DNA of 64,000 nucleotides, taken from the NCBI GenBank assembly GCA_963169655.1, contig CAUJCM010000004.1, positions 124,001-188,000 of the forward strand, in the 5' to 3' direction. A program made the translations under genes and the position numbers. Source of the stretch: Patescibacteria group bacterium. GTDB lineage: Bacteria; Patescibacteriota; Gracilibacteria; UBA1369. This document shows, in pieces, positions 1 to 64,000 of the stretch; within the stretch, counting starts at the first letter, position 1; each line of letters begins with the position of its first letter. Under the pieces are notes generated by a model. That model was given only the letters and a program-made list of their open reading frames with translations. It did no database searches and was not told the origin of the DNA.

Positions 1-222
1 AACATATCTAATATTCAGAACTATCCCTACAAATAATGATGCTAAATTACTACTAAAAGGGGTTTCACTGTTGTTTGGAATACCTGGATCTTGAACCATT
101 CCCTTGTAAAAAGTAATGTCAGGTAAATTTAAAGAAGCAGCATAAGAAATACCTGAAAAAAGAATAATTAAACTGATTATAATTAAAATTTGAAGAATAA
201 TTTTGGATTTTTTACTGGTCAT
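1..222 (-). CDS. Partial small secreted/membrane protein (5' end only, runs off window start)
   Basis: Minus-strand ORF MTSKKSKIILQILIIISLIILFSGISYAASLNLPDITFYKGMVQD... with an N-terminal signal-peptide-like segment; open at window edge; not in the supplied track. Confidence 0.6.
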   Translation of the reverse strand, partial: MTSKKSKIILQILIIISLIILFSGISYAASLNLPDITFYKGMVQDPGIPNNSETPFSSNLASLFVGIVLNIRYV

Positions 223-349
223 TAATCTTTTTTTGTGTTTTATTAATCCTTTTATTTTAACACTTTTTTGTTATTTTTTCAAAACTTCTTGATTATTCTT
301 TACTTATTTGCTTAAATTTCTTTGCTTTAACTTTAGCAAATTTTTAAAA

Positions 350-565
350 ATGACTGAAAAGAAAACAAATACTTTAGTAACTTATTTTACTGAAAGTTAT
401 AAAGAAATTAAAAAGACATCTTGGCCTACAAGCAAACAAGCTGTAAAATTAACTGTAATAGTTTTAAGTTTTTGCTTAGCTTCAATTGTTTTGATTTGGT
501 TGGCAGACTATATATTTAGTTTAGGATATGGAGAATTATTGAATTTATCATCTAATACTTTATAA
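350..565 (+). CDS. secE: Preprotein translocase subunit SecE
   Basis: Short protein with 'YKEIKKTSWPTSKQAVKLTVIVL' and one TM, directly before nusG; internal ATG at 350 preferred over track start 308. Confidence 0.9.
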   Translation: MTEKKTNTLVTYFTESYKEIKKTSWPTSKQAVKLTVIVLSFCLASIVLIWLADYIFSLGYGELLNLSSNTL

Positions 566-569
566 AAAG

Positions 570-1115
570 ATGGCAAGACAAGCTGAAAATACAGGAAGAC
601 ATTGGTATGTAATACATACTTATTCAGGATATGAAGATGCAGTTGCTGAGGCATTAAAACAAAGGACTGATTCATTAAATATGCATGATTTTATTTTTGA
701 TGTGGTAGTGCCAAAAGAAACTCAAATTGTAATTAAAAAGAGTGAGCCTGTTACAGAAAAAAAGAGGATTTTCCCAGGTTATGTTTTAGTAGATATGATT
801 GTGACAGATGAAAGTTGGCATGTTGTTAGAAATACCCCAAATGTGACCGGTTTTGTAGGCTCTGGAACTATCCCTGTACCAGTTTCACCTGAGGAATTTA
901 ATATTGTAAAGAAGCAAATGGGTGAACAAGAAGCTAAATTTAAAATTGATTTCAATATTGGAGATCACGTTATGATTCTTGATGGTCCTTTTGTTAATTA
1001 TGATGGACTAGTTAATAAGGTAGATGAAGAGAAAGGAAAAGTTAAAGTACTTATTTCTATATTTGGACGTGAAACTCCTATTGAATTAGATTTCATTCAG
1101 GTTAAGAAAAAATAA
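570..1115 (+). CDS. nusG: Transcription termination/antitermination factor NusG
   Basis: 'WYVIHTYSGYEDAVAEAL', 'FPGYVLVDM', 'VRNTPNVTGFVG', KOW-like 'GDHVMILDGPF'. Confidence 0.97.
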   Translation: MARQAENTGRHWYVIHTYSGYEDAVAEALKQRTDSLNMHDFIFDVVVPKETQIVIKKSEPVTEKKRIFPGYVLVDMIVTDESWHVVRNTPNVTGFVGSGTIPVPVSPEEFNIVKKQMGEQEAKFKIDFNIGDHVMILDGPFVNYDGLVNKVDEEKGKVKVLISIFGRETPIELDFIQVKKK

Positions 1116-1155
1116 AAATTTACTTTTAAGAAAATAAATGTTTTAGTATTGCTAT

Positions 1156-1914
1156 ATGTATAGTAAATCTTCAACATCTTTAGCTTTTATTTCAATTCTA
1201 TCAATAATAATAGTTTTCTTTTTAGCAATTGATAATTTAAATAATAAGCCCATAAGAAAACCTTTTCCAACGTCTGGTTTTGATATTGGAGTAGAAGAAA
1301 GTGAAGAAACACAAAAAGAAGATTCATCTGGACAAGAAACTGATAATAATGTTATTGGATTTGAATTTTCTGGCAATCAAAAAATAGAAATAAAAGAAGC
1401 TAAAAATAACATAAAACTAGTTAAACTTGAACATCAAGAATTGCCTGCAAACACTATTATAAATAAAAATATTAATAGCGAGTTATTATATAAAGTTGGT
1501 TTTAGAGATTTTATTATTAAGCCAATACCTTTTAATAATAAATTATTTAATTATTTTAGATTGGATAGTCTTGAATATTTAAATATTCAAGAGAAGGAAG
1601 TTCATATTATAAGTAATTTAAAAAAGGAATTTATTTTAAATTTTTATGAATTTAATACTGATGAAAGTAGCCAAATTACAGAAGTATATGATTTTTTAAA
1701 GGCTAATATAAAAGATAATTTAAATGTGAGTGTAAATGAAACGAATCAATTTGGAATAGCATCATTTTTTATAAATTTTTCTGAAGGTAGTGATTATGCA
1801 TTTTTAGTTGTAAAAACACGAAGTAATGTGTATGCTTTGAGCTATCCAAAAGATAATAGTGACGGTATTTCTTATTATGAGTTAATCACTAAACTCTTTT
1901 TGGACCTAATTTAG
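1156..1914 (+). CDS. Hypothetical protein with N-terminal TM segment
   Basis: ORF between nusG and rplK, hydrophobic N-terminus. Confidence 0.65.
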
Positions 1915-1966
1915 GCTAAGTAAGTGGCTTCTACATTTGCTAAGCAATTTATTAACTAATCTTATT

Positions 1967-2392
1967 ATGGCTAAAAAATTATTAACAATAATTAAATTAC
2001 AAATTGCTGCTGGTAAAGCAAATCCAGCTCCTCCAGTAGGACCGGCTCTTGGTCAACATGGTATTAATATTCCTGGATTTTGTAGTCAATTTAACGCTGC
2101 TACTTCTTCTATGGGTGATACAATTGTTCCTGTTGAAATTTCTGTATATGAAGATAAAAGCTTTACTTTTATTTTGAAAACACCTCCTGCTGCCGTGCTT
2201 ATTAAAAAAGCTTTAAATTTAAGCAAAGGATCTGGTACCCCTAATAAAGATAAAGTAGGTACTCTTACAAAAGCTCAATTAAAAGAAATAGCAGAAAAGA
2301 AAATGCCAGATTTAAATGCAAATGATATTGAAGGTGCAATGAAGATTATTGCTGGGACAGCGAGAAATATGGGTGTAAATGTAGAACAATAA
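1967..2392 (+). CDS. rplK: 50S ribosomal protein L11
   Basis: '[34 protein letters not shown]'; start at internal ATG ([10 protein letters not shown]). Confidence 0.97.
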
Positions 2393-2412
2393 TTTATTAA
2401 TTAAAAAATAAT

Positions 2413-2844
2413 ATGGCAGAAAAAAAAGAAACATCAAAATTTACAGCATTACAATATATTAGGACTATCTACTTAAGTTTAGCTGCAATTATAGGATTAA
2501 TTTGTTTTATTATTGGTGCTACTGGTGGTATTAAATTGATTTTAAATTACTGGCTTCCAGTAGATAATTATTATGGGTATTATGCTCCGTATGAAACAAC
2601 TCCTTGTGAAAGCCCTAAAATTACTTATGACGAAACTGGTAAGCAGATTTCATCTGTTCCACGTAGTGAGGCAGAAATAAAATTGTGTGAAAAAAGAACG
2701 GCTGAAAATCAAGATAAACAGAAAACAAGTGATTTTAATAGAGAATTGACAGAAGCTATTGCACTTTCATTTGTAGGATTTCCTGTTTGGTTATTACACT
2801 TTTGGGTAATGCAACAAGATTGGAAAAAAAGAAAAGAAGATTAA
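2413..2844 (+). CDS. Hypothetical membrane protein
   Basis: ORF with two hydrophobic segments between rplK and rplA. Confidence 0.65.
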   Translation: MAEKKETSKFTALQYIRTIYLSLAAIIGLICFIIGATGGIKLILNYWLPVDNYYGYYAPYETTPCESPKITYDETGKQISSVPRSEAEIKLCEKRTAENQDKQKTSDFNRELTEAIALSFVGFPVWLLHFWVMQQDWKKRKED

Positions 2845-2865
2845 TTAAAAATTTTATATTAAATA

Positions 2866-2899
2866 GTGGGAGCTGAATGTCGATTTAGCGTTTGACCAC
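2866..2899 (+). promoter_or_regulatory. Candidate ribosomal protein L1 mRNA leader (23S L1-site mimic)
   Basis: GTGGGAGCTGAATGTCGATTTAGCGTTTGACCAC: GTGG/CCAC outer stem, asymmetric GA / GTTTGA loop, AGCT/AGC inner stem; just upstream of rplA. Confidence 0.7.
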
Positions 2900-2911
2900 A
2901 AATAAATAACT

Positions 2912-3610
2912 ATGAAAAAAGGAAAGAAATATGTAAAAGTTGCTGAATTAGTTAATTCAGATAAACTTTATAATTTGAAAGAAGCTTGTGAACTTCTCAA
3001 AAAAACTTCAACAACTAAATTTAATTCTAGTTGTGAATTACATGTTAAACTTGGGGTAAATACAAAGGCTGCTGATCAAATGATAAGATCTACAATTTCA
3101 TTGCCTCATGGAACTGGAAAAGATGTTAGAGTGATTGCATTTGTTCAAGAAAGTCATGTAAAAGAGGCTAAAGATGCTGGTGCAATCAAGGCAGGACTTG
3201 AAGATTTGATAGAAGATATTATGAAAGGTTTTTTAGACTTTGATATTGCAGTAGCAAGTCCAGAAGTGATGAAAGACTTAGGAAAAATTGCTAAAACTTT
3301 AGGAACAAAAGGTTTAATGCCAAATCCTAAAGCTGGTACAGTGACCTCCGAAATAGGTAAAACTATCACAGATCTTAAAAAAGGTAGAGTAGAATATAGA
3401 ACTGATAAACAAGGACAAATCCATAATATTTTTGGTAAAGTTAGTTTCTCTGAAGAACAATTAGAAGAAAATTTAAAAACATTAATTAAAGCTATAGTTG
3501 ATTCCAGACCTGCTTCAGCAAAGGGTAACTACTTAATTAGCATGTCTGTTGCTACTACAATGGGTCCTGGCATTAAAATTGATATAAATGATATTGTAAA
3601 AAGTTTATAA
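2912..3610 (+). CDS. rplA: 50S ribosomal protein L1
   Basis: 'LPHGTGKDVRVIAF', 'LGTKGLMPNPKAGTVT', 'GRVEYRTDKQGQIHNIFGKVSF'. Confidence 0.97.
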   Translation: MKKGKKYVKVAELVNSDKLYNLKEACELLKKTSTTKFNSSCELHVKLGVNTKAADQMIRSTISLPHGTGKDVRVIAFVQESHVKEAKDAGAIKAGLEDLIEDIMKGFLDFDIAVASPEVMKDLGKIAKTLGTKGLMPNPKAGTVTSEIGKTITDLKKGRVEYRTDKQGQIHNIFGKVSFSEEQLEENLKTLIKAIVDSRPASAKGNYLISMSVATTMGPGIKIDINDIVKSL

Positions 3611-3632
3611 AAATTTGTAAGGTTAATACTTT

Positions 3633-3659
3633 AAAAAGGCCAATTAATTGGCCTTTTTT
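3633..3659 (+). terminator. Rho-independent terminator after rplA
   Basis: AAAAAGGCCAATTAATTGGCCTTTTTT perfect dyad plus T-run; convergent with 3681..3977 so possibly bidirectional. Confidence 0.85.
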
Positions 3660-3680
3660 AATTTCATTTATTGCCAGCCT

Positions 3681-3977
3681 TTAGTTACATTTACTTGCTG
3701 AAAGTGATTGATGGTTTTCTTCCCCTTCTGGATAATAAATTTGATAACTAGACCCATCCTTGCATTTAACTTCAATCGTTTTGTCCCCTGTTGATTCTTC
3801 TTGTATATCTACACTTTTAATTTCGTTATTAAATTGTTTAAGTGACATATAATTATCATCAAGATTCTTTTTAGTTGAATACGAATAAATTATTGTAATT
3901 ATTAATCCAAATAAAATAGCAATGATTAATAATTTAAATTCTATTTTCAAATTTCTAAATTTATAAAATAATGTCAT
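3681..3977 (-). CDS. Hypothetical single-TM protein
   Basis: Overlaps end of the DUF1385 gene; hydrophobic segment. Confidence 0.6.
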   Translation of the reverse strand: MTLFYKFRNLKIEFKLLIIAILFGLIITIIYSYSTKKNLDDNYMSLKQFNNEIKSVDIQEESTGDKTIEVKCKDGSSYQIYYPEGEENHQSLSASKCN

Positions 3978-4908
3978 TTTTATTTTTGTAATCTTCTTCT
4001 AGATTTAAGGCCAAGTTTAAAGAATGAATAGCAACTTCTAGCATCTTATCATCCGGTTCTTTTGTTGTAACTCTTTGCATCAATAAGCCTGGGAAAGAAA
4101 TAATCTTATAAAATATTCTTTCACTATGTTTAGCTGAAATTTTTAATAATTCATAAGAAATACCAGCTATTAGTGGTAAAGCTGCTAATCTAATTAAAAA
4201 ATTTAAGATAAAATTTGGATTTTTAGGAATTAAAGTGAATAAAACAATACTAATCAAAAAAACAACTATGATAAAACTTGTTCCACATCTTGGATGGAAT
4301 CTTGTTTGATTTCTTGCATTCTCTACCGTTAAATCTAAACCATTCTCATATGTCATTATAGTTTTGTGTTCAGCACCATGATACATAAAGACTCTTTTCA
4401 TATCAGGTAATAAAGATATTAAACTTATATAACCAACAAAAATAAATATTTTTAAAAATCCGTCTATAAAATTATATATTAAATAATTATTATTGATGGC
4501 TTCACTATTAGAACTTATAAAATCAGTAACGAATAAAGGAATAAATTTAAATAATAAAATTGCAAGAAATAAACCAAATATCATAGAAGCAGCTAAAGTA
4601 ATATTATTCCAAATACTAGGCTTATCAGCTTTCTCCTGTGCCTCTTCATTTAATGAAATAGCTGTTGAAAAATTTAATGCTTTAGTTCCAATGATCATCA
4701 TTTCAAACATATTAATAATTCCTCTTAAAAATGGGATATTTAAAGCTCTTAACCTAGCAGTAATATTAATATATTTTTCTTTTTTCTCTGCAATATTGCC
4801 TTGAGGAGTACGCACAGCTATTGTATTAAAATGTGGAGATCTCATTAAAATCCCTTCTATTAAAGCTTGACCACCTACAGCAAAATCAATTTTCTCAATG
4901 TTTCTCAT
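3961..4908 (-). CDS. DUF1385 (YqhQ-like) membrane protein
   Basis: 'VGGQALIEGILMRSP', 'YHGAEHKTIMTYE', 'QTRFHPRCGTSFI'. Confidence 0.9.
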   Translation of the reverse strand: MRNIEKIDFAVGGQALIEGILMRSPHFNTIAVRTPQGNIAEKKEKYINITARLRALNIPFLRGIINMFEMMIIGTKALNFSTAISLNEEAQEKADKPSIWNNITLAASMIFGLFLAILLFKFIPLFVTDFISSNSEAINNNYLIYNFIDGFLKIFIFVGYISLISLLPDMKRVFMYHGAEHKTIMTYENGLDLTVENARNQTRFHPRCGTSFIIVVFLISIVLFTLIPKNPNFILNFLIRLAALPLIAGISYELLKISAKHSERIFYKIISFPGLLMQRVTTKEPDDKMLEVAIHSLNLALNLEEDYKNKNDIIL

Positions 4909-5030
4909 TATATTTTTTTAAAGTAATTTAATGGTAACCAAGTATCAGACAAATTGGCAAATCAAAATCTCTTAAAATACTTGGATTTTTTACGCTTGCA
5001 GTCTAAATTATTACATAATAATTGTGAAAT

Positions 5031-5471
5031 ATGAATAAAGTTTTAATTAAAAGAATAGACAAAAATATTCCTTTGCCAAAATATGAAACTCAAGGATCAG
5101 TTGCTTTTGATTTTGTGACAAGGTTAGACACCATAATACCTGCTAAAGAATTAGCTTTAATTCCAAGTAATGTGATTGTAAAAGTGCCAGAAGGTTATAT
5201 GCTCTGTCTTGCTTCAAGAAGTAGTACCCCTTTAAAAAGAAGACTCTTAACTCCTCATGGATTTGGTGTTATAGATTTGGATTATCACGGACCAAATGAC
5301 GAAATTAAAGTAATGGTATTTAATTTTAGTGATCAGGAAGTTACTATTGAAAAAGGTGCTCGCATTGCACAAGGTATTTTTATTAAAATTGATAAGTTTG
5401 AATTTGAAGAAGTAGAACAAATAGATGCTCAAGATAGAGGAGGATTTGGGTCTACTGGAACTAATATATAA
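5031..5471 (+). CDS. dut: dUTP diphosphatase
   Basis: 'ASRSSTPLKRRLLTPHGFGVIDLDYHGPNDEIKVMVFNFS', 'GARIAQGIF', C-terminal 'RGGFGSTGTN'. Confidence 0.9.
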   Translation: MNKVLIKRIDKNIPLPKYETQGSVAFDFVTRLDTIIPAKELALIPSNVIVKVPEGYMLCLASRSSTPLKRRLLTPHGFGVIDLDYHGPNDEIKVMVFNFSDQEVTIEKGARIAQGIFIKIDKFEFEEVEQIDAQDRGGFGSTGTNI

Positions 5472-5480
5472 ATCAAAAAT

Positions 5481-6080
5481 ATGAAGAGAGGAAAATTGAT
5501 CACAATTTATGGCATTAACAACATTGGAAAATCAACACAATGTAAAATTCTTTTAGAGTATTTAAAAAAAGAGGGATTTGACGCTATTTACTTAAAATAT
5601 CCAGTTTATAGTGTTGAGCCTTCAGGTGTGTATATCAATCAAGTGCTAAGGAACTCAGGAAATAAGCAAAATATAAGTGAAGATGAATTACAAATGTGGT
5701 ACACAATTAATCGTTATCAATTTGAGCCTGAATTAAAGCAAATGCTTGAAGAAGGAAAAATTGTTATTGCTGAGGACTATATTGCAACTGGACTAGCTTG
5801 GGGAAGTGCAAAAGGTGCAAGTCTTGATTGGTTAATGGAAATGAATAAATATCTCTTAAAAGAAGATTTAGCAATATATTTAAAAGGTAAAAGACATTTA
5901 CAAGCTAGAGAATCTAATCATTTGCATGAAAACAATGAAGATTTAATTGAAGCTTGCCAATTTATTTATGATAATTTGGCAATAAAGTTTAATTGGACCA
6001 AGATAAATGTTAAGGAATCAATTGGTGAAACATCTGAGGATTTGTGGAATGTAATTAGTAAATTTTTAAAAGAAAAATAA
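5481..6080 (+). CDS. Thymidylate kinase-family protein
   Basis: P-loop 'YGINNIGKSTQ'; 'EDYIATGLAWG'; next to dut. Confidence 0.8.
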   Translation: MKRGKLITIYGINNIGKSTQCKILLEYLKKEGFDAIYLKYPVYSVEPSGVYINQVLRNSGNKQNISEDELQMWYTINRYQFEPELKQMLEEGKIVIAEDYIATGLAWGSAKGASLDWLMEMNKYLLKEDLAIYLKGKRHLQARESNHLHENNEDLIEACQFIYDNLAIKFNWTKINVKESIGETSEDLWNVISKFLKEK

Positions 6081-6082
6081 AT

Positions 6083-6949
6083 ATGACCAATAAAGTAATG
6101 GATGGATTGACTGTAGCTAATAGTATTTATGCAGAAATTAAAAAACAATATGCAAAATTATTTAAGCAAGTAAAGGTTAAGCCTAAGTTGGTTATAGTTT
6201 TAGTAGGTAATGATGAATCTAGTTTGATTTATGTGAAACAAAAGATATATGCCTGCAAAATGCTAGGATTTGAATGTGTATTATCACATTTAAATAATCT
6301 AAATGGACTAAATAGTGAGGATATAAAAAATACCATACATAAATATAATCAAGATGAAAGTGTTCATGGGATAATAGTGCAAATGCCTTTGCCAACAGGA
6401 TTTAGACATGAGGAAATATTAATGAGTATTGATCCTAAAAAAGATGTAGATGGGCTTCATCCGGTTAATTATGGTTTATTATCTTTAGGTAAATCTTTTG
6501 AAAATATTTTACCTTGTACAGCATTGGGCGTTTTAAAATTGCTAGAATATTATAAAATTAATTGTAATGGAAAAAATGTAGTTGTTGTAGGTTCAGGTAT
6601 TGTTGCAGGAAAAGCTGTTTCTTTAGCATTAAGTAATAGGAAATCAACCGTAACTATCTGTAATAGTAAAACTAAAAATTTAAAAAATTATACTTTGAAA
6701 GCTGATATTTTAATAAGTGCAACTGGAAAATCTAAGCTAATAAAAACCAATATGGTGAAAAAAGGTGTTGTTGTTATTGATATTGGAATTTCCAGACTTA
6801 AAAATGGAAAATTAAGTGGAGATGTTGATTTTAAGAGGGTAATTGAAAAAGTAAAATTGATTAGTCCAGTTCCTGGTGGAGTTGGTAAATTAACCGTTGC
6901 TTCGTTAATGTTTAACTTGTTTGAAGCATACAAGAAATCTATCAGTTAA
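6083..6949 (+). CDS. folD: Bifunctional methylenetetrahydrofolate dehydrogenase/cyclohydrolase
   Basis: 'GIIVQMPLP', 'DPKKDVDGLHPVNYG', 'PCTALGVLKLLEYY', 'PVPGGVGKLTVASL'. Confidence 0.95.
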   Translation: MTNKVMDGLTVANSIYAEIKKQYAKLFKQVKVKPKLVIVLVGNDESSLIYVKQKIYACKMLGFECVLSHLNNLNGLNSEDIKNTIHKYNQDESVHGIIVQMPLPTGFRHEEILMSIDPKKDVDGLHPVNYGLLSLGKSFENILPCTALGVLKLLEYYKINCNGKNVVVVGSGIVAGKAVSLALSNRKSTVTICNSKTKNLKNYTLKADILISATGKSKLIKTNMVKKGVVVIDIGISRLKNGKLSGDVDFKRVIEKVKLISPVPGGVGKLTVASLMFNLFEAYKKSIS

Positions 6950-6953
6950 TCTG

Positions 6954-6982
6954 TTGACAGAGTCTTTTCAAATAAGCATAAT
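6954..6982 (+). promoter_or_regulatory. Candidate sigma70-type promoter for 7006..7527
   Basis: TTGACA-N17-CATAAT. Confidence 0.5.
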
Positions 6983-7005
6983 ATATCCTATTATTCTCTC
7001 ACTTT

Positions 7006-7527
7006 ATGGAGAAAAGGTTTAAACTTTTTATAAATACCGATTTTCAAGAAAATATTAAAAATCAACAAAAAGTTGATAGTGATCTTAAACAAGTAGAGGA
7101 ATTTGAATATTTACTAAATGAATTACTAAATATTGATGACAATGACTTCTTATGGTTAAGAAAATTTATAGATAGTTTGACGGAATTACCTGGAAAATAC
7201 CAATATAATTATTTTATAGAAGAATATTGGAGTGTTTTTAAGAGATTATTTGACTTAAGTGATGAAATTTATGGAACACAAAATTTTCATCGAAAAATTA
7301 ATTATTTTTCACTTTTAGTATATTTAGATTTTATTTTTATTAAATTTCCTTACTTTTTCCAAAATAATTTAAATCTGTTTAATGAAATAAAATATCATCA
7401 TAATTTAGAAAGATTTAAAAAAGTCTATGTTCAAAAGCTTCTAATATATGAACAATATGACTTCAATAACGAAAAAAATAATTCTATTTTCGAAATCAAG
7501 AAGGCTATTATTAGTACATTAAAATAG
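7006..7527 (+). CDS. Hypothetical protein
   Basis: ORF with upstream promoter-like element. Confidence 0.6.
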   Translation: MEKRFKLFINTDFQENIKNQQKVDSDLKQVEEFEYLLNELLNIDDNDFLWLRKFIDSLTELPGKYQYNYFIEEYWSVFKRLFDLSDEIYGTQNFHRKINYFSLLVYLDFIFIKFPYFFQNNLNLFNEIKYHHNLERFKKVYVQKLLIYEQYDFNNEKNNSIFEIKKAIISTLK

Positions 7528-7589
7528 CATTTTCTTGTAATAATATGTCTTTATGCTATAATATATTGATATATTATTTTAATAAGTAT

Positions 7590-8510
7590 ATGAGAGCACA
7601 ACAAAAGACTTTATTAGGATTAGGAGATGAAAGTGAAAAAGAAAATGGAAATATAAAAAAGAATGATTCAAATGATGTAAAATCTCTGTCTTCAGTGAGT
7701 TCTCATCTTCTTCAAGCTCCAAAGGAAGAAGTAAAATTGCTAGAAAAACCCCAAACTGCAAATGAAGTTCAAGATATTCAAAAAAAAGTGCATTTTGAGA
7801 TAGATTTGGCAAATACTGGTTATTCAACAGAAATTAAGGAAGTCAATGGCAATCCTCTTTTATTGGGAATATTTAATAATGGACGTGTCTTGCCTGAATC
7901 ACATTTAAAAAAGAATGTGAGATTAGCTTATTTAAATAGCTCGGAAAAGAATAATGAATTAAAAATTAGAGGTGTGGAGGTTTACTCTCCAATGGGAACT
8001 GATAGAACTGAATTGAAAAAAATGATTATTGATAAAAAACAAAGTAAAAAAGGAGTGGTTGATAGATTTGTATTAAGTTTGGATCTTGAAAATAGACTTA
8101 TAGATGTAGAAGCAAATGAAGAAGGTCCAAGGGCTTTTATTTTAAGGAGTGGAAAACTCGTTTCTGGAGGTAAAAACAGCTTCTTTTCTTTAAAAAATGA
8201 TATTTTGGATGCAAGTAATGCGAGTAGTTTACAATTAGGGAAAGGCGATTCAATTTTGGTTTTAACAAAGAAAATACAAGATGCTTTAGTACAACAAACT
8301 ACAAGGGATACTGAAATGTCTAGCGACTATTACAATAATACTTTAGCAAATCAAATTCAAAATATTATGTTTAAAAATAAATCTAAAAATGGAATTTTAA
8401 ATGTAAGGGCCGTGTTTGATGAAATTAGTAATATATATGGTCATTATATGAAAGACACGCCTGAAACTGAATTAGTGACTTCAAGCATAATGGTGTATCA
8501 ATTGGGTTAA
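7590..8510 (+). CDS. Hypothetical protein
   Basis: ORF; internal ATG at 7590 (MRAQQKTLLGLG) preferred over 7545; weak 'LQLGKGDSILVLT' resemblance to PPM phosphatases only. Confidence 0.55.
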   Translation: MRAQQKTLLGLGDESEKENGNIKKNDSNDVKSLSSVSSHLLQAPKEEVKLLEKPQTANEVQDIQKKVHFEIDLANTGYSTEIKEVNGNPLLLGIFNNGRVLPESHLKKNVRLAYLNSSEKNNELKIRGVEVYSPMGTDRTELKKMIIDKKQSKKGVVDRFVLSLDLENRLIDVEANEEGPRAFILRSGKLVSGGKNSFFSLKNDILDASNASSLQLGKGDSILVLTKKIQDALVQQTTRDTEMSSDYYNNTLANQIQNIMFKNKSKNGILNVRAVFDEISNIYGHYMKDTPETELVTSSIMVYQLG

Positions 8511-8517
8511 ATATACA

Positions 8518-8943
8518 TTATTCCTCTTTAGAATTGTTGCTTTCTTTTTTCTTCTTGTTAACTACCTTTTCTTGATTAGCTGTTTTTGATTTTTTTATGA
8601 ACTCCTTTGATTTACTTATTAATGCCTTTTTAGTGTTTTTGATAATCTCACCTGCAGAAACCTTAAGATTCTTTTTAGCCTTGTTAAATAATTTTTGGCC
8701 TTCCTTTTTCCCATCTTTAATGTGTTTTTGAACTGTTGGATCATTATATAATTCTTGAGTAGTTTGTGAAATATCTTCACCAATAATTTGAGCGTTCTTT
8801 TGTAAAGTTTCACTACCATTACCACCTTTATCTAACTCTGATTTTATTTCTTTTCTTAATTCACTCCCTTTTTTTGGTGCGAAAGCTAAACCAAAAATTG
8901 CGCCAAGGATTGCTCCAAATAAAAATTTACTATTTCTCGACAT
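8518..8943 (-). CDS. YtxH-domain-like protein
   Basis: 'FLFGAILGAIFGLAFAPKKGSELRKEIKSE' glycine-rich TM then 'APKKGSELR', Lys-rich tail. Confidence 0.7.
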   Translation of the reverse strand: MSRNSKFLFGAILGAIFGLAFAPKKGSELRKEIKSELDKGGNGSETLQKNAQIIGEDISQTTQELYNDPTVQKHIKDGKKEGQKLFNKAKKNLKVSAGEIIKNTKKALISKSKEFIKKSKTANQEKVVNKKKKESNNSKEE

Positions 8944-8981
8944 TTGTTTGTTTTATTAATTTGTATTTATCACAATATAAC

Positions 8982-9018
8982 AAAAAGCCCTCTATCCTGT
9001 AAAGGTGAGGGCAATTTT
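8982..9018 (-). terminator. Terminator of the 9044..11662 gene
   Basis: Minus strand GCCCTC...GAGGGC followed by TTTTTG. Confidence 0.7.
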
Positions 9019-9043
9019 GTTTATTATTGTTTAATATAGGTAA

Positions 9044-11662
9044 TTAGTATGAAATCCAAAAATATTTTCCATCTTGATAGACATAATAGCCGTTAGAATC
9101 ATTAGATGCTATCGGGTTTGTGTTAGTTGTCCATCTAACACAGTTTCCATTATTATCTCTTACTGAGCAATATTGAGTTGATCCATTATAGTCAAATGTA
9201 ACTGGTAAGCAATTTCCATAAATATCAGTTCCTAAACTACAATTTTCATTCCCAAGTGTGTTGACATATCTTATACAATTTCCTTTGTTATCAGATTCTA
9301 GACATCTTACTGAGTTGTCTCTATTATAGTCTTTATATAAACCTCTAATTTCAAATTGATAGAATAAGTTAGCTACATCACCTCTTGTCATTGCATCTGC
9401 TGGAAATAGTTTAGAACCATTTCCCATTAAATTATTAGATTTTGCATAACAAGCATATTTAATATACCAAAGAGTATCAGTATTTATTGGAGTATCTTCA
9501 TAAGGTTGCTCGCCACAAGTTGTTAAATTCATGTGATTTGCTTCCAAGAAAACTCTTAATAATTCTACTCTATTAATTGTATATGACGGTCTGAATGTAC
9601 CATCTGGATATCCAGTAGCAATATTAAACTTTCTAGCAACTTCTAGGTATGGAGCATACCAAGCATTTGCTAAAGTATCTGAATACTGTTTTCCAAAGAA
9701 TCCATTTAGGTTAACTTCATAACCGAGAGCCAATACTACTACTTTTGCAGTTTCAGCACGATTAATTGGTTCATAAGGTCTGAATGTACCATCTGGATAT
9801 CCTTCAAAGATTTTCTTTGTAGACATCAATTTAATTGCTTTACAGAATGGTGAGTAAATGGAAACATCTGAGTAACCAGCACATCTAGATTCGACTGGGA
9901 AGCCAATTCTAATACCATCAGTATCAACTTCTGTTAAAGCTCTATCAGTATCAGTATATTTACCGTCATCAGCCATGATTCTGTAAGTATAAATAGCATC
10001 TCTCATTACATAACCGTTTTTGTCTCTGCCATCCCAAGAATAAGAATATGTTCCAGCTGGTTGGGATTGAGAGTTTCTTAAAGTTTTAACAACTTTATTC
10101 CCATCTAAAACTTCAACTTTAAGTCTAGCTTTATTTGTTAAATCAAATTGTACAGTAGAATATTCACCTTTTAATGGGTTAAATATTTCATGTAAGACTT
10201 GAACATTTTTAATTAAATCTTCATTTGTTGATGGCCAATCATTTTCATACTCATCTCCATCATTTGTTACAGTAACAACACCAGTAACAGTTTCTGTATA
10301 ACAGTTATTAGCAGAAGCAGTTAATTCAAAAGTATAAGATCCTTTAGCAACATTATTATTGTTGTTATCTTTACCATTCCATACAATTTGAGAACTTCCA
10401 GTATTAAATAATGTATTTTGAATGAAAGTTCTTACAACTGTGTTATTGGATTTTAATACAACTCCAACTTTAGCTGGCTGAGATAAAGTGAAAGTTAAAG
10501 TAGTGTTTGTAGTATTTGGATCAAATGAAGTAGGGTTAACTGAACTTGAAGCTACTAAATTACAAGCAACTGGACTGGTTACAGCATTAACAGTAACAGG
10601 TGCAGCTAAGGTGTCACTGCCTCCATTGTTTGAAGCTGTGACGCTTACAGTATAAGTACCATTTCCTACAATATTCCCATTAGAGTTTTTTCCATCCCAA
10701 ACAAAACTATGGTTTCCAGCTGGTAAATTAGAACTGTTTAAAGTTCTGACAACTGTATTACCACTTAATATTTCTACTACTACATTAGCATTTTTGTCTG
10801 AAGAGAAAGAAATATTTGTAGTTTGATTATTTGGATTAAAAGTAGAAGGATTAACTTCTAAATTTGAAAGATTTGGAGCAGTTTCAGTATTAACTTTTAC
10901 TATAGTGACATTTAATGTTTCTGTATCTGAACCTTTAACATTATTTGCATAAAGTTCAACAGTATAAGTATTTGGAGCCATTAAAGTTCCAGCATCACTT
11001 CTACCATCCCAAATCAAAGTATAAGTCCCTTGGTTTTGTAAATTCTGAGCTCTTAAAGTTTTAACAATAGAGTTATTAAATTTAACATAAGCTCCAAGGC
11101 TAGCTTGAGTATTTAAAGAATAAGTAATAGTTGTTTGATGACCTTGTTCAGGATCAAAGAAAATAGGAGTAGCAGATGCTGTAATTACAGGAGCCACTAA
11201 CTGATTTCCATTATTACCATCATCTGATGCTGTGAAGCTAAATAAAAAGCTTTTAATATCAGAAGATGCAGCATTATAAGCTACAACTTGAGCTTTATAA
11301 TTGCCAGAAGGAGAACTTACACCTTCATTTGTATATCCATTCCAGATATAAGAATAGTTTGTTCCTCCATTTAAACTAGAATCAAAAAGTAATGTTTTGA
11401 CTATAGTATCATTTGAATCCTTAATCCAAACAGTTGCGGTTGCATTAGTGTTTAAATTAAAAGATACGGTGGCTTTACCACTAGCAGTATTTACATTTAA
11501 ATTTTGTATTGATGGAGCTACTGCTGCTACCTGTTTATTTGGGGTTGTTCCAGAAGGATAACCTCCATCAACATAGGCCATTGCAGAAGGCATTAATACT
11601 CCTACTATAAATGAGGATAATATCAATTTTTGTGCAAGGCCCTTAAATAGGGTATTTTTCAT
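9044..11662 (-). CDS. Surface protein: tandem FlgD-Ig-like repeats plus three SLH domains and a Cys-rich tail
   Basis: Signal peptide; repeats of 'G.Y.y.WDG.d..G....G.Y.....A'; 'FEGYPDGTFRPYEPINRAETAK' SLH motifs; final ~90 aa with CxxxDxxGNC repeats. Confidence 0.9.
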   Translation of the reverse strand: MKNTLFKGLAQKLILSSFIVGVLMPSAMAYVDGGYPSGTTPNKQVAAVAPSIQNLNVNTASGKATVSFNLNTNATATVWIKDSNDTIVKTLLFDSSLNGGTNYSYIWNGYTNEGVSSPSGNYKAQVVAYNAASSDIKSFLFSFTASDDGNNGNQLVAPVITASATPIFFDPEQGHQTTITYSLNTQASLGAYVKFNNSIVKTLRAQNLQNQGTYTLIWDGRSDAGTLMAPNTYTVELYANNVKGSDTETLNVTIVKVNTETAPNLSNLEVNPSTFNPNNQTTNISFSSDKNANVVVEILSGNTVVRTLNSSNLPAGNHSFVWDGKNSNGNIVGNGTYTVSVTASNNGGSDTLAAPVTVNAVTSPVACNLVASSSVNPTSFDPNTTNTTLTFTLSQPAKVGVVLKSNNTVVRTFIQNTLFNTGSSQIVWNGKDNNNNNVAKGSYTFELTASANNCYTETVTGVVTVTNDGDEYENDWPSTNEDLIKNVQVLHEIFNPLKGEYSTVQFDLTNKARLKVEVLDGNKVVKTLRNSQSQPAGTYSYSWDGRDKNGYVMRDAIYTYRIMADDGKYTDTDRALTEVDTDGIRIGFPVESRCAGYSDVSIYSPFCKAIKLMSTKKIFEGYPDGTFRPYEPINRAETAKVVVLALGYEVNLNGFFGKQYSDTLANAWYAPYLEVARKFNIATGYPDGTFRPSYTINRVELLRVFLEANHMNLTTCGEQPYEDTPINTDTLWYIKYACYAKSNNLMGNGSKLFPADAMTRGDVANLFYQFEIRGLYKDYNRDNSVRCLESDNKGNCIRYVNTLGNENCSLGTDIYGNCLPVTFDYNGSTQYCSVRDNNGNCVRWTTNTNPIASNDSNGYYVYQDGKYFWISY

Positions 11663-11855
11663 AATAAAATAAATTAATTTATAAATAATAATAAATTTCT
11701 AATAAAGTATAATGTTTTAAAGAGATTTTTATTACAAAATAAAAATTCTTTTTAAGTATTTTGGATTTCTTACCTATATTTCAAAGGCCTTACAAAGCGT
11801 GATTAAGCCAAATAATAATGAGCTAATCATGGACAATTCACCATGCTAAGTCCTG

Positions 11856-11883
11856 ATATTATCATATTTTGCCGGTCTGTCAA
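11856..11883 (-). promoter_or_regulatory. Candidate promoter for the SLH surface-protein gene
   Basis: Minus strand TTGACA-N16-TAATAT. Confidence 0.55.
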
Positions 11884-11915
11884 GTTTATTAATAAAATGT
11901 AAAAAATTTATTCAA

Positions 11916-11944
11916 TTGACATCACAGCTAACATTTGATTATAT
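11916..11944 (+). promoter_or_regulatory. Candidate promoter for rpsT
   Basis: TTGACA-N17-TTATAT about 30 nt before rpsT. Confidence 0.55.
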
Positions 11945-11975
11945 AGCACAGTATTTTTAAAGTTTAAGATAAGAT

Positions 11976-12305
11976 ATGCCAATAACAAAATCAGCAAAAA
12001 AAGCAATGCGACAAGCAGAAGCTCGAAAAGAAAGAAGAAAGCCTTTTAAAAGCAGGCTTAAAACTGAAGTAAAAAATATTTTGGTTTTAGCAAAGAATGA
12101 TCCTGAAAAAGCAAAGAAAGCTCTTCCTCTTGCATATAAAGTAATTGATATGGCTTCAAAGAAAAACATTATCCACAAGAATAATGCAAATAGGAAAAAA
12201 TCTAGGCTTGCTTTAATGGTTGATAAAGCTACAAAAGGAGAATTGAAATCAACTACTACTACTAAAAAAAACAAAAAGAAAGTAGTTAATAAGAGTAAAA
12301 AATAA
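11976..12305 (+). CDS. rpsT: 30S ribosomal protein S20
   Basis: 'MPITKSAKKAMRQAEARKERRKPFKSRLKT', 'KKNIIHKNNANRKKSRLA'. Confidence 0.92.
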   Translation: MPITKSAKKAMRQAEARKERRKPFKSRLKTEVKNILVLAKNDPEKAKKALPLAYKVIDMASKKNIIHKNNANRKKSRLALMVDKATKGELKSTTTTKKNKKKVVNKSKK

Positions 12306-12382
12306 TATCTTGTGTGATAATAGAGAAGAATTTAATGGAGTTTGGATCTCTTCTTTGTTTTTGTATATTAAATAAATAATAT

Positions 12383-12456
12383 AGGGTCATCGTATAGTGG
12401 CAATACAGCGGTCTCCAAAACCGTTAACGTGGGTTCGATTCCTACTGACCCTGCCA
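12383..12456 (+). tRNA. tRNA-Trp (anticodon CCA), 3' CCA encoded
   Basis: AGGGTCA...GCGGTCTCCAAAACCGT...GGGTTCGATTCCT...TGACCCTG-CCA cloverleaf. Confidence 0.93.
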
Positions 12457-12462
12457 GAGATT

Positions 12463-13071
12463 ATGAGTAATATAGATTTTTATATTCAGATAATAAAAAG
12501 CTACGGTTATATTGCAGTTGCGTTGTCTGTATTTGTTGAATCTATGGGATTTCCTTTCCCTGGCGAATTTTTGATTGTTTCTGGAGGTATTGCTGCTTCT
12601 TTAGGTGTTTTAGATTTAGAGCTTGTTATTATTTTTACAGTTATTTTTGCTTTTTTGGGCTATAATACTGGTTATGTGTTAGGGAGATTATTTGGTGACA
12701 AAGTCTTGAATAAAATTAAACGATTTAAAATGTTTCATCCAGACAGAATTAATAAGATGAAAAGTTTTTATTTTAAGTGGGGGTATAAAGCTATTTTTAT
12801 TGGAAGATTCTTACCCGTATTCAGAACTTATATGTCGTTATTATCTGGAATTTTCAAGGCACCTTATCATGTTTTTGCAGTTTATAATTTTTTAGGAACT
12901 GCGGCTTGGGTGTCTACTTTTACATTCTTGGGTTATTTGCTTGGAGAAAATATAGAGTTATTAAATACAGTTATGTATAGTTTTAAAGGAATAATTATTG
13001 CAATTGCTGCTTTAATTACTATTTTTTTAGTTTATAGCTTTTTTATTAAAAAAGATAATATTTCAGATTAA
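12463..13071 (+). CDS. DedA family membrane protein
   Basis: 'FVESMGFPFPGEFLIVSGG', 'FIGRFLPVFRTYMSLLSGIFKAPYHVF'; track start 12397 lies in tRNA-Trp, ATG 12463 preferred. Confidence 0.88.
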   Translation: MSNIDFYIQIIKSYGYIAVALSVFVESMGFPFPGEFLIVSGGIAASLGVLDLELVIIFTVIFAFLGYNTGYVLGRLFGDKVLNKIKRFKMFHPDRINKMKSFYFKWGYKAIFIGRFLPVFRTYMSLLSGIFKAPYHVFAVYNFLGTAAWVSTFTFLGYLLGENIELLNTVMYSFKGIIIAIAALITIFLVYSFFIKKDNISD

Positions 13072-13162
13072 GCTGATCTTAGTTCTTTTAGATTTATTTT
13101 AAGCAGTCAATTGTTGGTACTTTATTGGTTGGGTTGTTTGTGTATTCAAGGGAGCTCACTAA

Positions 13163-13789
13163 TTATTTACTTAGTTTAGTCAATGTTCCTTGAACAATTT
13201 CTTGTAACCTTTGATATTTTTCTTTTATTTGCTTTCTCAAAATTAGAAAATCTTTTGTATCTTGATCAATATTTGCTGGTAATTTTATATAGTGATCATC
13301 ATAAGAAACTATAAATGAACATTGATTCAAAATTTCTTGTGGAAAGATGCGTAAATATGGTGCTGGTTTAATATTTCCCATACCTAAGGCATTACCTTGA
13401 TTGTCTTCAGGATTACTAAATAGCAATTTGAAATATGGAAATATGTCATAATTTTTATCATTAAAATAAGATGGTGGTATTGGTAAACCATTACTTAAGG
13501 TAGGTACTACTATTAAAGTGATTCTTGTTCCTTCAGGTATTGAACCTCTTAGATAAGCTTTTTGTTGATCTAGTGATTGTAAAAAATAATTTAAAGGTTT
13601 TTCTGTCAAAAAATTTTCCTTATCTTTGATTTGAAAACAAGAAAGTAAGTTTAACAAAGAAAATTGTGGGCAAGATTTTAATTGGTCATTACCTTGAGCC
13701 CAAGATGCTAAGTTAGTAATGGCGTCACAAAATACTGATAATGGATTTTGAGAAAGATTTAATTCAATATTGTTTTCATTATTATTCAT
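13163..13789 (-). CDS. Hypothetical protein coupled to the kinase gene
   Basis: Start codon overlaps the stop of 13789..15567 by 1 nt (TAATG). Confidence 0.65.
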   Translation of the reverse strand: MNNNENNIELNLSQNPLSVFCDAITNLASWAQGNDQLKSCPQFSLLNLLSCFQIKDKENFLTEKPLNYFLQSLDQQKAYLRGSIPEGTRITLIVVPTLSNGLPIPPSYFNDKNYDIFPYFKLLFSNPEDNQGNALGMGNIKPAPYLRIFPQEILNQCSFIVSYDDHYIKLPANIDQDTKDFLILRKQIKEKYQRLQEIVQGTLTKLSK

Positions 13790-15567
13790 TATTGTAAAGT
13801 TAGTATTTCTTGTAAATTAGTTTTAATTTCCTCCATAGAAATAAATTCAGGATCTATTCCATTTTTAGGGTTATCTTCCTTAAATCTGTAGGGGTGAAAA
13901 TGGGCTTGATGTAACCTTATATATAAATAATAGAGGATTTGGTCTTTAGGTTCGAGTTGATGAGTATTTAATGAAACTGGGTCTTGATAAAGTTTATCCA
14001 TTTCTGAAAGTGATTCGTAGTTAATAGGATTTTTGATCTTCATTTTTTTAATAAAATATAGTTCCATAATTCTTGCCAAGGCATATTTATGATAAGTGTG
14101 TTTAGATATTTGTCCGCTTAACTCCATAGCCAATAGATGTGCGGAATTATAAAATGGAGTTTTGGGAACATTACCTTTAACTAATTCCCAACCTTTTTCA
14201 CTTCTCATTCCTACAACTTGATTTTTAATCATAGGATACATTGAAGCATCTTCTGGAATACCTCGAATTTCTATTTCACCTTTTTTATATTTTGAATATT
14301 CAAGAAAACCTCCAATATCGCCAACAATGGCTCCTTGATCACCCAAAAGTAAATTACCATTTTTTAAATCATTATCTATAATCTCAATATCGCCAAGGAA
14401 TTGAAGTCCATTAACTGCTCCAATTAATTGATGAGCAAAATAATCTGGTAAATTTTCTTTAGCAAAATTAATTTTACTAAAATTATTAATTTCACCATCT
14501 ACATCTCTTATTATTGGCATAATGTAATAATGATCACTAATATAAATTGGACATAATAGATGCTTTGCTCCTAAGTGTGCATTATTTCTTTTAATGGCTG
14601 AACTTATTTTTTTTGCTACTTGTAATTCTTCTAAAAAATAAGCTTTTGATATTCTATCTTCTAGACTAGTTTTTAAAAGAACTGGATTTAATGCTAAATT
14701 TTTTTCTTCGCAATAATAAACATTATAGATTATCCCCATTCCTCCTCTTTTAAACTCGTTCATCCTCACAATATATACTGTTTTTTCTTCTCCACTCAAA
14801 GTATCTTTTCTTTTTTCGCTATAACTACCAATCACAATTAAGGATTGAATAAACTGTGGAGATAATAAGTCGAAATTTCTAAAAAATAATTCAAAATCTA
14901 TTGGCTTTTTGACTAATTTATTAACAAATCTCCATAATTTTGGATTACTTGGTTCCTGTTTAAATAAGAAATATAAATCACAGACATCAGTAGGAGATAA
15001 CGATTCTTTTGTAATAAATTGATCAATGTCAATATTCTTATTGGCTAATTCCTGATAATTAATTTTTAAATCTTCAATCGTTCCTTCATGTCTAGTTAAA
15101 AAGTGCCGTTCTGAAGCTTGAGGTTCAATTATTGAATCATGTTGATTATTTGAATGTATTACTGTATTTGAATCTTTGCTACTGTCTGAAATATTATCTA
15201 CCCACCATGTTCTTTTTGAATCTTTCTGAATAAATTGAGATTTAGATAAAATAGGTTGTGGAATGGTAGGTTCTTCAGATGCAACTTGCTGTAATTCCTT
15301 GAATTGCTTCATTATTTCCTCTTTGGTGTAGTCTATTGTTTGGGTTAAAATATCATCTTCAGTGATTTCAATTCTAGTTGGAGATAAGTGTATATCTTGA
15401 GTTGGTAAATCACCAATATCAATACTTTTTGCTTGAGGCCTATTATCTTTATGAAAAACAGCTCTTTTAGTGGGTTTTTTTCGTTTTGAAATTACCTTTC
15501 CATCATTCTCAGGAGAATCAATATTTTTACTGTCTTTTTCCATATTTTTTATGCTAAATCCTGACAT
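13789..15567 (-). CDS. Eukaryote-like Ser/Thr protein kinase-fold protein with long N-terminal extension
   Basis: Gly-rich loop 'FKRGGMGIIYNVY', 'VLLKT', catalytic-loop-like 'IDNDLKNGNLLLGDQGAIVGDIGGF'. Confidence 0.8.
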   Translation of the reverse strand: MSGFSIKNMEKDSKNIDSPENDGKVISKRKKPTKRAVFHKDNRPQAKSIDIGDLPTQDIHLSPTRIEITEDDILTQTIDYTKEEIMKQFKELQQVASEEPTIPQPILSKSQFIQKDSKRTWWVDNISDSSKDSNTVIHSNNQHDSIIEPQASERHFLTRHEGTIEDLKINYQELANKNIDIDQFITKESLSPTDVCDLYFLFKQEPSNPKLWRFVNKLVKKPIDFELFFRNFDLLSPQFIQSLIVIGSYSEKRKDTLSGEEKTVYIVRMNEFKRGGMGIIYNVYYCEEKNLALNPVLLKTSLEDRISKAYFLEELQVAKKISSAIKRNNAHLGAKHLLCPIYISDHYYIMPIIRDVDGEINNFSKINFAKENLPDYFAHQLIGAVNGLQFLGDIEIIDNDLKNGNLLLGDQGAIVGDIGGFLEYSKYKKGEIEIRGIPEDASMYPMIKNQVVGMRSEKGWELVKGNVPKTPFYNSAHLLAMELSGQISKHTYHKYALARIMELYFIKKMKIKNPINYESLSEMDKLYQDPVSLNTHQLEPKDQILYYLYIRLHQAHFHPYRFKEDNPKNGIDPEFISMEEIKTNLQEILTLQ

Positions 15568-15632
15568 TATAGCATAAATTAGGAATATCTTAAAGTCGCA
15601 TTAATTATATTATTTAACTTTTAATTAAGTAA

Positions 15633-15656
15633 AAAAGGCCTCATTTGAGGCCTTTT
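15633..15656 (-). terminator. Terminator downstream of ppa
   Basis: AAAGGCCTCATTTGAGGCCTTTT dyad with T-run on minus strand. Confidence 0.8.
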
Positions 15657-15673
15657 AATTATTATTCTATATA

Positions 15674-16219
15674 TTAATTATTGAATTTCTTTTTATATTC
15701 TTCAATAGACTCTCTAATCAAATCATAAGCTTTCTCTTTATTTAAAAACTCTCCTACTTTTACTGTTCCAATCCCAGTTTGAGCAATTTTATAAATTTCC
15801 ATAAAAGTTTTAAGATCTTTTTTCTGATATTCAGTTAAATTATTAATGTCTTTAACATGATCAAAACGAGGATCTTTTTTATTTACACAAATTATTTTAT
15901 GATCAACTTCACCGTTATCTTCCATTTCCATAACTCCAATTACTCTTCCAGTAGCCATTACGCCAGGTGTTATTGGATAAGTAGAAAAAATAACTGCATC
16001 TAATGGATCATTATCTCCATTATTCCAAGTTCCAGGAACATCACAGTAATTTACTGGATAAAAAGTTGGACCATATAAAACTCTATCTAATTCTAAAATG
16101 CCAATTTCTTTATTAAATTCATATTTATTGGCATCTCCTTGAGAAATTTCTACTATTAATTTTAATTCTTCTGGGGCTTTATCTTGTTTGATAGTATGAA
16201 ATGGTGAATATGGATTCAT
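15674..16219 (-). CDS. ppa: Inorganic pyrophosphatase
   Basis: 'ELDRVLYGPTFYPVNYCDVPGTWNNGDNDPLDAVIFS'. Confidence 0.95.
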   Translation of the reverse strand: MNPYSPFHTIKQDKAPEELKLIVEISQGDANKYEFNKEIGILELDRVLYGPTFYPVNYCDVPGTWNNGDNDPLDAVIFSTYPITPGVMATGRVIGVMEMEDNGEVDHKIICVNKKDPRFDHVKDINNLTEYQKKDLKTFMEIYKIAQTGIGTVKVGEFLNKEKAYDLIRESIEEYKKKFNN

Positions 16220-16356
16220 TAGTTTTCTGTTAAGATATAAATATCGTGGAAATTTTTATCATATTTAGTTATTTTCTTCAATCAATTGATTTTTAATTTT
16301 GTTTTATTTATGTAAATTGGTATAAGTAAAGTCGTGTATTTTTTAAAAAGATAAAA

Positions 16357-17064
16357 ATGAATAAAAAATTTATTATTATTGGTAGTTTATCAATTTTAAC
16401 TTTTGCAGGTTGCCAAAATATTGCAGATGAAATGACAAAGAAAATGGTAGAAGGTGTGGTGAATACAGCATCTAATGGTGAATTAAAATTAGATATAAAA
16501 GATCTTGAAAAGGGACAAATTTCTGTAACTACAAAAGAAGGAGTAATGGATTTTAGTGGAGATGAAAATGGTGGAACTGTTAAATTAACTGATAATTCTG
16601 GAAAAGTTATTGTGGATGCAAATAGTGACGGTAAAAATGTTTTAGTAAAAGGAGAAGATGGTAAAACTTTAGTAGAAGGAAGTGAAGAAGGTCAATTTAA
16701 TATAAATACTGGAGATGGCGAAAATCTAAAAATAGCATCTGGTAAAAATGGAGTAAGACCGCAAAATATTCCTGATTATTTACCTTCTGTAAAAAATGCA
16801 AATAACTTTGTATTTATGAATTCTGCAGGTACTGAAATGTTATCTTTTGAGGTAAATAATGGTGATTTGAAAGAGATATGTGATCAACAAATTGAATTAT
16901 TAAAAAATAAAGGTTGGGAAGATTCTTCTGTAGGATTTAATGTGGCTGGAGGTAATTTGCAAATGTCAACAATGACTAGAGAGGATAATAATTTATCTAT
17001 TACTTGTAACCAAGGAGATGATGGTGTTGTAAGAGTAAATTTAGGTGTTGGACCTAAATATTAA
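16357..17064 (+). CDS. Putative lipoprotein
   Basis: Signal peptide with lipobox-like 'LTFAGC'; Gly/Asp-rich repeats. Confidence 0.7.
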   Translation: MNKKFIIIGSLSILTFAGCQNIADEMTKKMVEGVVNTASNGELKLDIKDLEKGQISVTTKEGVMDFSGDENGGTVKLTDNSGKVIVDANSDGKNVLVKGEDGKTLVEGSEEGQFNINTGDGENLKIASGKNGVRPQNIPDYLPSVKNANNFVFMNSAGTEMLSFEVNNGDLKEICDQQIELLKNKGWEDSSVGFNVAGGNLQMSTMTREDNNLSITCNQGDDGVVRVNLGVGPKY

Positions 17065-17080
17065 TATCTAATTAACGATA

Positions 17081-17118
17081 AAAAAAATAGCTTCTAGGTT
17101 TTAGAGGCTATTTTTTAA
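17081..17118 (+). terminator. Terminator after lipoprotein gene
   Basis: AAAAAATAGCTTCTA-GGTTT-TAGAGGCTATTTTTT. Confidence 0.75.
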
Positions 17119-17173
17119 AAAAACGATTGATTAAGCTAGTCATTTATAATAAATTAACTGTCGTAGACCTTTA

Positions 17174-17250
<77 letters not shown>

Positions 17251-17362
17251 CTTTAAAAATTTAGTAAACTATTGTTTTAAGTAAATAAACATCACTATTA
17301 CGTGCTAGACATTAAAAGTGTTTTACTTATAATTGTTTTAATTATTCTTAAATATTGCGATA

Positions 17363-17695
17363 ATGAGAAAGGTTAAAGATATTAGTTGGGAAGAAGTTTT
17401 TGAAAATTGGAGAGAAAATGAAGCAAATAATCCAGGGTGGGTAGAAATTGCTACTAAAATTAAAGGTTGGCCAGATTGGGAGTCTTGGAGATCTTTTGGT
17501 GCAAATCAAATGAATCTTCCAAATCAGGATTGGTCAATGTATCAATTTGACGATACAATGTAAGAAATTCCTATATATTGATTGGCCCATATGGTTCTTG
17601 GCAAAATCGAGTTCAAAACAAGAATTTAACCTCATTTAAAGAATTTATTGAAGATCCTATTCAATTAGAATTTGTTCAAAATCATAAAACAATAT
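17363..17695 (+). pseudogene. Frameshifted hypothetical gene
   Basis: Trp-rich ORF 17363..17563 stops at TAA; another frame continues RNSYILIGPYGSWQNRVQNKNLTSFKEFIEDPIQLEFVQNHKT. Confidence 0.5.
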
Positions 17696-17948
17696 TCTCA
17701 GTATTTCTCTTAAATTCTTGAAATGCCTTTTTTAACTCCATTCTCTCTTCTTGAAAAATCTCGATATATTTTTCCCGCTTTTCTCCTGTATATAAACGAA
17801 TTTCTTGTTGGAATTCGTCATCAAGTAATTTAAATGCTCCTGAATTGTTTAATAAATCTTGATATTCTTGATCTGACATTGATATTAAATATAAATCCTT
17901 ATATTTTAGAGCAATTTCAAACTTTTTTTTAAAGTTTGAAGCTATCAA
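17682..17948 (-). CDS. Hypothetical small charged protein
   Basis: 88-aa ORF ending in TGA. Confidence 0.4.
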   Translation of the reverse strand: MIASNFKKKFEIALKYKDLYLISMSDQEYQDLLNNSGAFKLLDDEFQQEIRLYTGEKREKYIEIFQEERMELKKAFQEFKRNTENIVL

Positions 17949-18146
17949 TTACATATACATTCCAACCTTTTGGACAGGTTGAATTAGAAAAACAGCATGA
18001 GAAAAAGTTTTTTTTCTAGTAAAAGTGCTGTAAGGGGTCGAAACGAAAGCAGATATGGATAATATTTGACAAATCAATTATCTATTGAATTTTTGGTTTT
18101 TTCGATTACATTGTTCAGGCAATATTTAATTTTGTAACTATTTATT

Positions 18147-19604
18147 ATGTCTATTGAAGATAAAAAAGATTTAATATCTAATCCAAATGAAGTGGGAAAT
18201 GCACAAGAAATGATGAAAATTTCTAAAATTCCAAGAAATGACACCTCTACTGCAAACAAATTAACTGAGGAATTTAAGGCTGATATTCACCATGTAATTA
18301 CAAATAGTAAAGGTTCTTTTGAAAATAATTCAAGTAGTGATTTTTTATTAACAAATCTAATTCTTAGTACTCATAAAAAAGATCATTTTGAGTTAGCAAT
18401 TAATATGATTTATGATCAAAAAATACAAGAACTAATAACAAATTTAGATAATTTGAATGGCATTGATTCTGTTAGACACTATCAATTAATCAATGAAATT
18501 ATCAGAACTGGACAAGGTGAATTTATTATTCCAACTCAAATTAAAAGATTTTATGGGGTTGATGAAAGCATACATTTTCAAATAATTAAGGCTATGATTA
18601 ATGCAGGACAAGGTGAATATATTGCCACTTATTTGGAAAACTTTTCTGGAATTAAAGAAGAACATCACTATGAATTAGTATCAGTATTAATTTATGCTGG
18701 ATTTGGGGAAAGTGTTGCTTACAACTTCCATAAATTTACTGGTCTAAATGATATACAATTTACAGAAATAGTTAATTGTTTACTAGTAAATGGTTATGGG
18801 GCTTTTGTATTAGGAAAAGATGAAATTATAAATAGAATACCACAAGATTTACATTTAGATTTGGCTGAAGAAATTATTATGGCGAAAGATGGTAAATATA
18901 TTGCCAAAAACCTCAATAAATTATCAGGTATACCAGCTGAAAAACATTTTGATTTAGCAATGAGTATGATTAATAACGGAGATGGTTATTATGTTGCGCA
19001 AAATTTTGCATATTTTACAGGTATTAAGAAAGAAGCATATTATTCAATTGTGACAAATTTAATTAAGAATTTAGAATTTGAAGCTATAATTCAATTTTTT
19101 TCTAAATTTGAATTAAAAGGTAGAGACCAATTAATTGTAGCTCATAAATTTATTCAAGCTGGAGAAGGAGAATTATTTGCAGACAATTTTGAATTATTTA
19201 CTGATATTCAACCAAAAGACCATTATAAAATAGCTTTAAATATGCTAGAAAATGATGCTGGAGAAGATTTAGCTGATAATTTTGAAAAATTTACTGGAAT
19301 TGAGCAATCAAAACATCTTGAAATAGCACATTATTTATTAAGGAAAGATCTAGGATATTATTTCGTATTAAATTTTGAAAAATTTACTGGAATTGAAGAA
19401 ATTGACCATCAAACTCTCTTGATTAATCTCTTTGATAAAAGCAAAAACCCTGTATTTGATAGTTTTATTAAGAAATTTACTGGTTTAAATAAAGCTTTAA
19501 AAGATATTTTCGAAGATCCAAAAATGTTTCATACTTTTAAATGTCTGTTAAATCAAGGGAAGTCATTTAGTGAAGCTTTAAATATTCTTATTCCTGCAAA
19601 TTAA
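18147..19604 (+). CDS. ~31-aa tandem helical-repeat protein (paralog of 29759..30847)
   Basis: Around 11 repeats such as GIKEEHHYELVSVLIYAGFGESVAYNFHKFT / GIPAEKHFDLAMSMINNGDGYYVAQNFAYFT. Confidence 0.8.
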   Translation: MSIEDKKDLISNPNEVGNAQEMMKISKIPRNDTSTANKLTEEFKADIHHVITNSKGSFENNSSSDFLLTNLILSTHKKDHFELAINMIYDQKIQELITNLDNLNGIDSVRHYQLINEIIRTGQGEFIIPTQIKRFYGVDESIHFQIIKAMINAGQGEYIATYLENFSGIKEEHHYELVSVLIYAGFGESVAYNFHKFTGLNDIQFTEIVNCLLVNGYGAFVLGKDEIINRIPQDLHLDLAEEIIMAKDGKYIAKNLNKLSGIPAEKHFDLAMSMINNGDGYYVAQNFAYFTGIKKEAYYSIVTNLIKNLEFEAIIQFFSKFELKGRDQLIVAHKFIQAGEGELFADNFELFTDIQPKDHYKIALNMLENDAGEDLADNFEKFTGIEQSKHLEIAHYLLRKDLGYYFVLNFEKFTGIEEIDHQTLLINLFDKSKNPVFDSFIKKFTGLNKALKDIFEDPKMFHTFKCLLNQGKSFSEALNILIPAN

Positions 19605-19621
19605 TTAACGATGATTATTAG

Positions 19622-19657
19622 AAAGCTCTATGTATTTATAAATATATAGAGCTTTTT
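19622..19657 (+). terminator. Terminator after repeat-protein gene
   Basis: AAAGCTCTAT...ATAGAGCTTTTT. Confidence 0.8.
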
Positions 19658-19800
19658 GTATGGATTAAAGAAAGGATTAAGAAATAATTAATCCTTTTGT
19701 AATATTCTAATAAAATATTGTTTATACTTAATATATGCATGATAAATTGGCTATTTTGTCAATTTATGGTAATATAATTTATTATTTATAATTTTAAAAA

Positions 19801-22800
19801 TTGAGTAATACAGCTAAAGAATCAAAAGAGGATCAAATTATTGCGGAACAAAGAGAAATAGCACAACCAATTACTGATACAATTAATAGAAATGGTGAGA
19901 CAAGTGTGCAAAATTTTACAGAAATTTTAAATACCGCTAACCTTGTAACCACTGCCGTTAAAGAAGTAACAACAGGTAGTATTGCAAAAGCACCAGAAAA
20001 ACCTACTTTGCCAATTTTAGAGATAAAGAGGAAAATTTTGGACACAATAAAAAATAACATAGTAACAATTATTACTGCAGAAACTGGTGCCGGTAAAAGT
20101 ACTCAAGTGCCTCAATTTTTATTGGATGATGGTTATCAGGTTATTGTCACACAACCAAGAAGACTTGCTGCAAAATCATTAGCTCAAAGGGTTGCCTATG
20201 AAAGAGGAGAGAAACTGGGAGGAGATGTGGGATTCCATACTGCAGAAGAAAGAGTAGCTAGTCCAAACACCAAATTATTATTTTGTACTGATGGTTTGCA
20301 ATTAGTAAAAGAATTAACAGGCCAAGGTGTTAAAGGAAGAAAAATGGCTTTAGTTTTAGATGAAGTACATGAATGGAATTTGAATATTGAAACTTTGATA
20401 GCTTGGGTAAAAAAACAAGTTAAACAAGGAGTTGATATAAAAATTGTTTTAATGTCAGCTACTTTAAATTCAAATGAATTAGCAAAATATTTCGACAATG
20501 ATGGACAAAATGCTCCGGTAATAGAAGTTGAAGGTAAATTATTTACTATTAAAGAAAGCCAAATTAATCCAGATAGTATGACTAGCACAATTATTGATTT
20601 GGCTGGACAAAAAAGAAATGTTTTAGTTTTTCAACCTGGTAAAAAAGAGATAGAAAAAACAATTGAACAATTAAAAGGAAAAGTAGATGCAGAGATACTT
20701 CCTTTACATGGTGATTTGGACCCAAGCGAACAACAAAAAGTCTTTAAACATTACTCTAAACCTAAGATTATAGTGTCCACTAATGTTGCTCAAACTTCTA
20801 TTACAATAGATGATATTGATGCAGTTGTAGATACTGGTGTTGAAAGGAGAATCGAAACAATAAGTGGAGTAGAATCTTTACTTTTAAAAGATATCAGCCA
20901 GGCTGATTGCAAACAAAGAAGAGGTAGAGCTGGTCGTACAAAAGAAGGTATTTATGTTTTATGTAGTAATAGTAATTTAAGTTCTAGAGATGAATTTTCC
21001 ATACCAGAAATACTTAGATTAAGATTAGATCAAATGGTATTGAGATTATCAGCTAATGGTTTAGATGCAACAAATTTAGAATTCTTTCATCAACCTGATA
21101 AAGCAAAAATTATAGAGGCAAAAAATACACTAATTGCCTTAGGTGCAATGACAAAAGATGGGCAAATTACAAAAATTGGTAGAGATATAGCTAAATTACC
21201 AATTGCGGTAAATACTGGGAGAATGGTGTTAGAAGCAATTAAACATAAATGTGTTGATGAAGTAATCACAATAGCTGCTTGTCTTGAAGTGGGTGGAATC
21301 AATGACAAAAGTAATAATTGGAGAAGTTTAACTCAAGAAAATACTTCTGATCTCTTGGCACAATTAGACCTTTTTAATAAGGCTAGTAAAATGGATAAAA
21401 ACCAATTAGCAGAAAATGGTATTCATATGAAAGCGTTTTTTAGAGCAAAAGAAATTAGAAAACACTTATTTAAGGCTATTGTGTCTTCAGTATTAAAAAA
21501 CCAGATTCAAAGTACAAATAAGAGTCGTGAAGCTATTTTAAAAAGTATTACAGCTGGAATGGTTGATCATTTATATCAAAGACAAGGAGGAGAATATTAT
21601 TATGGTAAAGAACAAGACAGTAGATTATTAGGAAAAGAGAGTGTAATTGGTCGTTCTGACTGGATAGTAGGAATTCCTAAAAATATTTCATTTACTGATA
21701 GAAGAGGTAGACCTGGAACATTGTCTATATTAACAATGTGTTCAGCCGTTAAAATAGAATGGCTACTCGAAATGGCCCCTCATTTAATAAGCAAAGAAAA
21801 TGGAAAATTCTTTTGGAATAGAGTGTCACAAGAAGTATCTTTTTATGAATATATTTCCTTTAATAAAACAAAAGTAGCTGAAAACTTAAAAGAAGCTGAA
21901 ATAAGTAATGAATCCTTAGAGGTATTTATAGAGAATTTATATGAAAATAATGTAGGTTCAGCTATTTCTAATGAATTAGCAGAATATTATAGAGACTTAA
22001 GAAATAAATTAGAATCATTATATTTGCGTTCAAATGGAGCTACTAAAAGAATTCTTAAGGAAGATATTTTAAATTTATTTAGAAATATTTTAGGACAATA
22101 TCAAATAACTTCACTAAAAAAATTTGAAGAAGTAATGCAAGACAAAGTTGATATTGAAGAGCTTAAATTAAAAATAGAAGATTATATTTCTCAAGAAGAG
22201 ATAGAAACAATAGAAAAAGAAAATCCTCTAAGAGCAAATATTAAAGGTCAAGAGTTTGATATATCCTATAGTTTTAGAAATTCATATGATATTTCTAAAG
22301 GAACTTTTGCATATATAAATATTAAATTGGAAGAAGTTGTAGAATTGGAGGAACAAGATATAGGAGCAGTATTTGCTGATGATAGAATTTTATATTTTAA
22401 AATTATAGATAACTATAGTTTTAATAGCATTTATACCCTGCAATCAATAAAGGATTCATTTAGAAATCATAAAATCTCATATGCATGGGACAATTTTATT
22501 TACGGAGAAGGGAAAGATAAAGTAATTCAATTAAATGAAAATAATAAATTTCCAGAATTACCAGAAAAAAGAATCTTCGAAGAATATACTCAATCTATAG
22601 CCTATCCTGGATTTTATGAATATTATGGCAACTATTTTATCAAATGGTTTAAGACAGAAGAAGAAGCTGAACAATCTTCAAAAAAATCATTCAATCATCG
22701 AGATCAATTATTATTGAGTGATATAAAATATCAAATTAAAGAATTATTTAAAGATATTTTTACTACGAAAAAGAAAATTAGATCAGAAGATGAAAATTTT

Positions 22801-23583
22801 CAATTGTTATCAATAGAATTAAACAAAGCTGAACAAGAATTTGATTCTTATTATGATAGTTTAGAGAGAATGAAGTTGTTAATTGAAAACTTAAAATTAA
22901 TAAAAGTAAATTTTGAAAAGCATTATGAAAAAGATCTAGAAATTCAACAGAAAATTGAAGGAGAGCTAGACTTACAACCAAGTGGAGAACAAGAATATAC
23001 TCAAAAACTCCCTGATTATTATGGAGTTACTAACGATGGAAGTATTTCTGGTGGCATATTTGCAGATAAATTAAAGGAAGCTCTAGGACTTAAAAAACTA
23101 AATGAGAAAAAGCCTAAAACTAAAGCTGCACCAATACAAAATCATCATCAAAATAAAAATTATAGTAATATTTCACCAACTTCTGAATTACAAATAAAGG
23201 AAGAAGAAATTTCGTTTAGAAAACTAGAAGAAATGTCAGAAGAAGAAACTTATCGTGAATATGAGGCAAATGAGGAAGAAATAAAGAAAATTATTACTGA
23301 AAATCCGAACATAGAAAGTATATCAGATGAAGTAGGTAGAAAACAAAGTCGATTAGATGAGATAGAAAAAGAATTAAAAATATTAATTGATATAAGAGAT
23401 CAAACTCAAAATTCTAATAAAAAAGAGAAAGCTATAGAGAACCTCAGTCAATTAAGAAATGAAAAAAATGAGTTAAGAGATCAATTAGTAGAATTTAAAA
23501 AAGAAGAAAATAGACTGTCTGAAAAGATAATACGATTAAAAAACTTAAAAGAAAGACAATCTGAAATAGAAAAGAAGCTCTAA
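19801..23583 (+). CDS. DEAH/HrpA-like ATP-dependent RNA helicase with long coiled-coil-rich C-terminal extension (TTG start)
   Basis: 'TAETGAGKSTQVPQFLL', 'DEVHEWN', 'LMSATLN', 'QRRGRAGRTKEG'. Confidence 0.9.
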   Translation: MSNTAKESKEDQIIAEQREIAQPITDTINRNGETSVQNFTEILNTANLVTTAVKEVTTGSIAKAPEKPTLPILEIKRKILDTIKNNIVTIITAETGAGKSTQVPQFLLDDGYQVIVTQPRRLAAKSLAQRVAYERGEKLGGDVGFHTAEERVASPNTKLLFCTDGLQLVKELTGQGVKGRKMALVLDEVHEWNLNIETLIAWVKKQVKQGVDIKIVLMSATLNSNELAKYFDNDGQNAPVIEVEGKLFTIKESQINPDSMTSTIIDLAGQKRNVLVFQPGKKEIEKTIEQLKGKVDAEILPLHGDLDPSEQQKVFKHYSKPKIIVSTNVAQTSITIDDIDAVVDTGVERRIETISGVESLLLKDISQADCKQRRGRAGRTKEGIYVLCSNSNLSSRDEFSIPEILRLRLDQMVLRLSANGLDATNLEFFHQPDKAKIIEAKNTLIALGAMTKDGQITKIGRDIAKLPIAVNTGRMVLEAIKHKCVDEVITIAACLEVGGINDKSNNWRSLTQENTSDLLAQLDLFNKASKMDKNQLAENGIHMKAFFRAKEIRKHLFKAIVSSVLKNQIQSTNKSREAILKSITAGMVDHLYQRQGGEYYYGKEQDSRLLGKESVIGRSDWIVGIPKNISFTDRRGRPGTLSILTMCSAVKIEWLLEMAPHLISKENGKFFWNRVSQEVSFYEYISFNKTKVAENLKEAEISNESLEVFIENLYENNVGSAISNELAEYYRDLRNKLESLYLRSNGATKRILKEDILNLFRNILGQYQITSLKKFEEVMQDKVDIEELKLKIEDYISQEEIETIEKENPLRANIKGQEFDISYSFRNSYDISKGTFAYINIKLEEVVELEEQDIGAVFADDRILYFKIIDNYSFNSIYTLQSIKDSFRNHKISYAWDNFIYGEGKDKVIQLNENNKFPELPEKRIFEEYTQSIAYPGFYEYYGNYFIKWFKTEEEAEQSSKKSFNHRDQLLLSDIKYQIKELFKDIFTTKKKIRSEDENFQLLSIELNKAEQEFDSYYDSLERMKLLIENLKLIKVNFEKHYEKDLEIQQKIEGELDLQPSGEQEYTQKLPDYYGVTNDGSISGGIFADKLKEALGLKKLNEKKPKTKAAPIQNHHQNKNYSNISPTSELQIKEEEISFRKLEEMSEEETYREYEANEEEIKKIITENPNIESISDEVGRKQSRLDEIEKELKILIDIRDQTQNSNKKEKAIENLSQLRNEKNELRDQLVEFKKEENRLSEKIIRLKNLKERQSEIEKKL

Positions 23584-23603
23584 TCTAAAACAAAAATATA
23601 AAA

Positions 23604-23650
23604 TAAAAAAGTAAGTAAATAGTCTTAAAATAAATACTTGCTTTTTTACA
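23604..23650 (+). terminator. Possible terminator between helicase and DHH-like gene
   Basis: AAAAAAGTAAGTA...TACTTGCTTTTTT imperfect dyad. Confidence 0.5.
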
Positions 23651-23695
23651 AAATTATGTTATAGTCATATCTTATTTATTAACTTATATAAAAAT

Positions 23696-24868
23696 ATGGA
23701 AAAAAAAGAAGGCCTAGACTTAATGGGTAAAAACCCAGAAGTAGTAGCTAAAACTACCGAAGGTGGTAGAGAAAATGCTGAAAAGCAACGTATCTCAAAA
23801 GAAAAGATACAAAGTGAAGTAGCTTTGACAAAGTTTGAGATAGCTAAAAATACCGCTATTTTTACTAAATTCTTTAGTGAAAATGATAAAGAAGCTGTTT
23901 TAAGCTCAATTCCTGAAGGAACTAAGAAAGTAGTATGTATTGATACTCCTTCAACCCCTCATTTACTCGCTTTAGTACAAGAACTATTAAATAGAGGAAT
24001 TGAAGTAGAAGTTAGAGATCACCATGATGTTTTAGCTCCTAAAAATCCTAGAGAACAAGAAATTGCAGACTCTGCTAAATCTATGAGATCTTTAGTAGGA
24101 GAAAAAGCTGTAATTAGTGATAGAGAAGCTAACCCTGCTTGTTCAAGCTTAATAGCTGTTGGAGAATTTGCTTCTGAAGGAGTTGTGATCATCGCAGATC
24201 CAGATCCAGATGGACTTTTGGGTACAATGAAAGGTCTAGGGATAGTATATGAAACTTTAGATAAAGACGCATCTATTTTAGATGGACCTAGAAGTGCACA
24301 AACTGCTGAAAACTTAAGCCAAGATGCATTTTTATTTGTTAGAGCAATGTCTACATTACCTCCATTTGACGCTAATAGACCTCAAATTAGTACTTCTGCT
24401 AAAGCAAGACTATTTAGTGATTTTGTTTCTACAATAAGTGGAAATGAAGAAGCTAGACAAAATTTAACTTCAAAGGTTGTGGAATATGAAGAACAAGTAA
24501 AGGTTGCTAATCAATTAGTAGAAACAGCAGAAGAAGTGACAAAAGGAGTTGTACTTGTTGATACAGTAGGTAAACCAAGATTTAATTTAACCACTCTATC
24601 CAATAAATTAGAAGCAAAACCTGGATGTATGGTGACAGTTACTAGAAAGGATAATGGTCCAATTGCTGCTAAACATGGAGGAATACAATATTCTTTAGCA
24701 GTAGCAAAAAATCATAAAGATCAATTAAACTTACAAGATTTATTACCAGAAGGATTTACTTCATCTCCAGAAGAAGGAATCATCTCTAATACTTCATTCC
24801 TACTTCATGTTAATGAAGAAACATGGAATAATGCTGTTCTGCCTGCATTAAAAGCTAAATTAAGCTAA
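23696..24868 (+). CDS. DHH-phosphoesterase-like protein with apparently permuted motif order
   Basis: 'VVCIDTPS', 'VEVRDHHDV' (aa 108-111), then 'VVIIADPDPDGLLGTMKGLG' (aa 168-173). Confidence 0.65.
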   Translation: MEKKEGLDLMGKNPEVVAKTTEGGRENAEKQRISKEKIQSEVALTKFEIAKNTAIFTKFFSENDKEAVLSSIPEGTKKVVCIDTPSTPHLLALVQELLNRGIEVEVRDHHDVLAPKNPREQEIADSAKSMRSLVGEKAVISDREANPACSSLIAVGEFASEGVVIIADPDPDGLLGTMKGLGIVYETLDKDASILDGPRSAQTAENLSQDAFLFVRAMSTLPPFDANRPQISTSAKARLFSDFVSTISGNEEARQNLTSKVVEYEEQVKVANQLVETAEEVTKGVVLVDTVGKPRFNLTTLSNKLEAKPGCMVTVTRKDNGPIAAKHGGIQYSLAVAKNHKDQLNLQDLLPEGFTSSPEEGIISNTSFLLHVNEETWNNAVLPALKAKLS

Positions 24869-24892
24869 TTGAAATCTTAAAATAATTAATAG

Positions 24893-24929
24893 AAAGGGAC
24901 TTTACTTTTAAAAGTAAAGTCCCTTTTTT
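24893..24929 (+). terminator. Strong terminator after DHH-like gene
   Basis: AAAGGGACTTTACTTTTAAAAGTAAAGTCCCTTTTTT near-perfect dyad. Confidence 0.9.
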
Positions 24930-24988
24930 ATATTAAAATAACTTTAAACCAAAATATTTTTATTTTAAAATATTATTATAAGTATTTT

Positions 24989-25076
24989 GCTCGGGTGGCG
25001 AAATTGGCAGACGCGCTACGTTCAGGTCGTAGTGACTTAAAAAGTCGTGGAGGTTCAAGTCCTCTCCCGAGTACCA
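24989..25076 (+). tRNA. tRNA-Leu (anticodon CAG), 3' CCA encoded
   Basis: GCTCGGGTGGCGAAATTGGCAGACGCGCTACGTTCAGGTCGTAG...long variable arm...GGTTCAAGTCC...CCCGAGTACCA. Confidence 0.95.
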
Positions 25077-25201
25077 AAACATTGATTGTCTTTAAGCTCA
25101 TAAAATACTGATAGTTTTAACCAATGTTAGAAACAAATATTAATTTTTCCTGTGCCTTTTAAATTATGATAGTGATATAATAGCTAGATTAAATATTTTT
25201 T

Positions 25202-26098
25202 ATGTGGATATTAATAGCACTTTCAACAACTATTTTAACTGGTATAACAACTATTATTGATGATGTTTTAATTAATAAACTCTTTAAAAATACATTCGCT
25301 TTAATCTTCTTGGGAATGTTAATAGATATGTGTTTTTTAAGTTTAGTTTTTATTTTTGGTAAACCTACTATTCCCCCACTCCACTTCTTACCTTTTATTT
25401 TTCTGTCGGGACTTTTAGAAGTCATATATTTATATCCTTACTATAAAGCCCTAAAGATAGATGATAGTTCTAATGTATCTTCTTTATTTTCTTTAGGTAG
25501 AGTTTTTATACCTATTTTTGCTTTTATTATTATTGGAGAAAAAATAGCCATATCTCAGTATTTAGGATTTGCTTTAATAATAATTAGTGGATTCTTTTTA
25601 ACTTTAAGAGATTTTAAAAGATTAAAACTAAATAAATCTTTTTTATATATGATGGGAGTTGCCATTATAGTGGCTTTAGATTCATCAATCTATAAATATT
25701 TGCTAAATGATCTATCGTGGAGTACCACTTATGTTTCAGTAATGATTGCCTCATTTTTTTGTTCACTATTTTTCTTACTTAATATTAAAACAAGGAAAGA
25801 AGTTTATACAAATCTGAAACAAGGTATGAAAGGTAATTTAAAGTATATAACTTTAGAGGAAACTTTTTATTTTTCTCAATCTGTTTTAGCTACATTTTTA
25901 CTGTCACTCGTACCAGTAACAATTGCTAGAGGACTTACCGCTTTAACTCCATTTATTGTTTTATTTTTAGGTATTTTATTAAGAAAAATTTATCCTAAAA
26001 TTTTTAAAGATTTAATTGAAATAGAAAATTTAAGAAGAAAATTATTTTTATTTGCGATCAGTTTTATTGGTGTTATTTTAATGGTGATTAATAATTAA
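25202..26098 (+). CDS. EamA/DMT-family transporter-like membrane protein
   Basis: Around ten hydrophobic segments; 'SLFSLGRVFIPIFAFIIIGEKIAISQYLGFALIIISGFFL'. Confidence 0.8.
   Translation: MWILIALSTTILTGITTIIDDVLINKLFKNTFALIFLGMLIDMCFLSLVFIFGKPTIPPLHFLPFIFLSGLLEVIYLYPYYKALKIDDSSNVSSLFSLGRVFIPIFAFIIIGEKIAISQYLGFALIIISGFFLTLRDFKRLKLNKSFLYMMGVAIIVALDSSIYKYLLNDLSWSTTYVSVMIASFFCSLFFLLNIKTRKEVYTNLKQGMKGNLKYITLEETFYFSQSVLATFLLSLVPVTIARGLTALTPFIVLFLGILLRKIYPKIFKDLIEIENLRRKLFLFAISFIGVILMVINN
26021..26098 (+). repeat. Direct repeat copy A (3' end of DMT transporter gene)
   Basis: 78-nt ungapped match (7 mismatches) to 28942..29019. Confidence 0.9.
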
Positions 26099-26105
26099 AG
26101 AAATT

Positions 26106-26576
26106 TTAAGGAATAGTTAAAATAGATTTATGAATATTTTCTATATAATCTTTTAGATTTTTTCTTTTATACACACCAATATAAGAAGGATGATGGACTG
26201 GAATAATAAAATATTCAGATTTATAAAATTGATATTGATAAGTCTTAGGGAAATTTATATTTAAGTTAAAAATTTTGGCTAAACTTTTTGTTACTAAACT
26301 TCCTAAAGCTATGATTATTAATGGATTTAGTTCTTTAATACGATTTTTCAATTCTTTTTGATTTTGAAAAATTTCACCAATGGTAGGATATCTTATCTTA
26401 TTATGTTCATTTAGAGGTCCATAATTAACTAGATTATCAAAATGATGTTCATAATTATTTAAATAGATAATAGCTTGATCTAAAATTTGTCTACTCAAAA
26501 ACTTTTTATCAAATGCTTTTACTGAATCTTTTTGCATTGAAATACCAAGCCAAAGAATTTTTCTATTTATTTTCAT
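26106..26576 (-). CDS. Uracil-DNA glycosylase-superfamily-like protein
   Basis: 'LWLGISMQKDS...', 'LNPLIIIALGSLVTKSL', 'YFIIPVHHPSYI'; ATG 26576 (track 26606) overlaps preceding gene's end by 14 nt. Confidence 0.6.
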   Translation of the reverse strand: MKINRKILWLGISMQKDSVKAFDKKFLSRQILDQAIIYLNNYEHHFDNLVNYGPLNEHNKIRYPTIGEIFQNQKELKNRIKELNPLIIIALGSLVTKSLAKIFNLNINFPKTYQYQFYKSEYFIIPVHHPSYIGVYKRKNLKDYIENIHKSILTIP

Positions 26577-27174
26577 TGTTAAAGTTAATAAACTTGTTAA
26601 TTTCATCTCTTATTTTAGATATATTGTCATGGATAGGTATATTATCGGAGTTATCTATTTCTAAAACACTTTGATTAATACTAGATAAATATTTTGAAGC
26701 CTTTTCAAATAATTTAAGCTCAGTTTCTGGTTCAAAATCTTTCTCAAATCTTGTTATTTTATTTCTAAGTAATAATCTTTGTTTAATATTATTGGAATCA
26801 CAATATACAATAATATTTAAATTAGGTTTTATTATATGAGAATTGATTTGTTGGATAAAACTTATATTTACATTATCTAATACTTGATAAACTAATGAAG
26901 ACACAAAATATCTATCAGAAATAACTATTTTTCTGGCTTTTAGATTAGGCTCTATTACTGTTTTTATATGATGATATCTATCTGCAGCTATTAGACAAGC
27001 AAGAGATAATCCGTGAATTTCATTATGTAAGTTTCGAATTAGTTGACCAATTTCACTTTCAGTAGGTTCTTTAGTAATAATAAAATTAAGCCCATCTTTT
27101 TTTAGACTCTTACTTAGATGTTTAATTAAGGTAGATTTACCTGCTCCATTTGGTCTATCTAGTGAAATTAACAT
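26563..27174 (-). CDS. tmk: Thymidylate kinase-family protein (second in window)
   Basis: 'MLISLDRPNGAGKSTLIKHL', 'FIITKEPTESEIGQLIR', 'AADRYHHIKTVIEPNL', 'VISDRYFVSSLVYQ'. Confidence 0.85.
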   Translation of the reverse strand: MLISLDRPNGAGKSTLIKHLSKSLKKDGLNFIITKEPTESEIGQLIRNLHNEIHGLSLACLIAADRYHHIKTVIEPNLKARKIVISDRYFVSSLVYQVLDNVNISFIQQINSHIIKPNLNIIVYCDSNNIKQRLLLRNKITRFEKDFEPETELKLFEKASKYLSSINQSVLEIDNSDNIPIHDNISKIRDEINKFINFNNENK

Positions 27175-27177
27175 ATG

Positions 27178-28510
27178 TTATTGTTTATTAAGCTGGTTCG
27201 TTAATTCAATATATTTCTCTATTAAATAATCTCTTTCGATATTATCTTCTTCCAATTTAAAATTAAAGTGATCTCTTCCAGTTTTTCGACTTAAACGAGA
27301 ATCATGGATAATGTTCTTATTATAAGTTTTTTGAAAATATTGCTCATATAGTTTTCTGTATTTTCATATGGTCTATATCTAAACACACTAAACCTAATTT
27401 TAGCTTGCTTTTTATTATCAAGATCTTTAAGGCTTAAAGCTAACTGATATGTCATTTCCATATCAACTTCACTTTCCATTGGAAAACCATAAATAAGAAA
27501 AATCTTAAGATTTATTCCTGCTGTAATGATTTTATTAACTACTTCTTTTATTTTAGAAACATCTGACACTTTATGGATTTTTTTAAGGATATTTGGTGAA
27601 CCAGACTCAACCCCTATAAATAGTTCATAACACCCAGATTTTTTTAATTTGATTATATCCTTTAATTCTATATTTTTAAATGTATTTATATGTGCCATTG
27701 CTCTCCATTCTAATAATTTAAAATTATTAAATAATGAAGCTGCTTCTAATATGGTACATTTATTTGTTCAAAATAGATCATCAAGTACCCATAATATATG
27801 ATAAATTACTTGTTTCATCCAACAATTGATGAATTTCTTGTTGTATATTATTTAATGACCTTCTACGAGATTTCACATTAATATTTCTAGTAATAGCTGA
27901 TCCACAAAATGCACAATTATAAATACATCCTCTCGTAGCAACTATACAAGCTTCTAAAAGATTATTATGTAATCCAACTCCATTGTTTAATAAAATGGTT
28001 CTATCTATGCTAGCAGTATCTATGTTTTGGTTATAAAACTCTGAAGATGAATCTATAATAAATAATCTATTATTTTTAATATGTCGATTAGGTATTAAAC
28101 GTGTATTTTTATTAAGCAGATCTGATATAATCAATTCTCCATCTCCTAAAACAACATCAATACTATTTGAAACATTTAAGTTTAGAATTTCAGTTTCAAT
28201 TCCTTTTAGACCTGCTCCCCCAATAATAAATTTAATAGAGGAAGCAAAATTTTCAATAATTGAAATAACTTCATTTTTATTCACTGTGAATATATTTAGA
28301 GCTACCATTTGTAGTGGTGACTTTTGGATATATTCAATTGTTTTTTATCACTCATACCCAGGTTACTAGCATCTAGTAAGTCTACTTCAAAACCATGGTT
28401 TTTTGCACTAGTAGCTACTTGTGCTAAACCTAAAGGAGGTACATAATCTTCACTGATAAATTAAAATCCTTATCTGATAATGGACTATTTATGAATAATA
28501 TCTTATCCAT
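27178..28510 (-). pseudogene. Decayed B12-binding radical SAM protein
   Basis: Fragments in shifting frames: 'VPPLGLAQVATSAKNHGFEVDLLDA', 'CIVATRGCIYNCAFCGS', 'IGVESGSPNILKKIHK', 'SRLSRKTGRDHFNFKLEEDNIERDYLIEKYIEL'; several frameshifts plus an in-frame TGA. Confidence 0.8.
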
Positions 28511-28545
28511 TTTAAAATTTATATCTACATTAATATTAAAATAAT

Positions 28546-28830
28546 ATGTTATTATTGCAAGATGTTTTAAGAGAACTACAAAAAATAAAAAATACTGCAA
28601 TTTTACTACAAATGATTAAAGTATCTGAGGAGATGGGAGAATTATCAAATGAAATTCTACACCATTACAAACATCAAAGAAAAAGTAAAATTCAAAATAG
28701 TAGTCTTTCTAATGAACTAGCAGATGTTATTTTTTCTGTTTTATTACTTGGAATCTTACTAGAAATAGATATTGATTTATCTTTAACTAGTAAGTTGAAC
28801 ATTTTAAAAGAAAGATATCAAACAAATTAA
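28546..28830 (+). CDS. MazG-like nucleotide pyrophosphohydrolase domain protein
   Basis: 'KVSEEMGELSNEILHHYK', 'NELADVIFSVLLLG'. Confidence 0.75.
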   Translation: MLLLQDVLRELQKIKNTAILLQMIKVSEEMGELSNEILHHYKHQRKSKIQNSSLSNELADVIFSVLLLGILLEIDIDLSLTSKLNILKERYQTN

Positions 28831-28914
28831 ATATGAGTTAAAAATATAGATTAACTAAATTAATGTATTAATTTACAAGAAATAAATAAAAAAAAGATAA
28901 ATTTTCTATTAAAA

Positions 28915-29019
28915 ATGAATTCAAAAAATTTTATAGATTCAATAGAAAATCTAGGTAGAAAATTATTTTTATTTGCGATCAGTTTTGTTGGTGTTATTTT
29001 AATGGTAATCAATAACTAA
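28915..29019 (+). pseudogene. Remnant of DMT transporter C-terminus
   Basis: MNSKNFIDSIENLGRKLFLFAISFVGVILMVINN* vs ...IENLRRKLFLFAISFIGVILMVINN* of 25202..26098. Confidence 0.85.
28942..29019 (+). repeat. Direct repeat copy B
   Basis: See 26021..26098. Confidence 0.9.
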
Positions 29020-29027
29020 ATATTTCT

Positions 29028-29104
29028 CGGGGTGTAGCGCAGTTGGCTAGCGCGTACGCATGGGGTGCGTGAGGTCGAGGGTTCAAGTCCCTCCACTCCG
29101 ACCA
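29028..29104 (+). tRNA. tRNA-Pro (anticodon GGG), 3' CCA encoded
   Basis: CGGGGTGTAGCGCAGTTGGCTAGCGCGTACGCATGGGGTGCGTGAGGTCGAGGGTTCAAGTCCCTCCACTCCGACCA. Confidence 0.95.
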
Positions 29105-29128
29105 AATATTTTTTTTTTTTTAAAACTT

Positions 29129-29581
29129 ATGAAACTATTTTTCAAAAAAAGGCCTTTAAATTGGATAACCATATTTTGGTATTTTTCCAATGTTTTGATT
29201 TTCTTATATGCAATGGCATTGATGTATTCTAATTTGACTATTAATGGAACAGATTTTGGCATATTTTTTAGGTATATTAGAGCCATTCCAGGAATATTAG
29301 TATTATTAATTAGTACGATAGCTGAAATTTTTCTGCAACAATTTGAGAGAAATAAGAAAAACACTTTAAATGATATAATTAAAAGTATTACTGATATTCC
29401 CAAAGATGCAGCTAGCCAAGGACTCTTAATCTTTTACCTTAAATTTTTATGGCGAACGGTGATTGTTGGTCTTTTAAGAGCTACTGTGCTACTTATAGTA
29501 TCTTTTATTTTAATTATAATTTTATTCGGTATCTACCAGATCTTGATGGGTATAATTCAATTAATTATGAATATATTCTGA
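29129..29581 (+). CDS. Hypothetical membrane protein
   Basis: Track start 29060 lies in tRNA-Pro; ATG 29129 preferred; several TM segments; TGA stop. Confidence 0.65.
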   Translation: MKLFFKKRPLNWITIFWYFSNVLIFLYAMALMYSNLTINGTDFGIFFRYIRAIPGILVLLISTIAEIFLQQFERNKKNTLNDIIKSITDIPKDAASQGLLIFYLKFLWRTVIVGLLRATVLLIVSFILIIILFGIYQILMGIIQLIMNIF

Positions 29582-29694
29582 TGAGATTAACATTTCTCAC
29601 TACTTTTTAAATATGTATAAATTGTTTTAAAAATAAAAAATTACTAACTAATATAAAATATTGGTTTTATTTTTTGATACAGCCAAATATGTTT

Positions 29695-29722
29695 TTGACA
29701 AATTGTTGTTTTAATTTAATAT
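29695..29722 (+). promoter_or_regulatory. Candidate promoter for 29759..30847
   Basis: TTGACA-N16-TAATAT. Confidence 0.5.
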
Positions 29723-29758
29723 ATCGTCACTAGTCAATTTGAATTTAATAAAAAATTT

Positions 29759-30847
29759 ATGAATGATAAACAATTACACTTACCACAAAATGATTTTAGA
29801 GGCTTAACTAGCGATGAAAATATATGTACTGATGACTTATCAAATAAAGAAAATATAATCCATGATTCAGTTTCAAATAAACAACTACTACTTCCAATTG
29901 ATGAGTTTAGTGATTTACGTTTTGAAAAATCAGTTCCTCAAGTTGAATTAAACTTAAGAGAATTAGAAGAAAATACAAATGAAATGTTTAATTATCTTAA
30001 TTCTAGAGAGATAGAGGAATTAGAGAAAATATATTTGCAAAGTGCGAAATATCTTGAAGAAATTCTTAAGACTAATGATGATAGTGAAATTCAAAAGATT
30101 TTAAACTCAATACCAAATGACCTGCATATCAATATTGCTTTATCATTGATAAATCAAGGTAAAACCGAACTTTTACTAAATCACTTTAGCTATTTCTGTG
30201 GTATACCTGAAAAATATCATCTAAGCCTCTTATTTGAAATTATGTATTTAGGACCTAATCAGGCTTCTATTTTGATAAAGTATTTTTCTAAATTAAGTGG
30301 GATTCCGGCTAATCTTCATTTATTTATCGTTAATAAATTTGTAGATGAAGGATATGGTTTTCAAGTTGCTTCTAATTTTGATGCTTTCTATGGGATTCCA
30401 AAAGAGGTTCACTGGGATATTATTAAAGAAATCTGCGAAATGAATGGAGGTTGGATAATATTACAAAATATCACTAAATTTTATTTAACTCCTGATCATT
30501 ATTTTGAATTTATTCAATCTGTTATTAATAGAGGTGAAAGTTTTGCTGCATTAGAAGGAATTGCAAAGCTATATCAAAATGACCCTGAAAATCAACTTAA
30601 ATTAGCAGAGAAGTTAATCAAGGCTGGTTATGGGCAGTGGTTTGCAATCTATTTTGGAATTACTCTTGCTAAAACTTTACCCAAAAAAGATCATCTTGCT
30701 GTTGCTGACATGTTAATACAAAATGGAGAGGCTAAAATTTTAAGAAATTATATAGACAGCTTTAATGGCATTCCTCAACCTATTAAAAAATTATTTTTAC
30801 TTTTAGGAGAATTTAATGACTATATGGAGGAAAAAAAGAAATTATAA
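29759..30847 (+). CDS. ~31-aa helical-repeat protein (paralog of 18147..19604)
   Basis: 'GIPANLHLFIVNKFVDEGYGFQVASNFDAFY', 'GIPKEVHWDIIKEICEMNGGWIILQNITKFY'. Confidence 0.8.
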   Translation: MNDKQLHLPQNDFRGLTSDENICTDDLSNKENIIHDSVSNKQLLLPIDEFSDLRFEKSVPQVELNLRELEENTNEMFNYLNSREIEELEKIYLQSAKYLEEILKTNDDSEIQKILNSIPNDLHINIALSLINQGKTELLLNHFSYFCGIPEKYHLSLLFEIMYLGPNQASILIKYFSKLSGIPANLHLFIVNKFVDEGYGFQVASNFDAFYGIPKEVHWDIIKEICEMNGGWIILQNITKFYLTPDHYFEFIQSVINRGESFAALEGIAKLYQNDPENQLKLAEKLIKAGYGQWFAIYFGITLAKTLPKKDHLAVADMLIQNGEAKILRNYIDSFNGIPQPIKKLFLLLGEFNDYMEEKKKL

Positions 30848-30885
30848 TAAATGGTTATTTTTATTATAAAAAATGTTAAATTAAG

Positions 30886-30912
30886 ATAGCAGAATTTAAA
30901 CTGCTATTTTTA
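30886..30912 (+). terminator. Terminator after repeat-protein gene
   Basis: ATAGCAG-AATTTAAA-CTGCTATTTTT. Confidence 0.75.
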
Positions 30913-30937
30913 ATTAATATTTTGACTATAAAGAGGG

Positions 30938-31954
30938 ATGACTTTTATTAGAGAAAATTATGATCTTCAAACTTTAAACACTTTAGCAATTAAAGCTAAT
31001 TCTCGCTACTTCTCACAAATTAATAATATCAATGAATTAATAGAGATTATTAAATTTGCAAAAAATAATGATTTACAGATTTTAATTTTAGGAGGAGGTA
31101 GTAATTTAATTTTTAGTAAAGATTGGGAGGGTATTACTCTATTAAATTCAATTAAAGGTATTGAAGTCATTAATGAGAATGAAAAGGAAGTTGAATTAAA
31201 AGTTGGATCAGGAGAAAATTGGCATAATTTTGTTTTATATACATTAGATAATAATTTTTTTGGATTAGAGAATTTAGCTTTAATACCGGGTACGGTTGGT
31301 GCTGGACCTGTTCAAAATATTGGAGCTTATGGTTGTGAAATTAAAGATTTTATTATAAAAGTTGAGGTTTTAGACTTGGAAGATAAACAAATAAAAACTT
31401 TCGATAATAAAGATTGTAATTTTTCTTATCGTAAAAGTATTTTTCAAAACTATGGTAAATATTTTATTACTCAAGTTTATTTTAAATTATCTAAATTAGA
31501 GAATAATGTTTTAAGTTATCCTGCATTAATTACTTACTTCCAAAATATAAATATGGACTTAAGTATAGTTACTCCGAAAGATATTTGCGAAGCAGTAATT
31601 GAAATTAGAAGTTTAAAATTACCTGATTATAAAAATATTCCTAATGTAGGAAGTTTTTTTAAAAACCCGATTATTAGTAATGAACATTTTCTAAAATTAA
31701 AAGATTTTTTTCCAAATTTGGTAGCTTTTAAAAATGAAAATAATTGGAAAATCGCTGCTGGTTGGTTGATAGATCAATGTGGATTTAAAGGTTTTAAAGA
31801 TAATGGAATTTCTACTTATGATAAAAATGCTTTAGTAATAATTAATATTGAAAGTAAAACAGGGAAAGAAATTTTAAATTTTGCAAAAATTATTCAAGAT
31901 AAAGTAAAAGAAATTTTTGATATTAATTTAGAAATTGAACCAAGAATTATTTAA
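30938..31954 (+). CDS. murB: UDP-N-acetylenolpyruvoylglucosamine reductase
   Basis: 'LILGGGSNLIFS', 'LIPGTVGAGPVQNIGAYGCEI', 'SYRKSIF', 'PNVGSFFKNPI'. Confidence 0.96.
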   Translation: MTFIRENYDLQTLNTLAIKANSRYFSQINNINELIEIIKFAKNNDLQILILGGGSNLIFSKDWEGITLLNSIKGIEVINENEKEVELKVGSGENWHNFVLYTLDNNFFGLENLALIPGTVGAGPVQNIGAYGCEIKDFIIKVEVLDLEDKQIKTFDNKDCNFSYRKSIFQNYGKYFITQVYFKLSKLENNVLSYPALITYFQNINMDLSIVTPKDICEAVIEIRSLKLPDYKNIPNVGSFFKNPIISNEHFLKLKDFFPNLVAFKNENNWKIAAGWLIDQCGFKGFKDNGISTYDKNALVIINIESKTGKEILNFAKIIQDKVKEIFDINLEIEPRII

Positions 31955-31956
31955 AA

Positions 31957-31985
31957 TAAAAGAGGACAATTAGTCCCCTTTTATA
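31957..31985. terminator. Bidirectional terminator between murB and RNR
   Basis: AAAAGAGGACAATTAGTCCCCTTTTAT dyad between convergent genes. Confidence 0.65.
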
Positions 31986-32007
31986 TTTTAATTAAAGATT
32001 CATTTTT

Positions 32008-34326
32008 TTATGCTTTTGATTTTGAAGTAGATGAAACTATATCAACTTCACAAGCACCACCTGCACAAGCTAATTCTTTTTTCTGTTCTGTTTCGTCTTG
32101 TAATTCATACATCACTAGTTTTGCATAATTAATTTCTGGGATTTTAGCTACCATTTCCTCATATGTTGCTTGATCAATTTCTTCATATGGAGCAAGTCGA
32201 TAGACGTGGTCAAATCTTGGTAGGAAGGAAAGACCTCCAATAATATCCCAATTTTTTTGCACCCAATTGAGTACAGGAATCCATTCATCTTCACCAATAG
32301 AAATTGTTGCAGAAGGATTATGTTCTGTATAATTTAATTTTACATTCTTCCAATATTCTAATTGGTCCAAAGCCGTAATATCATTTTTAAATATATTTCC
32401 TGGTGCTGCTACAGGAAATGAAAGCACATAGGTGTTGGCATTGTCTTCTGTTTGCCCAACTTCTGGCTGACAAGGAAAGCCTTGTTCTTTTAACATTTTA
32501 AAAAGTGAGTCGGTTGCAGAAATTCTAACTCTTCTAATATAATATTTGGAATGCCTTGGATGAATTCCTGAAGAAGTATTAAAGGTTTGTGAAACAGTAC
32601 CAGATGGTTTTACAGACGTAATAGCTGTAGCAGGATTGATTCCAAACCTTTTTGAATATTCTTCATTAACTTTAATTGTTTCTTCTCTTAAAGATTTTAA
32701 AGTTTCAGGCTTTCTAGCTTCTTCACAATCCCATTGTCCTGTGACAGATACTCCAAGCAACCTTTCTTCTTGGCAATTGTCTGACCATTCCTTAGAAATA
32801 TATGAAAAATTAGTTAAAGATGCTTGATAAGTTCCTAGGATAGTAGCAAGTCTTATTTTTTCTAATAATTTTTCTTTTGTATCACCATCACGAGCAATTA
32901 CTTCTGTTAAGTTACAAAATTGTTTAGATTGTAAAATAATTTCTCCACATGGATTGGAACCAATAGAACCAGTTACTTTTCCATCTTTTAATATCCCTTT
33001 TTTCTTGAAATAAGCTTTTCTTCTTTCTGGCAATGTTTTATTTAAAGATCCTCTATTAAAAATCCCTCTTTCTCCTGAGCCACTTTTCATTAAAGCCATC
33101 CACTCCTCCATTAATTCTGTATTTGAAGGTGTGCTTTCATATACAGCAGAATTATTAGAAATTGATCTATGTGGGTCAGTAATATAAAATTGGCCTTTTT
33201 TAGCATCTCTTAATTCAATATCGTCTAAATCTGAAAGTGAAATCATAGCAGTTCTTCTTACCCCTCCAGACACAACACATTCCCCAATTTTACAAATAAT
33301 ATCATGTGCATCAATACTTCTAAGTCTTTTTCCTCTTCTTTTAATAATTGTAGCCCTTGCAAAATTTAACAAATCCTTTAAAGGATCTGGACCAGAAGCT
33401 TTTCCTCCCATTGTCTCTAATCTTGATCCAGCTGGCCTAATTAAAGAATAATCAAATTTAATATCTTTTCCTGCATACCATGTTTTGAGTCCCATAGTTA
33501 AAGCGTCACACCAACCTTCCTTAGAGTCAGTTACAATATGCGTAGGAATTTCACCTGATATTCTATGTTGTTTAGCAATTTGAGGTAATTGTTCAATATT
33601 TTGGCTTTCAACAGAAAATCCAACGCCACAACCTTGCATTGATAAATACATAATTTCAGCAAAGTCTTCAATTTTAGATGGGGCGATGAAAGAACAATTA
33701 TAAGCACAAGTATTACATCTTTTTGCTGGTCCTCCTGCGAATTGCATTAAACGCATTGAAGGCATAATTTCTTGTCTTAAAATTGCCTCTCTAATATCTG
33801 AGTATTCTTGAGTTGTTAATTTATCCCCAAGATTTTCTTTCATAAAATCTATATAGCGATCAACAGTTTCTATCCAAGTTTCCCTTCTCCCTTCTGATTT
33901 AATCCATCTAGCATATGTACGGAGATAAACAAACTCTCCAAGCGGATTGTCTTTAAAATATTTCTTACTTTCTAATGCTAGAAGTTGTAAATGTTCTGGT
34001 ACTGGTTTTGATTCTTCTCTTTTCTTTGTTCTTTCTGATCTATAAATAATATAAGCTTTTGCAGTAGCTGGAAAATGTTGATTCATTAATTCAATTTCAA
34101 CAAAATCTTGTACTATTTCAACTGTAGGCACAAAAGAAGGATTTTTTCTATGCTCTCTTAATAATTGAACTTCTACTGAAACAGCAATTAATTCGGGACT
34201 TCCTTTCTTATATTCATCTGTAGCATTCATGGCCTTTTCTACAGCATTGATAATTTTATTAATATCAAATGGTACTTCACTACCATCTCTTTTTAATATA
34301 GTTTTTAGCGAAGTACGAGTCGCCAT
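32008..34326 (-). CDS. Adenosylcobalamin-dependent (class II) ribonucleotide reductase
   Basis: 'RLMQFAGGPAKRCNTCAYNCSFIAP', 'GCGVGFSVE', 'GSNPCGEIILQSKQFCNLTEVI', 'SVKPSGTVSQ', C-terminal 'CAGGACE'; start probably MATRTSLK rather than track M at 34380. Confidence 0.92.
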   Translation of the reverse strand: MATRTSLKTILKRDGSEVPFDINKIINAVEKAMNATDEYKKGSPELIAVSVEVQLLREHRKNPSFVPTVEIVQDFVEIELMNQHFPATAKAYIIYRSERTKKREESKPVPEHLQLLALESKKYFKDNPLGEFVYLRTYARWIKSEGRRETWIETVDRYIDFMKENLGDKLTTQEYSDIREAILRQEIMPSMRLMQFAGGPAKRCNTCAYNCSFIAPSKIEDFAEIMYLSMQGCGVGFSVESQNIEQLPQIAKQHRISGEIPTHIVTDSKEGWCDALTMGLKTWYAGKDIKFDYSLIRPAGSRLETMGGKASGPDPLKDLLNFARATIIKRRGKRLRSIDAHDIICKIGECVVSGGVRRTAMISLSDLDDIELRDAKKGQFYITDPHRSISNNSAVYESTPSNTELMEEWMALMKSGSGERGIFNRGSLNKTLPERRKAYFKKKGILKDGKVTGSIGSNPCGEIILQSKQFCNLTEVIARDGDTKEKLLEKIRLATILGTYQASLTNFSYISKEWSDNCQEERLLGVSVTGQWDCEEARKPETLKSLREETIKVNEEYSKRFGINPATAITSVKPSGTVSQTFNTSSGIHPRHSKYYIRRVRISATDSLFKMLKEQGFPCQPEVGQTEDNANTYVLSFPVAAPGNIFKNDITALDQLEYWKNVKLNYTEHNPSATISIGEDEWIPVLNWVQKNWDIIGGLSFLPRFDHVYRLAPYEEIDQATYEEMVAKIPEINYAKLVMYELQDETEQKKELACAGGACEVDIVSSTSKSKA

Positions 34327-34409
34327 GGTGCTTACATTCATATGTAAAAGAGGGTTAAATAAATAAAAAGGTAAAAACACTACTTATTGAGGGTCTAGGG
34401 AGAACTAAA

Positions 34410-34423
34410 CACAATATATTGTG
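34410..34423. promoter_or_regulatory. NrdR-box-like palindrome upstream of RNR
   Basis: Perfect palindrome CACAATATATTGTG; matches the NrdR consensus ACAC-AT-rich-GTGT style. Confidence 0.65.
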
Positions 34424-34433
34424 CTTTGATGAT

Positions 34434-34461
34434 ATATTATCATCTGAAAAATATTTTGCAA
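34434..34461 (-). promoter_or_regulatory. Candidate RNR promoter
   Basis: Minus strand TTGCAA-N16-TAATAT; -10 inside dyad GATGATA...TATCATC. Confidence 0.45.
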
Positions 34462-34613
34462 ACTTGATAAAATTACAAAGTTATGGAAGTAAATTGCTGG
34501 ATGCTTACAAACTTTATTAAGCTTTTTTTATAAAAATTTAAAGCTGGAATAACATCGAAAACTTTTCTTGTAAATTTGAAAATATTTCCTAAATTTTTAT
34601 ATAAAAAAAGAAG

Positions 34614-34638
34614 ACATAAATTTGATATGTCTTCTTTT
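34614..34638 (-). terminator. Terminator of the 34667..35950 gene
   Basis: AAAAGAAGACATA...TATGTCTTCTTTT. Confidence 0.75.
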
Positions 34639-34666
34639 ATAAATTAATACATATTTTTAATTAACA

Positions 34667-35950
34667 CTAAGGTTCTACCTGTTCAGCTTGTTCTTCAGTA
34701 TTTTGTTCAGTTTGTTTTTCAGTATTATTTTTTTCAGCAGGATTGTATGATTCTAAACCGTCAATATTAGTAGTTATACTCTCAAGCATTTGTAACATTA
34801 TATTCTCTTGAGCTTTTGGTCCTACTATTTGATAAATCCGTGAAGACTTTCCAATATTAGCTTCTAAAGAAATTAAATTATCAGAAATTTCTTTTTTTAC
34901 ATAAGCAATTTTAGAACTATTGGAGTTAGTTGAGAAATTACTTCCTAAAGGAAGCAAATTCAAAGAAACTAATGGAGGGTTAGAAGATAGATCATCTGGT
35001 CCAAATGTATAAGATCTTATTACTCCAGCATCAGAATTACTGACATTAGAATAGAACCATAGTTTTGGATATTGAATCGCAAAATTATAGTTTTTACTCA
35101 CAAAAAGTGCTTGCCCCTCATTTAGATTGATATTGTGCTCATCGTTTGTCTTATTGCTTGAGGAGCTGAGAATATTTTGTTTTTGCCAATTTTTAAAACT
35201 AAATAAAACAAAAGCAGCTCTTCCTCGAGTTAGAGGTTGATCTGGATAAACGCGATTTGAAAAATCTGGATCAATTAAATTATTCTGTTTAGCAAAGTTA
35301 ATATATTTTGTATACCAAGTATTTGGTTCCACATCTTGGTAAGCAATTTGCATCATATTAACTTTGCCTAGATCTACTTTTTGAGCTATTAATAGCATTT
35401 TTAAAAATTCCACAAGATTAACCTCAGCAGCAGGTTTAAATGAACCATCTGGATAACCATTAATAATTTCAAGATAATAAGCTTGATTCAAATATTTACT
35501 ATACCAGGTGTTTTCTTCTATATCATTAAATTTTGCAGGAGTAATACCTGGAGTAAAGTCTATATTTGCAATCTCAAAAATTAATTTTAATGCTTCTACA
35601 CGATTTAAAGCTTTGTCTGGTTTGAAAGTTCCATCTTGATAACCTTCAAAAACACCATCTTCAACTAATTTATTAATTTCATTGATATAAGGATGATTTG
35701 AAGATAAATCTTTAAAAATTTTATTTGTGTTGACGATATTTGTATTCACTATTTGTTCACTTTTTTGATTTTCATCTTGTATACCAATTAATAAATTATA
35801 ATTTTTTGAGTTACTTTGGCCATTTATTTGAGTATATTTCTGAGAATTATTATTTATTTCATCTCCAAAAATTACAGGTAAATCTTCGGCATATACGTTA
35901 ATAAATGAAAATGAGAAAATAAAAATTATTAAAATAGAAATCTTTTTCAT
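34667..35950 (-). CDS. SLH-domain surface protein
   Basis: Signal peptide; 'VFEGYQDGTFKPDKALNRVEALKL', 'IINGYPDGSFKPAAEVNLVEFLKM', third degenerate SLH. Confidence 0.9.
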   Translation of the reverse strand: MKKISILIIFIFSFSFINVYAEDLPVIFGDEINNNSQKYTQINGQSNSKNYNLLIGIQDENQKSEQIVNTNIVNTNKIFKDLSSNHPYINEINKLVEDGVFEGYQDGTFKPDKALNRVEALKLIFEIANIDFTPGITPAKFNDIEENTWYSKYLNQAYYLEIINGYPDGSFKPAAEVNLVEFLKMLLIAQKVDLGKVNMMQIAYQDVEPNTWYTKYINFAKQNNLIDPDFSNRVYPDQPLTRGRAAFVLFSFKNWQKQNILSSSSNKTNDEHNINLNEGQALFVSKNYNFAIQYPKLWFYSNVSNSDAGVIRSYTFGPDDLSSNPPLVSLNLLPLGSNFSTNSNSSKIAYVKKEISDNLISLEANIGKSSRIYQIVGPKAQENIMLQMLESITTNIDGLESYNPAEKNNTEKQTEQNTEEQAEQVEP

Positions 35951-35951
35951 A

Positions 35952-36341
35952 TTATTTTTTGTTTTTTATAAAATAATCTAAAGAAAATTTTTGAGGATCA
36001 TTAAGTCCAAAATTTAATAATTGTAAAAATAACAAAATTGTATACCAAGTGTTTGTGTTAAAACCATTTTTAAAATGGATTGTGAACAATCCTACTAACA
36101 TAATAATAGCAAGTGGTATAATTGAAAATCGAAGTAATAGACCAAAAATTAAAAATGTTCCACAAATTAATTCTGAAAGAATTACCAACCATCCTTGAAA
36201 CTCAGCTAATGGAAAGTTCATAGCTTGTAAACTGCTAATAAAACTGTTTGGATCTTGAATCTTTTGAATACCAGAAATCAAAAAAATTATTCCAATAGCA
36301 ATTCTTAAAATTAATTGGATCACTAAATTAGTTCTTTTCAT
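35952..36341 (-). CDS. DoxX family membrane protein
   Basis: 'LRIAIGIIFLISGIQKIQDP', 'ELICGTFLIFGLLLRFS'. Confidence 0.8.
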   Translation of the reverse strand: MKRTNLVIQLILRIAIGIIFLISGIQKIQDPNSFISSLQAMNFPLAEFQGWLVILSELICGTFLIFGLLLRFSIIPLAIIMLVGLFTIHFKNGFNTNTWYTILLFLQLLNFGLNDPQKFSLDYFIKNKK

Positions 36342-36361
36342 AATTTATTTTTATTTATTTT

Positions 36362-38173
36362 CTAAAGTTGATTTAAGCATTTTTGCAAGCTTTTTGCAAG
36401 AGCCCTATGTAAATCTGGCTTGGTAAAGTCTAAACCAGTTTTTTTTAATTGATTCAATGGAAAGTCATTTCCACCACTTTTTAAGAAGTTTAAATATTTT
36501 TCGGCAGTGTTTTTTGAAGTTTTTGTATTAGAAATTTGCTCAGCAAAATAATAAGCAGCTGCTATTCCTGTAGCATATTGATAGACATAAAAATTATAAT
36601 AAAAATGTGGTATTCTTGCCCATTCATATTGTATCCAATCATCTTTTTCAATTGTTGGCCCATAATATAAATCATTTAATTTTTGATATTCTTGATTAAA
36701 AAATTGAACTGTAAGAGGTTCCCCTTTATCTACCGATTGGTGAATTAGGAGCTCAAATTCAGCAAACATAGTTTGTCTGAAATAAGTTGCTCTAATGGCG
36801 TCTATTTCATAAGCTAAAATATTTTGTTTTAACTGATTATTATTTTGATATTTTTTTAATAAGTAATTTGTTAAAAGTCGCTCATTTACTGTCGATGCAA
36901 TTTCTGCAGCAAATAGAGAATAATCAGCTAAAGCATAAGGTTGATTATGTCTTGCTAAATATGAGTGCATGGAATGACCTCCCTCATGAATTAATGTATA
37001 AACATCATTTAAAGTACCGGTAAAATTCATCAAGATATAAGGATCTGAATCATAACATCCACCAGAATAAGCACCTCCTCTTTTACCCTTATTTTCATAA
37101 CGATCCACCCAACCTTCTTTAAACCCCTTTTCCATAACTTTGCAATAATCAGCACCCAGAGGTTTAACTGCTTCAAGACATAATTCTACTGCTTGGTCAT
37201 AAGTAAATTTGAATGGTTTGGTGTCAGTTAAATTTACTCGAAGGTCATACATAGTTAATTTCTTTAACTTTAATTTTTTAGCTCGATATTGAAAGTATTT
37301 ATAAAGAATTGGTAGAGATTTATGTGCTTCTTCGATTAGTGTTGTGTAAACTTTTTTATCAATTAAATTACGAGATAGTGAAGATTCTAATGATGAATTA
37401 AAGTTTTTGGCTTGAGTAAAAAAATTATGCTGTTTTATTTCTAAATTTAAAGTTTGAGCAAAAGTATTAATGTGGGATTTATAGGATTTATATAAATTTT
37501 CAAAAGCTTCTTTACGTACTTTTCTATCTTTATTTTCTAAAAATGTCTGATAATTTCCATTGGTTAATTGAACTTCTTTACCATCTATATTTACGAAATT
37601 AAATGTTAGATCTACATTATCTAGAGCAGAAAAAATATCATCGGGACCAGAAGTTAATTTTCCAACTTGTGAAAGCAAAGCTTCTTCTTTTTCAGATAAA
37701 ATGTGTTTTTTAAGTTTTAATATTGAATTTAGCTCTTTATGATATTCATTAAAACTTTTATCTTTAATAATTTCTTTTAATTTTGAATCTGAAAGTGACG
37801 CTAATTCAGGTAAGTAGAAAGCGATAGTTTTTGGAAGTAATGTATATAAATCTTGAGCTTTTTGAGTTAAAATTTGATATTCTTGGCTTGCTAAATCTAC
37901 GGACAAACTGTGACTAGCAAATACATATAATTTTTCAATATTTCTTGTTAGGGAATAAGTATCTTGAAAGAATTTTAAGAGTTGTGATTTTATTTTTAGT
38001 TTACCTTTATAATTTTTTAATTTAGGAATACTTTTTTGAACAAAGTTAAAATCTTTTTGCCAATCCTTAGTATTTTGATACATTTTCTCTATTTTCCACT
38101 TTGCTTCTTGAGGTACTGATTTACGATCTTGATAATAAAATTTTTCTTGATTTTTTTTTGTATTTTTAGCCAT
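36362..38173 (-). CDS. pepF: Oligoendopeptidase F-type M3 metallopeptidase
   Basis: HExxH 'LIHEGGHSMHSYLA', 'YATGIAAAYYFAEQI'. Confidence 0.93.
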   Translation of the reverse strand: MAKNTKKNQEKFYYQDRKSVPQEAKWKIEKMYQNTKDWQKDFNFVQKSIPKLKNYKGKLKIKSQLLKFFQDTYSLTRNIEKLYVFASHSLSVDLASQEYQILTQKAQDLYTLLPKTIAFYLPELASLSDSKLKEIIKDKSFNEYHKELNSILKLKKHILSEKEEALLSQVGKLTSGPDDIFSALDNVDLTFNFVNIDGKEVQLTNGNYQTFLENKDRKVRKEAFENLYKSYKSHINTFAQTLNLEIKQHNFFTQAKNFNSSLESSLSRNLIDKKVYTTLIEEAHKSLPILYKYFQYRAKKLKLKKLTMYDLRVNLTDTKPFKFTYDQAVELCLEAVKPLGADYCKVMEKGFKEGWVDRYENKGKRGGAYSGGCYDSDPYILMNFTGTLNDVYTLIHEGGHSMHSYLARHNQPYALADYSLFAAEIASTVNERLLTNYLLKKYQNNNQLKQNILAYEIDAIRATYFRQTMFAEFELLIHQSVDKGEPLTVQFFNQEYQKLNDLYYGPTIEKDDWIQYEWARIPHFYYNFYVYQYATGIAAAYYFAEQISNTKTSKNTAEKYLNFLKSGGNDFPLNQLKKTGLDFTKPDLHRALAKSLQKCLNQL

Positions 38174-38252
38174 ATTTGGTTCTAATTTTAAAGAAGTATT
38201 TTGACAGAAAAGTTTTCATCAGTATTATTAAACAAGTTTTTGAAAAAATAAA

Positions 38253-40778
38253 ATGGGAAAAAATTTAGTAATCGTAGAGTCTCCAGCCAAAGCTAAAACC
38301 ATTTCTAAATACCTTGGAAAGGATTTTAGAGTGGAGGCTTCAATTGGACATATTCGAGATTTACCTGGTAAAGCTGAAGAGGTACCAGAAAAATATAAAA
38401 AAGAAAAATGGGCTAGACTAGGGGTTGACACTGAAAACGGATTTAAACCATTGTATATAGTTCCTCCAACAAAAAAGAAACAAGTCAAAAAACTTCAAGA
38501 CGCTTTAAAAGGTGCAAGTAATTTATATCTAGCAACTGATGAGGATAGAGAAGGAGAAAGTATTTCTTGGCATTTATTAGAAATTCTAAAACCGAAAGTA
38601 CCAGTTAAAAGACTTGTCTTTCATGAAATTACAAAAGAAGCTATTTCAAAGTCTTTAGAAAATCCAAGAGATGTAGATATTGATTTAGTACATGCTCAAG
38701 AAACTAGAAGAATTTTGGACAGATTATATGGTTATGAAGTTTCTCCAGTTTTATGGAGGAAAATTGCTCCTAAACTTTCAGCAGGTAGAGTTCAATCTGT
38801 AGCGATTAAAATGGTAGTAGAGCGAGAAAAATTAAGAGAATCTTTTATTCCAGCTAATTTTTTTGATTTAAATGCTATTTTTGAAACTCCTAGAAAGGAA
38901 AAATTTTCTGCTGAATTAAAATCAGTTAATGGAAAAAAGGTTGTAACTGGAAAAGACTTTGATCCTGAAACTGGAAAGTTAAAAGATAAAAATAAAGTTC
39001 ATTTGAGTGAAGAAGATGCAAATGAATTAGTAAAATCAATTGAAAATAATAATTTTAAGATTGTATCTATAAGCCAAAAGCCTTTTACAAGAAACCCTGA
39101 GGCTCCTTTTACAACCTCTACAATGCAACAAGAGGCGGCAAGAAAACTTAGATATTCTGCTAAGAGAACAATGCAAGTGGCTCAAAAATTATATGAAAAT
39201 GGATATATTACATATATGAGAACTGACTCTACTAATTTGGCGGAATCAGCAATTAAGGAAGTTAGAAATCAAGCTACTAAACTGTATGGATCTGAATTTG
39301 TAGCAGAGAAAGTTAAAACTTATAGTTCTAAAACTAAAAATGCTCAAGAAGCTCATGAAGCAATTCGTCCTGCAGGAAATAAATTTAAATTACCTGAAGA
39401 ATTAAAAGGACAATTAACACAAGAAGAATTAGATTTGTATGAATTAATTTGGAAAAGAACAATAGCATCTCAAATGAAAGAAGCTAAAATGCTCTCAACA
39501 ATTGTAGAAATTGCTGATGGAAAAAATGTTTTTGGAGCTACCGGAAAACAAATTACTTTTGCTGGATTTTTAAAAGCTTATGTAGAAGGTGCAGATGATC
39601 CTGAAGAAGAGCTAGAAAACCAAGAGAAAATTCTTCCTGAAATTAATGAAAATGAGAATATGAAAGTTGATAAGATGAACATAAAATCACATCAAACAAA
39701 GCCAATAGCAAGATTTACTGAAGCATCCTTAATCAAGGAATTAGAAAATAAAGGTATTGGAAGACCCTCAACTTATGCCTCTATTATGGATACAATTGTT
39801 AGAAGAGAATATGTTTTTAAACAAGGTGCTGCTTTAATACCAACATTTACTGCTTTTGCAGTTGTTAAACTGATGGAAAAACATTTTACTCATTTAATTG
39901 ACTATACTTTTACTGCTGAAATGGAAGAAGATTTAGATAAAATTGCAGAAGGTGAAAAAAAATCTACTCCTTATCTTGATAAATTTTATTTTGGAAATAA
40001 GACACAGGAAGGATTGAGTAAATTAATTACACAAAATATTGATGCTAGAGAAGTATGTACTATTGATATGGCACCTCAAGGAAAAAAATTAAACGCACAA
40101 GTACGTATTGGTCGATTTGGACCTTATCTGGAAAGTGGAGATGAAAAATCACCATTACCAGATAATATTGCTCCTGCTGATTTGACTGAAGATATGGTAG
40201 TAGAATTGCTTAAAGCTAAGCCTTCAAGTGGAGAGAAGTTGGGTGTAGATAAGATAACTAATTTGGAAATTTTCAAAAAAGTTGGTAGGTATGGACCATA
40301 TTTACAAATTGGTGAAAAAGGAGATAAAGGATTTAAGATGAAATCAATTCCTAAAATGATAAATCCTGAAGAGATAACTTTGAAACAAGCTCAGGAGATT
40401 ATTAGCTGGCCAAAAAATCTAGGTAAAACAAAAGATAGTGAAGAGGTTATATTTGACTATGGACCTTATGGACCTTATTTAAAAATTAATGGTAGAAACA
40501 AAGCCATTCCTGCTGGGTATGATATTATGAATTTTACATTAAAAGATGCTGAAAAAGCTATGCAAGAGTCTCCACAAATAAAAGGTAAAGTAGGAAATGA
40601 AAATAAAATGAGTGGAGCTTTAAAAGATTTTGGCAATGGTATTGTGGCAAAAAGTGGGAGGTATGGAAATTATCTTACTGATGGAAAGCTAAATGTTTCA
40701 ATTCCAAAAGATAAAGATTTAAATTCTTTATCTGCTGAAGAAGCTAAAAATTTAATTGATAGCAAAAGAAAAAAATAG
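38253..40778 (+). CDS. topA: DNA topoisomerase I
   Basis: 'LVIVESPAKAKTISKYLG', 'LATDEDREGESISWHL', 'YITYMRTDSTNL', C-terminal 'GRYGPYLQIGEKG' repeats. Confidence 0.97.
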   Translation: MGKNLVIVESPAKAKTISKYLGKDFRVEASIGHIRDLPGKAEEVPEKYKKEKWARLGVDTENGFKPLYIVPPTKKKQVKKLQDALKGASNLYLATDEDREGESISWHLLEILKPKVPVKRLVFHEITKEAISKSLENPRDVDIDLVHAQETRRILDRLYGYEVSPVLWRKIAPKLSAGRVQSVAIKMVVEREKLRESFIPANFFDLNAIFETPRKEKFSAELKSVNGKKVVTGKDFDPETGKLKDKNKVHLSEEDANELVKSIENNNFKIVSISQKPFTRNPEAPFTTSTMQQEAARKLRYSAKRTMQVAQKLYENGYITYMRTDSTNLAESAIKEVRNQATKLYGSEFVAEKVKTYSSKTKNAQEAHEAIRPAGNKFKLPEELKGQLTQEELDLYELIWKRTIASQMKEAKMLSTIVEIADGKNVFGATGKQITFAGFLKAYVEGADDPEEELENQEKILPEINENENMKVDKMNIKSHQTKPIARFTEASLIKELENKGIGRPSTYASIMDTIVRREYVFKQGAALIPTFTAFAVVKLMEKHFTHLIDYTFTAEMEEDLDKIAEGEKKSTPYLDKFYFGNKTQEGLSKLITQNIDAREVCTIDMAPQGKKLNAQVRIGRFGPYLESGDEKSPLPDNIAPADLTEDMVVELLKAKPSSGEKLGVDKITNLEIFKKVGRYGPYLQIGEKGDKGFKMKSIPKMINPEEITLKQAQEIISWPKNLGKTKDSEEVIFDYGPYGPYLKINGRNKAIPAGYDIMNFTLKDAEKAMQESPQIKGKVGNENKMSGALKDFGNGIVAKSGRYGNYLTDGKLNVSIPKDKDLNSLSAEEAKNLIDSKRKK

Positions 40779-40779
40779 T

Positions 40780-42186
40780 TTAAGAGACTTTACTAGGTGG
40801 TCTTAAAAGATAAACTCCTCTAGGTGAATTAAAATCAACCTTTGATTCAAGTGGAACTTTCTTGGAAGAATTATTATTTACTGAATACTCAGCATTTGTC
40901 ATTATTCCAATATGTCTGTGACCAGGTTTTGCAATACCATCAACAACTCTTGCTGGTGTTCTTCCCCATAAAACTACATCTCCAGATTGTGCAGGTTGAT
41001 TGTGTTTAGTCCATCCTCTTCTTAATAGTTCTTGTTCTACACCATCAACATTTAAGATGGTTTTATCAATTAAACCAGCTTCTTTTAAAATAAAAGATGC
41101 AACCTGCGCGCAAGCTAAATTTCCTCCCCCTACTTCTGGTCCTCTAAAATTAGTACTACCTATAAAAGATCTAGCAATATTTACCAACCTATTATTTGAA
41201 GAGGGAGTGTTTTCTCTCGTACTGATTGGTAAATCTTCTGGTGGAAGACTTGGTTTTTGTTGAATCGGATTAGCTAATTTTCTATCTTCATTATTATTGA
41301 AATTTTTAGTTATCTTTTGTGTTAAATCATCAAAAAAAACTCCAAAACCTTTTAATAAATCTTCTATTTTACTAAATATTAAATCAAAGTTTATCTTTCC
41401 ATCTTTAAAGGCATCTTGATTTTGCGGATCTCTAATAATTTCTGGTAATTTTTGATCATAAAATTCTGGGGTTGTAATTAACACCCGTCCCCTGCTCTTT
41501 GCTATTTCTTGAGTTCTCTCAGTAATTTGAATTTTTTTTTGATTTTCTGTTAAATAAATTTGTTCATTAAAATTATGTTTATGTGTTTGTTGTCCTTGCC
41601 TAAGATCAATCAAAGCTAATGACGATTGTGTTTCTTTTAAATGTATTGTAAAACCATCTCTTAAATAAACCTTTTTATTATCTGAGGTTGTATAGCATGG
41701 CTTTCCATCTATAAAATTTCTTTTAGCGTTTTTAAATAATAAATTTCCTTCAGTGTCAAAAATATCAACTATTAAAATATTTGCTGGAAATAAATCACTT
41801 AAATCTATTTGAGTTTGCGCAAAATCATTTCCTTGAAAATCACATTCAAATATTAATTTATCTTTAGATGGCTTTAATTTTAAAAAGCTACTAGCCAAAA
41901 TTATATGTCTTTCTAATGGTGATTTTTTTAAAGTATTTAAATCAAGACCTGCAGACCTTAATAAATCTAATCTACTATCTTTTTCCCATTGTCTTAATTT
42001 CTCAAGGATTTCAGTTTTTCTCTCAATACTAACTTGATTTAATCCACTTAAAAAATCAAAATTATCTCTTTCTGTATCTATTTTCTCTGTGTGTACACTT
42101 AAATTAACCTCATGCTGATTATTTGCTTCCATGGAAGAATAATTTTCTTCTGGTAAATTACTGCTTTGTTCGTTATTATTGAGCAT
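40780..42186 (-). CDS. Putative cell-wall hydrolase with C-terminal CHAP/NlpC-like domain
   Basis: 'NLACAQVASFILKEAGL', 'QSGDVVLWG', 'GHRHIGIM'. Confidence 0.65.
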   Translation of the reverse strand: MLNNNEQSSNLPEENYSSMEANNQHEVNLSVHTEKIDTERDNFDFLSGLNQVSIERKTEILEKLRQWEKDSRLDLLRSAGLDLNTLKKSPLERHIILASSFLKLKPSKDKLIFECDFQGNDFAQTQIDLSDLFPANILIVDIFDTEGNLLFKNAKRNFIDGKPCYTTSDNKKVYLRDGFTIHLKETQSSLALIDLRQGQQTHKHNFNEQIYLTENQKKIQITERTQEIAKSRGRVLITTPEFYDQKLPEIIRDPQNQDAFKDGKINFDLIFSKIEDLLKGFGVFFDDLTQKITKNFNNNEDRKLANPIQQKPSLPPEDLPISTRENTPSSNNRLVNIARSFIGSTNFRGPEVGGGNLACAQVASFILKEAGLIDKTILNVDGVEQELLRRGWTKHNQPAQSGDVVLWGRTPARVVDGIAKPGHRHIGIMTNAEYSVNNNSSKKVPLESKVDFNSPRGVYLLRPPSKVS

Positions 42187-42238
42187 CGATTTAAGTTAAT
42201 CCTTTTATTATAGCACGAAAATAATTAATTTTGAATTT

Positions 42239-42976
42239 ATGCTTAGTATAAAAAATCTTTCTGTTTCAATTAATGATGAAAAAATTTTAGAAAATTTTAA
42301 TCTGGAGATTAAAAAAGGTGAAACTCATATAATTATGGGGCCTAATGGGTCTGGGAAAAGTACTTTATGTTATGCAATTATGGGGCATCCTAAATATAAA
42401 ATTACTTCTGGTAAAATAGAGTTTAATGGACAAAATATTTTGGAAATGCCAACAGATGAGAGAGCGAGAGCTGGTTTGTTTTTGGCTTTCCAATATCCAA
42501 AAGAGGTACCTGGAATAACTTTTGGTAATTTTTTAAGACAATCTTCTAATGTGAAACTTAAAGAATCTGGAGAAAAGGTTTTGAGTCCAATGGAGTATTT
42601 TAAGATTGCAAAAGAATTGATTGAAAAAGTAGATTTAGATAAGAGCATGATAGGTAGAGGAGTGAATGAAGGTTTTTCTGGTGGAGAGAAAAAAAGAGCA
42701 GAAATTGTGCAGATGGCAGCACTTAAACCAAAACTCTCTTTGATAGATGAAATAGATTCGGGTCTAGATATTGATAGTTTAAAAAAAGTAGCTCAATCAA
42801 TTGAAGAAATTAAATCTGAAACTGGAATGAGTACAATTTTAATTACTCACTATCAAAGACTTTTAAATTATATGAATTTTGATTTTATTCATATTATGAA
42901 AAATGGGAAAATAGTGAAAACTGGTGGAAAAGAATTAGTTGAAGATTTAGAGAAAAATGGTTATCAAAATTTTTAA
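42239..42976 (+). CDS. sufC: Fe-S cluster assembly ATPase SufC
   Basis: '[34 protein letters not shown]', '[14 protein letters not shown]', '[13 protein letters not shown]'. Confidence 0.96.
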
Positions 42977-44400
42977 TGACTAATAAAAAACAAAAAATTA
43001 GTAATCAAGAATTAGCTGATCAAATTGATGATTATAAATTTGGCTTTAAAACTAATCATCAAGCTAAATTTGATACTGGCGTGGGACTTAATGAAGAAGT
43101 GATTAGGAAAATTTCAGCCCATAAAAATGAACCTGAATGGATGTTAAATAACCGTTTAAAAGCATTAAGGATTTTTAATGAAAAACCACTACCAAATTGG
43201 GGTGGAAATTTAAAAGAAATTGAATTTGAAAAAATTCATTATTATATGCAACCAGCTGATAAACAGAATAAAGATTGGGAAGAAGTACCCAAAGAAATTA
43301 AAAATACATTTGATAAATTAGGAATTCCTCAAGCTGAGAGAAAATATTTAGCTGGAGTTGGTGCTCAATTTGAATCTGAAATGGTATATCATAATTTGCA
43401 AGAAACTTTGGCCAAAAAAGGAGTTCTTTTTGAAGGAACTGATGCTGCTTTACAAAAATATCCAGAATTTTTTAAAGAATATTTTGGTAAAGTTATTCCA
43501 GCGAGAGATAATAAATTTGCTGCATTAAATACAGCTGTTTGGAGTGGAGGGAGTTTTATTTATGTGCCAAAAGGAGTATATATTGAATTACCTCTTCAAG
43601 CATATTTTAGAATTAATGCAGAATTCATGGGTCAGTTTGAGAGGACTTTAATTATTGCTGATGAAGGTAGTTCAGTTCATTATGTGGAAGGCTGTACTGC
43701 TCCAACTTATTCATCTCAAAGTTTACATTCTGCTGTTGTGGAAGTTATTTGTAAAAAAGGCGCTAAAGTTCAGTATACAACAATACAAAATTGGTCTAAT
43801 AATGTTTATAATCTTGTCACAAAAAGAGCTAGATGTGATGAAAATGCAACTATGTTTTGGTTAGATTGTAATTTGGGATCCAGACTTACCATGAAATATC
43901 CTTCTGTTTATTTGATGGGAAGAGGTTCAAAAGCAGAGATTTTAAGTGTGGCTTTTGCTGGAAAAGGTCAACATCAAGATGCTGGAGCCAAGGTTATTCA
44001 TGCAGCTCCTGATACTTCTTCTACTATAACAGCAAAATCATTGAGTAAAGATGGTGGTAGGTCTACATATAGAGGATTGCAACAAGTTTTACCAGGTGCT
44101 ACCGGAGTGAAATCCAGAGTGGTTTGTGATGCACTGCTTTTAGATGACCATTCGAGATCGGATACTTATCCGACAATGGATGTGCAAGAAAATGATGCTT
44201 CAATGGCCCATGAAGCAACTGTCACAAAAATATCTGAAGATCAATTATTTTATTTACAATCAAGAGGCTTTAGTGAAGCAGAAGCTGGTGCATTGATAGT
44301 TAATGGTTTTATTGATCCAATTGTTAAAATTTTACCAATGGAATATGCACTTGAAATGAATAAGTTGATAGAAATGGAAATGTCTAGATCCGTAGGTTAA
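42976..44400 (+). CDS. sufB: Fe-S cluster assembly protein SufB
   Basis: '[27 protein letters not shown]', '[11 protein letters not shown]', '[12 protein letters not shown]'. Confidence 0.96.
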
Positions 44401-44410
44401 TTATTTTTAT

Positions 44411-45040
44411 ATGTCAAAATTAGAAAATACAATTAGCAATAAAGTGAAGTGGATCAATCAATTCCAAGATATTATGATGGACATAAATGGAGAGCAAACA
44501 GAAAAATTAATAGTAGTCATTGATGGAAGTGGAAGATTGAAATTTGATTTTAATTTAAATGAGGCTAATGCAAATTTAGAATTATTGATTATTTTTCTTG
44601 GAAGAGAAAATCAAAATGTAAATTTACTAACTGAGGCACATCATAATGTGGCTAATACAAGAGCGAATGTATTGATTAAAACTTTGCTTTTTAATCAAAG
44701 TAAATTTGATGTAAAAGGTAATTTAATTGTGCCAGAAATTGCACAAGGAACTGATACCTATTTAAGATGTGACGCACTTTTGATGTCTAAAGAAAGTTCA
44801 GTAAGATTTATCCCTGCTTTGGAGGTGATTGCCAATGAAGTAAAGGCTGGACATAGCGCATCGTCTGGCCAATTAGATGAAGAAAAAATTTTTTACCTAG
44901 CAAGTAGAGGTTTTAAATATCAAGAAGCTGTAGAAATGTTAATTCAAGCTTTTATCGCTGAATCAAAAAATTTTTTTACTGGTATTGATGCTGATGAAAG
45001 AGATCAAATTGAAATAAATCTAATTAAATTAATTAAATAA
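44411..45040 (+). CDS. sufD: Short SufD-like Fe-S assembly scaffold protein
   Basis: SufBD core features 'CDALLMSKESSVRFIPALEVIANEVKAGHSASSGQLDEEKIFYLASRGF'; 209 aa. Confidence 0.85.
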   Translation: MSKLENTISNKVKWINQFQDIMMDINGEQTEKLIVVIDGSGRLKFDFNLNEANANLELLIIFLGRENQNVNLLTEAHHNVANTRANVLIKTLLFNQSKFDVKGNLIVPEIAQGTDTYLRCDALLMSKESSVRFIPALEVIANEVKAGHSASSGQLDEEKIFYLASRGFKYQEAVEMLIQAFIAESKNFFTGIDADERDQIEINLIKLIK

Positions 45041-45042
45041 AT

Positions 45043-45354
45043 ATGGAAAAGGTAGAAATAGCCAAAGTTGGGGATTTGAAAGATGGTGAAAAAAAAAGAT
45101 ATATGGTGGAAGGCACCGCAATTATGCTTGCTTTTGTAAATGGCAGATATTATGCAGTTATCGATAAGTGTACGCATCAGGGTTCAAAACTATCAAGTGG
45201 CGAACTAGAAAATTATGTAATAGAATGCCCATGGCATGGTTCACAATTTGATATTAGAACTGGAGAAGCAATTTCATTGCCGGCTGTGATTGCTTTAAAA
45301 ACTTATAAAGTTGAAGTAATAGATCAAAAAATTTTTATTATTTTAAAAAATTAA
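45043..45354 (+). CDS. Rieske-type [2Fe-2S] ferredoxin
   Basis: 'CTHQGSKLSSGELENYVIECPWHGSQFDIRTGE'. Confidence 0.92.
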   Translation: MEKVEIAKVGDLKDGEKKRYMVEGTAIMLAFVNGRYYAVIDKCTHQGSKLSSGELENYVIECPWHGSQFDIRTGEAISLPAVIALKTYKVEVIDQKIFIILKN

Positions 45355-45355
45355 A

Positions 45356-46339
45356 ATGAAACAATATATTGAAAATTTTACTAAAGATTTACAAAAGGCC
45401 TTAAATAGTGAATTAAATTTCACTGTTTCAAATAATGAAAAACAGTTTAAAAATATTTTACTTTGTGGTCTAGGCGGGTCTGGTATTGGAGCTTCTATTT
45501 TAAAAGAAGTTTTATTCAATTCTGTTAAAATACCAATTTTAGTAAATAAAGACTATCAAATTCCTGCTTTTGTAGATGAAGATACTTTAGTGATTATAAA
45601 TTCTTATTCAGGTAATACTGAGGAAGCACTTAATATGTGTGAAGACGCAGAAAAAAGAAATTCAACAATTATTTGTATTGCTTCTGGTGGAAAGTTAATT
45701 GAAATAGCTCAAAATAAAGGATTTAACTATCATCAAGTTGAAGGGGGGCTTCCTCCTCGTGCTGCTTTTGGGCTGGTTTTTCCTATTTTGTTTAAGGTAT
45801 TTAATAAATTGGGGGTTATTGATAATAAGTTTGAACAAGAATTTAGTTCTGTGATTCAGTTAATAGATCAAAATCAGAATGAGATGAAAGATGAGGCAAA
45901 TCAAATTGCTGAAAAACTTTTTAATAAGATTCCTGTTATTTATACGACAAGTTTATATGAAGGTGTTGCAACTCGTTTTCGACAACAAATTAATGAAAAT
46001 TCTAAAAGATTAGGCTGGTATAATATAATTCCAGAAATGAATCATAATGAATTAGTTGGTTGGGCAAAAGATTATCCAATGCTGGCAGTAATATTTTTGA
46101 GGAATAGTGATGAATATTTTAAAAATAGTAAAAGAATTGAGTTAAATGCTGAGGTTATTAAAAAATATGCTTCTTCTGTGAGTGAAATTTACTCTAAAGG
46201 AGACACTCAACTGGAAAGAGTTTTGTATTTAATACATTTAACTGATTGGATTTCATTTTATTTGGCTGAGAAAAATCAAGTGGATATAACAGAAGTAAAT
46301 GTGATTACAGCCTTGAAAAATGAGTTAAATAATTTATAA
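45356..46339 (+). CDS. Bifunctional phosphoglucose/phosphomannose isomerase-like SIS protein
   Basis: 'CGLGGSGIGASILKEV', 'IINSYSGNTEEALNM', 'PEMNHNELVGW'. Confidence 0.85.
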   Translation: MKQYIENFTKDLQKALNSELNFTVSNNEKQFKNILLCGLGGSGIGASILKEVLFNSVKIPILVNKDYQIPAFVDEDTLVIINSYSGNTEEALNMCEDAEKRNSTIICIASGGKLIEIAQNKGFNYHQVEGGLPPRAAFGLVFPILFKVFNKLGVIDNKFEQEFSSVIQLIDQNQNEMKDEANQIAEKLFNKIPVIYTTSLYEGVATRFRQQINENSKRLGWYNIIPEMNHNELVGWAKDYPMLAVIFLRNSDEYFKNSKRIELNAEVIKKYASSVSEIYSKGDTQLERVLYLIHLTDWISFYLAEKNQVDITEVNVITALKNELNNL

Positions 46340-46393
46340 AAATTTACTTTCAAAAGTGAAAAAGGTAAAATTAAGCCTAATCTTAATGATAAA

Positions 46394-47593
46394 ATGAATA
46401 TTATAGAAATTCGAAAACTCTTTCCCATTTTTGAAAATTATCCAGATTTAATTTATTTGGATAGTGCTTCAACTACACAAAAACCTCAAATAGTAATGAA
46501 TGCTGAAAGTGAGTTTTATCAATCGTATAATGCGAATATTCATCGTGGGATTTATAAATTAGCTGAAAAAGCTGATCAAATTTATGCAAATTCAAGAAAA
46601 ATAATAGCAAACTTTTGTAATGCCCAAGAAAATGAAATAATTTTTACCAAAAATGCAACAGAAGGAGCAAATTTGTCTGCTGAAATCATTGCTCAAAATT
46701 TTGTAAAAGGAGATATTATTGTATCTACTGAGTTGGAGCATCATTCAAATTTTTTACCCTGGCAAGAAATAGCCAGAAAAAATAGCCTGCAATTTAGAGT
46801 AATTAAAGTAAAGAATAATAATGGTGATTTTGATGACAAGGATCTAGAACTTTTAAAAGATAAGAAAGTAAAACTTCTAGCAATTACTGGACTTTCAAAT
46901 GTGTTGGGTATTAAGCCTGATCTTAAAAATATCATCAAGATGGCAAAAGAGAATGGGGTGTTGATAGCTTTAGATTTGGCACAAGCATCTACAAATTATC
47001 AGATTGATGTAAAGAAATTAAATTGTGATTTTGCCTTTTTTACAGGCCATAAATTATTTGGTCCTATGGGAACTGGCTGGGTTTATATCAAACAAAATCT
47101 AGCTGAAAAATTAAATCCTTATCAATTCGGAGGAGGAATGATTAAAGATTTGCCAAATAAGTGGTTGGATGCCCCAAGTAAATTTGAGGCCGGGACTCCT
47201 AATGTTGCTGGTATATATGCTTTAAGTAAGTCCCTGAAAATGATGCAAGAAATTGGTTTAGAAAACATTATTAAATATGAGAAAAAGTTAGTAAAAGTTT
47301 GCTATGAGATGTTTTCAAAATTTTCAGAGATTGAAATTTATGGCCCAACCAATGAAAATCAATTTTCTAATCTACTTTCTTTTGAAATAAAAAATATTCA
47401 CTCTCATGATGTAGCTTCAATATTTGCTGAAGATAATATTTGTATTCGAGCAGGTCATCATTGCGCAAAACCTTTAATGAATAGATTAAAAGTAAATGCA
47501 TTGGCCAGGGTTAGTTTCTCAATTTATAATCAAGAATCCGATATAGAAAAGTTAGAAAAGAGTATTAAAAAAGCAATTAATATTTTCAAATAA
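46394..47593 (+). CDS. sufS: Cysteine desulfurase SufS
   Basis: 'IYLDSASTTQKP', 'STELEHHSNFLPWQ', 'GHKLFGPMGTGWVYIK', 'RAGHHCAKPLM'. Confidence 0.95.
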   Translation: MNIIEIRKLFPIFENYPDLIYLDSASTTQKPQIVMNAESEFYQSYNANIHRGIYKLAEKADQIYANSRKIIANFCNAQENEIIFTKNATEGANLSAEIIAQNFVKGDIIVSTELEHHSNFLPWQEIARKNSLQFRVIKVKNNNGDFDDKDLELLKDKKVKLLAITGLSNVLGIKPDLKNIIKMAKENGVLIALDLAQASTNYQIDVKKLNCDFAFFTGHKLFGPMGTGWVYIKQNLAEKLNPYQFGGGMIKDLPNKWLDAPSKFEAGTPNVAGIYALSKSLKMMQEIGLENIIKYEKKLVKVCYEMFSKFSEIEIYGPTNENQFSNLLSFEIKNIHSHDVASIFAEDNICIRAGHHCAKPLMNRLKVNALARVSFSIYNQESDIEKLEKSIKKAINIFK

Positions 47594-47973
47594 TGGATAT
47601 TTATGGAGAAATATTGTTAGACCATTTTAAAAATCCTAGACATTTAGGACTACTTAAAGATGGGAATATTTTAGCAGAAGATTTAAATCCTATGTGTGGA
47701 GATAAAGTCACTGTTAGTTTGAAAGTTGATGATCATGGGATAATTCAAAACTTTGGATTTCTGGGAAATGGATGTGCAATAAGTGTAGCTTCTATTTCTT
47801 TGTTTGGAGATAAGATTATAGGACAGAAATTAGATGATATTTTGCAAATGTCTGGAGAAGAAGCTATAAAGTTATTAGAAATTCCTATTTCTCCTGGTAG
47901 AGTAAAATGTGCTCTTCTAGGATTTAGTTGCATCAAAAAAGCAGCCACCCTACATAAATCAAAAAACAATTAA
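47593..47973 (+). CDS. sufU: SufU/IscU-type scaffold
   Basis: 'LDHFKNPRHLGLL', 'NPMCGDKVTV', 'GNGCAISVAS', 'RVKCALLGF'. Confidence 0.93.
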   Translation: MDIYGEILLDHFKNPRHLGLLKDGNILAEDLNPMCGDKVTVSLKVDDHGIIQNFGFLGNGCAISVASISLFGDKIIGQKLDDILQMSGEEAIKLLEIPISPGRVKCALLGFSCIKKAATLHKSKNN

Positions 47974-47974
47974 A

Positions 47975-48289
47975 ATGATGGAAAATAAATGGACTAAAAA
48001 ACAGTATTTAGAATTAATCAATCAAGTAAGTGACCCTGAAACAGGAATTGGTTTAACTGATATGGGTTTGATTTATGATGTAGAAGAGGAAATTGATGGT
48101 ATTATTAATGTAACAATGACTTTAACTTCACTTGGATGTCCAATGGGTGGACAAATTACTACTGAAGTTGATGCTATTTTACGTATTCAACCCCATGTTC
48201 AAGATGTAAAAATTGAAATTGTTTGGGAACCTGCATGGAATCCAAATATGATGAACCCAGAACTTAAAGCAATGTTATTTGGAGGATAA
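47975..48289 (+). CDS. DUF59/MIP18-family Fe-S assembly protein (SufT-like)
   Basis: 'VSDPETGIGLTDMGLIYDV', 'MTLTSLGCPMGGQI', 'WEPAWNPNMM'. Confidence 0.9.
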   Translation: MMENKWTKKQYLELINQVSDPETGIGLTDMGLIYDVEEEIDGIINVTMTLTSLGCPMGGQITTEVDAILRIQPHVQDVKIEIVWEPAWNPNMMNPELKAMLFGG

Positions 48290-48351
48290 GGGTGTATGCT
48301 TTAAAATATTTACAAAAGTTCGTTAAAAGAAAAATAATTTTAATTTAAAAT

Positions 48352-49272
48352 ATGGAAATTAATTTAGCCTCACATCCAGAACAAAGAGTGGCAATTTTTA
48401 TTGATACACAAAATTTATATCATTCAGCAAAATCAAATTTTCGTACAAATGTAAATTATCAAGAATTAATTAAGGTGGCCGTGAATGGAAGAAAATTAAT
48501 TAGAGCTTTTGCTTATGTAATCAAATCAGATGATAATACTGAATCTAAGTTTTTTGATGCACTTGGAGATATTGGAATTGAAATGAGAGTTAAAGATTTA
48601 CAAGTCTTTCATACTGGTGCAAAAAAAGCTGATTGGGATGTAGGAATCGCAGTTGATATGATTAGGCTCACAGAGAAAGTAGATGTGATAGTGCTTGCTT
48701 CTGGTGATGGAGACTTTTTAGAAGTAGTGAGATATTGCCAATCGAGAGGCGTAAGAATTGAATTAATGGCTTTTGAAAAAACTACTAATGCTACTTTACT
48801 TGGAGAAGTTGATCATTTTACAGATTTAGGTGACAGAGATTCTGATTTTTTAATTGGGAATAAAAGAATTTCAAAAAGAAAGACTATAAATAATGATGTG
48901 TTGGAAAAAGGCAGTGAATACTTATATAAACAAAGATTAATAAATACTAATGTTTTACCAGCAACTGTTGAAAATTTAACTGTTGAAGAAATTAGCTCAA
49001 ATTATAACAGTAATAATTTATCTCAAGTAAATAGACAATCACAAAATGTTAATAAAGATGTAGACTTAAGTATTTATAGTAGAAGTGGTATCACAAATGA
49101 AACCCTAAGCAAAAAGGTCAGGAAAATTAAGCCAGTAGTAGGACTACCTGGTAGAACTATTAATTCTTCTAGCTCTCAAAATACTTTAATTAAGAATAAA
49201 ATAAAGGCTGATAGATCTTTAAATAATGCCTTTGGAAATAAAGAACCAAAAAAACGAGGATTTAATTATTAA
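48352..49272 (+). CDS. NYN domain (LabA/DUF88-like) protein
   Basis: 'VAIFIDTQNLYHSAK', 'DWDVGIAVDMIRL', 'VLASGDGDFLEVVRYCQSRGVRIELMAF'. Confidence 0.9.
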   Translation: MEINLASHPEQRVAIFIDTQNLYHSAKSNFRTNVNYQELIKVAVNGRKLIRAFAYVIKSDDNTESKFFDALGDIGIEMRVKDLQVFHTGAKKADWDVGIAVDMIRLTEKVDVIVLASGDGDFLEVVRYCQSRGVRIELMAFEKTTNATLLGEVDHFTDLGDRDSDFLIGNKRISKRKTINNDVLEKGSEYLYKQRLINTNVLPATVENLTVEEISSNYNSNNLSQVNRQSQNVNKDVDLSIYSRSGITNETLSKKVRKIKPVVGLPGRTINSSSSQNTLIKNKIKADRSLNNAFGNKEPKKRGFNY

Positions 49273-49370
49273 GACTGAGTAATAAAAATATAGCAAATGA
49301 AGTCACTTGATTTTCTTTAAAATTAAAGATAGTTTTATAAATCAAATTATTATGTAACCAAATAAATCTT

Positions 49371-49892
49371 ATGTTTTTACAAGTAGGAAAAAAAGCTCCA
49401 GAATTTACAATGGAGGTGGTTAGAGAAAATCAATTCTCACAAGTTTCTTTAAGTGAATTTAAAGGTAAATGGGTTGTACTGTTTTTTTACCCTTTAGATT
49501 TTACTTTTGTTTGCCCTACAGAAATAGTTGAAATGAGTGAAAAAATGCCAGAATTTGAAAAATTAGGTGCAGTGGTACTTGGTGGAAGTACTGACTCAGT
49601 ACATTCACATTTAGCTTGGATGAAAGATTTAGGACAATTAAATTATCCATTATTTTCTGATGCAACTAGAGAAGTAAGTCGTGATTATGGTATTTTAATT
49701 GAAGAAAAAGGTCATTCCCTTCGAGGAACTTTTATTATTGATCCAGATGGAATTTTGCGATATCAATTAGTTCATGATTTAACTGTGGGAAGAAGTGCTG
49801 ATGAAACTTTAAGAGTTTTATCCAGTTTGCAAACTGGTGAACTTTGCCCAGCAAATTGGAAACCTGGTCAAAAAACTTTAGGAAAAGCTTAA
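49371..49892 (+). CDS. ahpC: 2-Cys peroxiredoxin (AhpC/Prx)
   Basis: 'FFYPLDFTFVCPTEIVE', 'RGTFIIDPDG', 'GELCPANWKPG'. Confidence 0.95.
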   Translation: MFLQVGKKAPEFTMEVVRENQFSQVSLSEFKGKWVVLFFYPLDFTFVCPTEIVEMSEKMPEFEKLGAVVLGGSTDSVHSHLAWMKDLGQLNYPLFSDATREVSRDYGILIEEKGHSLRGTFIIDPDGILRYQLVHDLTVGRSADETLRVLSSLQTGELCPANWKPGQKTLGKA

Positions 49893-49901
49893 TTTTATTT
49901 T

Positions 49902-50846
49902 ATGGAAAAATTTGATTTTTTAGTAATTGGAGGTGGTTGTGCTGGGGCTAGTGGTGCTATGTATGCTGCAAGGATGAATTTAAAAACTGCAATGATAGCT
50001 GAACTTCCTGGTGGTTTAATTACTACAACCCATCTTGTGGAAAATTGGCCTGGAATAATAAAGATTTCTGGGCCAGATTTAGCGATGAATTTAATTGAAC
50101 ATGCAACTACTTTTGGAGTACAAATGAAAAATGAGAGAGTTTTGGAAATTGATAAAATTAAAATAAGTGAAGAAGAACTAAATGCTGATAAAAAAACAGG
50201 GTTTATAGTAAAAACTGCAAGTAATCAGTATTTGGCTAAAACTATTTTATTAGCAACTGGAAGCAAACATAAAAAACTTGGAATACCTGGTGAAAGTGAG
50301 TTTGAAAATAAAGGAGTTTCTTTCTGTGCGCTTTGTGATGCTGCTTTTTATAGAGGTAAAACTGTTTGTGTTGTGGGAAGTGGTGATAGTGCGGCAAAAG
50401 AAGCATTATTACTTTCTGAATTTGCAGAAAAAGTTTATATAATTTCAAGGACCCAGTTACATCCAGAACCAATAAATTTAGAAAGAGTTAAAGCTAATTC
50501 TAAAATTGAATTATTGAGTAATTCTGAAGTAGCTGAAATTTTAGGTGATCAAAAAGTTGAGAAAATTAAATTAAAAGATGGTAAAGAGATAACTTTAGAT
50601 GGAATTTTTATTGCAATTGGATTACTTCCAAATTCAAGAGAAGCAAAAGAACTTGGAGTTGAATTAAATCAAAAAAATGAAATAATTATTAATAGAAATA
50701 GTGAAACAAATATTGAAGGTGTTTTTGCTGCTGGAGATGTTTGTGATACTAAATTTAAACAAGCCATTACTGGATCAGCTGAAGCAGTAACGGCTAGTTT
50801 TTGGGGTTATGAATATATCAATAAAAATGAAATAATTCTTGAATAA
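49902..50846 (+). CDS. trxB: Thioredoxin-disulfide reductase
   Basis: 'FLVIGGGCAGASGAMYAARM', 'FCALCDAAFYRGKTVCVVGSGDSAAKEAL', 'GVFAAGDV'. Confidence 0.93.
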   Translation: MEKFDFLVIGGGCAGASGAMYAARMNLKTAMIAELPGGLITTTHLVENWPGIIKISGPDLAMNLIEHATTFGVQMKNERVLEIDKIKISEEELNADKKTGFIVKTASNQYLAKTILLATGSKHKKLGIPGESEFENKGVSFCALCDAAFYRGKTVCVVGSGDSAAKEALLLSEFAEKVYIISRTQLHPEPINLERVKANSKIELLSNSEVAEILGDQKVEKIKLKDGKEITLDGIFIAIGLLPNSREAKELGVELNQKNEIIINRNSETNIEGVFAAGDVCDTKFKQAITGSAEAVTASFWGYEYINKNEIILE

Positions 50847-50847
50847 A

Positions 50848-52308
50848 TTATTTCAAATTTTGTAAGAATCTAGTGATTAGCCTGACTCCGAAGCCACTTG
50901 CACCAACAAAATCTATGTCTTTACAGTTTTTTGGCATTGCAGGTCCAGCAATATCGAGATGAATCCAGTCGTGATTTTCAACAAAGTTTTCTAGGAAGGC
51001 TGCAGCTGTCGAAGCTCCAGCCATTCCTGATGTATCAATATTATTTAAATCAGCAAATTTCCCCTTCATTGCCTTGCGGTGAGCTTCATGAATAGGCATA
51101 TCCCATACCTCTTCATCAGTTTCTAGTGAGGCATTTTTCATCCTATCTTTCATTTTTGCATTATTTCCAAACATTCCCGCCATTTGATCTCCAAGAGCTA
51201 CAATGCAAGCTCCAGTTAACGTAGCTAAATCAATAACAGAAGATAATTTATAATTTTTTACTGCATAAGAAATTGCATCACAAAGTATCAAACGACCTTC
51301 AGCATCAGTATTTCCTATTTCAATTGTTTTACCTGAATATGAAGTAATGATATCATTGGGTTTTAAAGAATTTGCATCTACACAATTATCAGTTAATGGC
51401 AAAATTCCTATCACATTTTGTTTAATTTCTAATTCTTTTAAGAGCATAAAAACACCTAATACGGCTGCTGCTCCTCCCATGTCCATATGCATTCCATTAA
51501 TTCCATTAGTAGGTTTGATATTTAAACCACCTGTATCAAAAGTGACTCCTTTACCAATTAAGGCAATGGGATCTTGTCTTTTTCCAAGTGGTAAATATTC
51601 CATTACTACCAATTTTGCTCCTATGTTTGAACCTTGATTCACAGCAAGTAAAGTATTCATTTTCATTTTCTCTAATTGCTTTTTATCAAAAACAGTAATT
51701 TTGATTTTATTTTCTTTGCAGATATCTTCTGCTTTTTTAGCAAAGAAATCAGCATTAACAATATTATTTGGAGCATTTACCAAATCTCTTACTTCATTGA
51801 CAGCTAAACCAATTTTTATACCCTCCTCTAAATCATATTTTCCAACTTTATCGATATCTCCAACAATATTAACTTTTTTGATAAAATTATTATCTGAGTT
51901 TTTTTGTTCTTCACCTGTTTTATAAACTGCTACTTTGTAATTGGCGAGTGCAATTGCTTCTCCAATTTCTTGTCCATATTTTCCAAGTTTTTTGTCTATA
52001 ACAATGGATAATTCTGTAATTGGTTTTTTTCTTAAACTCTTAACGCTTTGAGCAATACCATTTCTGACTTGTTTAGCCAAAATAGTATTTAAATCTCCAA
52101 AACAAAAAAATAATATTTGATTTGGTTCCATTGGTCCATCAGGAAAATGAATAAAATTTTCTCCATATTTTCCATGATAATCCCCTGCTTTTTCACGCTT
52201 TTTGATAAAATCCCGATATAATTTTGGGATATTTTTTAAATTATTGAAAAATGGAATTAATGTAATTTGATTTTTTTCAGTTAATACTTTTTGATAATGA
52301 GTTTTCAT
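50848..52308 (-). CDS. pepA: Leucyl aminopeptidase (M17)
   Basis: 'IGKGVTFDTGGLNIKP', 'NTDAEGRLILCDA', 'GNNAKMKDRM'. Confidence 0.95.
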   Translation of the reverse strand: MKTHYQKVLTEKNQITLIPFFNNLKNIPKLYRDFIKKREKAGDYHGKYGENFIHFPDGPMEPNQILFFCFGDLNTILAKQVRNGIAQSVKSLRKKPITELSIVIDKKLGKYGQEIGEAIALANYKVAVYKTGEEQKNSDNNFIKKVNIVGDIDKVGKYDLEEGIKIGLAVNEVRDLVNAPNNIVNADFFAKKAEDICKENKIKITVFDKKQLEKMKMNTLLAVNQGSNIGAKLVVMEYLPLGKRQDPIALIGKGVTFDTGGLNIKPTNGINGMHMDMGGAAAVLGVFMLLKELEIKQNVIGILPLTDNCVDANSLKPNDIITSYSGKTIEIGNTDAEGRLILCDAISYAVKNYKLSSVIDLATLTGACIVALGDQMAGMFGNNAKMKDRMKNASLETDEEVWDMPIHEAHRKAMKGKFADLNNIDTSGMAGASTAAAFLENFVENHDWIHLDIAGPAMPKNCKDIDFVGASGFGVRLITRFLQNLK

Positions 52309-52313
52309 AGTTT

Positions 52314-52748
52314 TTATATTAAATTGTTGAGAAAATTTTGAGCTTTATTAATTAAATTTTTAGTATCATCAAAAGACATTTTTGATAATGCTGTGTCAAA
52401 ATCTAGCCATAAATAACCTTGATGTTCATCTGAAATAGTAACTTCACTTTGAGTAGTTTTACCAAGAAAAAAAGTGACTGTTTTAAAAATTAAAACTCCT
52501 TGATGTCTGAATTGATAATTGATTTCTTCTTTATATTCTTGGTGAATATCAATATCTTTAATACCTGTTTCTTCAAATAATTCTCTTACAGCTGCCATTT
52601 TTTCGGTTTCACCTTGTTCCAAATGTCCCTTAGGAAAGTCAAAATAACCTCCAGGGTAATGAAGTAATAAATACTTTCGAGAGGTTTGAGATTCCCTATA
52701 AACTATTACACCAGCAGAAAACTCTTTTCTTGTTTTTATATTATTCAA
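52314..52748 (-). CDS. NUDIX hydrolase
   Basis: Nudix box 'GHLEQGETEKMAAVRELFEETGI'. Confidence 0.93.
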   Translation of the reverse strand: MNNIKTRKEFSAGVIVYRESQTSRKYLLLHYPGGYFDFPKGHLEQGETEKMAAVRELFEETGIKDIDIHQEYKEEINYQFRHQGVLIFKTVTFFLGKTTQSEVTISDEHQGYLWLDFDTALSKMSFDDTKNLINKAQNFLNNLI

Positions 52749-52826
52749 TTTTATTAAAATTCAAGTTTTGTTAATGGCATTATAATAGTTTTGGTATATA
52801 ATTTGCAAAGAAAGTTTTGATAATAT

Positions 52827-53804
52827 TTGTTAGTAGAAATGTTTAAAGAATTATCTGGTAAAGAATGTATTAAAGATTTAGTAAAAGATTTTCCTCAAGT
52901 ATTAGTTATCTTTGAAAGACTTGGTATTCAATTAAATAAAGAAGACCAAAAAAAGACACTTGTAGAAATTGCTTTGAGTAATAGTTTTCCTTTGCAAGTA
53001 ATTCTTAGTAATCTTGGAAAAAAATTAAATATCCCAGTTAAATGGCCAAAAGTAAGTGGAGTTGGTGAACATTTTCAAGACGACTTTACAAGAGCATCAG
53101 GCCTCAGAAAAGGTAAACCGGTTGGCATAAAAAAAATTATTGCTATTCATAGTGGTAAAGGTGGAGTTGGTAAAACAGTAATTTCTGTGTTGCTTGCAAA
53201 CTTTCTGAATAATAAAAAATTTAAAGTTGGACTTTTAGATCTGGATATTGATTGCCCCAACTTAACTTTAGCTTTGGGTATTAATGAAAGACATATTGCT
53301 AATAAAGATAAATTAATACAGCCAATAAATTTTAATGGCATTAAAGTAATTTCGATGGGTGCGATTCAAAAAAAGGCAGAAGATGCGATAATGTGGAGAG
53401 GGCCAGTACTAGCGAAAGCTATTGAACAACTATTTTTTGATGCTGACTGGGGAGAAATTGATTATTTAATCGTAGATTTTCCACCGGGAACTAGTGAAGC
53501 TCCACTCACATTTTTTAATATTGTTAAGCCAGATGGGGTAATAATAATTTCTACTCCTCAAAAACTAGCAATATATGATGCGGCAAAGTCAGTAGATATG
53601 TGCAACACAATGAAAGTGCCAGTTATTGGAGTAATAGAAAATATGACTGGAGATATTTTTGGTCAATCAAATGAAAAACTAATTGAAAGTGTTTGTGGAG
53701 TAAAATTTTTAGGTGAAATCCCCTTAAATCCAAATTTAAGTAAAGAAAAATTCTGGGAAGATGATAGATTTGTAAATAAAATTTTTGAGAAAATAAGTTT
53801 TTAA
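52827..53804 (+). CDS. Mrp/NBP35-type P-loop ATPase with N-terminal DUF1858-like region
   Basis: 'IIAIHSGKGGVGKTVISVLLAN', 'LIVDFPPGTSEAPL', 'GVIENMTGDIFG'; TTG start in track, ATG at 52839 also possible. Confidence 0.9.
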   Translation: MLVEMFKELSGKECIKDLVKDFPQVLVIFERLGIQLNKEDQKKTLVEIALSNSFPLQVILSNLGKKLNIPVKWPKVSGVGEHFQDDFTRASGLRKGKPVGIKKIIAIHSGKGGVGKTVISVLLANFLNNKKFKVGLLDLDIDCPNLTLALGINERHIANKDKLIQPINFNGIKVISMGAIQKKAEDAIMWRGPVLAKAIEQLFFDADWGEIDYLIVDFPPGTSEAPLTFFNIVKPDGVIIISTPQKLAIYDAAKSVDMCNTMKVPVIGVIENMTGDIFGQSNEKLIESVCGVKFLGEIPLNPNLSKEKFWEDDRFVNKIFEKISF

Positions 53805-53874
53805 GAAGGTTTAAATATTTTTTATTTTATTGAAAAATAGATTGTGATATACTCGCTGTAAATCAATTTATAAT

Positions 53875-54054
53875 ATGGTAAATCTACCTTTAAAAACAAG
53901 GCATCAACAATTTGGTTTTCAATTAATTATGATTATTTTAACCCTTATTTTGATATTCTCTGTGTGGTATTTATTTCAAAAAAGAGTTTCTAAAGATCTA
54001 CAAAATGATATTGAATTAGTTGATGATATTAATAACTCATTAATTCAGCAATAA
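53875..54054 (+). CDS. Small single-TM protein (59 aa), absent from ORF track
   Basis: MVNLPLKTRHQQFGFQLIMIILTLILIFSVWYLFQKRVSKDLQNDIELVDDINNSLIQQ*. Confidence 0.6.
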   Translation: MVNLPLKTRHQQFGFQLIMIILTLILIFSVWYLFQKRVSKDLQNDIELVDDINNSLIQQ

Positions 54055-54062
54055 TATAAATT

Positions 54063-54758
54063 TTACCAACCTTTAACTTTGAGTCCATTTATTGCAGCTT
54101 GTTGTTCTGCTTTTTGCTTACTCGAACCTTTTCCTTCTGCTATTTTTTCTTCACCTATAAATAAAGCCATAATAAATTCTTTTTGATGGTCTGGACCTGT
54201 TTCAGAAATGAAACGATAATCTGGTGTGATGCCGATAATTTCTTGTGATTTTTCTTGAAATTTGGATTTTGCATCAACATATTCTCCTAGTTTTAAAATA
54301 TAATCCAATCTACTAGTGATATATTTGACTATAAAATTTTCAGCTGATTCATAACCCTGATCCAAATAAATAGCACCAATTAATGCTTCTACTGTGTTTG
54401 CTAAAATATAGTTTTTCTTTCTTCCACCAGATCTCTCCTCCCCCTTACTTAAATACAAATAAACTCCAAGTCCAAGATCATTGGCAATAATAGCTAAGTG
54501 TTGACCTTTGACTAAAGCTGATCTCCAATTAGTTAAATCTCCTTCTTCTTTTTGAGGATAATTCAAATATAAATATTTTGTTACAATTAGCTCCAAAACA
54601 GCGTCTCCTAAAAATTCTAGCCTTTCATTATGTTTTACTTTTGAAATATGATGCTCATTAACATAAGACTTATGTATAAAAGCTAAATCAAGTAATTGAT
54701 AATCATTAAACTGAATATCTAATTGATTAAGTAAATTTTTATATCTTTCTTCTAACAT
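54063..54758 (-). CDS. rnc: Ribonuclease III
   Basis: 'NERLEFLGDAVLELIVTKYLY', 'ANTVEALIGAIYLDQGY', dsRBD 'GKGSSKQKAEQQAA'. Confidence 0.96.
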   Translation of the reverse strand: MLEERYKNLLNQLDIQFNDYQLLDLAFIHKSYVNEHHISKVKHNERLEFLGDAVLELIVTKYLYLNYPQKEEGDLTNWRSALVKGQHLAIIANDLGLGVYLYLSKGEERSGGRKKNYILANTVEALIGAIYLDQGYESAENFIVKYITSRLDYILKLGEYVDAKSKFQEKSQEIIGITPDYRFISETGPDHQKEFIMALFIGEEKIAEGKGSSKQKAEQQAAINGLKVKGW

Positions 54759-54763
54759 AAATT

Positions 54764-55273
54764 TTATTTTTTCTTAGAAGTTCTTTTGACAGGACTTTTT
54801 TTTGTTGAAATGGTTTTCTTTACATTTTTCTTGGGAGATGATTTAGCTATTAATTTTTCATTATCATTTTTATATTTGGTCATGATAGTACTTAATACAC
54901 CATTAACAAATTTACTACTATTCAAATCACCAAAAACTTTAGCAATTTCTATGGCTTCATTAATAGCTACTACTGGTGGCACATCAGTTGAATATAAAAT
55001 TTCATAAATTCCCATTGAAATAATTACTCTATCAATTAAAGCAATCCTATCATAAGGCCACTCGGGAGCTTCTTTGGTAATTAAATCTTTAATTTCCTTT
55101 TGATATTTAACCACGCCATTCACTAAGTCTTTAGCAAAAGTTAAATCAGTTAATTTATCTGCAAATTCCTTACTATTATACTCTAAATCAATTGGAACTG
55201 TTTCATTTCTGAATTGATAAGCAAATAATGTTTGCATTACTGCTATACGTGCCAAATGACGATAACTTGCCAT
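54764..55273 (-). CDS. nusB: Transcription antitermination factor NusB
   Basis: 'RIAVMQTLFAYQF', 'VPPVVAINEAIEIAKVFGDLNSSKFVNGVL'. Confidence 0.94.
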   Translation of the reverse strand: MASYRHLARIAVMQTLFAYQFRNETVPIDLEYNSKEFADKLTDLTFAKDLVNGVVKYQKEIKDLITKEAPEWPYDRIALIDRVIISMGIYEILYSTDVPPVVAINEAIEIAKVFGDLNSSKFVNGVLSTIMTKYKNDNEKLIAKSSPKKNVKKTISTKKSPVKRTSKKK

Positions 55274-55337
55274 AAATTAACTAATAAATTTTTAAATATC
55301 TATCGATTATAACAAAAATTGAATTTCAAAGCTAGTT

Positions 55338-55532
55338 TTAAGCTTTTACTTTCTTGACAGTAGCAGTTTTTTTACTTTTTTCTCTTAATTTTAAATTACC
55401 TTTAAGATCAAGATTTTTAAGTTTTGTGACTGTTCCCATCAATTTCTTTCTTGTCAAAGACATAAAAGTACTATGTCTAGACTTAGATCGGCTTTTAGTT
55501 GTTTTATACTTTGGTACTGGATGCTTAGCCAT
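55338..55532 (-). CDS. rpmF: 50S ribosomal protein L32 (Cys-less)
   Basis: 'MAKHPVPKYKTTKSRSKSRHSTF', downstream of YceD as usual. Confidence 0.8.
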   Translation of the reverse strand: MAKHPVPKYKTTKSRSKSRHSTFMSLTRKKLMGTVTKLKNLDLKGNLKLREKSKKTATVKKVKA

Positions 55533-55541
55533 ATATTTAGG

Positions 55542-56108
55542 TTATTTATTATTTTTATTAATAAGTTCTTTTAAGTTAGCAAAAGGCTTATAGGAATTTG
55601 TGGAAGTATTTTTACCAGAATCATCTTGATATGTGCAAGTTTTTAAATGTTCTTTCTTATTAAGATTAACTTTACACTTAAAACATAGCCCTTTACAGTG
55701 CTCAGAGCATACTGGAATCATGGGAAAATGCAAGATTATTTCTTGTCTTAAAGCTTCAGTCAAATCAATTGAAAGATCCTTCATAGAAATTTGAAATATC
55801 TCCAAACTATCTTCATCTTTTGCTAAAGGATGACTATGAAATTGTCTTTCAAATGACTCAATTTTAATTTTTTTAATAAAACTTTCATTACATTTATTAC
55901 ATGTGAAGCCAATATCAACTTCCAACTCATTTAATAAAGCAATAACTCCATCTTTTACTTTTACTACCATTAAATCAGCAGTAATTGGTGATTTTAAGTT
56001 AATATCAGCACTTAGATGTGGTTCAGACTCAATAGTATCTTTAAAGGAGGAGCCTCTCGCATCATTCCAAATTGTACCAATTTTAATATTAGTTATATCT
56101 TTAATCAT
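55542..56108 (-). CDS. DUF177/YceD family protein
   Basis: 'CNKCNESFIKKI', 'LRQEIILHFPMIPVCSEHCKGLCFKCKVNLNK'. Confidence 0.85.
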   Translation of the reverse strand: MIKDITNIKIGTIWNDARGSSFKDTIESEPHLSADINLKSPITADLMVVKVKDGVIALLNELEVDIGFTCNKCNESFIKKIKIESFERQFHSHPLAKDEDSLEIFQISMKDLSIDLTEALRQEIILHFPMIPVCSEHCKGLCFKCKVNLNKKEHLKTCTYQDDSGKNTSTNSYKPFANLKELINKNNK

Positions 56109-56135
56109 CTTGTTTTCTGAAAATTTATTTAACTT

Positions 56136-56822
56136 CTATCTTCTATTTAAAGCGCTTAATAGACGTAAAATATATAAGAATAAATTAAAAATGTCCAAGT
56201 ATAATTGCATTGCAGCCATAATGTACATATCTTCTGGATATGCTTTTAATTTTTGAACATCATACATTGTATAAATACTAAATAAAACCACCCCAATACC
56301 TGCGTAAATCATTTCAAAAGTATTATTCCAAGGAATAAATATTCCAATTACCCCAACTATAACCATACCTATCAAGGACATAATTAAAAATCCTCCTATC
56401 CCCTGTAAATTTCTATGTGTTGTTGCCCCAAAAACTGCACAACCACCAAACATTAAAGCTGTTGCTACTAATGCTTTGATTAATAAATCTAAACCTCCAG
56501 CAGTACTTACAAAATAAGCTAAAATGGGGACTAAAGTAAGACCGGTAATAAATGCAAAAGCTCCAAAGATTATAAAATTAATTGGCTCTTTTTTGCTCCA
56601 AAATGATGAAGTAATAACCAATAAGAATTCAGCAATAATTAAAATATACATTAAACCAGGAATACTGATAAAATAACTAATTAAAAAATTTAAACCGATA
56701 AATGCTCCTAGAGCTGAAGTACCAACTGCTAAACCAAAAACTGTCCAAACTTTTGTCATAAAAGTACTAGAAAGTTGTACAGTAGTTTTGATATTGTCTG
56801 TTGAATATAAATTTTGTTCCAT
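56136..56822 (-). CDS. Bax inhibitor-1/YccA family membrane protein
   Basis: 'LMFGGCAVFGATTHRNLQGIGGFLIMSLIGM', 'IYTMYDVQKLK', 'AAMQLYLDIFNLFLYILRLL'. Confidence 0.92.
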   Translation of the reverse strand: MEQNLYSTDNIKTTVQLSSTFMTKVWTVFGLAVGTSALGAFIGLNFLISYFISIPGLMYILIIAEFLLVITSSFWSKKEPINFIIFGAFAFITGLTLVPILAYFVSTAGGLDLLIKALVATALMFGGCAVFGATTHRNLQGIGGFLIMSLIGMVIVGVIGIFIPWNNTFEMIYAGIGVVLFSIYTMYDVQKLKAYPEDMYIMAAMQLYLDIFNLFLYILRLLSALNRR

Positions 56823-56866
56823 ATTTTTATTAATAATGATTATAAAATATTTTTAGAACTTTAGTT

Positions 56867-57751
56867 ATGAGAATTTTAACATCCTTTGTTTTAATTGCCA
56901 ATTTCATTTACAATAGGCTTCGTATTTTTGTAAAAGTCCATTTGGAAAAGCAAATAATAGACATCGATGGTATTAAAACGGAAATTTTGATGGAGGGTCA
57001 AGGGCGCCCTTTAATTATGTTGCATGGTTGGGGAGGAAGCAAAGAGAGTTGGCTCCCATTGATTGAGCAATTAGAAGAATTAGAGGGGATGAATGAGAGA
57101 AAGTATATAGCAATTGACTTACCAGGCTTTGGGAATAGTGAAAATCCTGACAAAGAATGGAGCGTTTTGGATTATACAAAATTTGTAGAAAAAGTTATTA
57201 ATAAGATTTTAAATATTATTAAATGGGTGGAAGGATATGATTTGATAATACATTCATTTGGAGGAAGAATCGCTCTTAAAATGTTTTCTTTGGAAAATGA
57301 GAATTTACTTGTTGAGAAGCCAGATAAATTAATTTTAATTGCAGCTGCTGGAATTAAACCTAAAGAAAAAATTAGAGTTAAATTTGCTAAATTAATTAGT
57401 AAAACTGGAAAAAAAATATTTTATTTACCAATTTTAAAATGGATTGCTCCTTTAACAAGGAAAATAATATATAAATTAGTCAGAGCTTATGACTATGCTC
57501 AAGCTAAAGGTGTAATGAAAGGTACTTTTGTTAAAGTTATTAATGAAGATTTAAGAGATTCTGTTGTATTGATTGATAAACCTACATTAATTATTTGGGG
57601 TAAAAAAGATTCTTATGTTCCATATTTTGATGCTTTATATATGCATCATAGAATCAAAGAAAGTAAATTAATAACTTTTAATGATGGTAAACACGGTATA
57701 CACAAAACACATGCTAGTGAAATTGCAAAACAGTTAAAATTATTTTTATAA
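56867..57751 (+). CDS. Alpha/beta hydrolase
   Basis: 'LIMLHGWGGSKESWLPLI', 'IAIDLPGFGNSE', 'LIIHSFGGRIALKM'. Confidence 0.92.
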   Translation: MRILTSFVLIANFIYNRLRIFVKVHLEKQIIDIDGIKTEILMEGQGRPLIMLHGWGGSKESWLPLIEQLEELEGMNERKYIAIDLPGFGNSENPDKEWSVLDYTKFVEKVINKILNIIKWVEGYDLIIHSFGGRIALKMFSLENENLLVEKPDKLILIAAAGIKPKEKIRVKFAKLISKTGKKIFYLPILKWIAPLTRKIIYKLVRAYDYAQAKGVMKGTFVKVINEDLRDSVVLIDKPTLIIWGKKDSYVPYFDALYMHHRIKESKLITFNDGKHGIHKTHASEIAKQLKLFL

Positions 57752-57775
57752 AATATCTTCAAAAGCTATATCGAT

Positions 57776-59575
57776 ATGATGAATACTATGCTTACACAAA
57801 TGTATAATTTAAATATTTATTTAGAAAATTTAATAGAAAATTTTGGGATATTTTATTTTATTTTAGCTACTTTACTGTTAATAACAGCTACTTTTTTTGG
57901 TAATATTTATTATCTTTATTATTGGCAGTTAAAAGAATATAGGATTGATAGAATGAAAGATTTTTTAAGTATTAGAGAAGTTAGAAAAAAAATTTTTAAT
58001 TTCCAATTCTTTATTAAGGCTTATTTTGTAATCTTGTTATGTATTTTTTATTTAATAAATTTTTCAGTTTTTAAGAGCTTAGATTTTAGTATTTTAAAGT
58101 CATCAGAGATAATTCTAAAAAATAATTTTTTAGTAGCTTTTCTATTATTAATTAAGATAAGTTTAATTGCTTTAATTTTATTTAATTTACTAGAAATTAC
58201 TGTTTCTATCTTAAAATTTACTCAAAAAAAATTACCAATACCAAAGTTAACCTTAAAATCACTTCTAATTTTTGTACTAAGTTATATCGCTCCAATTTTA
58301 ATGTTTCTAAATTATGCAATTTTGCAATATCAACAAGCTGATGGATTTTGGCAAAGTGATGCTTTAATAACTCAAATATATTATAAACTATTAACTTTAT
58401 ATTCATTTACTCCATTTATTGTCACTTTAATTGTTTTATTATTTATTCCAATCACTAAATTAGTAAAAAGTATAATAGTATGGCTTGCCACAATGAAGAT
58501 GAAAAAGTATCCAAAATTAATTGTAGTGGCAATTACTGGTAGTTATGGAAAAAGTTCAGTCAAAGAACTACTATATCAAATATTATCTTTAAAATATCAA
58601 GTTTTAAAAACTCCTGGAAACACAAATACTGAAATTGGTATTGCTAGATTAATTTTAAAAAATTTAAATAAAAAATATCAAATTTTATTGATAGAAGCGG
58701 GAGCTTACAAAATTGGAGAAATAAAAAAAATTGCACAAATGGTGAGACCAGATATTTCCGTTATAACTGCTGTTAAAGATGCTCATTTAGGTATTTTTGG
58801 CTCTTTTGAAAATGTGAAGAAAGCTAAATTTGAATTAATACAATATATGAAAAAAAGTGGTATTGCTATTTTTAATGCAGATAATAAAGGTTCAGAAGAA
58901 TTATCAAATTGGGCTAAAGAATTAGATTTAAAAGAAATTAATAAATATGGGCTTGAGGAAGATAACCTCGTTATAAAAGATATTGAAGAAACCCCAGAAG
59001 AATTAAATTTCACTATAAATGATATTCAATTCAAAACTCATTTACCAGGTCGACATAATATTAGTAATTTATTGGGGGCTTGTTCTGTTGCCCTGTCCCT
59101 AGGTATTAGCTTAGATGAGGTTGCTCAAATTGCTTCAACATTGAAATTACGAAATCACACAATGTCTGTTATTGATGTAAACGATGATTTAGTTTTAATT
59201 GATGATACTTATAATGCTAATCCAGATGGAGTAATTGCTGGATTAAACTATTTAAATTTGTATCAAGGTTATCGAAAAATTATACTATTTCCTGGCATGT
59301 TAGAACTTGGTGAAAATAGTGAAAAAGAGCATAGGCGAGTAGCTGAAGCTATTTCTAAAATTGTGGATTTTGCATATATCACTTCAAATGACTTTGCGGA
59401 TATATTACAAGAAAGCTTTAATCAACTTAATTTTTCAAACTTTATAGTGATTACTAATGATAAAAGTAAATTACTTAGTGAAATTAAAGATCAAATAGCT
59501 GGGCAAAAAACAGTTATTTTGTTTATCAGTAGAGGAAATGATTATATTATTAAGAAATTGAATGAAGCCACTTAA
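57776..59575 (+). CDS. MurF-like Mur ligase fused to N-terminal multi-TM region
   Basis: TM segments with 'YWQLKEYRIDRMKDFL'; ligase 'AITGSYGKSSVKELLYQIL', 'TPGNTNTEIGIAR', 'LIDDTYNANPDGVIAGL'. Confidence 0.9.
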   Translation: MMNTMLTQMYNLNIYLENLIENFGIFYFILATLLLITATFFGNIYYLYYWQLKEYRIDRMKDFLSIREVRKKIFNFQFFIKAYFVILLCIFYLINFSVFKSLDFSILKSSEIILKNNFLVAFLLLIKISLIALILFNLLEITVSILKFTQKKLPIPKLTLKSLLIFVLSYIAPILMFLNYAILQYQQADGFWQSDALITQIYYKLLTLYSFTPFIVTLIVLLFIPITKLVKSIIVWLATMKMKKYPKLIVVAITGSYGKSSVKELLYQILSLKYQVLKTPGNTNTEIGIARLILKNLNKKYQILLIEAGAYKIGEIKKIAQMVRPDISVITAVKDAHLGIFGSFENVKKAKFELIQYMKKSGIAIFNADNKGSEELSNWAKELDLKEINKYGLEEDNLVIKDIEETPEELNFTINDIQFKTHLPGRHNISNLLGACSVALSLGISLDEVAQIASTLKLRNHTMSVIDVNDDLVLIDDTYNANPDGVIAGLNYLNLYQGYRKIILFPGMLELGENSEKEHRRVAEAISKIVDFAYITSNDFADILQESFNQLNFSNFIVITNDKSKLLSEIKDQIAGQKTVILFISRGNDYIIKKLNEAT

Positions 59576-60824
59576 AACGATACATATTGGACTTTCACCT
59601 AATAATACTTGGAAAGATACTTTAAAAGCTTTTTGGCTACTTCTTCCCTGGAATATATTTTGGTGGAGAAATGGGAAAAAGAGAGCTCAACTTGAAAATA
59701 TATTTCAGCAAAAGTTTAACTTTCAATATTCTTTTGCAGTGGGAAGTGGGAGAGAAGCTTTATTCATTATCTTGAAAAGTTTAAAAAATTTTTTAAACTG
59801 GCAAGATGACAGTGAAATTATTATACAAAGTTTCACCTGTATGGTAGTAGTAAATTCAATTGTTTGGAATAATTTAAAACCAAAATATGTAGATATTAAT
59901 GAAACATATAACTTTTCACTTGAAGAACTTCAAAAGAAGGTTACAAAAAAAACTGTTGCAGTAATTATTCAACATACTTTTGGTATTTTTTCAGAGGACA
60001 TCAAAAAAATTGCTCAATTCTGTAAAGACAATAATATAATTTTAATTGAAGATTGCGCTCACTCACTTGGAGCAAAATATCAAAATCAATTTTTAGGTAG
60101 TTTTGGAGATATCAGTTTTTTTAGTTTCGGTCGGTCAAAAGTAATTTCTAGCGTAAGTGGTGGCATGATAGCTGGTAATAATAAACAGTTTGAAAATGTT
60201 TTGAGTAAAGAATTAGAACAAGTCAATGAGATGTCATATTTAAAAATTATGCAAAATTTATGGCATCCTATTATTAGCTCTTTTGCAAAATTGTTCTATT
60301 TTTCATTTATTGGGAAAGGCATAATGTTTTTAAGTCAGAAGATTGGTTTATTGAATATGGAAGTAAGTCAGGAGGAAAAAATGGGAATTAGACCTAAAAA
60401 TTTTCCAACAAAATTACCAAATGCAATATGTAACTTGGCCTTAATTCAGCTAGAATTTCTTGATTTTTTTAATAAAAAGAGAGAAAAAATTGCACAAATA
60501 TATGATCAAAACTTACATATTAAGAATAAATTAAGTGTTCAGAAATATTTGGGATCTATATGGCTTAGGTATCCAATACAGATTAACAATGCGCAAGCAG
60601 TTATTAAACAAGCTAGAAAAAAAAGTATTTATTTAGGAGATTGGTATGCGAGCCCAATAGCTCCAAAAGATATCAATATTAGTAAAACTTTTTATCAAGT
60701 TGGAGAAACTATAAATTGTGAAAATATTAATAAAAAAATTCTTAATTTGCCTACTTTTCCAAAATTAAAAAGCAAAGAAATAAATAAAATTATTAAAATA
60801 GTTAATCAATATGCTGAAAATTAA
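59562..60824 (+). CDS. DegT/DnrJ/EryC1-like PLP aminotransferase
   Basis: 'VGSGREALFIIL', 'IIQSFTCMVVVNSI', 'LIEDCAHSLGAKYQNQFLGSFGDISFFSFGRSKVISSVSGGMI'. Confidence 0.88.
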   Translation: MKPLKTIHIGLSPNNTWKDTLKAFWLLLPWNIFWWRNGKKRAQLENIFQQKFNFQYSFAVGSGREALFIILKSLKNFLNWQDDSEIIIQSFTCMVVVNSIVWNNLKPKYVDINETYNFSLEELQKKVTKKTVAVIIQHTFGIFSEDIKKIAQFCKDNNIILIEDCAHSLGAKYQNQFLGSFGDISFFSFGRSKVISSVSGGMIAGNNKQFENVLSKELEQVNEMSYLKIMQNLWHPIISSFAKLFYFSFIGKGIMFLSQKIGLLNMEVSQEEKMGIRPKNFPTKLPNAICNLALIQLEFLDFFNKKREKIAQIYDQNLHIKNKLSVQKYLGSIWLRYPIQINNAQAVIKQARKKSIYLGDWYASPIAPKDINISKTFYQVGETINCENINKKILNLPTFPKLKSKEINKIIKIVNQYAEN

Positions 60825-61824
60825 AGTTACTCAAAATCAAATTGAATATCAACAAGGACAGGAAAAAATTGATTCTTCTAAACAGTCCTTTTTACAATCA
60901 TATTTATATGGACAAATGCAAAAAGATTTAGGAAATGAGCCTTATTATCTTTTAATTTTAAATGAAAAAGAAGAAATTATTTGTTCATATCTAGCTATTT
61001 TATTTTATGCCAAAAGGGGAAATTTTTTCTTTTTGCCATATATTGATATTGACCAAGAAAAGCTAAATATTGTGATTCAGTTTTTAAGAGATCAGGCAAA
61101 GGAATTAAAAGTAAATTTTATTAGGATAAGTCCTTTAATGGAAGAAAATACTAATAATATTAATATTTTTAAAGAATTAAAGTTTCGAAATGCTCCAGTA
61201 CATATGATGCATCCTGAAATTTTATGGTTGCTGAACCTTGAAAAAAATGAAAAGAATTTATTGTCAGAAATGCGTAAAAATAATCGATATGCTATTAAAC
61301 AAGCTGAAAAGCTGAAAGTGGAAGTATATTCTGGTAATGATCAGAAAATATTTGAGGATTTTTATAATATCCATCTGGAAACAGCACAAAGACAACATTT
61401 TACCCCCTATTCTCATAACTATTTTCTCTCTGAATTGAAATATTTTTCTCAAAATGACCAAATTAAAGTATATATTGCCAAATACCAAGAAAAAAATATT
61501 GCTGCTGCAATTATCTTATTTTATGGAAATGAAGCTATCTATCACCATGGAGCATCACTTTCTGAATACAATAAAATACCTGGATCATATTTAATACAAT
61601 GGGAAGCTATAAAAGAAGCAAAAATAAGAGGTAAAAAGTATTATAATTTTTGGGGTATTGTTGAAAATGCTCCAAAGCACCCTTGGGCAGGATTAAGCTT
61701 TTTTAAAAAAGGATTTGGTGGAGAGAATAAAATTTTAATTCACTGCCAGGACTTACCATTAAATGTTAAATATTATTTTAACTTCCTAATTGAGACTTTT
61801 AGAAGGATTAAAAGAGGTTATTAA
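60811..61824 (+). CDS. FemAB-like peptidyltransferase
   Basis: 'LLSEMRKNNRYAIKQAEKLKVEV', 'YHHGASLSEYNKIPGSYLIQWEAIKEAKIRGKKYYNFWGI'. Confidence 0.9.
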   Translation: MLKIKVTQNQIEYQQGQEKIDSSKQSFLQSYLYGQMQKDLGNEPYYLLILNEKEEIICSYLAILFYAKRGNFFFLPYIDIDQEKLNIVIQFLRDQAKELKVNFIRISPLMEENTNNINIFKELKFRNAPVHMMHPEILWLLNLEKNEKNLLSEMRKNNRYAIKQAEKLKVEVYSGNDQKIFEDFYNIHLETAQRQHFTPYSHNYFLSELKYFSQNDQIKVYIAKYQEKNIAAAIILFYGNEAIYHHGASLSEYNKIPGSYLIQWEAIKEAKIRGKKYYNFWGIVENAPKHPWAGLSFFKKGFGGENKILIHCQDLPLNVKYYFNFLIETFRRIKRGY

Positions 61825-61873
61825 TAATTTATAAAATTGGGCTATTAAATTTGTTTTTGACCAATCAAAGAAC

Positions 61874-61902
61874 TTGACCACATATGGTCACAATACTAAT
61901 AT
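61874..61902 (+). promoter_or_regulatory. Candidate ftsA promoter with palindrome over -35
   Basis: TTGACC-N17-TAATAT; TGACCA-CATA-TGGTCA at 61875..61890. Confidence 0.5.
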
Positions 61903-61982
61903 GGCATTAACTAAACTCCTTAGCTGTACGCTAAAATTTTGAAATTAAAGTAAAATGAATTAGTTGATATATAAACTTTTAA

Positions 61983-63236
61983 ATGGCTATTTTTAAAAAA
62001 TCTCAGAAAATTCTCGGAAGTAAACTCTTTATTGCGCTTGATATTGGAACTGAAGAAATTAAAGCATTAATATGTTCTGCTGAAGGTGATCGAGGTAGAA
62101 TCTTGGGAGTTGGAAAACATAAACAAAGGCTTGGAGATATGTCTAGCGGTGCAGTAACAGATATTGGAGCAGTTATAAATAATTGTAATGAGGCAATAAG
62201 AAAAGCTGAAAAAATGGCTGGTGTTTCTAGTGATCAATTAATTATGGGTATTGCAGGAGAATTGGTAAAAGGCTCAACAACAACCATTTCTTATACAAGG
62301 AGAGAACCTGATACAAAAATTGATTTATCTGAGTTAAAAAATATTGTACATAAAGTTCAATGGAAAGCTTTTGATGAAGTGAGGTCAGAACTAGCTTTTG
62401 AAACTGGATATAACGAAATTGATATTAAACTTGTAAATGCGGCAATTGTAGATGTGAGAATTGATGGTTACAAAGTTTCAAATCCATTGGGCTTTCAAGG
62501 GAAAGAAGTGACTATAAGCATTTTTAATGCCTTTGCTCCCTTAGTACATTATGGTTCACTTCAAACTATTGCTGCAGAATTAGATTTAGATTTAATTGCT
62601 ATTACTGCAGGACCATACGCATTAGCCAGATGCCTCGGTAATGAAGATGGTGGAAATTTAAGTGCAATTTTTATTGATATTGGAGGTGGAACTACTGATA
62701 TTGCTGTGGTGAATAATGGTAGTGTAGAAGGAACTAAAATGTTTACTCTTGGTGGAAGAACATTTACAAAAAGACTAGCAAATGCTTTGTCTATTAGTTT
62801 TGAAGATGCTGAAAAAATTAAATTAGCTTATTCAAACGAAAAATTAGAAAAACAATCACAAAGAATTGTTAGAGAAGCAATGAAAAGTGATTGTGATGTT
62901 TGGCTATCTGGTGTTGCTTTAACATTAGCGGAAATTGAAAATTTGGATACTATTCCTTCTAAAATTTATCTTTGTGGTGGAGGCAGTCAATTGCCAGAGA
63001 TTAAAGAAGTACTTGATAGTCGTGAATGGATACAACAATTACCTTTTCCCAAAAAACCAAGTATTACTTTTTTAGAACCTAAAATGATTTCTAATTTAAC
63101 AGATGAGACAAAATTATTAAAAACTCCAATAGATGTCCCCTCTTTAGCTCTTGCTAATATTGGATTAGAGTATGTTGGTGAAGAACAAATTTTAGCTAAA
63201 TTACTTAAAAAGGTTGTTCGATTAATGCAAATTTAA
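61983..63236 (+). CDS. ftsA: Cell division protein FtsA
   Basis: 'FIALDIGTEEIKALICS', 'FIDIGGGTTDIAVVNNGSV', 'LCGGGSQLPEIKEVL'. Confidence 0.93.
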   Translation: MAIFKKSQKILGSKLFIALDIGTEEIKALICSAEGDRGRILGVGKHKQRLGDMSSGAVTDIGAVINNCNEAIRKAEKMAGVSSDQLIMGIAGELVKGSTTTISYTRREPDTKIDLSELKNIVHKVQWKAFDEVRSELAFETGYNEIDIKLVNAAIVDVRIDGYKVSNPLGFQGKEVTISIFNAFAPLVHYGSLQTIAAELDLDLIAITAGPYALARCLGNEDGGNLSAIFIDIGGGTTDIAVVNNGSVEGTKMFTLGGRTFTKRLANALSISFEDAEKIKLAYSNEKLEKQSQRIVREAMKSDCDVWLSGVALTLAEIENLDTIPSKIYLCGGGSQLPEIKEVLDSREWIQQLPFPKKPSITFLEPKMISNLTDETKLLKTPIDVPSLALANIGLEYVGEEQILAKLLKKVVRLMQI

Positions 63237-64000
63237 TGGCAATACAAAAAAGAAAAATTAGGGAAGATGATAAAGATCGATTAGAACCTCAAAAGGTAAA
63301 AAAAATTACCAAGAAAATTTTGTATGTAGAGATTGATGATGAAGTGACAACTATTTATGAAAAGCTTTCAAGACTAAAGATAAAGAATATTTATCTAGTT
63401 ATACCTCAAAGAGCTGTAATTTTTCAAAGTGCAATTAATTTGAAAATTTTAAAAAGGAAAGCAGATGACTTAAATAAAAACATCTATATTATTACAAATG
63501 ATGATGCTGGATTTAATCTGGCCAAAAGAATTGGAATGGAAGTATTTGATAAATTAGAAGGACATGAACATCCTTCACTAGTTAGCGGTAAATTCAAAGA
63601 AAATGAAGAAGAAAAAATTACTCCTCTAAAAGCCTCAGTAAATAGCTTAACTGAGGATTCACCTAGTAGAAGTAGTGAAAAAAAATTATCTATTTCAGAA
63701 CTTGTTAAAAGTGGACGTAGCTCAATCAAAATACTACCTAAAAACTTAATTTTATCTGGTAAAGACAAGATAAAAAAGCAAAATAAGAATACTAATAAAT
63801 CTACTTTAGTTTTAGTTTCTCCAAATAAAAAAGCTTTGTTCACTTTAGTTAGCGTCAGTTTGATGTTATTACTTGTTATTTCTTATATAGCTTTACCTGG
63901 TGCCACTTTAACATTAACTCCAAAGTCTAGCGTGATTGAAGTACCAAAAAATGTTATTTTAGCAGATGCTGATAGAAATCGTGCAGAACTAGATACACAT
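63236..64000 (+). CDS. Single-TM protein, C-terminally truncated by window end
   Basis: ATG overlaps ftsA stop (TAATG); open frame MAIQKRKIREDDKDRLEPQKVKKITKKILYVEIDDEV... with TM 'ALFTLVSVSLMLLLVISYIALPG'; not in track on this strand. Confidence 0.8.
   Translation, partial: MAIQKRKIREDDKDRLEPQKVKKITKKILYVEIDDEVTTIYEKLSRLKIKNIYLVIPQRAVIFQSAINLKILKRKADDLNKNIYIITNDDAGFNLAKRIGMEVFDKLEGHEHPSLVSGKFKENEEEKITPLKASVNSLTEDSPSRSSEKKLSISELVKSGRSSIKILPKNLILSGKDKIKKQNKNTNKSTLVLVSPNKKALFTLVSVSLMLLLVISYIALPGATLTLTPKSSVIEVPKNVILADADRNRAELDTH

What the first reader, a model, noticed from the sequence alone, without database searches (positions are those of the whole stretch)
26021..29019. ~2.9 kb segment bounded by duplicated 3' end of a transporter gene beside tRNA-Pro
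The last 78 nt of the DMT gene (26021-26098) recur at 28942-29019 with 7 mismatches, ending 8 nt before tRNA-Pro. Most differences are silent or conservative (IENLRRKLFLFAISFIGVILMVINN vs IENLGRKLFLFAISFVGVILMVINN). This suggests the copies diverged as functional alleles before one was truncated, e.g. by integration or recombination of a foreign allele plus cargo (UDG-like, tmk, radical SAM, MazG).
Basis: partly seen in the sequence, partly recalled or inferred. Interest (0 to 1): 0.6.

Follow-up and report, generated by a model that had tools for sequence, protein, structure and literature searches.

The report
Decaying foreign nucleotide-enzyme cassette beside tRNA-Pro
Between two tRNA genes of a tiny bacterium sits a foreign, already broken four-gene package of nucleotide- and DNA-handling enzymes, bracketed by a duplicated end of a transporter gene; related packages ride on phages and plasmids, so it looks like a scar of gene transfer and a lead to a little-known mobile system.

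Summary
In detail: an 80-nt direct repeat (26020-26099 / 28941-29020, 73/80 identical) is far beyond chance and has sharp edges. Between the copies lie only four genes: a UDG-superfamily gene, a second thymidylate-kinase-like gene (tmk), a B12-binding radical-SAM gene (rSAM) and a MazG gene. The segment is foreign: UDG and rSAM have no match in 379 other genomes of the phylum, and this tmk is not the host's own. A family relative (G012) has the same two flanking tRNAs 430 nt apart, with neither transporter nor cargo between. The cargo belongs to a recurrent mobile cassette: tmk-rSAM-UDG on a phage-like IMG/VR contig, and AlkA-like glycosylase-rSAM-tmk-NUDIX/MazG on Streptomyces phage SF3 and plasmids. 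PADLOC's candidate defence models PDC-M51A/B match weakly. The window copy is decaying: the rSAM is split over several frames with an in-frame TGA, and the tmk has Arg for the first Walker-A glycine. The repeat is best read as recombination between the resident transporter gene and an allele carried by incoming DNA. Integrase, homologous recombination and old gene duplication cannot be told apart without same-genus genomes.

The parts
24989..25076 (+). tRNA-Leu (CAG), left border of the variable interval
   Evidence: ARAGORN; the same tRNA lies 430 nt from tRNA-Pro(GGG) in G012:C103
25202..26098 (+). EamA/DMT transporter gene, 298 aa, intact
   Evidence: Pfam PF00892 9e-14; 51% orthologue in G008 beside a different tRNA-Leu
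26020..26099 (+). Repeat copy 1: last 25 codons of DMT plus stop
26106..26606 (-). UDG-superfamily gene, 166 aa; HPS motif present, family-4 motif A degenerate; ends 6 nt after repeat copy 1
   Evidence: Pfam UDG 2.9e-8; 36% to L106 UDG, E 1e-23; no match in 379 other phylum genomes
26563..27174 (-). Foreign thymidylate-kinase-like gene; first Walker-A Gly replaced by Arg
   Evidence: Pfam 7.5e-32; alignment; codon; PDC-M51B 5.5e-13; the host's own tmk is at 5481-6080
27190..28510 (-). B12-binding radical-SAM gene, broken: collinear homology in several frames, in-frame TGA at 27768-27770
28546..28830 (+). MazG-like pyrophosphohydrolase, 94 aa
   Evidence: Pfam MazG 9.2e-5; PHROG 2.5e-5
28941..29020 (+). 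Repeat copy 2: orphan 3' end of a DMT allele; may now lie in the upstream control region of tRNA-Pro (inference)
29028..29104 (+). tRNA-Pro (GGG), right border

Best explanation
The tRNA-Leu(CAG)/tRNA-Pro(GGG) interval is a spot where genes come and go. In this lineage it took up a DMT transporter gene and then a mobile cassette of UDG-like, TMPK-like, B12-radical-SAM and MazG genes. The cassette most likely arrived on DNA that also carried a DMT allele about 91% identical at its 3' end. Recombination within or beside that stretch left a full-length DMT gene on the left and an orphan 78-nt 3' end next to tRNA-Pro. Shown: the repeat, the foreign cargo, the related cassettes on phages and plasmids, the decay, and the relative with the tRNAs close together and no cargo. 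Inferred: the order of events and the type of recombination. Inferred function of intact cassettes: the radical-SAM enzyme alters a nucleotide, the TMPK-like enzyme activates it, the NUDIX/MazG enzyme clears the triphosphate, and the glycosylase removes or reads the altered base in DNA. That would serve anti-phage defence or inter-phage competition. In this bacterium the function is probably lost.
For: Repeat and coding-like differences. Foreign cargo: among 380 phylum genomes UDG and rSAM are found only in the window's own; the tmk's best match in the order is about 30% and in the phylum mostly 30-37% (up to 44% over short stretches), while a separate native tmk exists. Lowest 0.7% of windows for GC and top 3-5% for k-mer deviation. 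G012 synteny: tRNA-Leu(CAG), 430 nt, tRNA-Pro(GGG), then the same pepF region. Cassette relatives: L106 tmk-rSAM-UDG; SF3 and seven Streptomyces plasmids with rSAM and tmk adjacent; 10 of 14 viral tmk loci carry rSAM, 8 an AlkA-like gene, 9 NUDIX. AlkA-family assignment by profile against PDB, E 1.5e-7. Decay.
Against: No recombinase in the segment and no exact empty DMT-tRNA-Pro junction seen. The composition signal is weak: DMT (24.6% GC) and the genes downstream (25.1%) are as AT-rich as the cargo (24.2%). The MazG here shows no detectable similarity to the cassette MazG of Streptomyces, and gene order and orientation differ (MazG is divergent). The UDG-containing form was found on one viral contig only. 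Function is inferred from gene content alone.
Confidence: 0.6

Rival explanations
1. Classic integrative element: a tyrosine recombinase inserted an element at an attB in the DMT 3' end, the element's copy restored the gene (as known for icd-targeting coliphages), and the integrase gene was later lost or acted in trans.
For: Complete gene on the left and truncated copy on the right, differences that look coding, gene end beside a tRNA. The related cassette in SF3 lies next to a site-specific integrase gene.
Against: No integrase or fragment in the segment; one tyrosine recombinase in the genome, no serine resolvase. No matching attP-like stretch in viral contigs, phages or plasmids.
Confidence: 0.25
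2. Old duplication: a second DMT gene stood next to tRNA-Pro and decayed to its last 25 codons, kept because it carries upstream sequence that tRNA-Pro needs; the cassette lies between the two by chance.
For: The repeat ends 8 nt before tRNA-Pro. Weak upstream similarity continues in frame for about 15 codons in some alignments.
Against: The upstream similarity is not convincing in shuffles. No promoter-like site above background was found in the second copy.
Confidence: 0.2
3. Assembly chimera of two strains, or another assembly artefact.
For: The same contig holds a ~4.4 kb stretch of mostly 47-63% GC in a 28% GC genome, so a chimera elsewhere is possible. The copies differ as strain alleles would.
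Against: The cargo is compositionally close to its surroundings, fills the interval compactly and is flanked by long intact genes. The order of the flanking tRNAs and pepF is confirmed by G012 synteny.
Confidence: 0.07

Closest known systems
PADLOC candidate PDC-M51 (PDC-M51A radical-SAM, PDC-M51B TMPK-like)
   Same: tmk hits PDC-M51B (5.5e-13) and the rSAM fragment hits PDC-M51A (3.9e-5); the two genes are adjacent
   Different: Weak scores; extra UDG and MazG genes; the Streptomyces rSAMs miss M51A at 1e-3; the rSAM is broken here
rSAM-tmk-NUDIX/MazG cassette of Streptomyces phage SF3 and Streptomyces plasmids
   Same: Homologous rSAM (25-34%) and tmk (36-40%), a DNA glycosylase gene and a pyrophosphohydrolase gene
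   Different: AlkA-like glycosylase instead of UDG; different order and orientation; intact genes
tmk-rSAM-UDG on viral contig IMGVR_UViG_3300002552_000382 (L106)
   Same: All three genes homologous: 41%, 35-43% and 36% identity
   Different: Gene order tmk-rSAM-UDG instead of rSAM-tmk-UDG; no MazG match within the 7.4 kb searched; intact
Integrative elements that target the 3' end of a gene and duplicate it (icd-type; from general knowledge)
   Same: Anatomy of the repeat: whole gene on one side, truncated 3' end on the other
   Different: No integrase; empty site not seen
Prokaryotic viperins with nucleotide kinases (general knowledge)
   Same: Logic of a radical-SAM enzyme paired with a nucleotide kinase; PADLOC VakA profile hit 4.6e-7 (what VakA stands for was not established)
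   Different: A B12-binding radical SAM, not viperin; glycosylase and pyrophosphohydrolase partners

Membership tests
PDC-M51 candidate defence system (PADLOC) | TMPK-like protein matching PDC-M51B | tested here: met
   5.5e-13, 47.1 bits, residues 3-173; PADLOC's own cut-off is not shown
PDC-M51 candidate defence system (PADLOC) | Radical-SAM protein matching PDC-M51A | tested here: inconclusive
   Fragment 3.9e-5, 20.6 bits; gene broken; Streptomyces homologues do not hit at 1e-3
PDC-M51 candidate defence system (PADLOC) | Two genes adjacent and both intact | tested here: not met
   Adjacent and co-oriented, but the rSAM is split over several frames with an in-frame TGA
PDC-M51 candidate defence system (PADLOC) | Protects against phage | not testable with these tools
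   Needs an experiment
Integrative element at a gene 3' end | Direct repeat that restores the gene on one side | tested here: met
Integrative element at a gene 3' end | Integrase within the element | tested here: not met
   The main ORFs of the segment are assigned and none is a recombinase; single tyrosine recombinase on another contig; no resolvase
Integrative element at a gene 3' end | Empty site in relatives | tested here: inconclusive
   G012 has tRNA-Leu-430 nt-tRNA-Pro without cargo, but also without DMT; no same-genus genome held
Family-4 uracil-DNA glycosylase | Score over the family cut-off and catalytic motif A | tested here: not met
   TIGR00758 27.8 bits against a cut-off of 125.3; motif A degenerate, HPS motif conserved; Pfam UDG superfamily cut-off passed; fold model uninformative, pLDDT 37

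The most novel reading that the evidence does not exclude
DNA glycosylase + B12-radical-SAM + TMPK-like kinase + NUDIX/MazG is an undescribed mobile system that makes an altered deoxynucleotide and then detects or excises it in DNA, with interchangeable glycosylase types (UDG-like or AlkA-like), used in phage-host or phage-phage conflict; the window holds a fossil of it in a Patescibacterium.
Probability: 0.3. Interest if true: 0.8.

Novelty: new variant of a known kind. Interest (0 to 1): 0.5.

Why it matters
It documents gene gain by recombination in an ultra-small bacterium and marks a tRNA-tRNA interval as a turnover spot. The cargo links unrelated hosts (a Patescibacterium, a phage-like metagenome contig, Streptomyces phages and plasmids) through a recurring set of enzymes that points to altered-nucleotide chemistry. 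PADLOC lists only a two-gene candidate near it, and no paper found in the held library describes the set. Intact copies on Streptomyces elements make the function directly testable.

Tried and rejected
Exact empty junction: only one relative of DMT in GTDB contigs (36%) and no same-genus genome. tRNA-Leu 3'-end duplication as the att site: none in the window or in G008. An attP-like stretch in viral contigs, phages or plasmids: none (the weak phage hits are chance-level). Upstream extension of the repeat: not convincing. A promoter in the repeat: not above shuffles. Other islands of the same kind on contig C4: the inspected repeats are paralogous genes, shared protein starts or short repeats. 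UDG scan of viral contigs found only L106 and a weak hit with no tmk or rSAM nearby. The fecal phage record with a UDG relative carries no tmk or rSAM. AlphaFold model of the UDG: pLDDT 37, discarded. Literature: no paper on PDC-M51 or on the four-enzyme set; PMC10853773 was checked and is not relevant.

Full report
The repeat. The 80-nt direct repeat is real, its second copy scores E 3e-27 in the genome, and it is sharply bounded: homology upstream of 26020/28941 does not beat shuffles convincingly, and on the right it stops one base after the stop codon. Seven differences fall in six codons, four of them synonymous, none at a second position; such protein conservation is expected in 2.4% of random 7-change mutants. 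This favours two coding alleles over drift of a dead copy, but modestly.

What lies between. Only four genes: UDG-superfamily (Pfam 2.9e-8), thymidylate-kinase-like (7.5e-32), a broken radical SAM (4.1e-8 on one fragment) and MazG (9.2e-5). The UDG stop lies 6 nt from repeat copy 1. NCBIfam TIGR04013 matches the two rSAM fragments in successive parts of one profile, and an intact homologue aligns collinearly in separate frames (residues 18-64, 67-239, 239-386) with a TGA at 27768-27770; read by eye, the C-terminus continues in a further frame. Long intact ORFs around it (up to 1260 aa) argue against general sequencing error. The tmk has Arg at the first Walker-A glycine, where five homologues have Gly.

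Foreign origin. The genome is a 1.0-Mb, 6-contig assembly; the only record hit for its DMT gene in GTDB contigs is a Harrisonbacteria MAG at 36%, so I take it to be a Patescibacterium. Among 380 genomes of the phylum, UDG and rSAM match only the window's own. The host has its own tmk at 5481-6080, and the segment's tmk matches order members at about 31% identity or less. Composition is only mildly odd, and its neighbours are equally AT-rich.

The site. In G012, of the same family, tRNA-Leu(CAG) and tRNA-Pro(GGG; 97% identical) stand 430 nt apart with one small ORF (DUF2200-like by eye), followed by the same pepF region as in the window. In G003 the position upstream of tRNA-Pro holds tRNA-Ala and another small gene. 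So the interval beside tRNA-Pro turns over, and DMT itself is probably a newcomer: the G008 orthologue sits 3' of another tRNA-Leu.

The cassette. tblastn finds rSAM and tmk side by side on Streptomyces phage SF3 and on seven Streptomyces plasmids. In five inspected loci the order is glycosylase-like gene, rSAM, tmk, then NUDIX (four) or MazG (one). The first gene, annotated hypothetical, matches 3-methyladenine DNA glycosylases by profile (E 1.5e-7). A scan of viral contigs with a tmk alignment gave 14 loci: 10 with rSAM, 8 with the AlkA-like gene, 9 with NUDIX (L112 is SF3 itself and L109/L110 are near-identical, so the independent count is lower). L106 carries tmk-rSAM-UDG, all homologous to the window genes, beside an ORF that looks like a terminase by eye. 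PADLOC hits are PDC-M51B 5.5e-13 and PDC-M51A 3.9e-5.

Mechanism. For the structure: recombination between resident and incoming DMT alleles with cargo, either single-crossover homologous recombination, one-ended homology with an illegitimate second junction, or a recombinase since lost. The data do not choose. The genome has one tyrosine recombinase and no resolvase. For the cassette: altered nucleotide made, activated, policed and excised or sensed. This is inference from gene content; defence is favoured because of the PADLOC match and carriage on phages and plasmids, but phage DNA modification is not excluded.

Verdict. The duplication is an ordinary sort of scar; the cargo is the interesting part.

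Noticed in passing
Outside the window: G000:C4 ~89,100-93,450 (locus L058): A stretch of mostly 47-63% GC (one AT-rich dip near 90.0 kb) in a 28% GC genome with lipoprotein-like and Gly-rich genes: recent transfer or assembly chimera.
   Followed up: partly
L029 6457-7477 (G008) against window 24989-26098: DMT orthologues lie 3' of different tRNA-Leu genes (TAG in G008, CAG here), while the window genome's tRNA-Leu(TAG) keeps the HIT/sigma neighbourhood but is followed by a dinB-like gene.
   Followed up: partly
Outside the window: G000:C4 240091-240337 and 243200-243446: 98% identical 247-nt direct repeats at the starts of two large neighbouring proteins.
   Followed up: no
29129-29581 and 29759-30847: Two ORFs after tRNA-Pro with no Pfam, NCBIfam, PHROG or PADLOC match; the first has no relative in the family.
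   Followed up: partly
L106 811-1842 and 4499-5482: The phage-like contig carries a 343-aa membrane-type protein before the tmk-rSAM-UDG genes and a terminase-like ORF just after them.
   Followed up: no
L107 and L111: Viral loci with the tmk relative and a MazG gene about 900 nt downstream but no detectable rSAM: possibly another version of the cassette.
   Followed up: no
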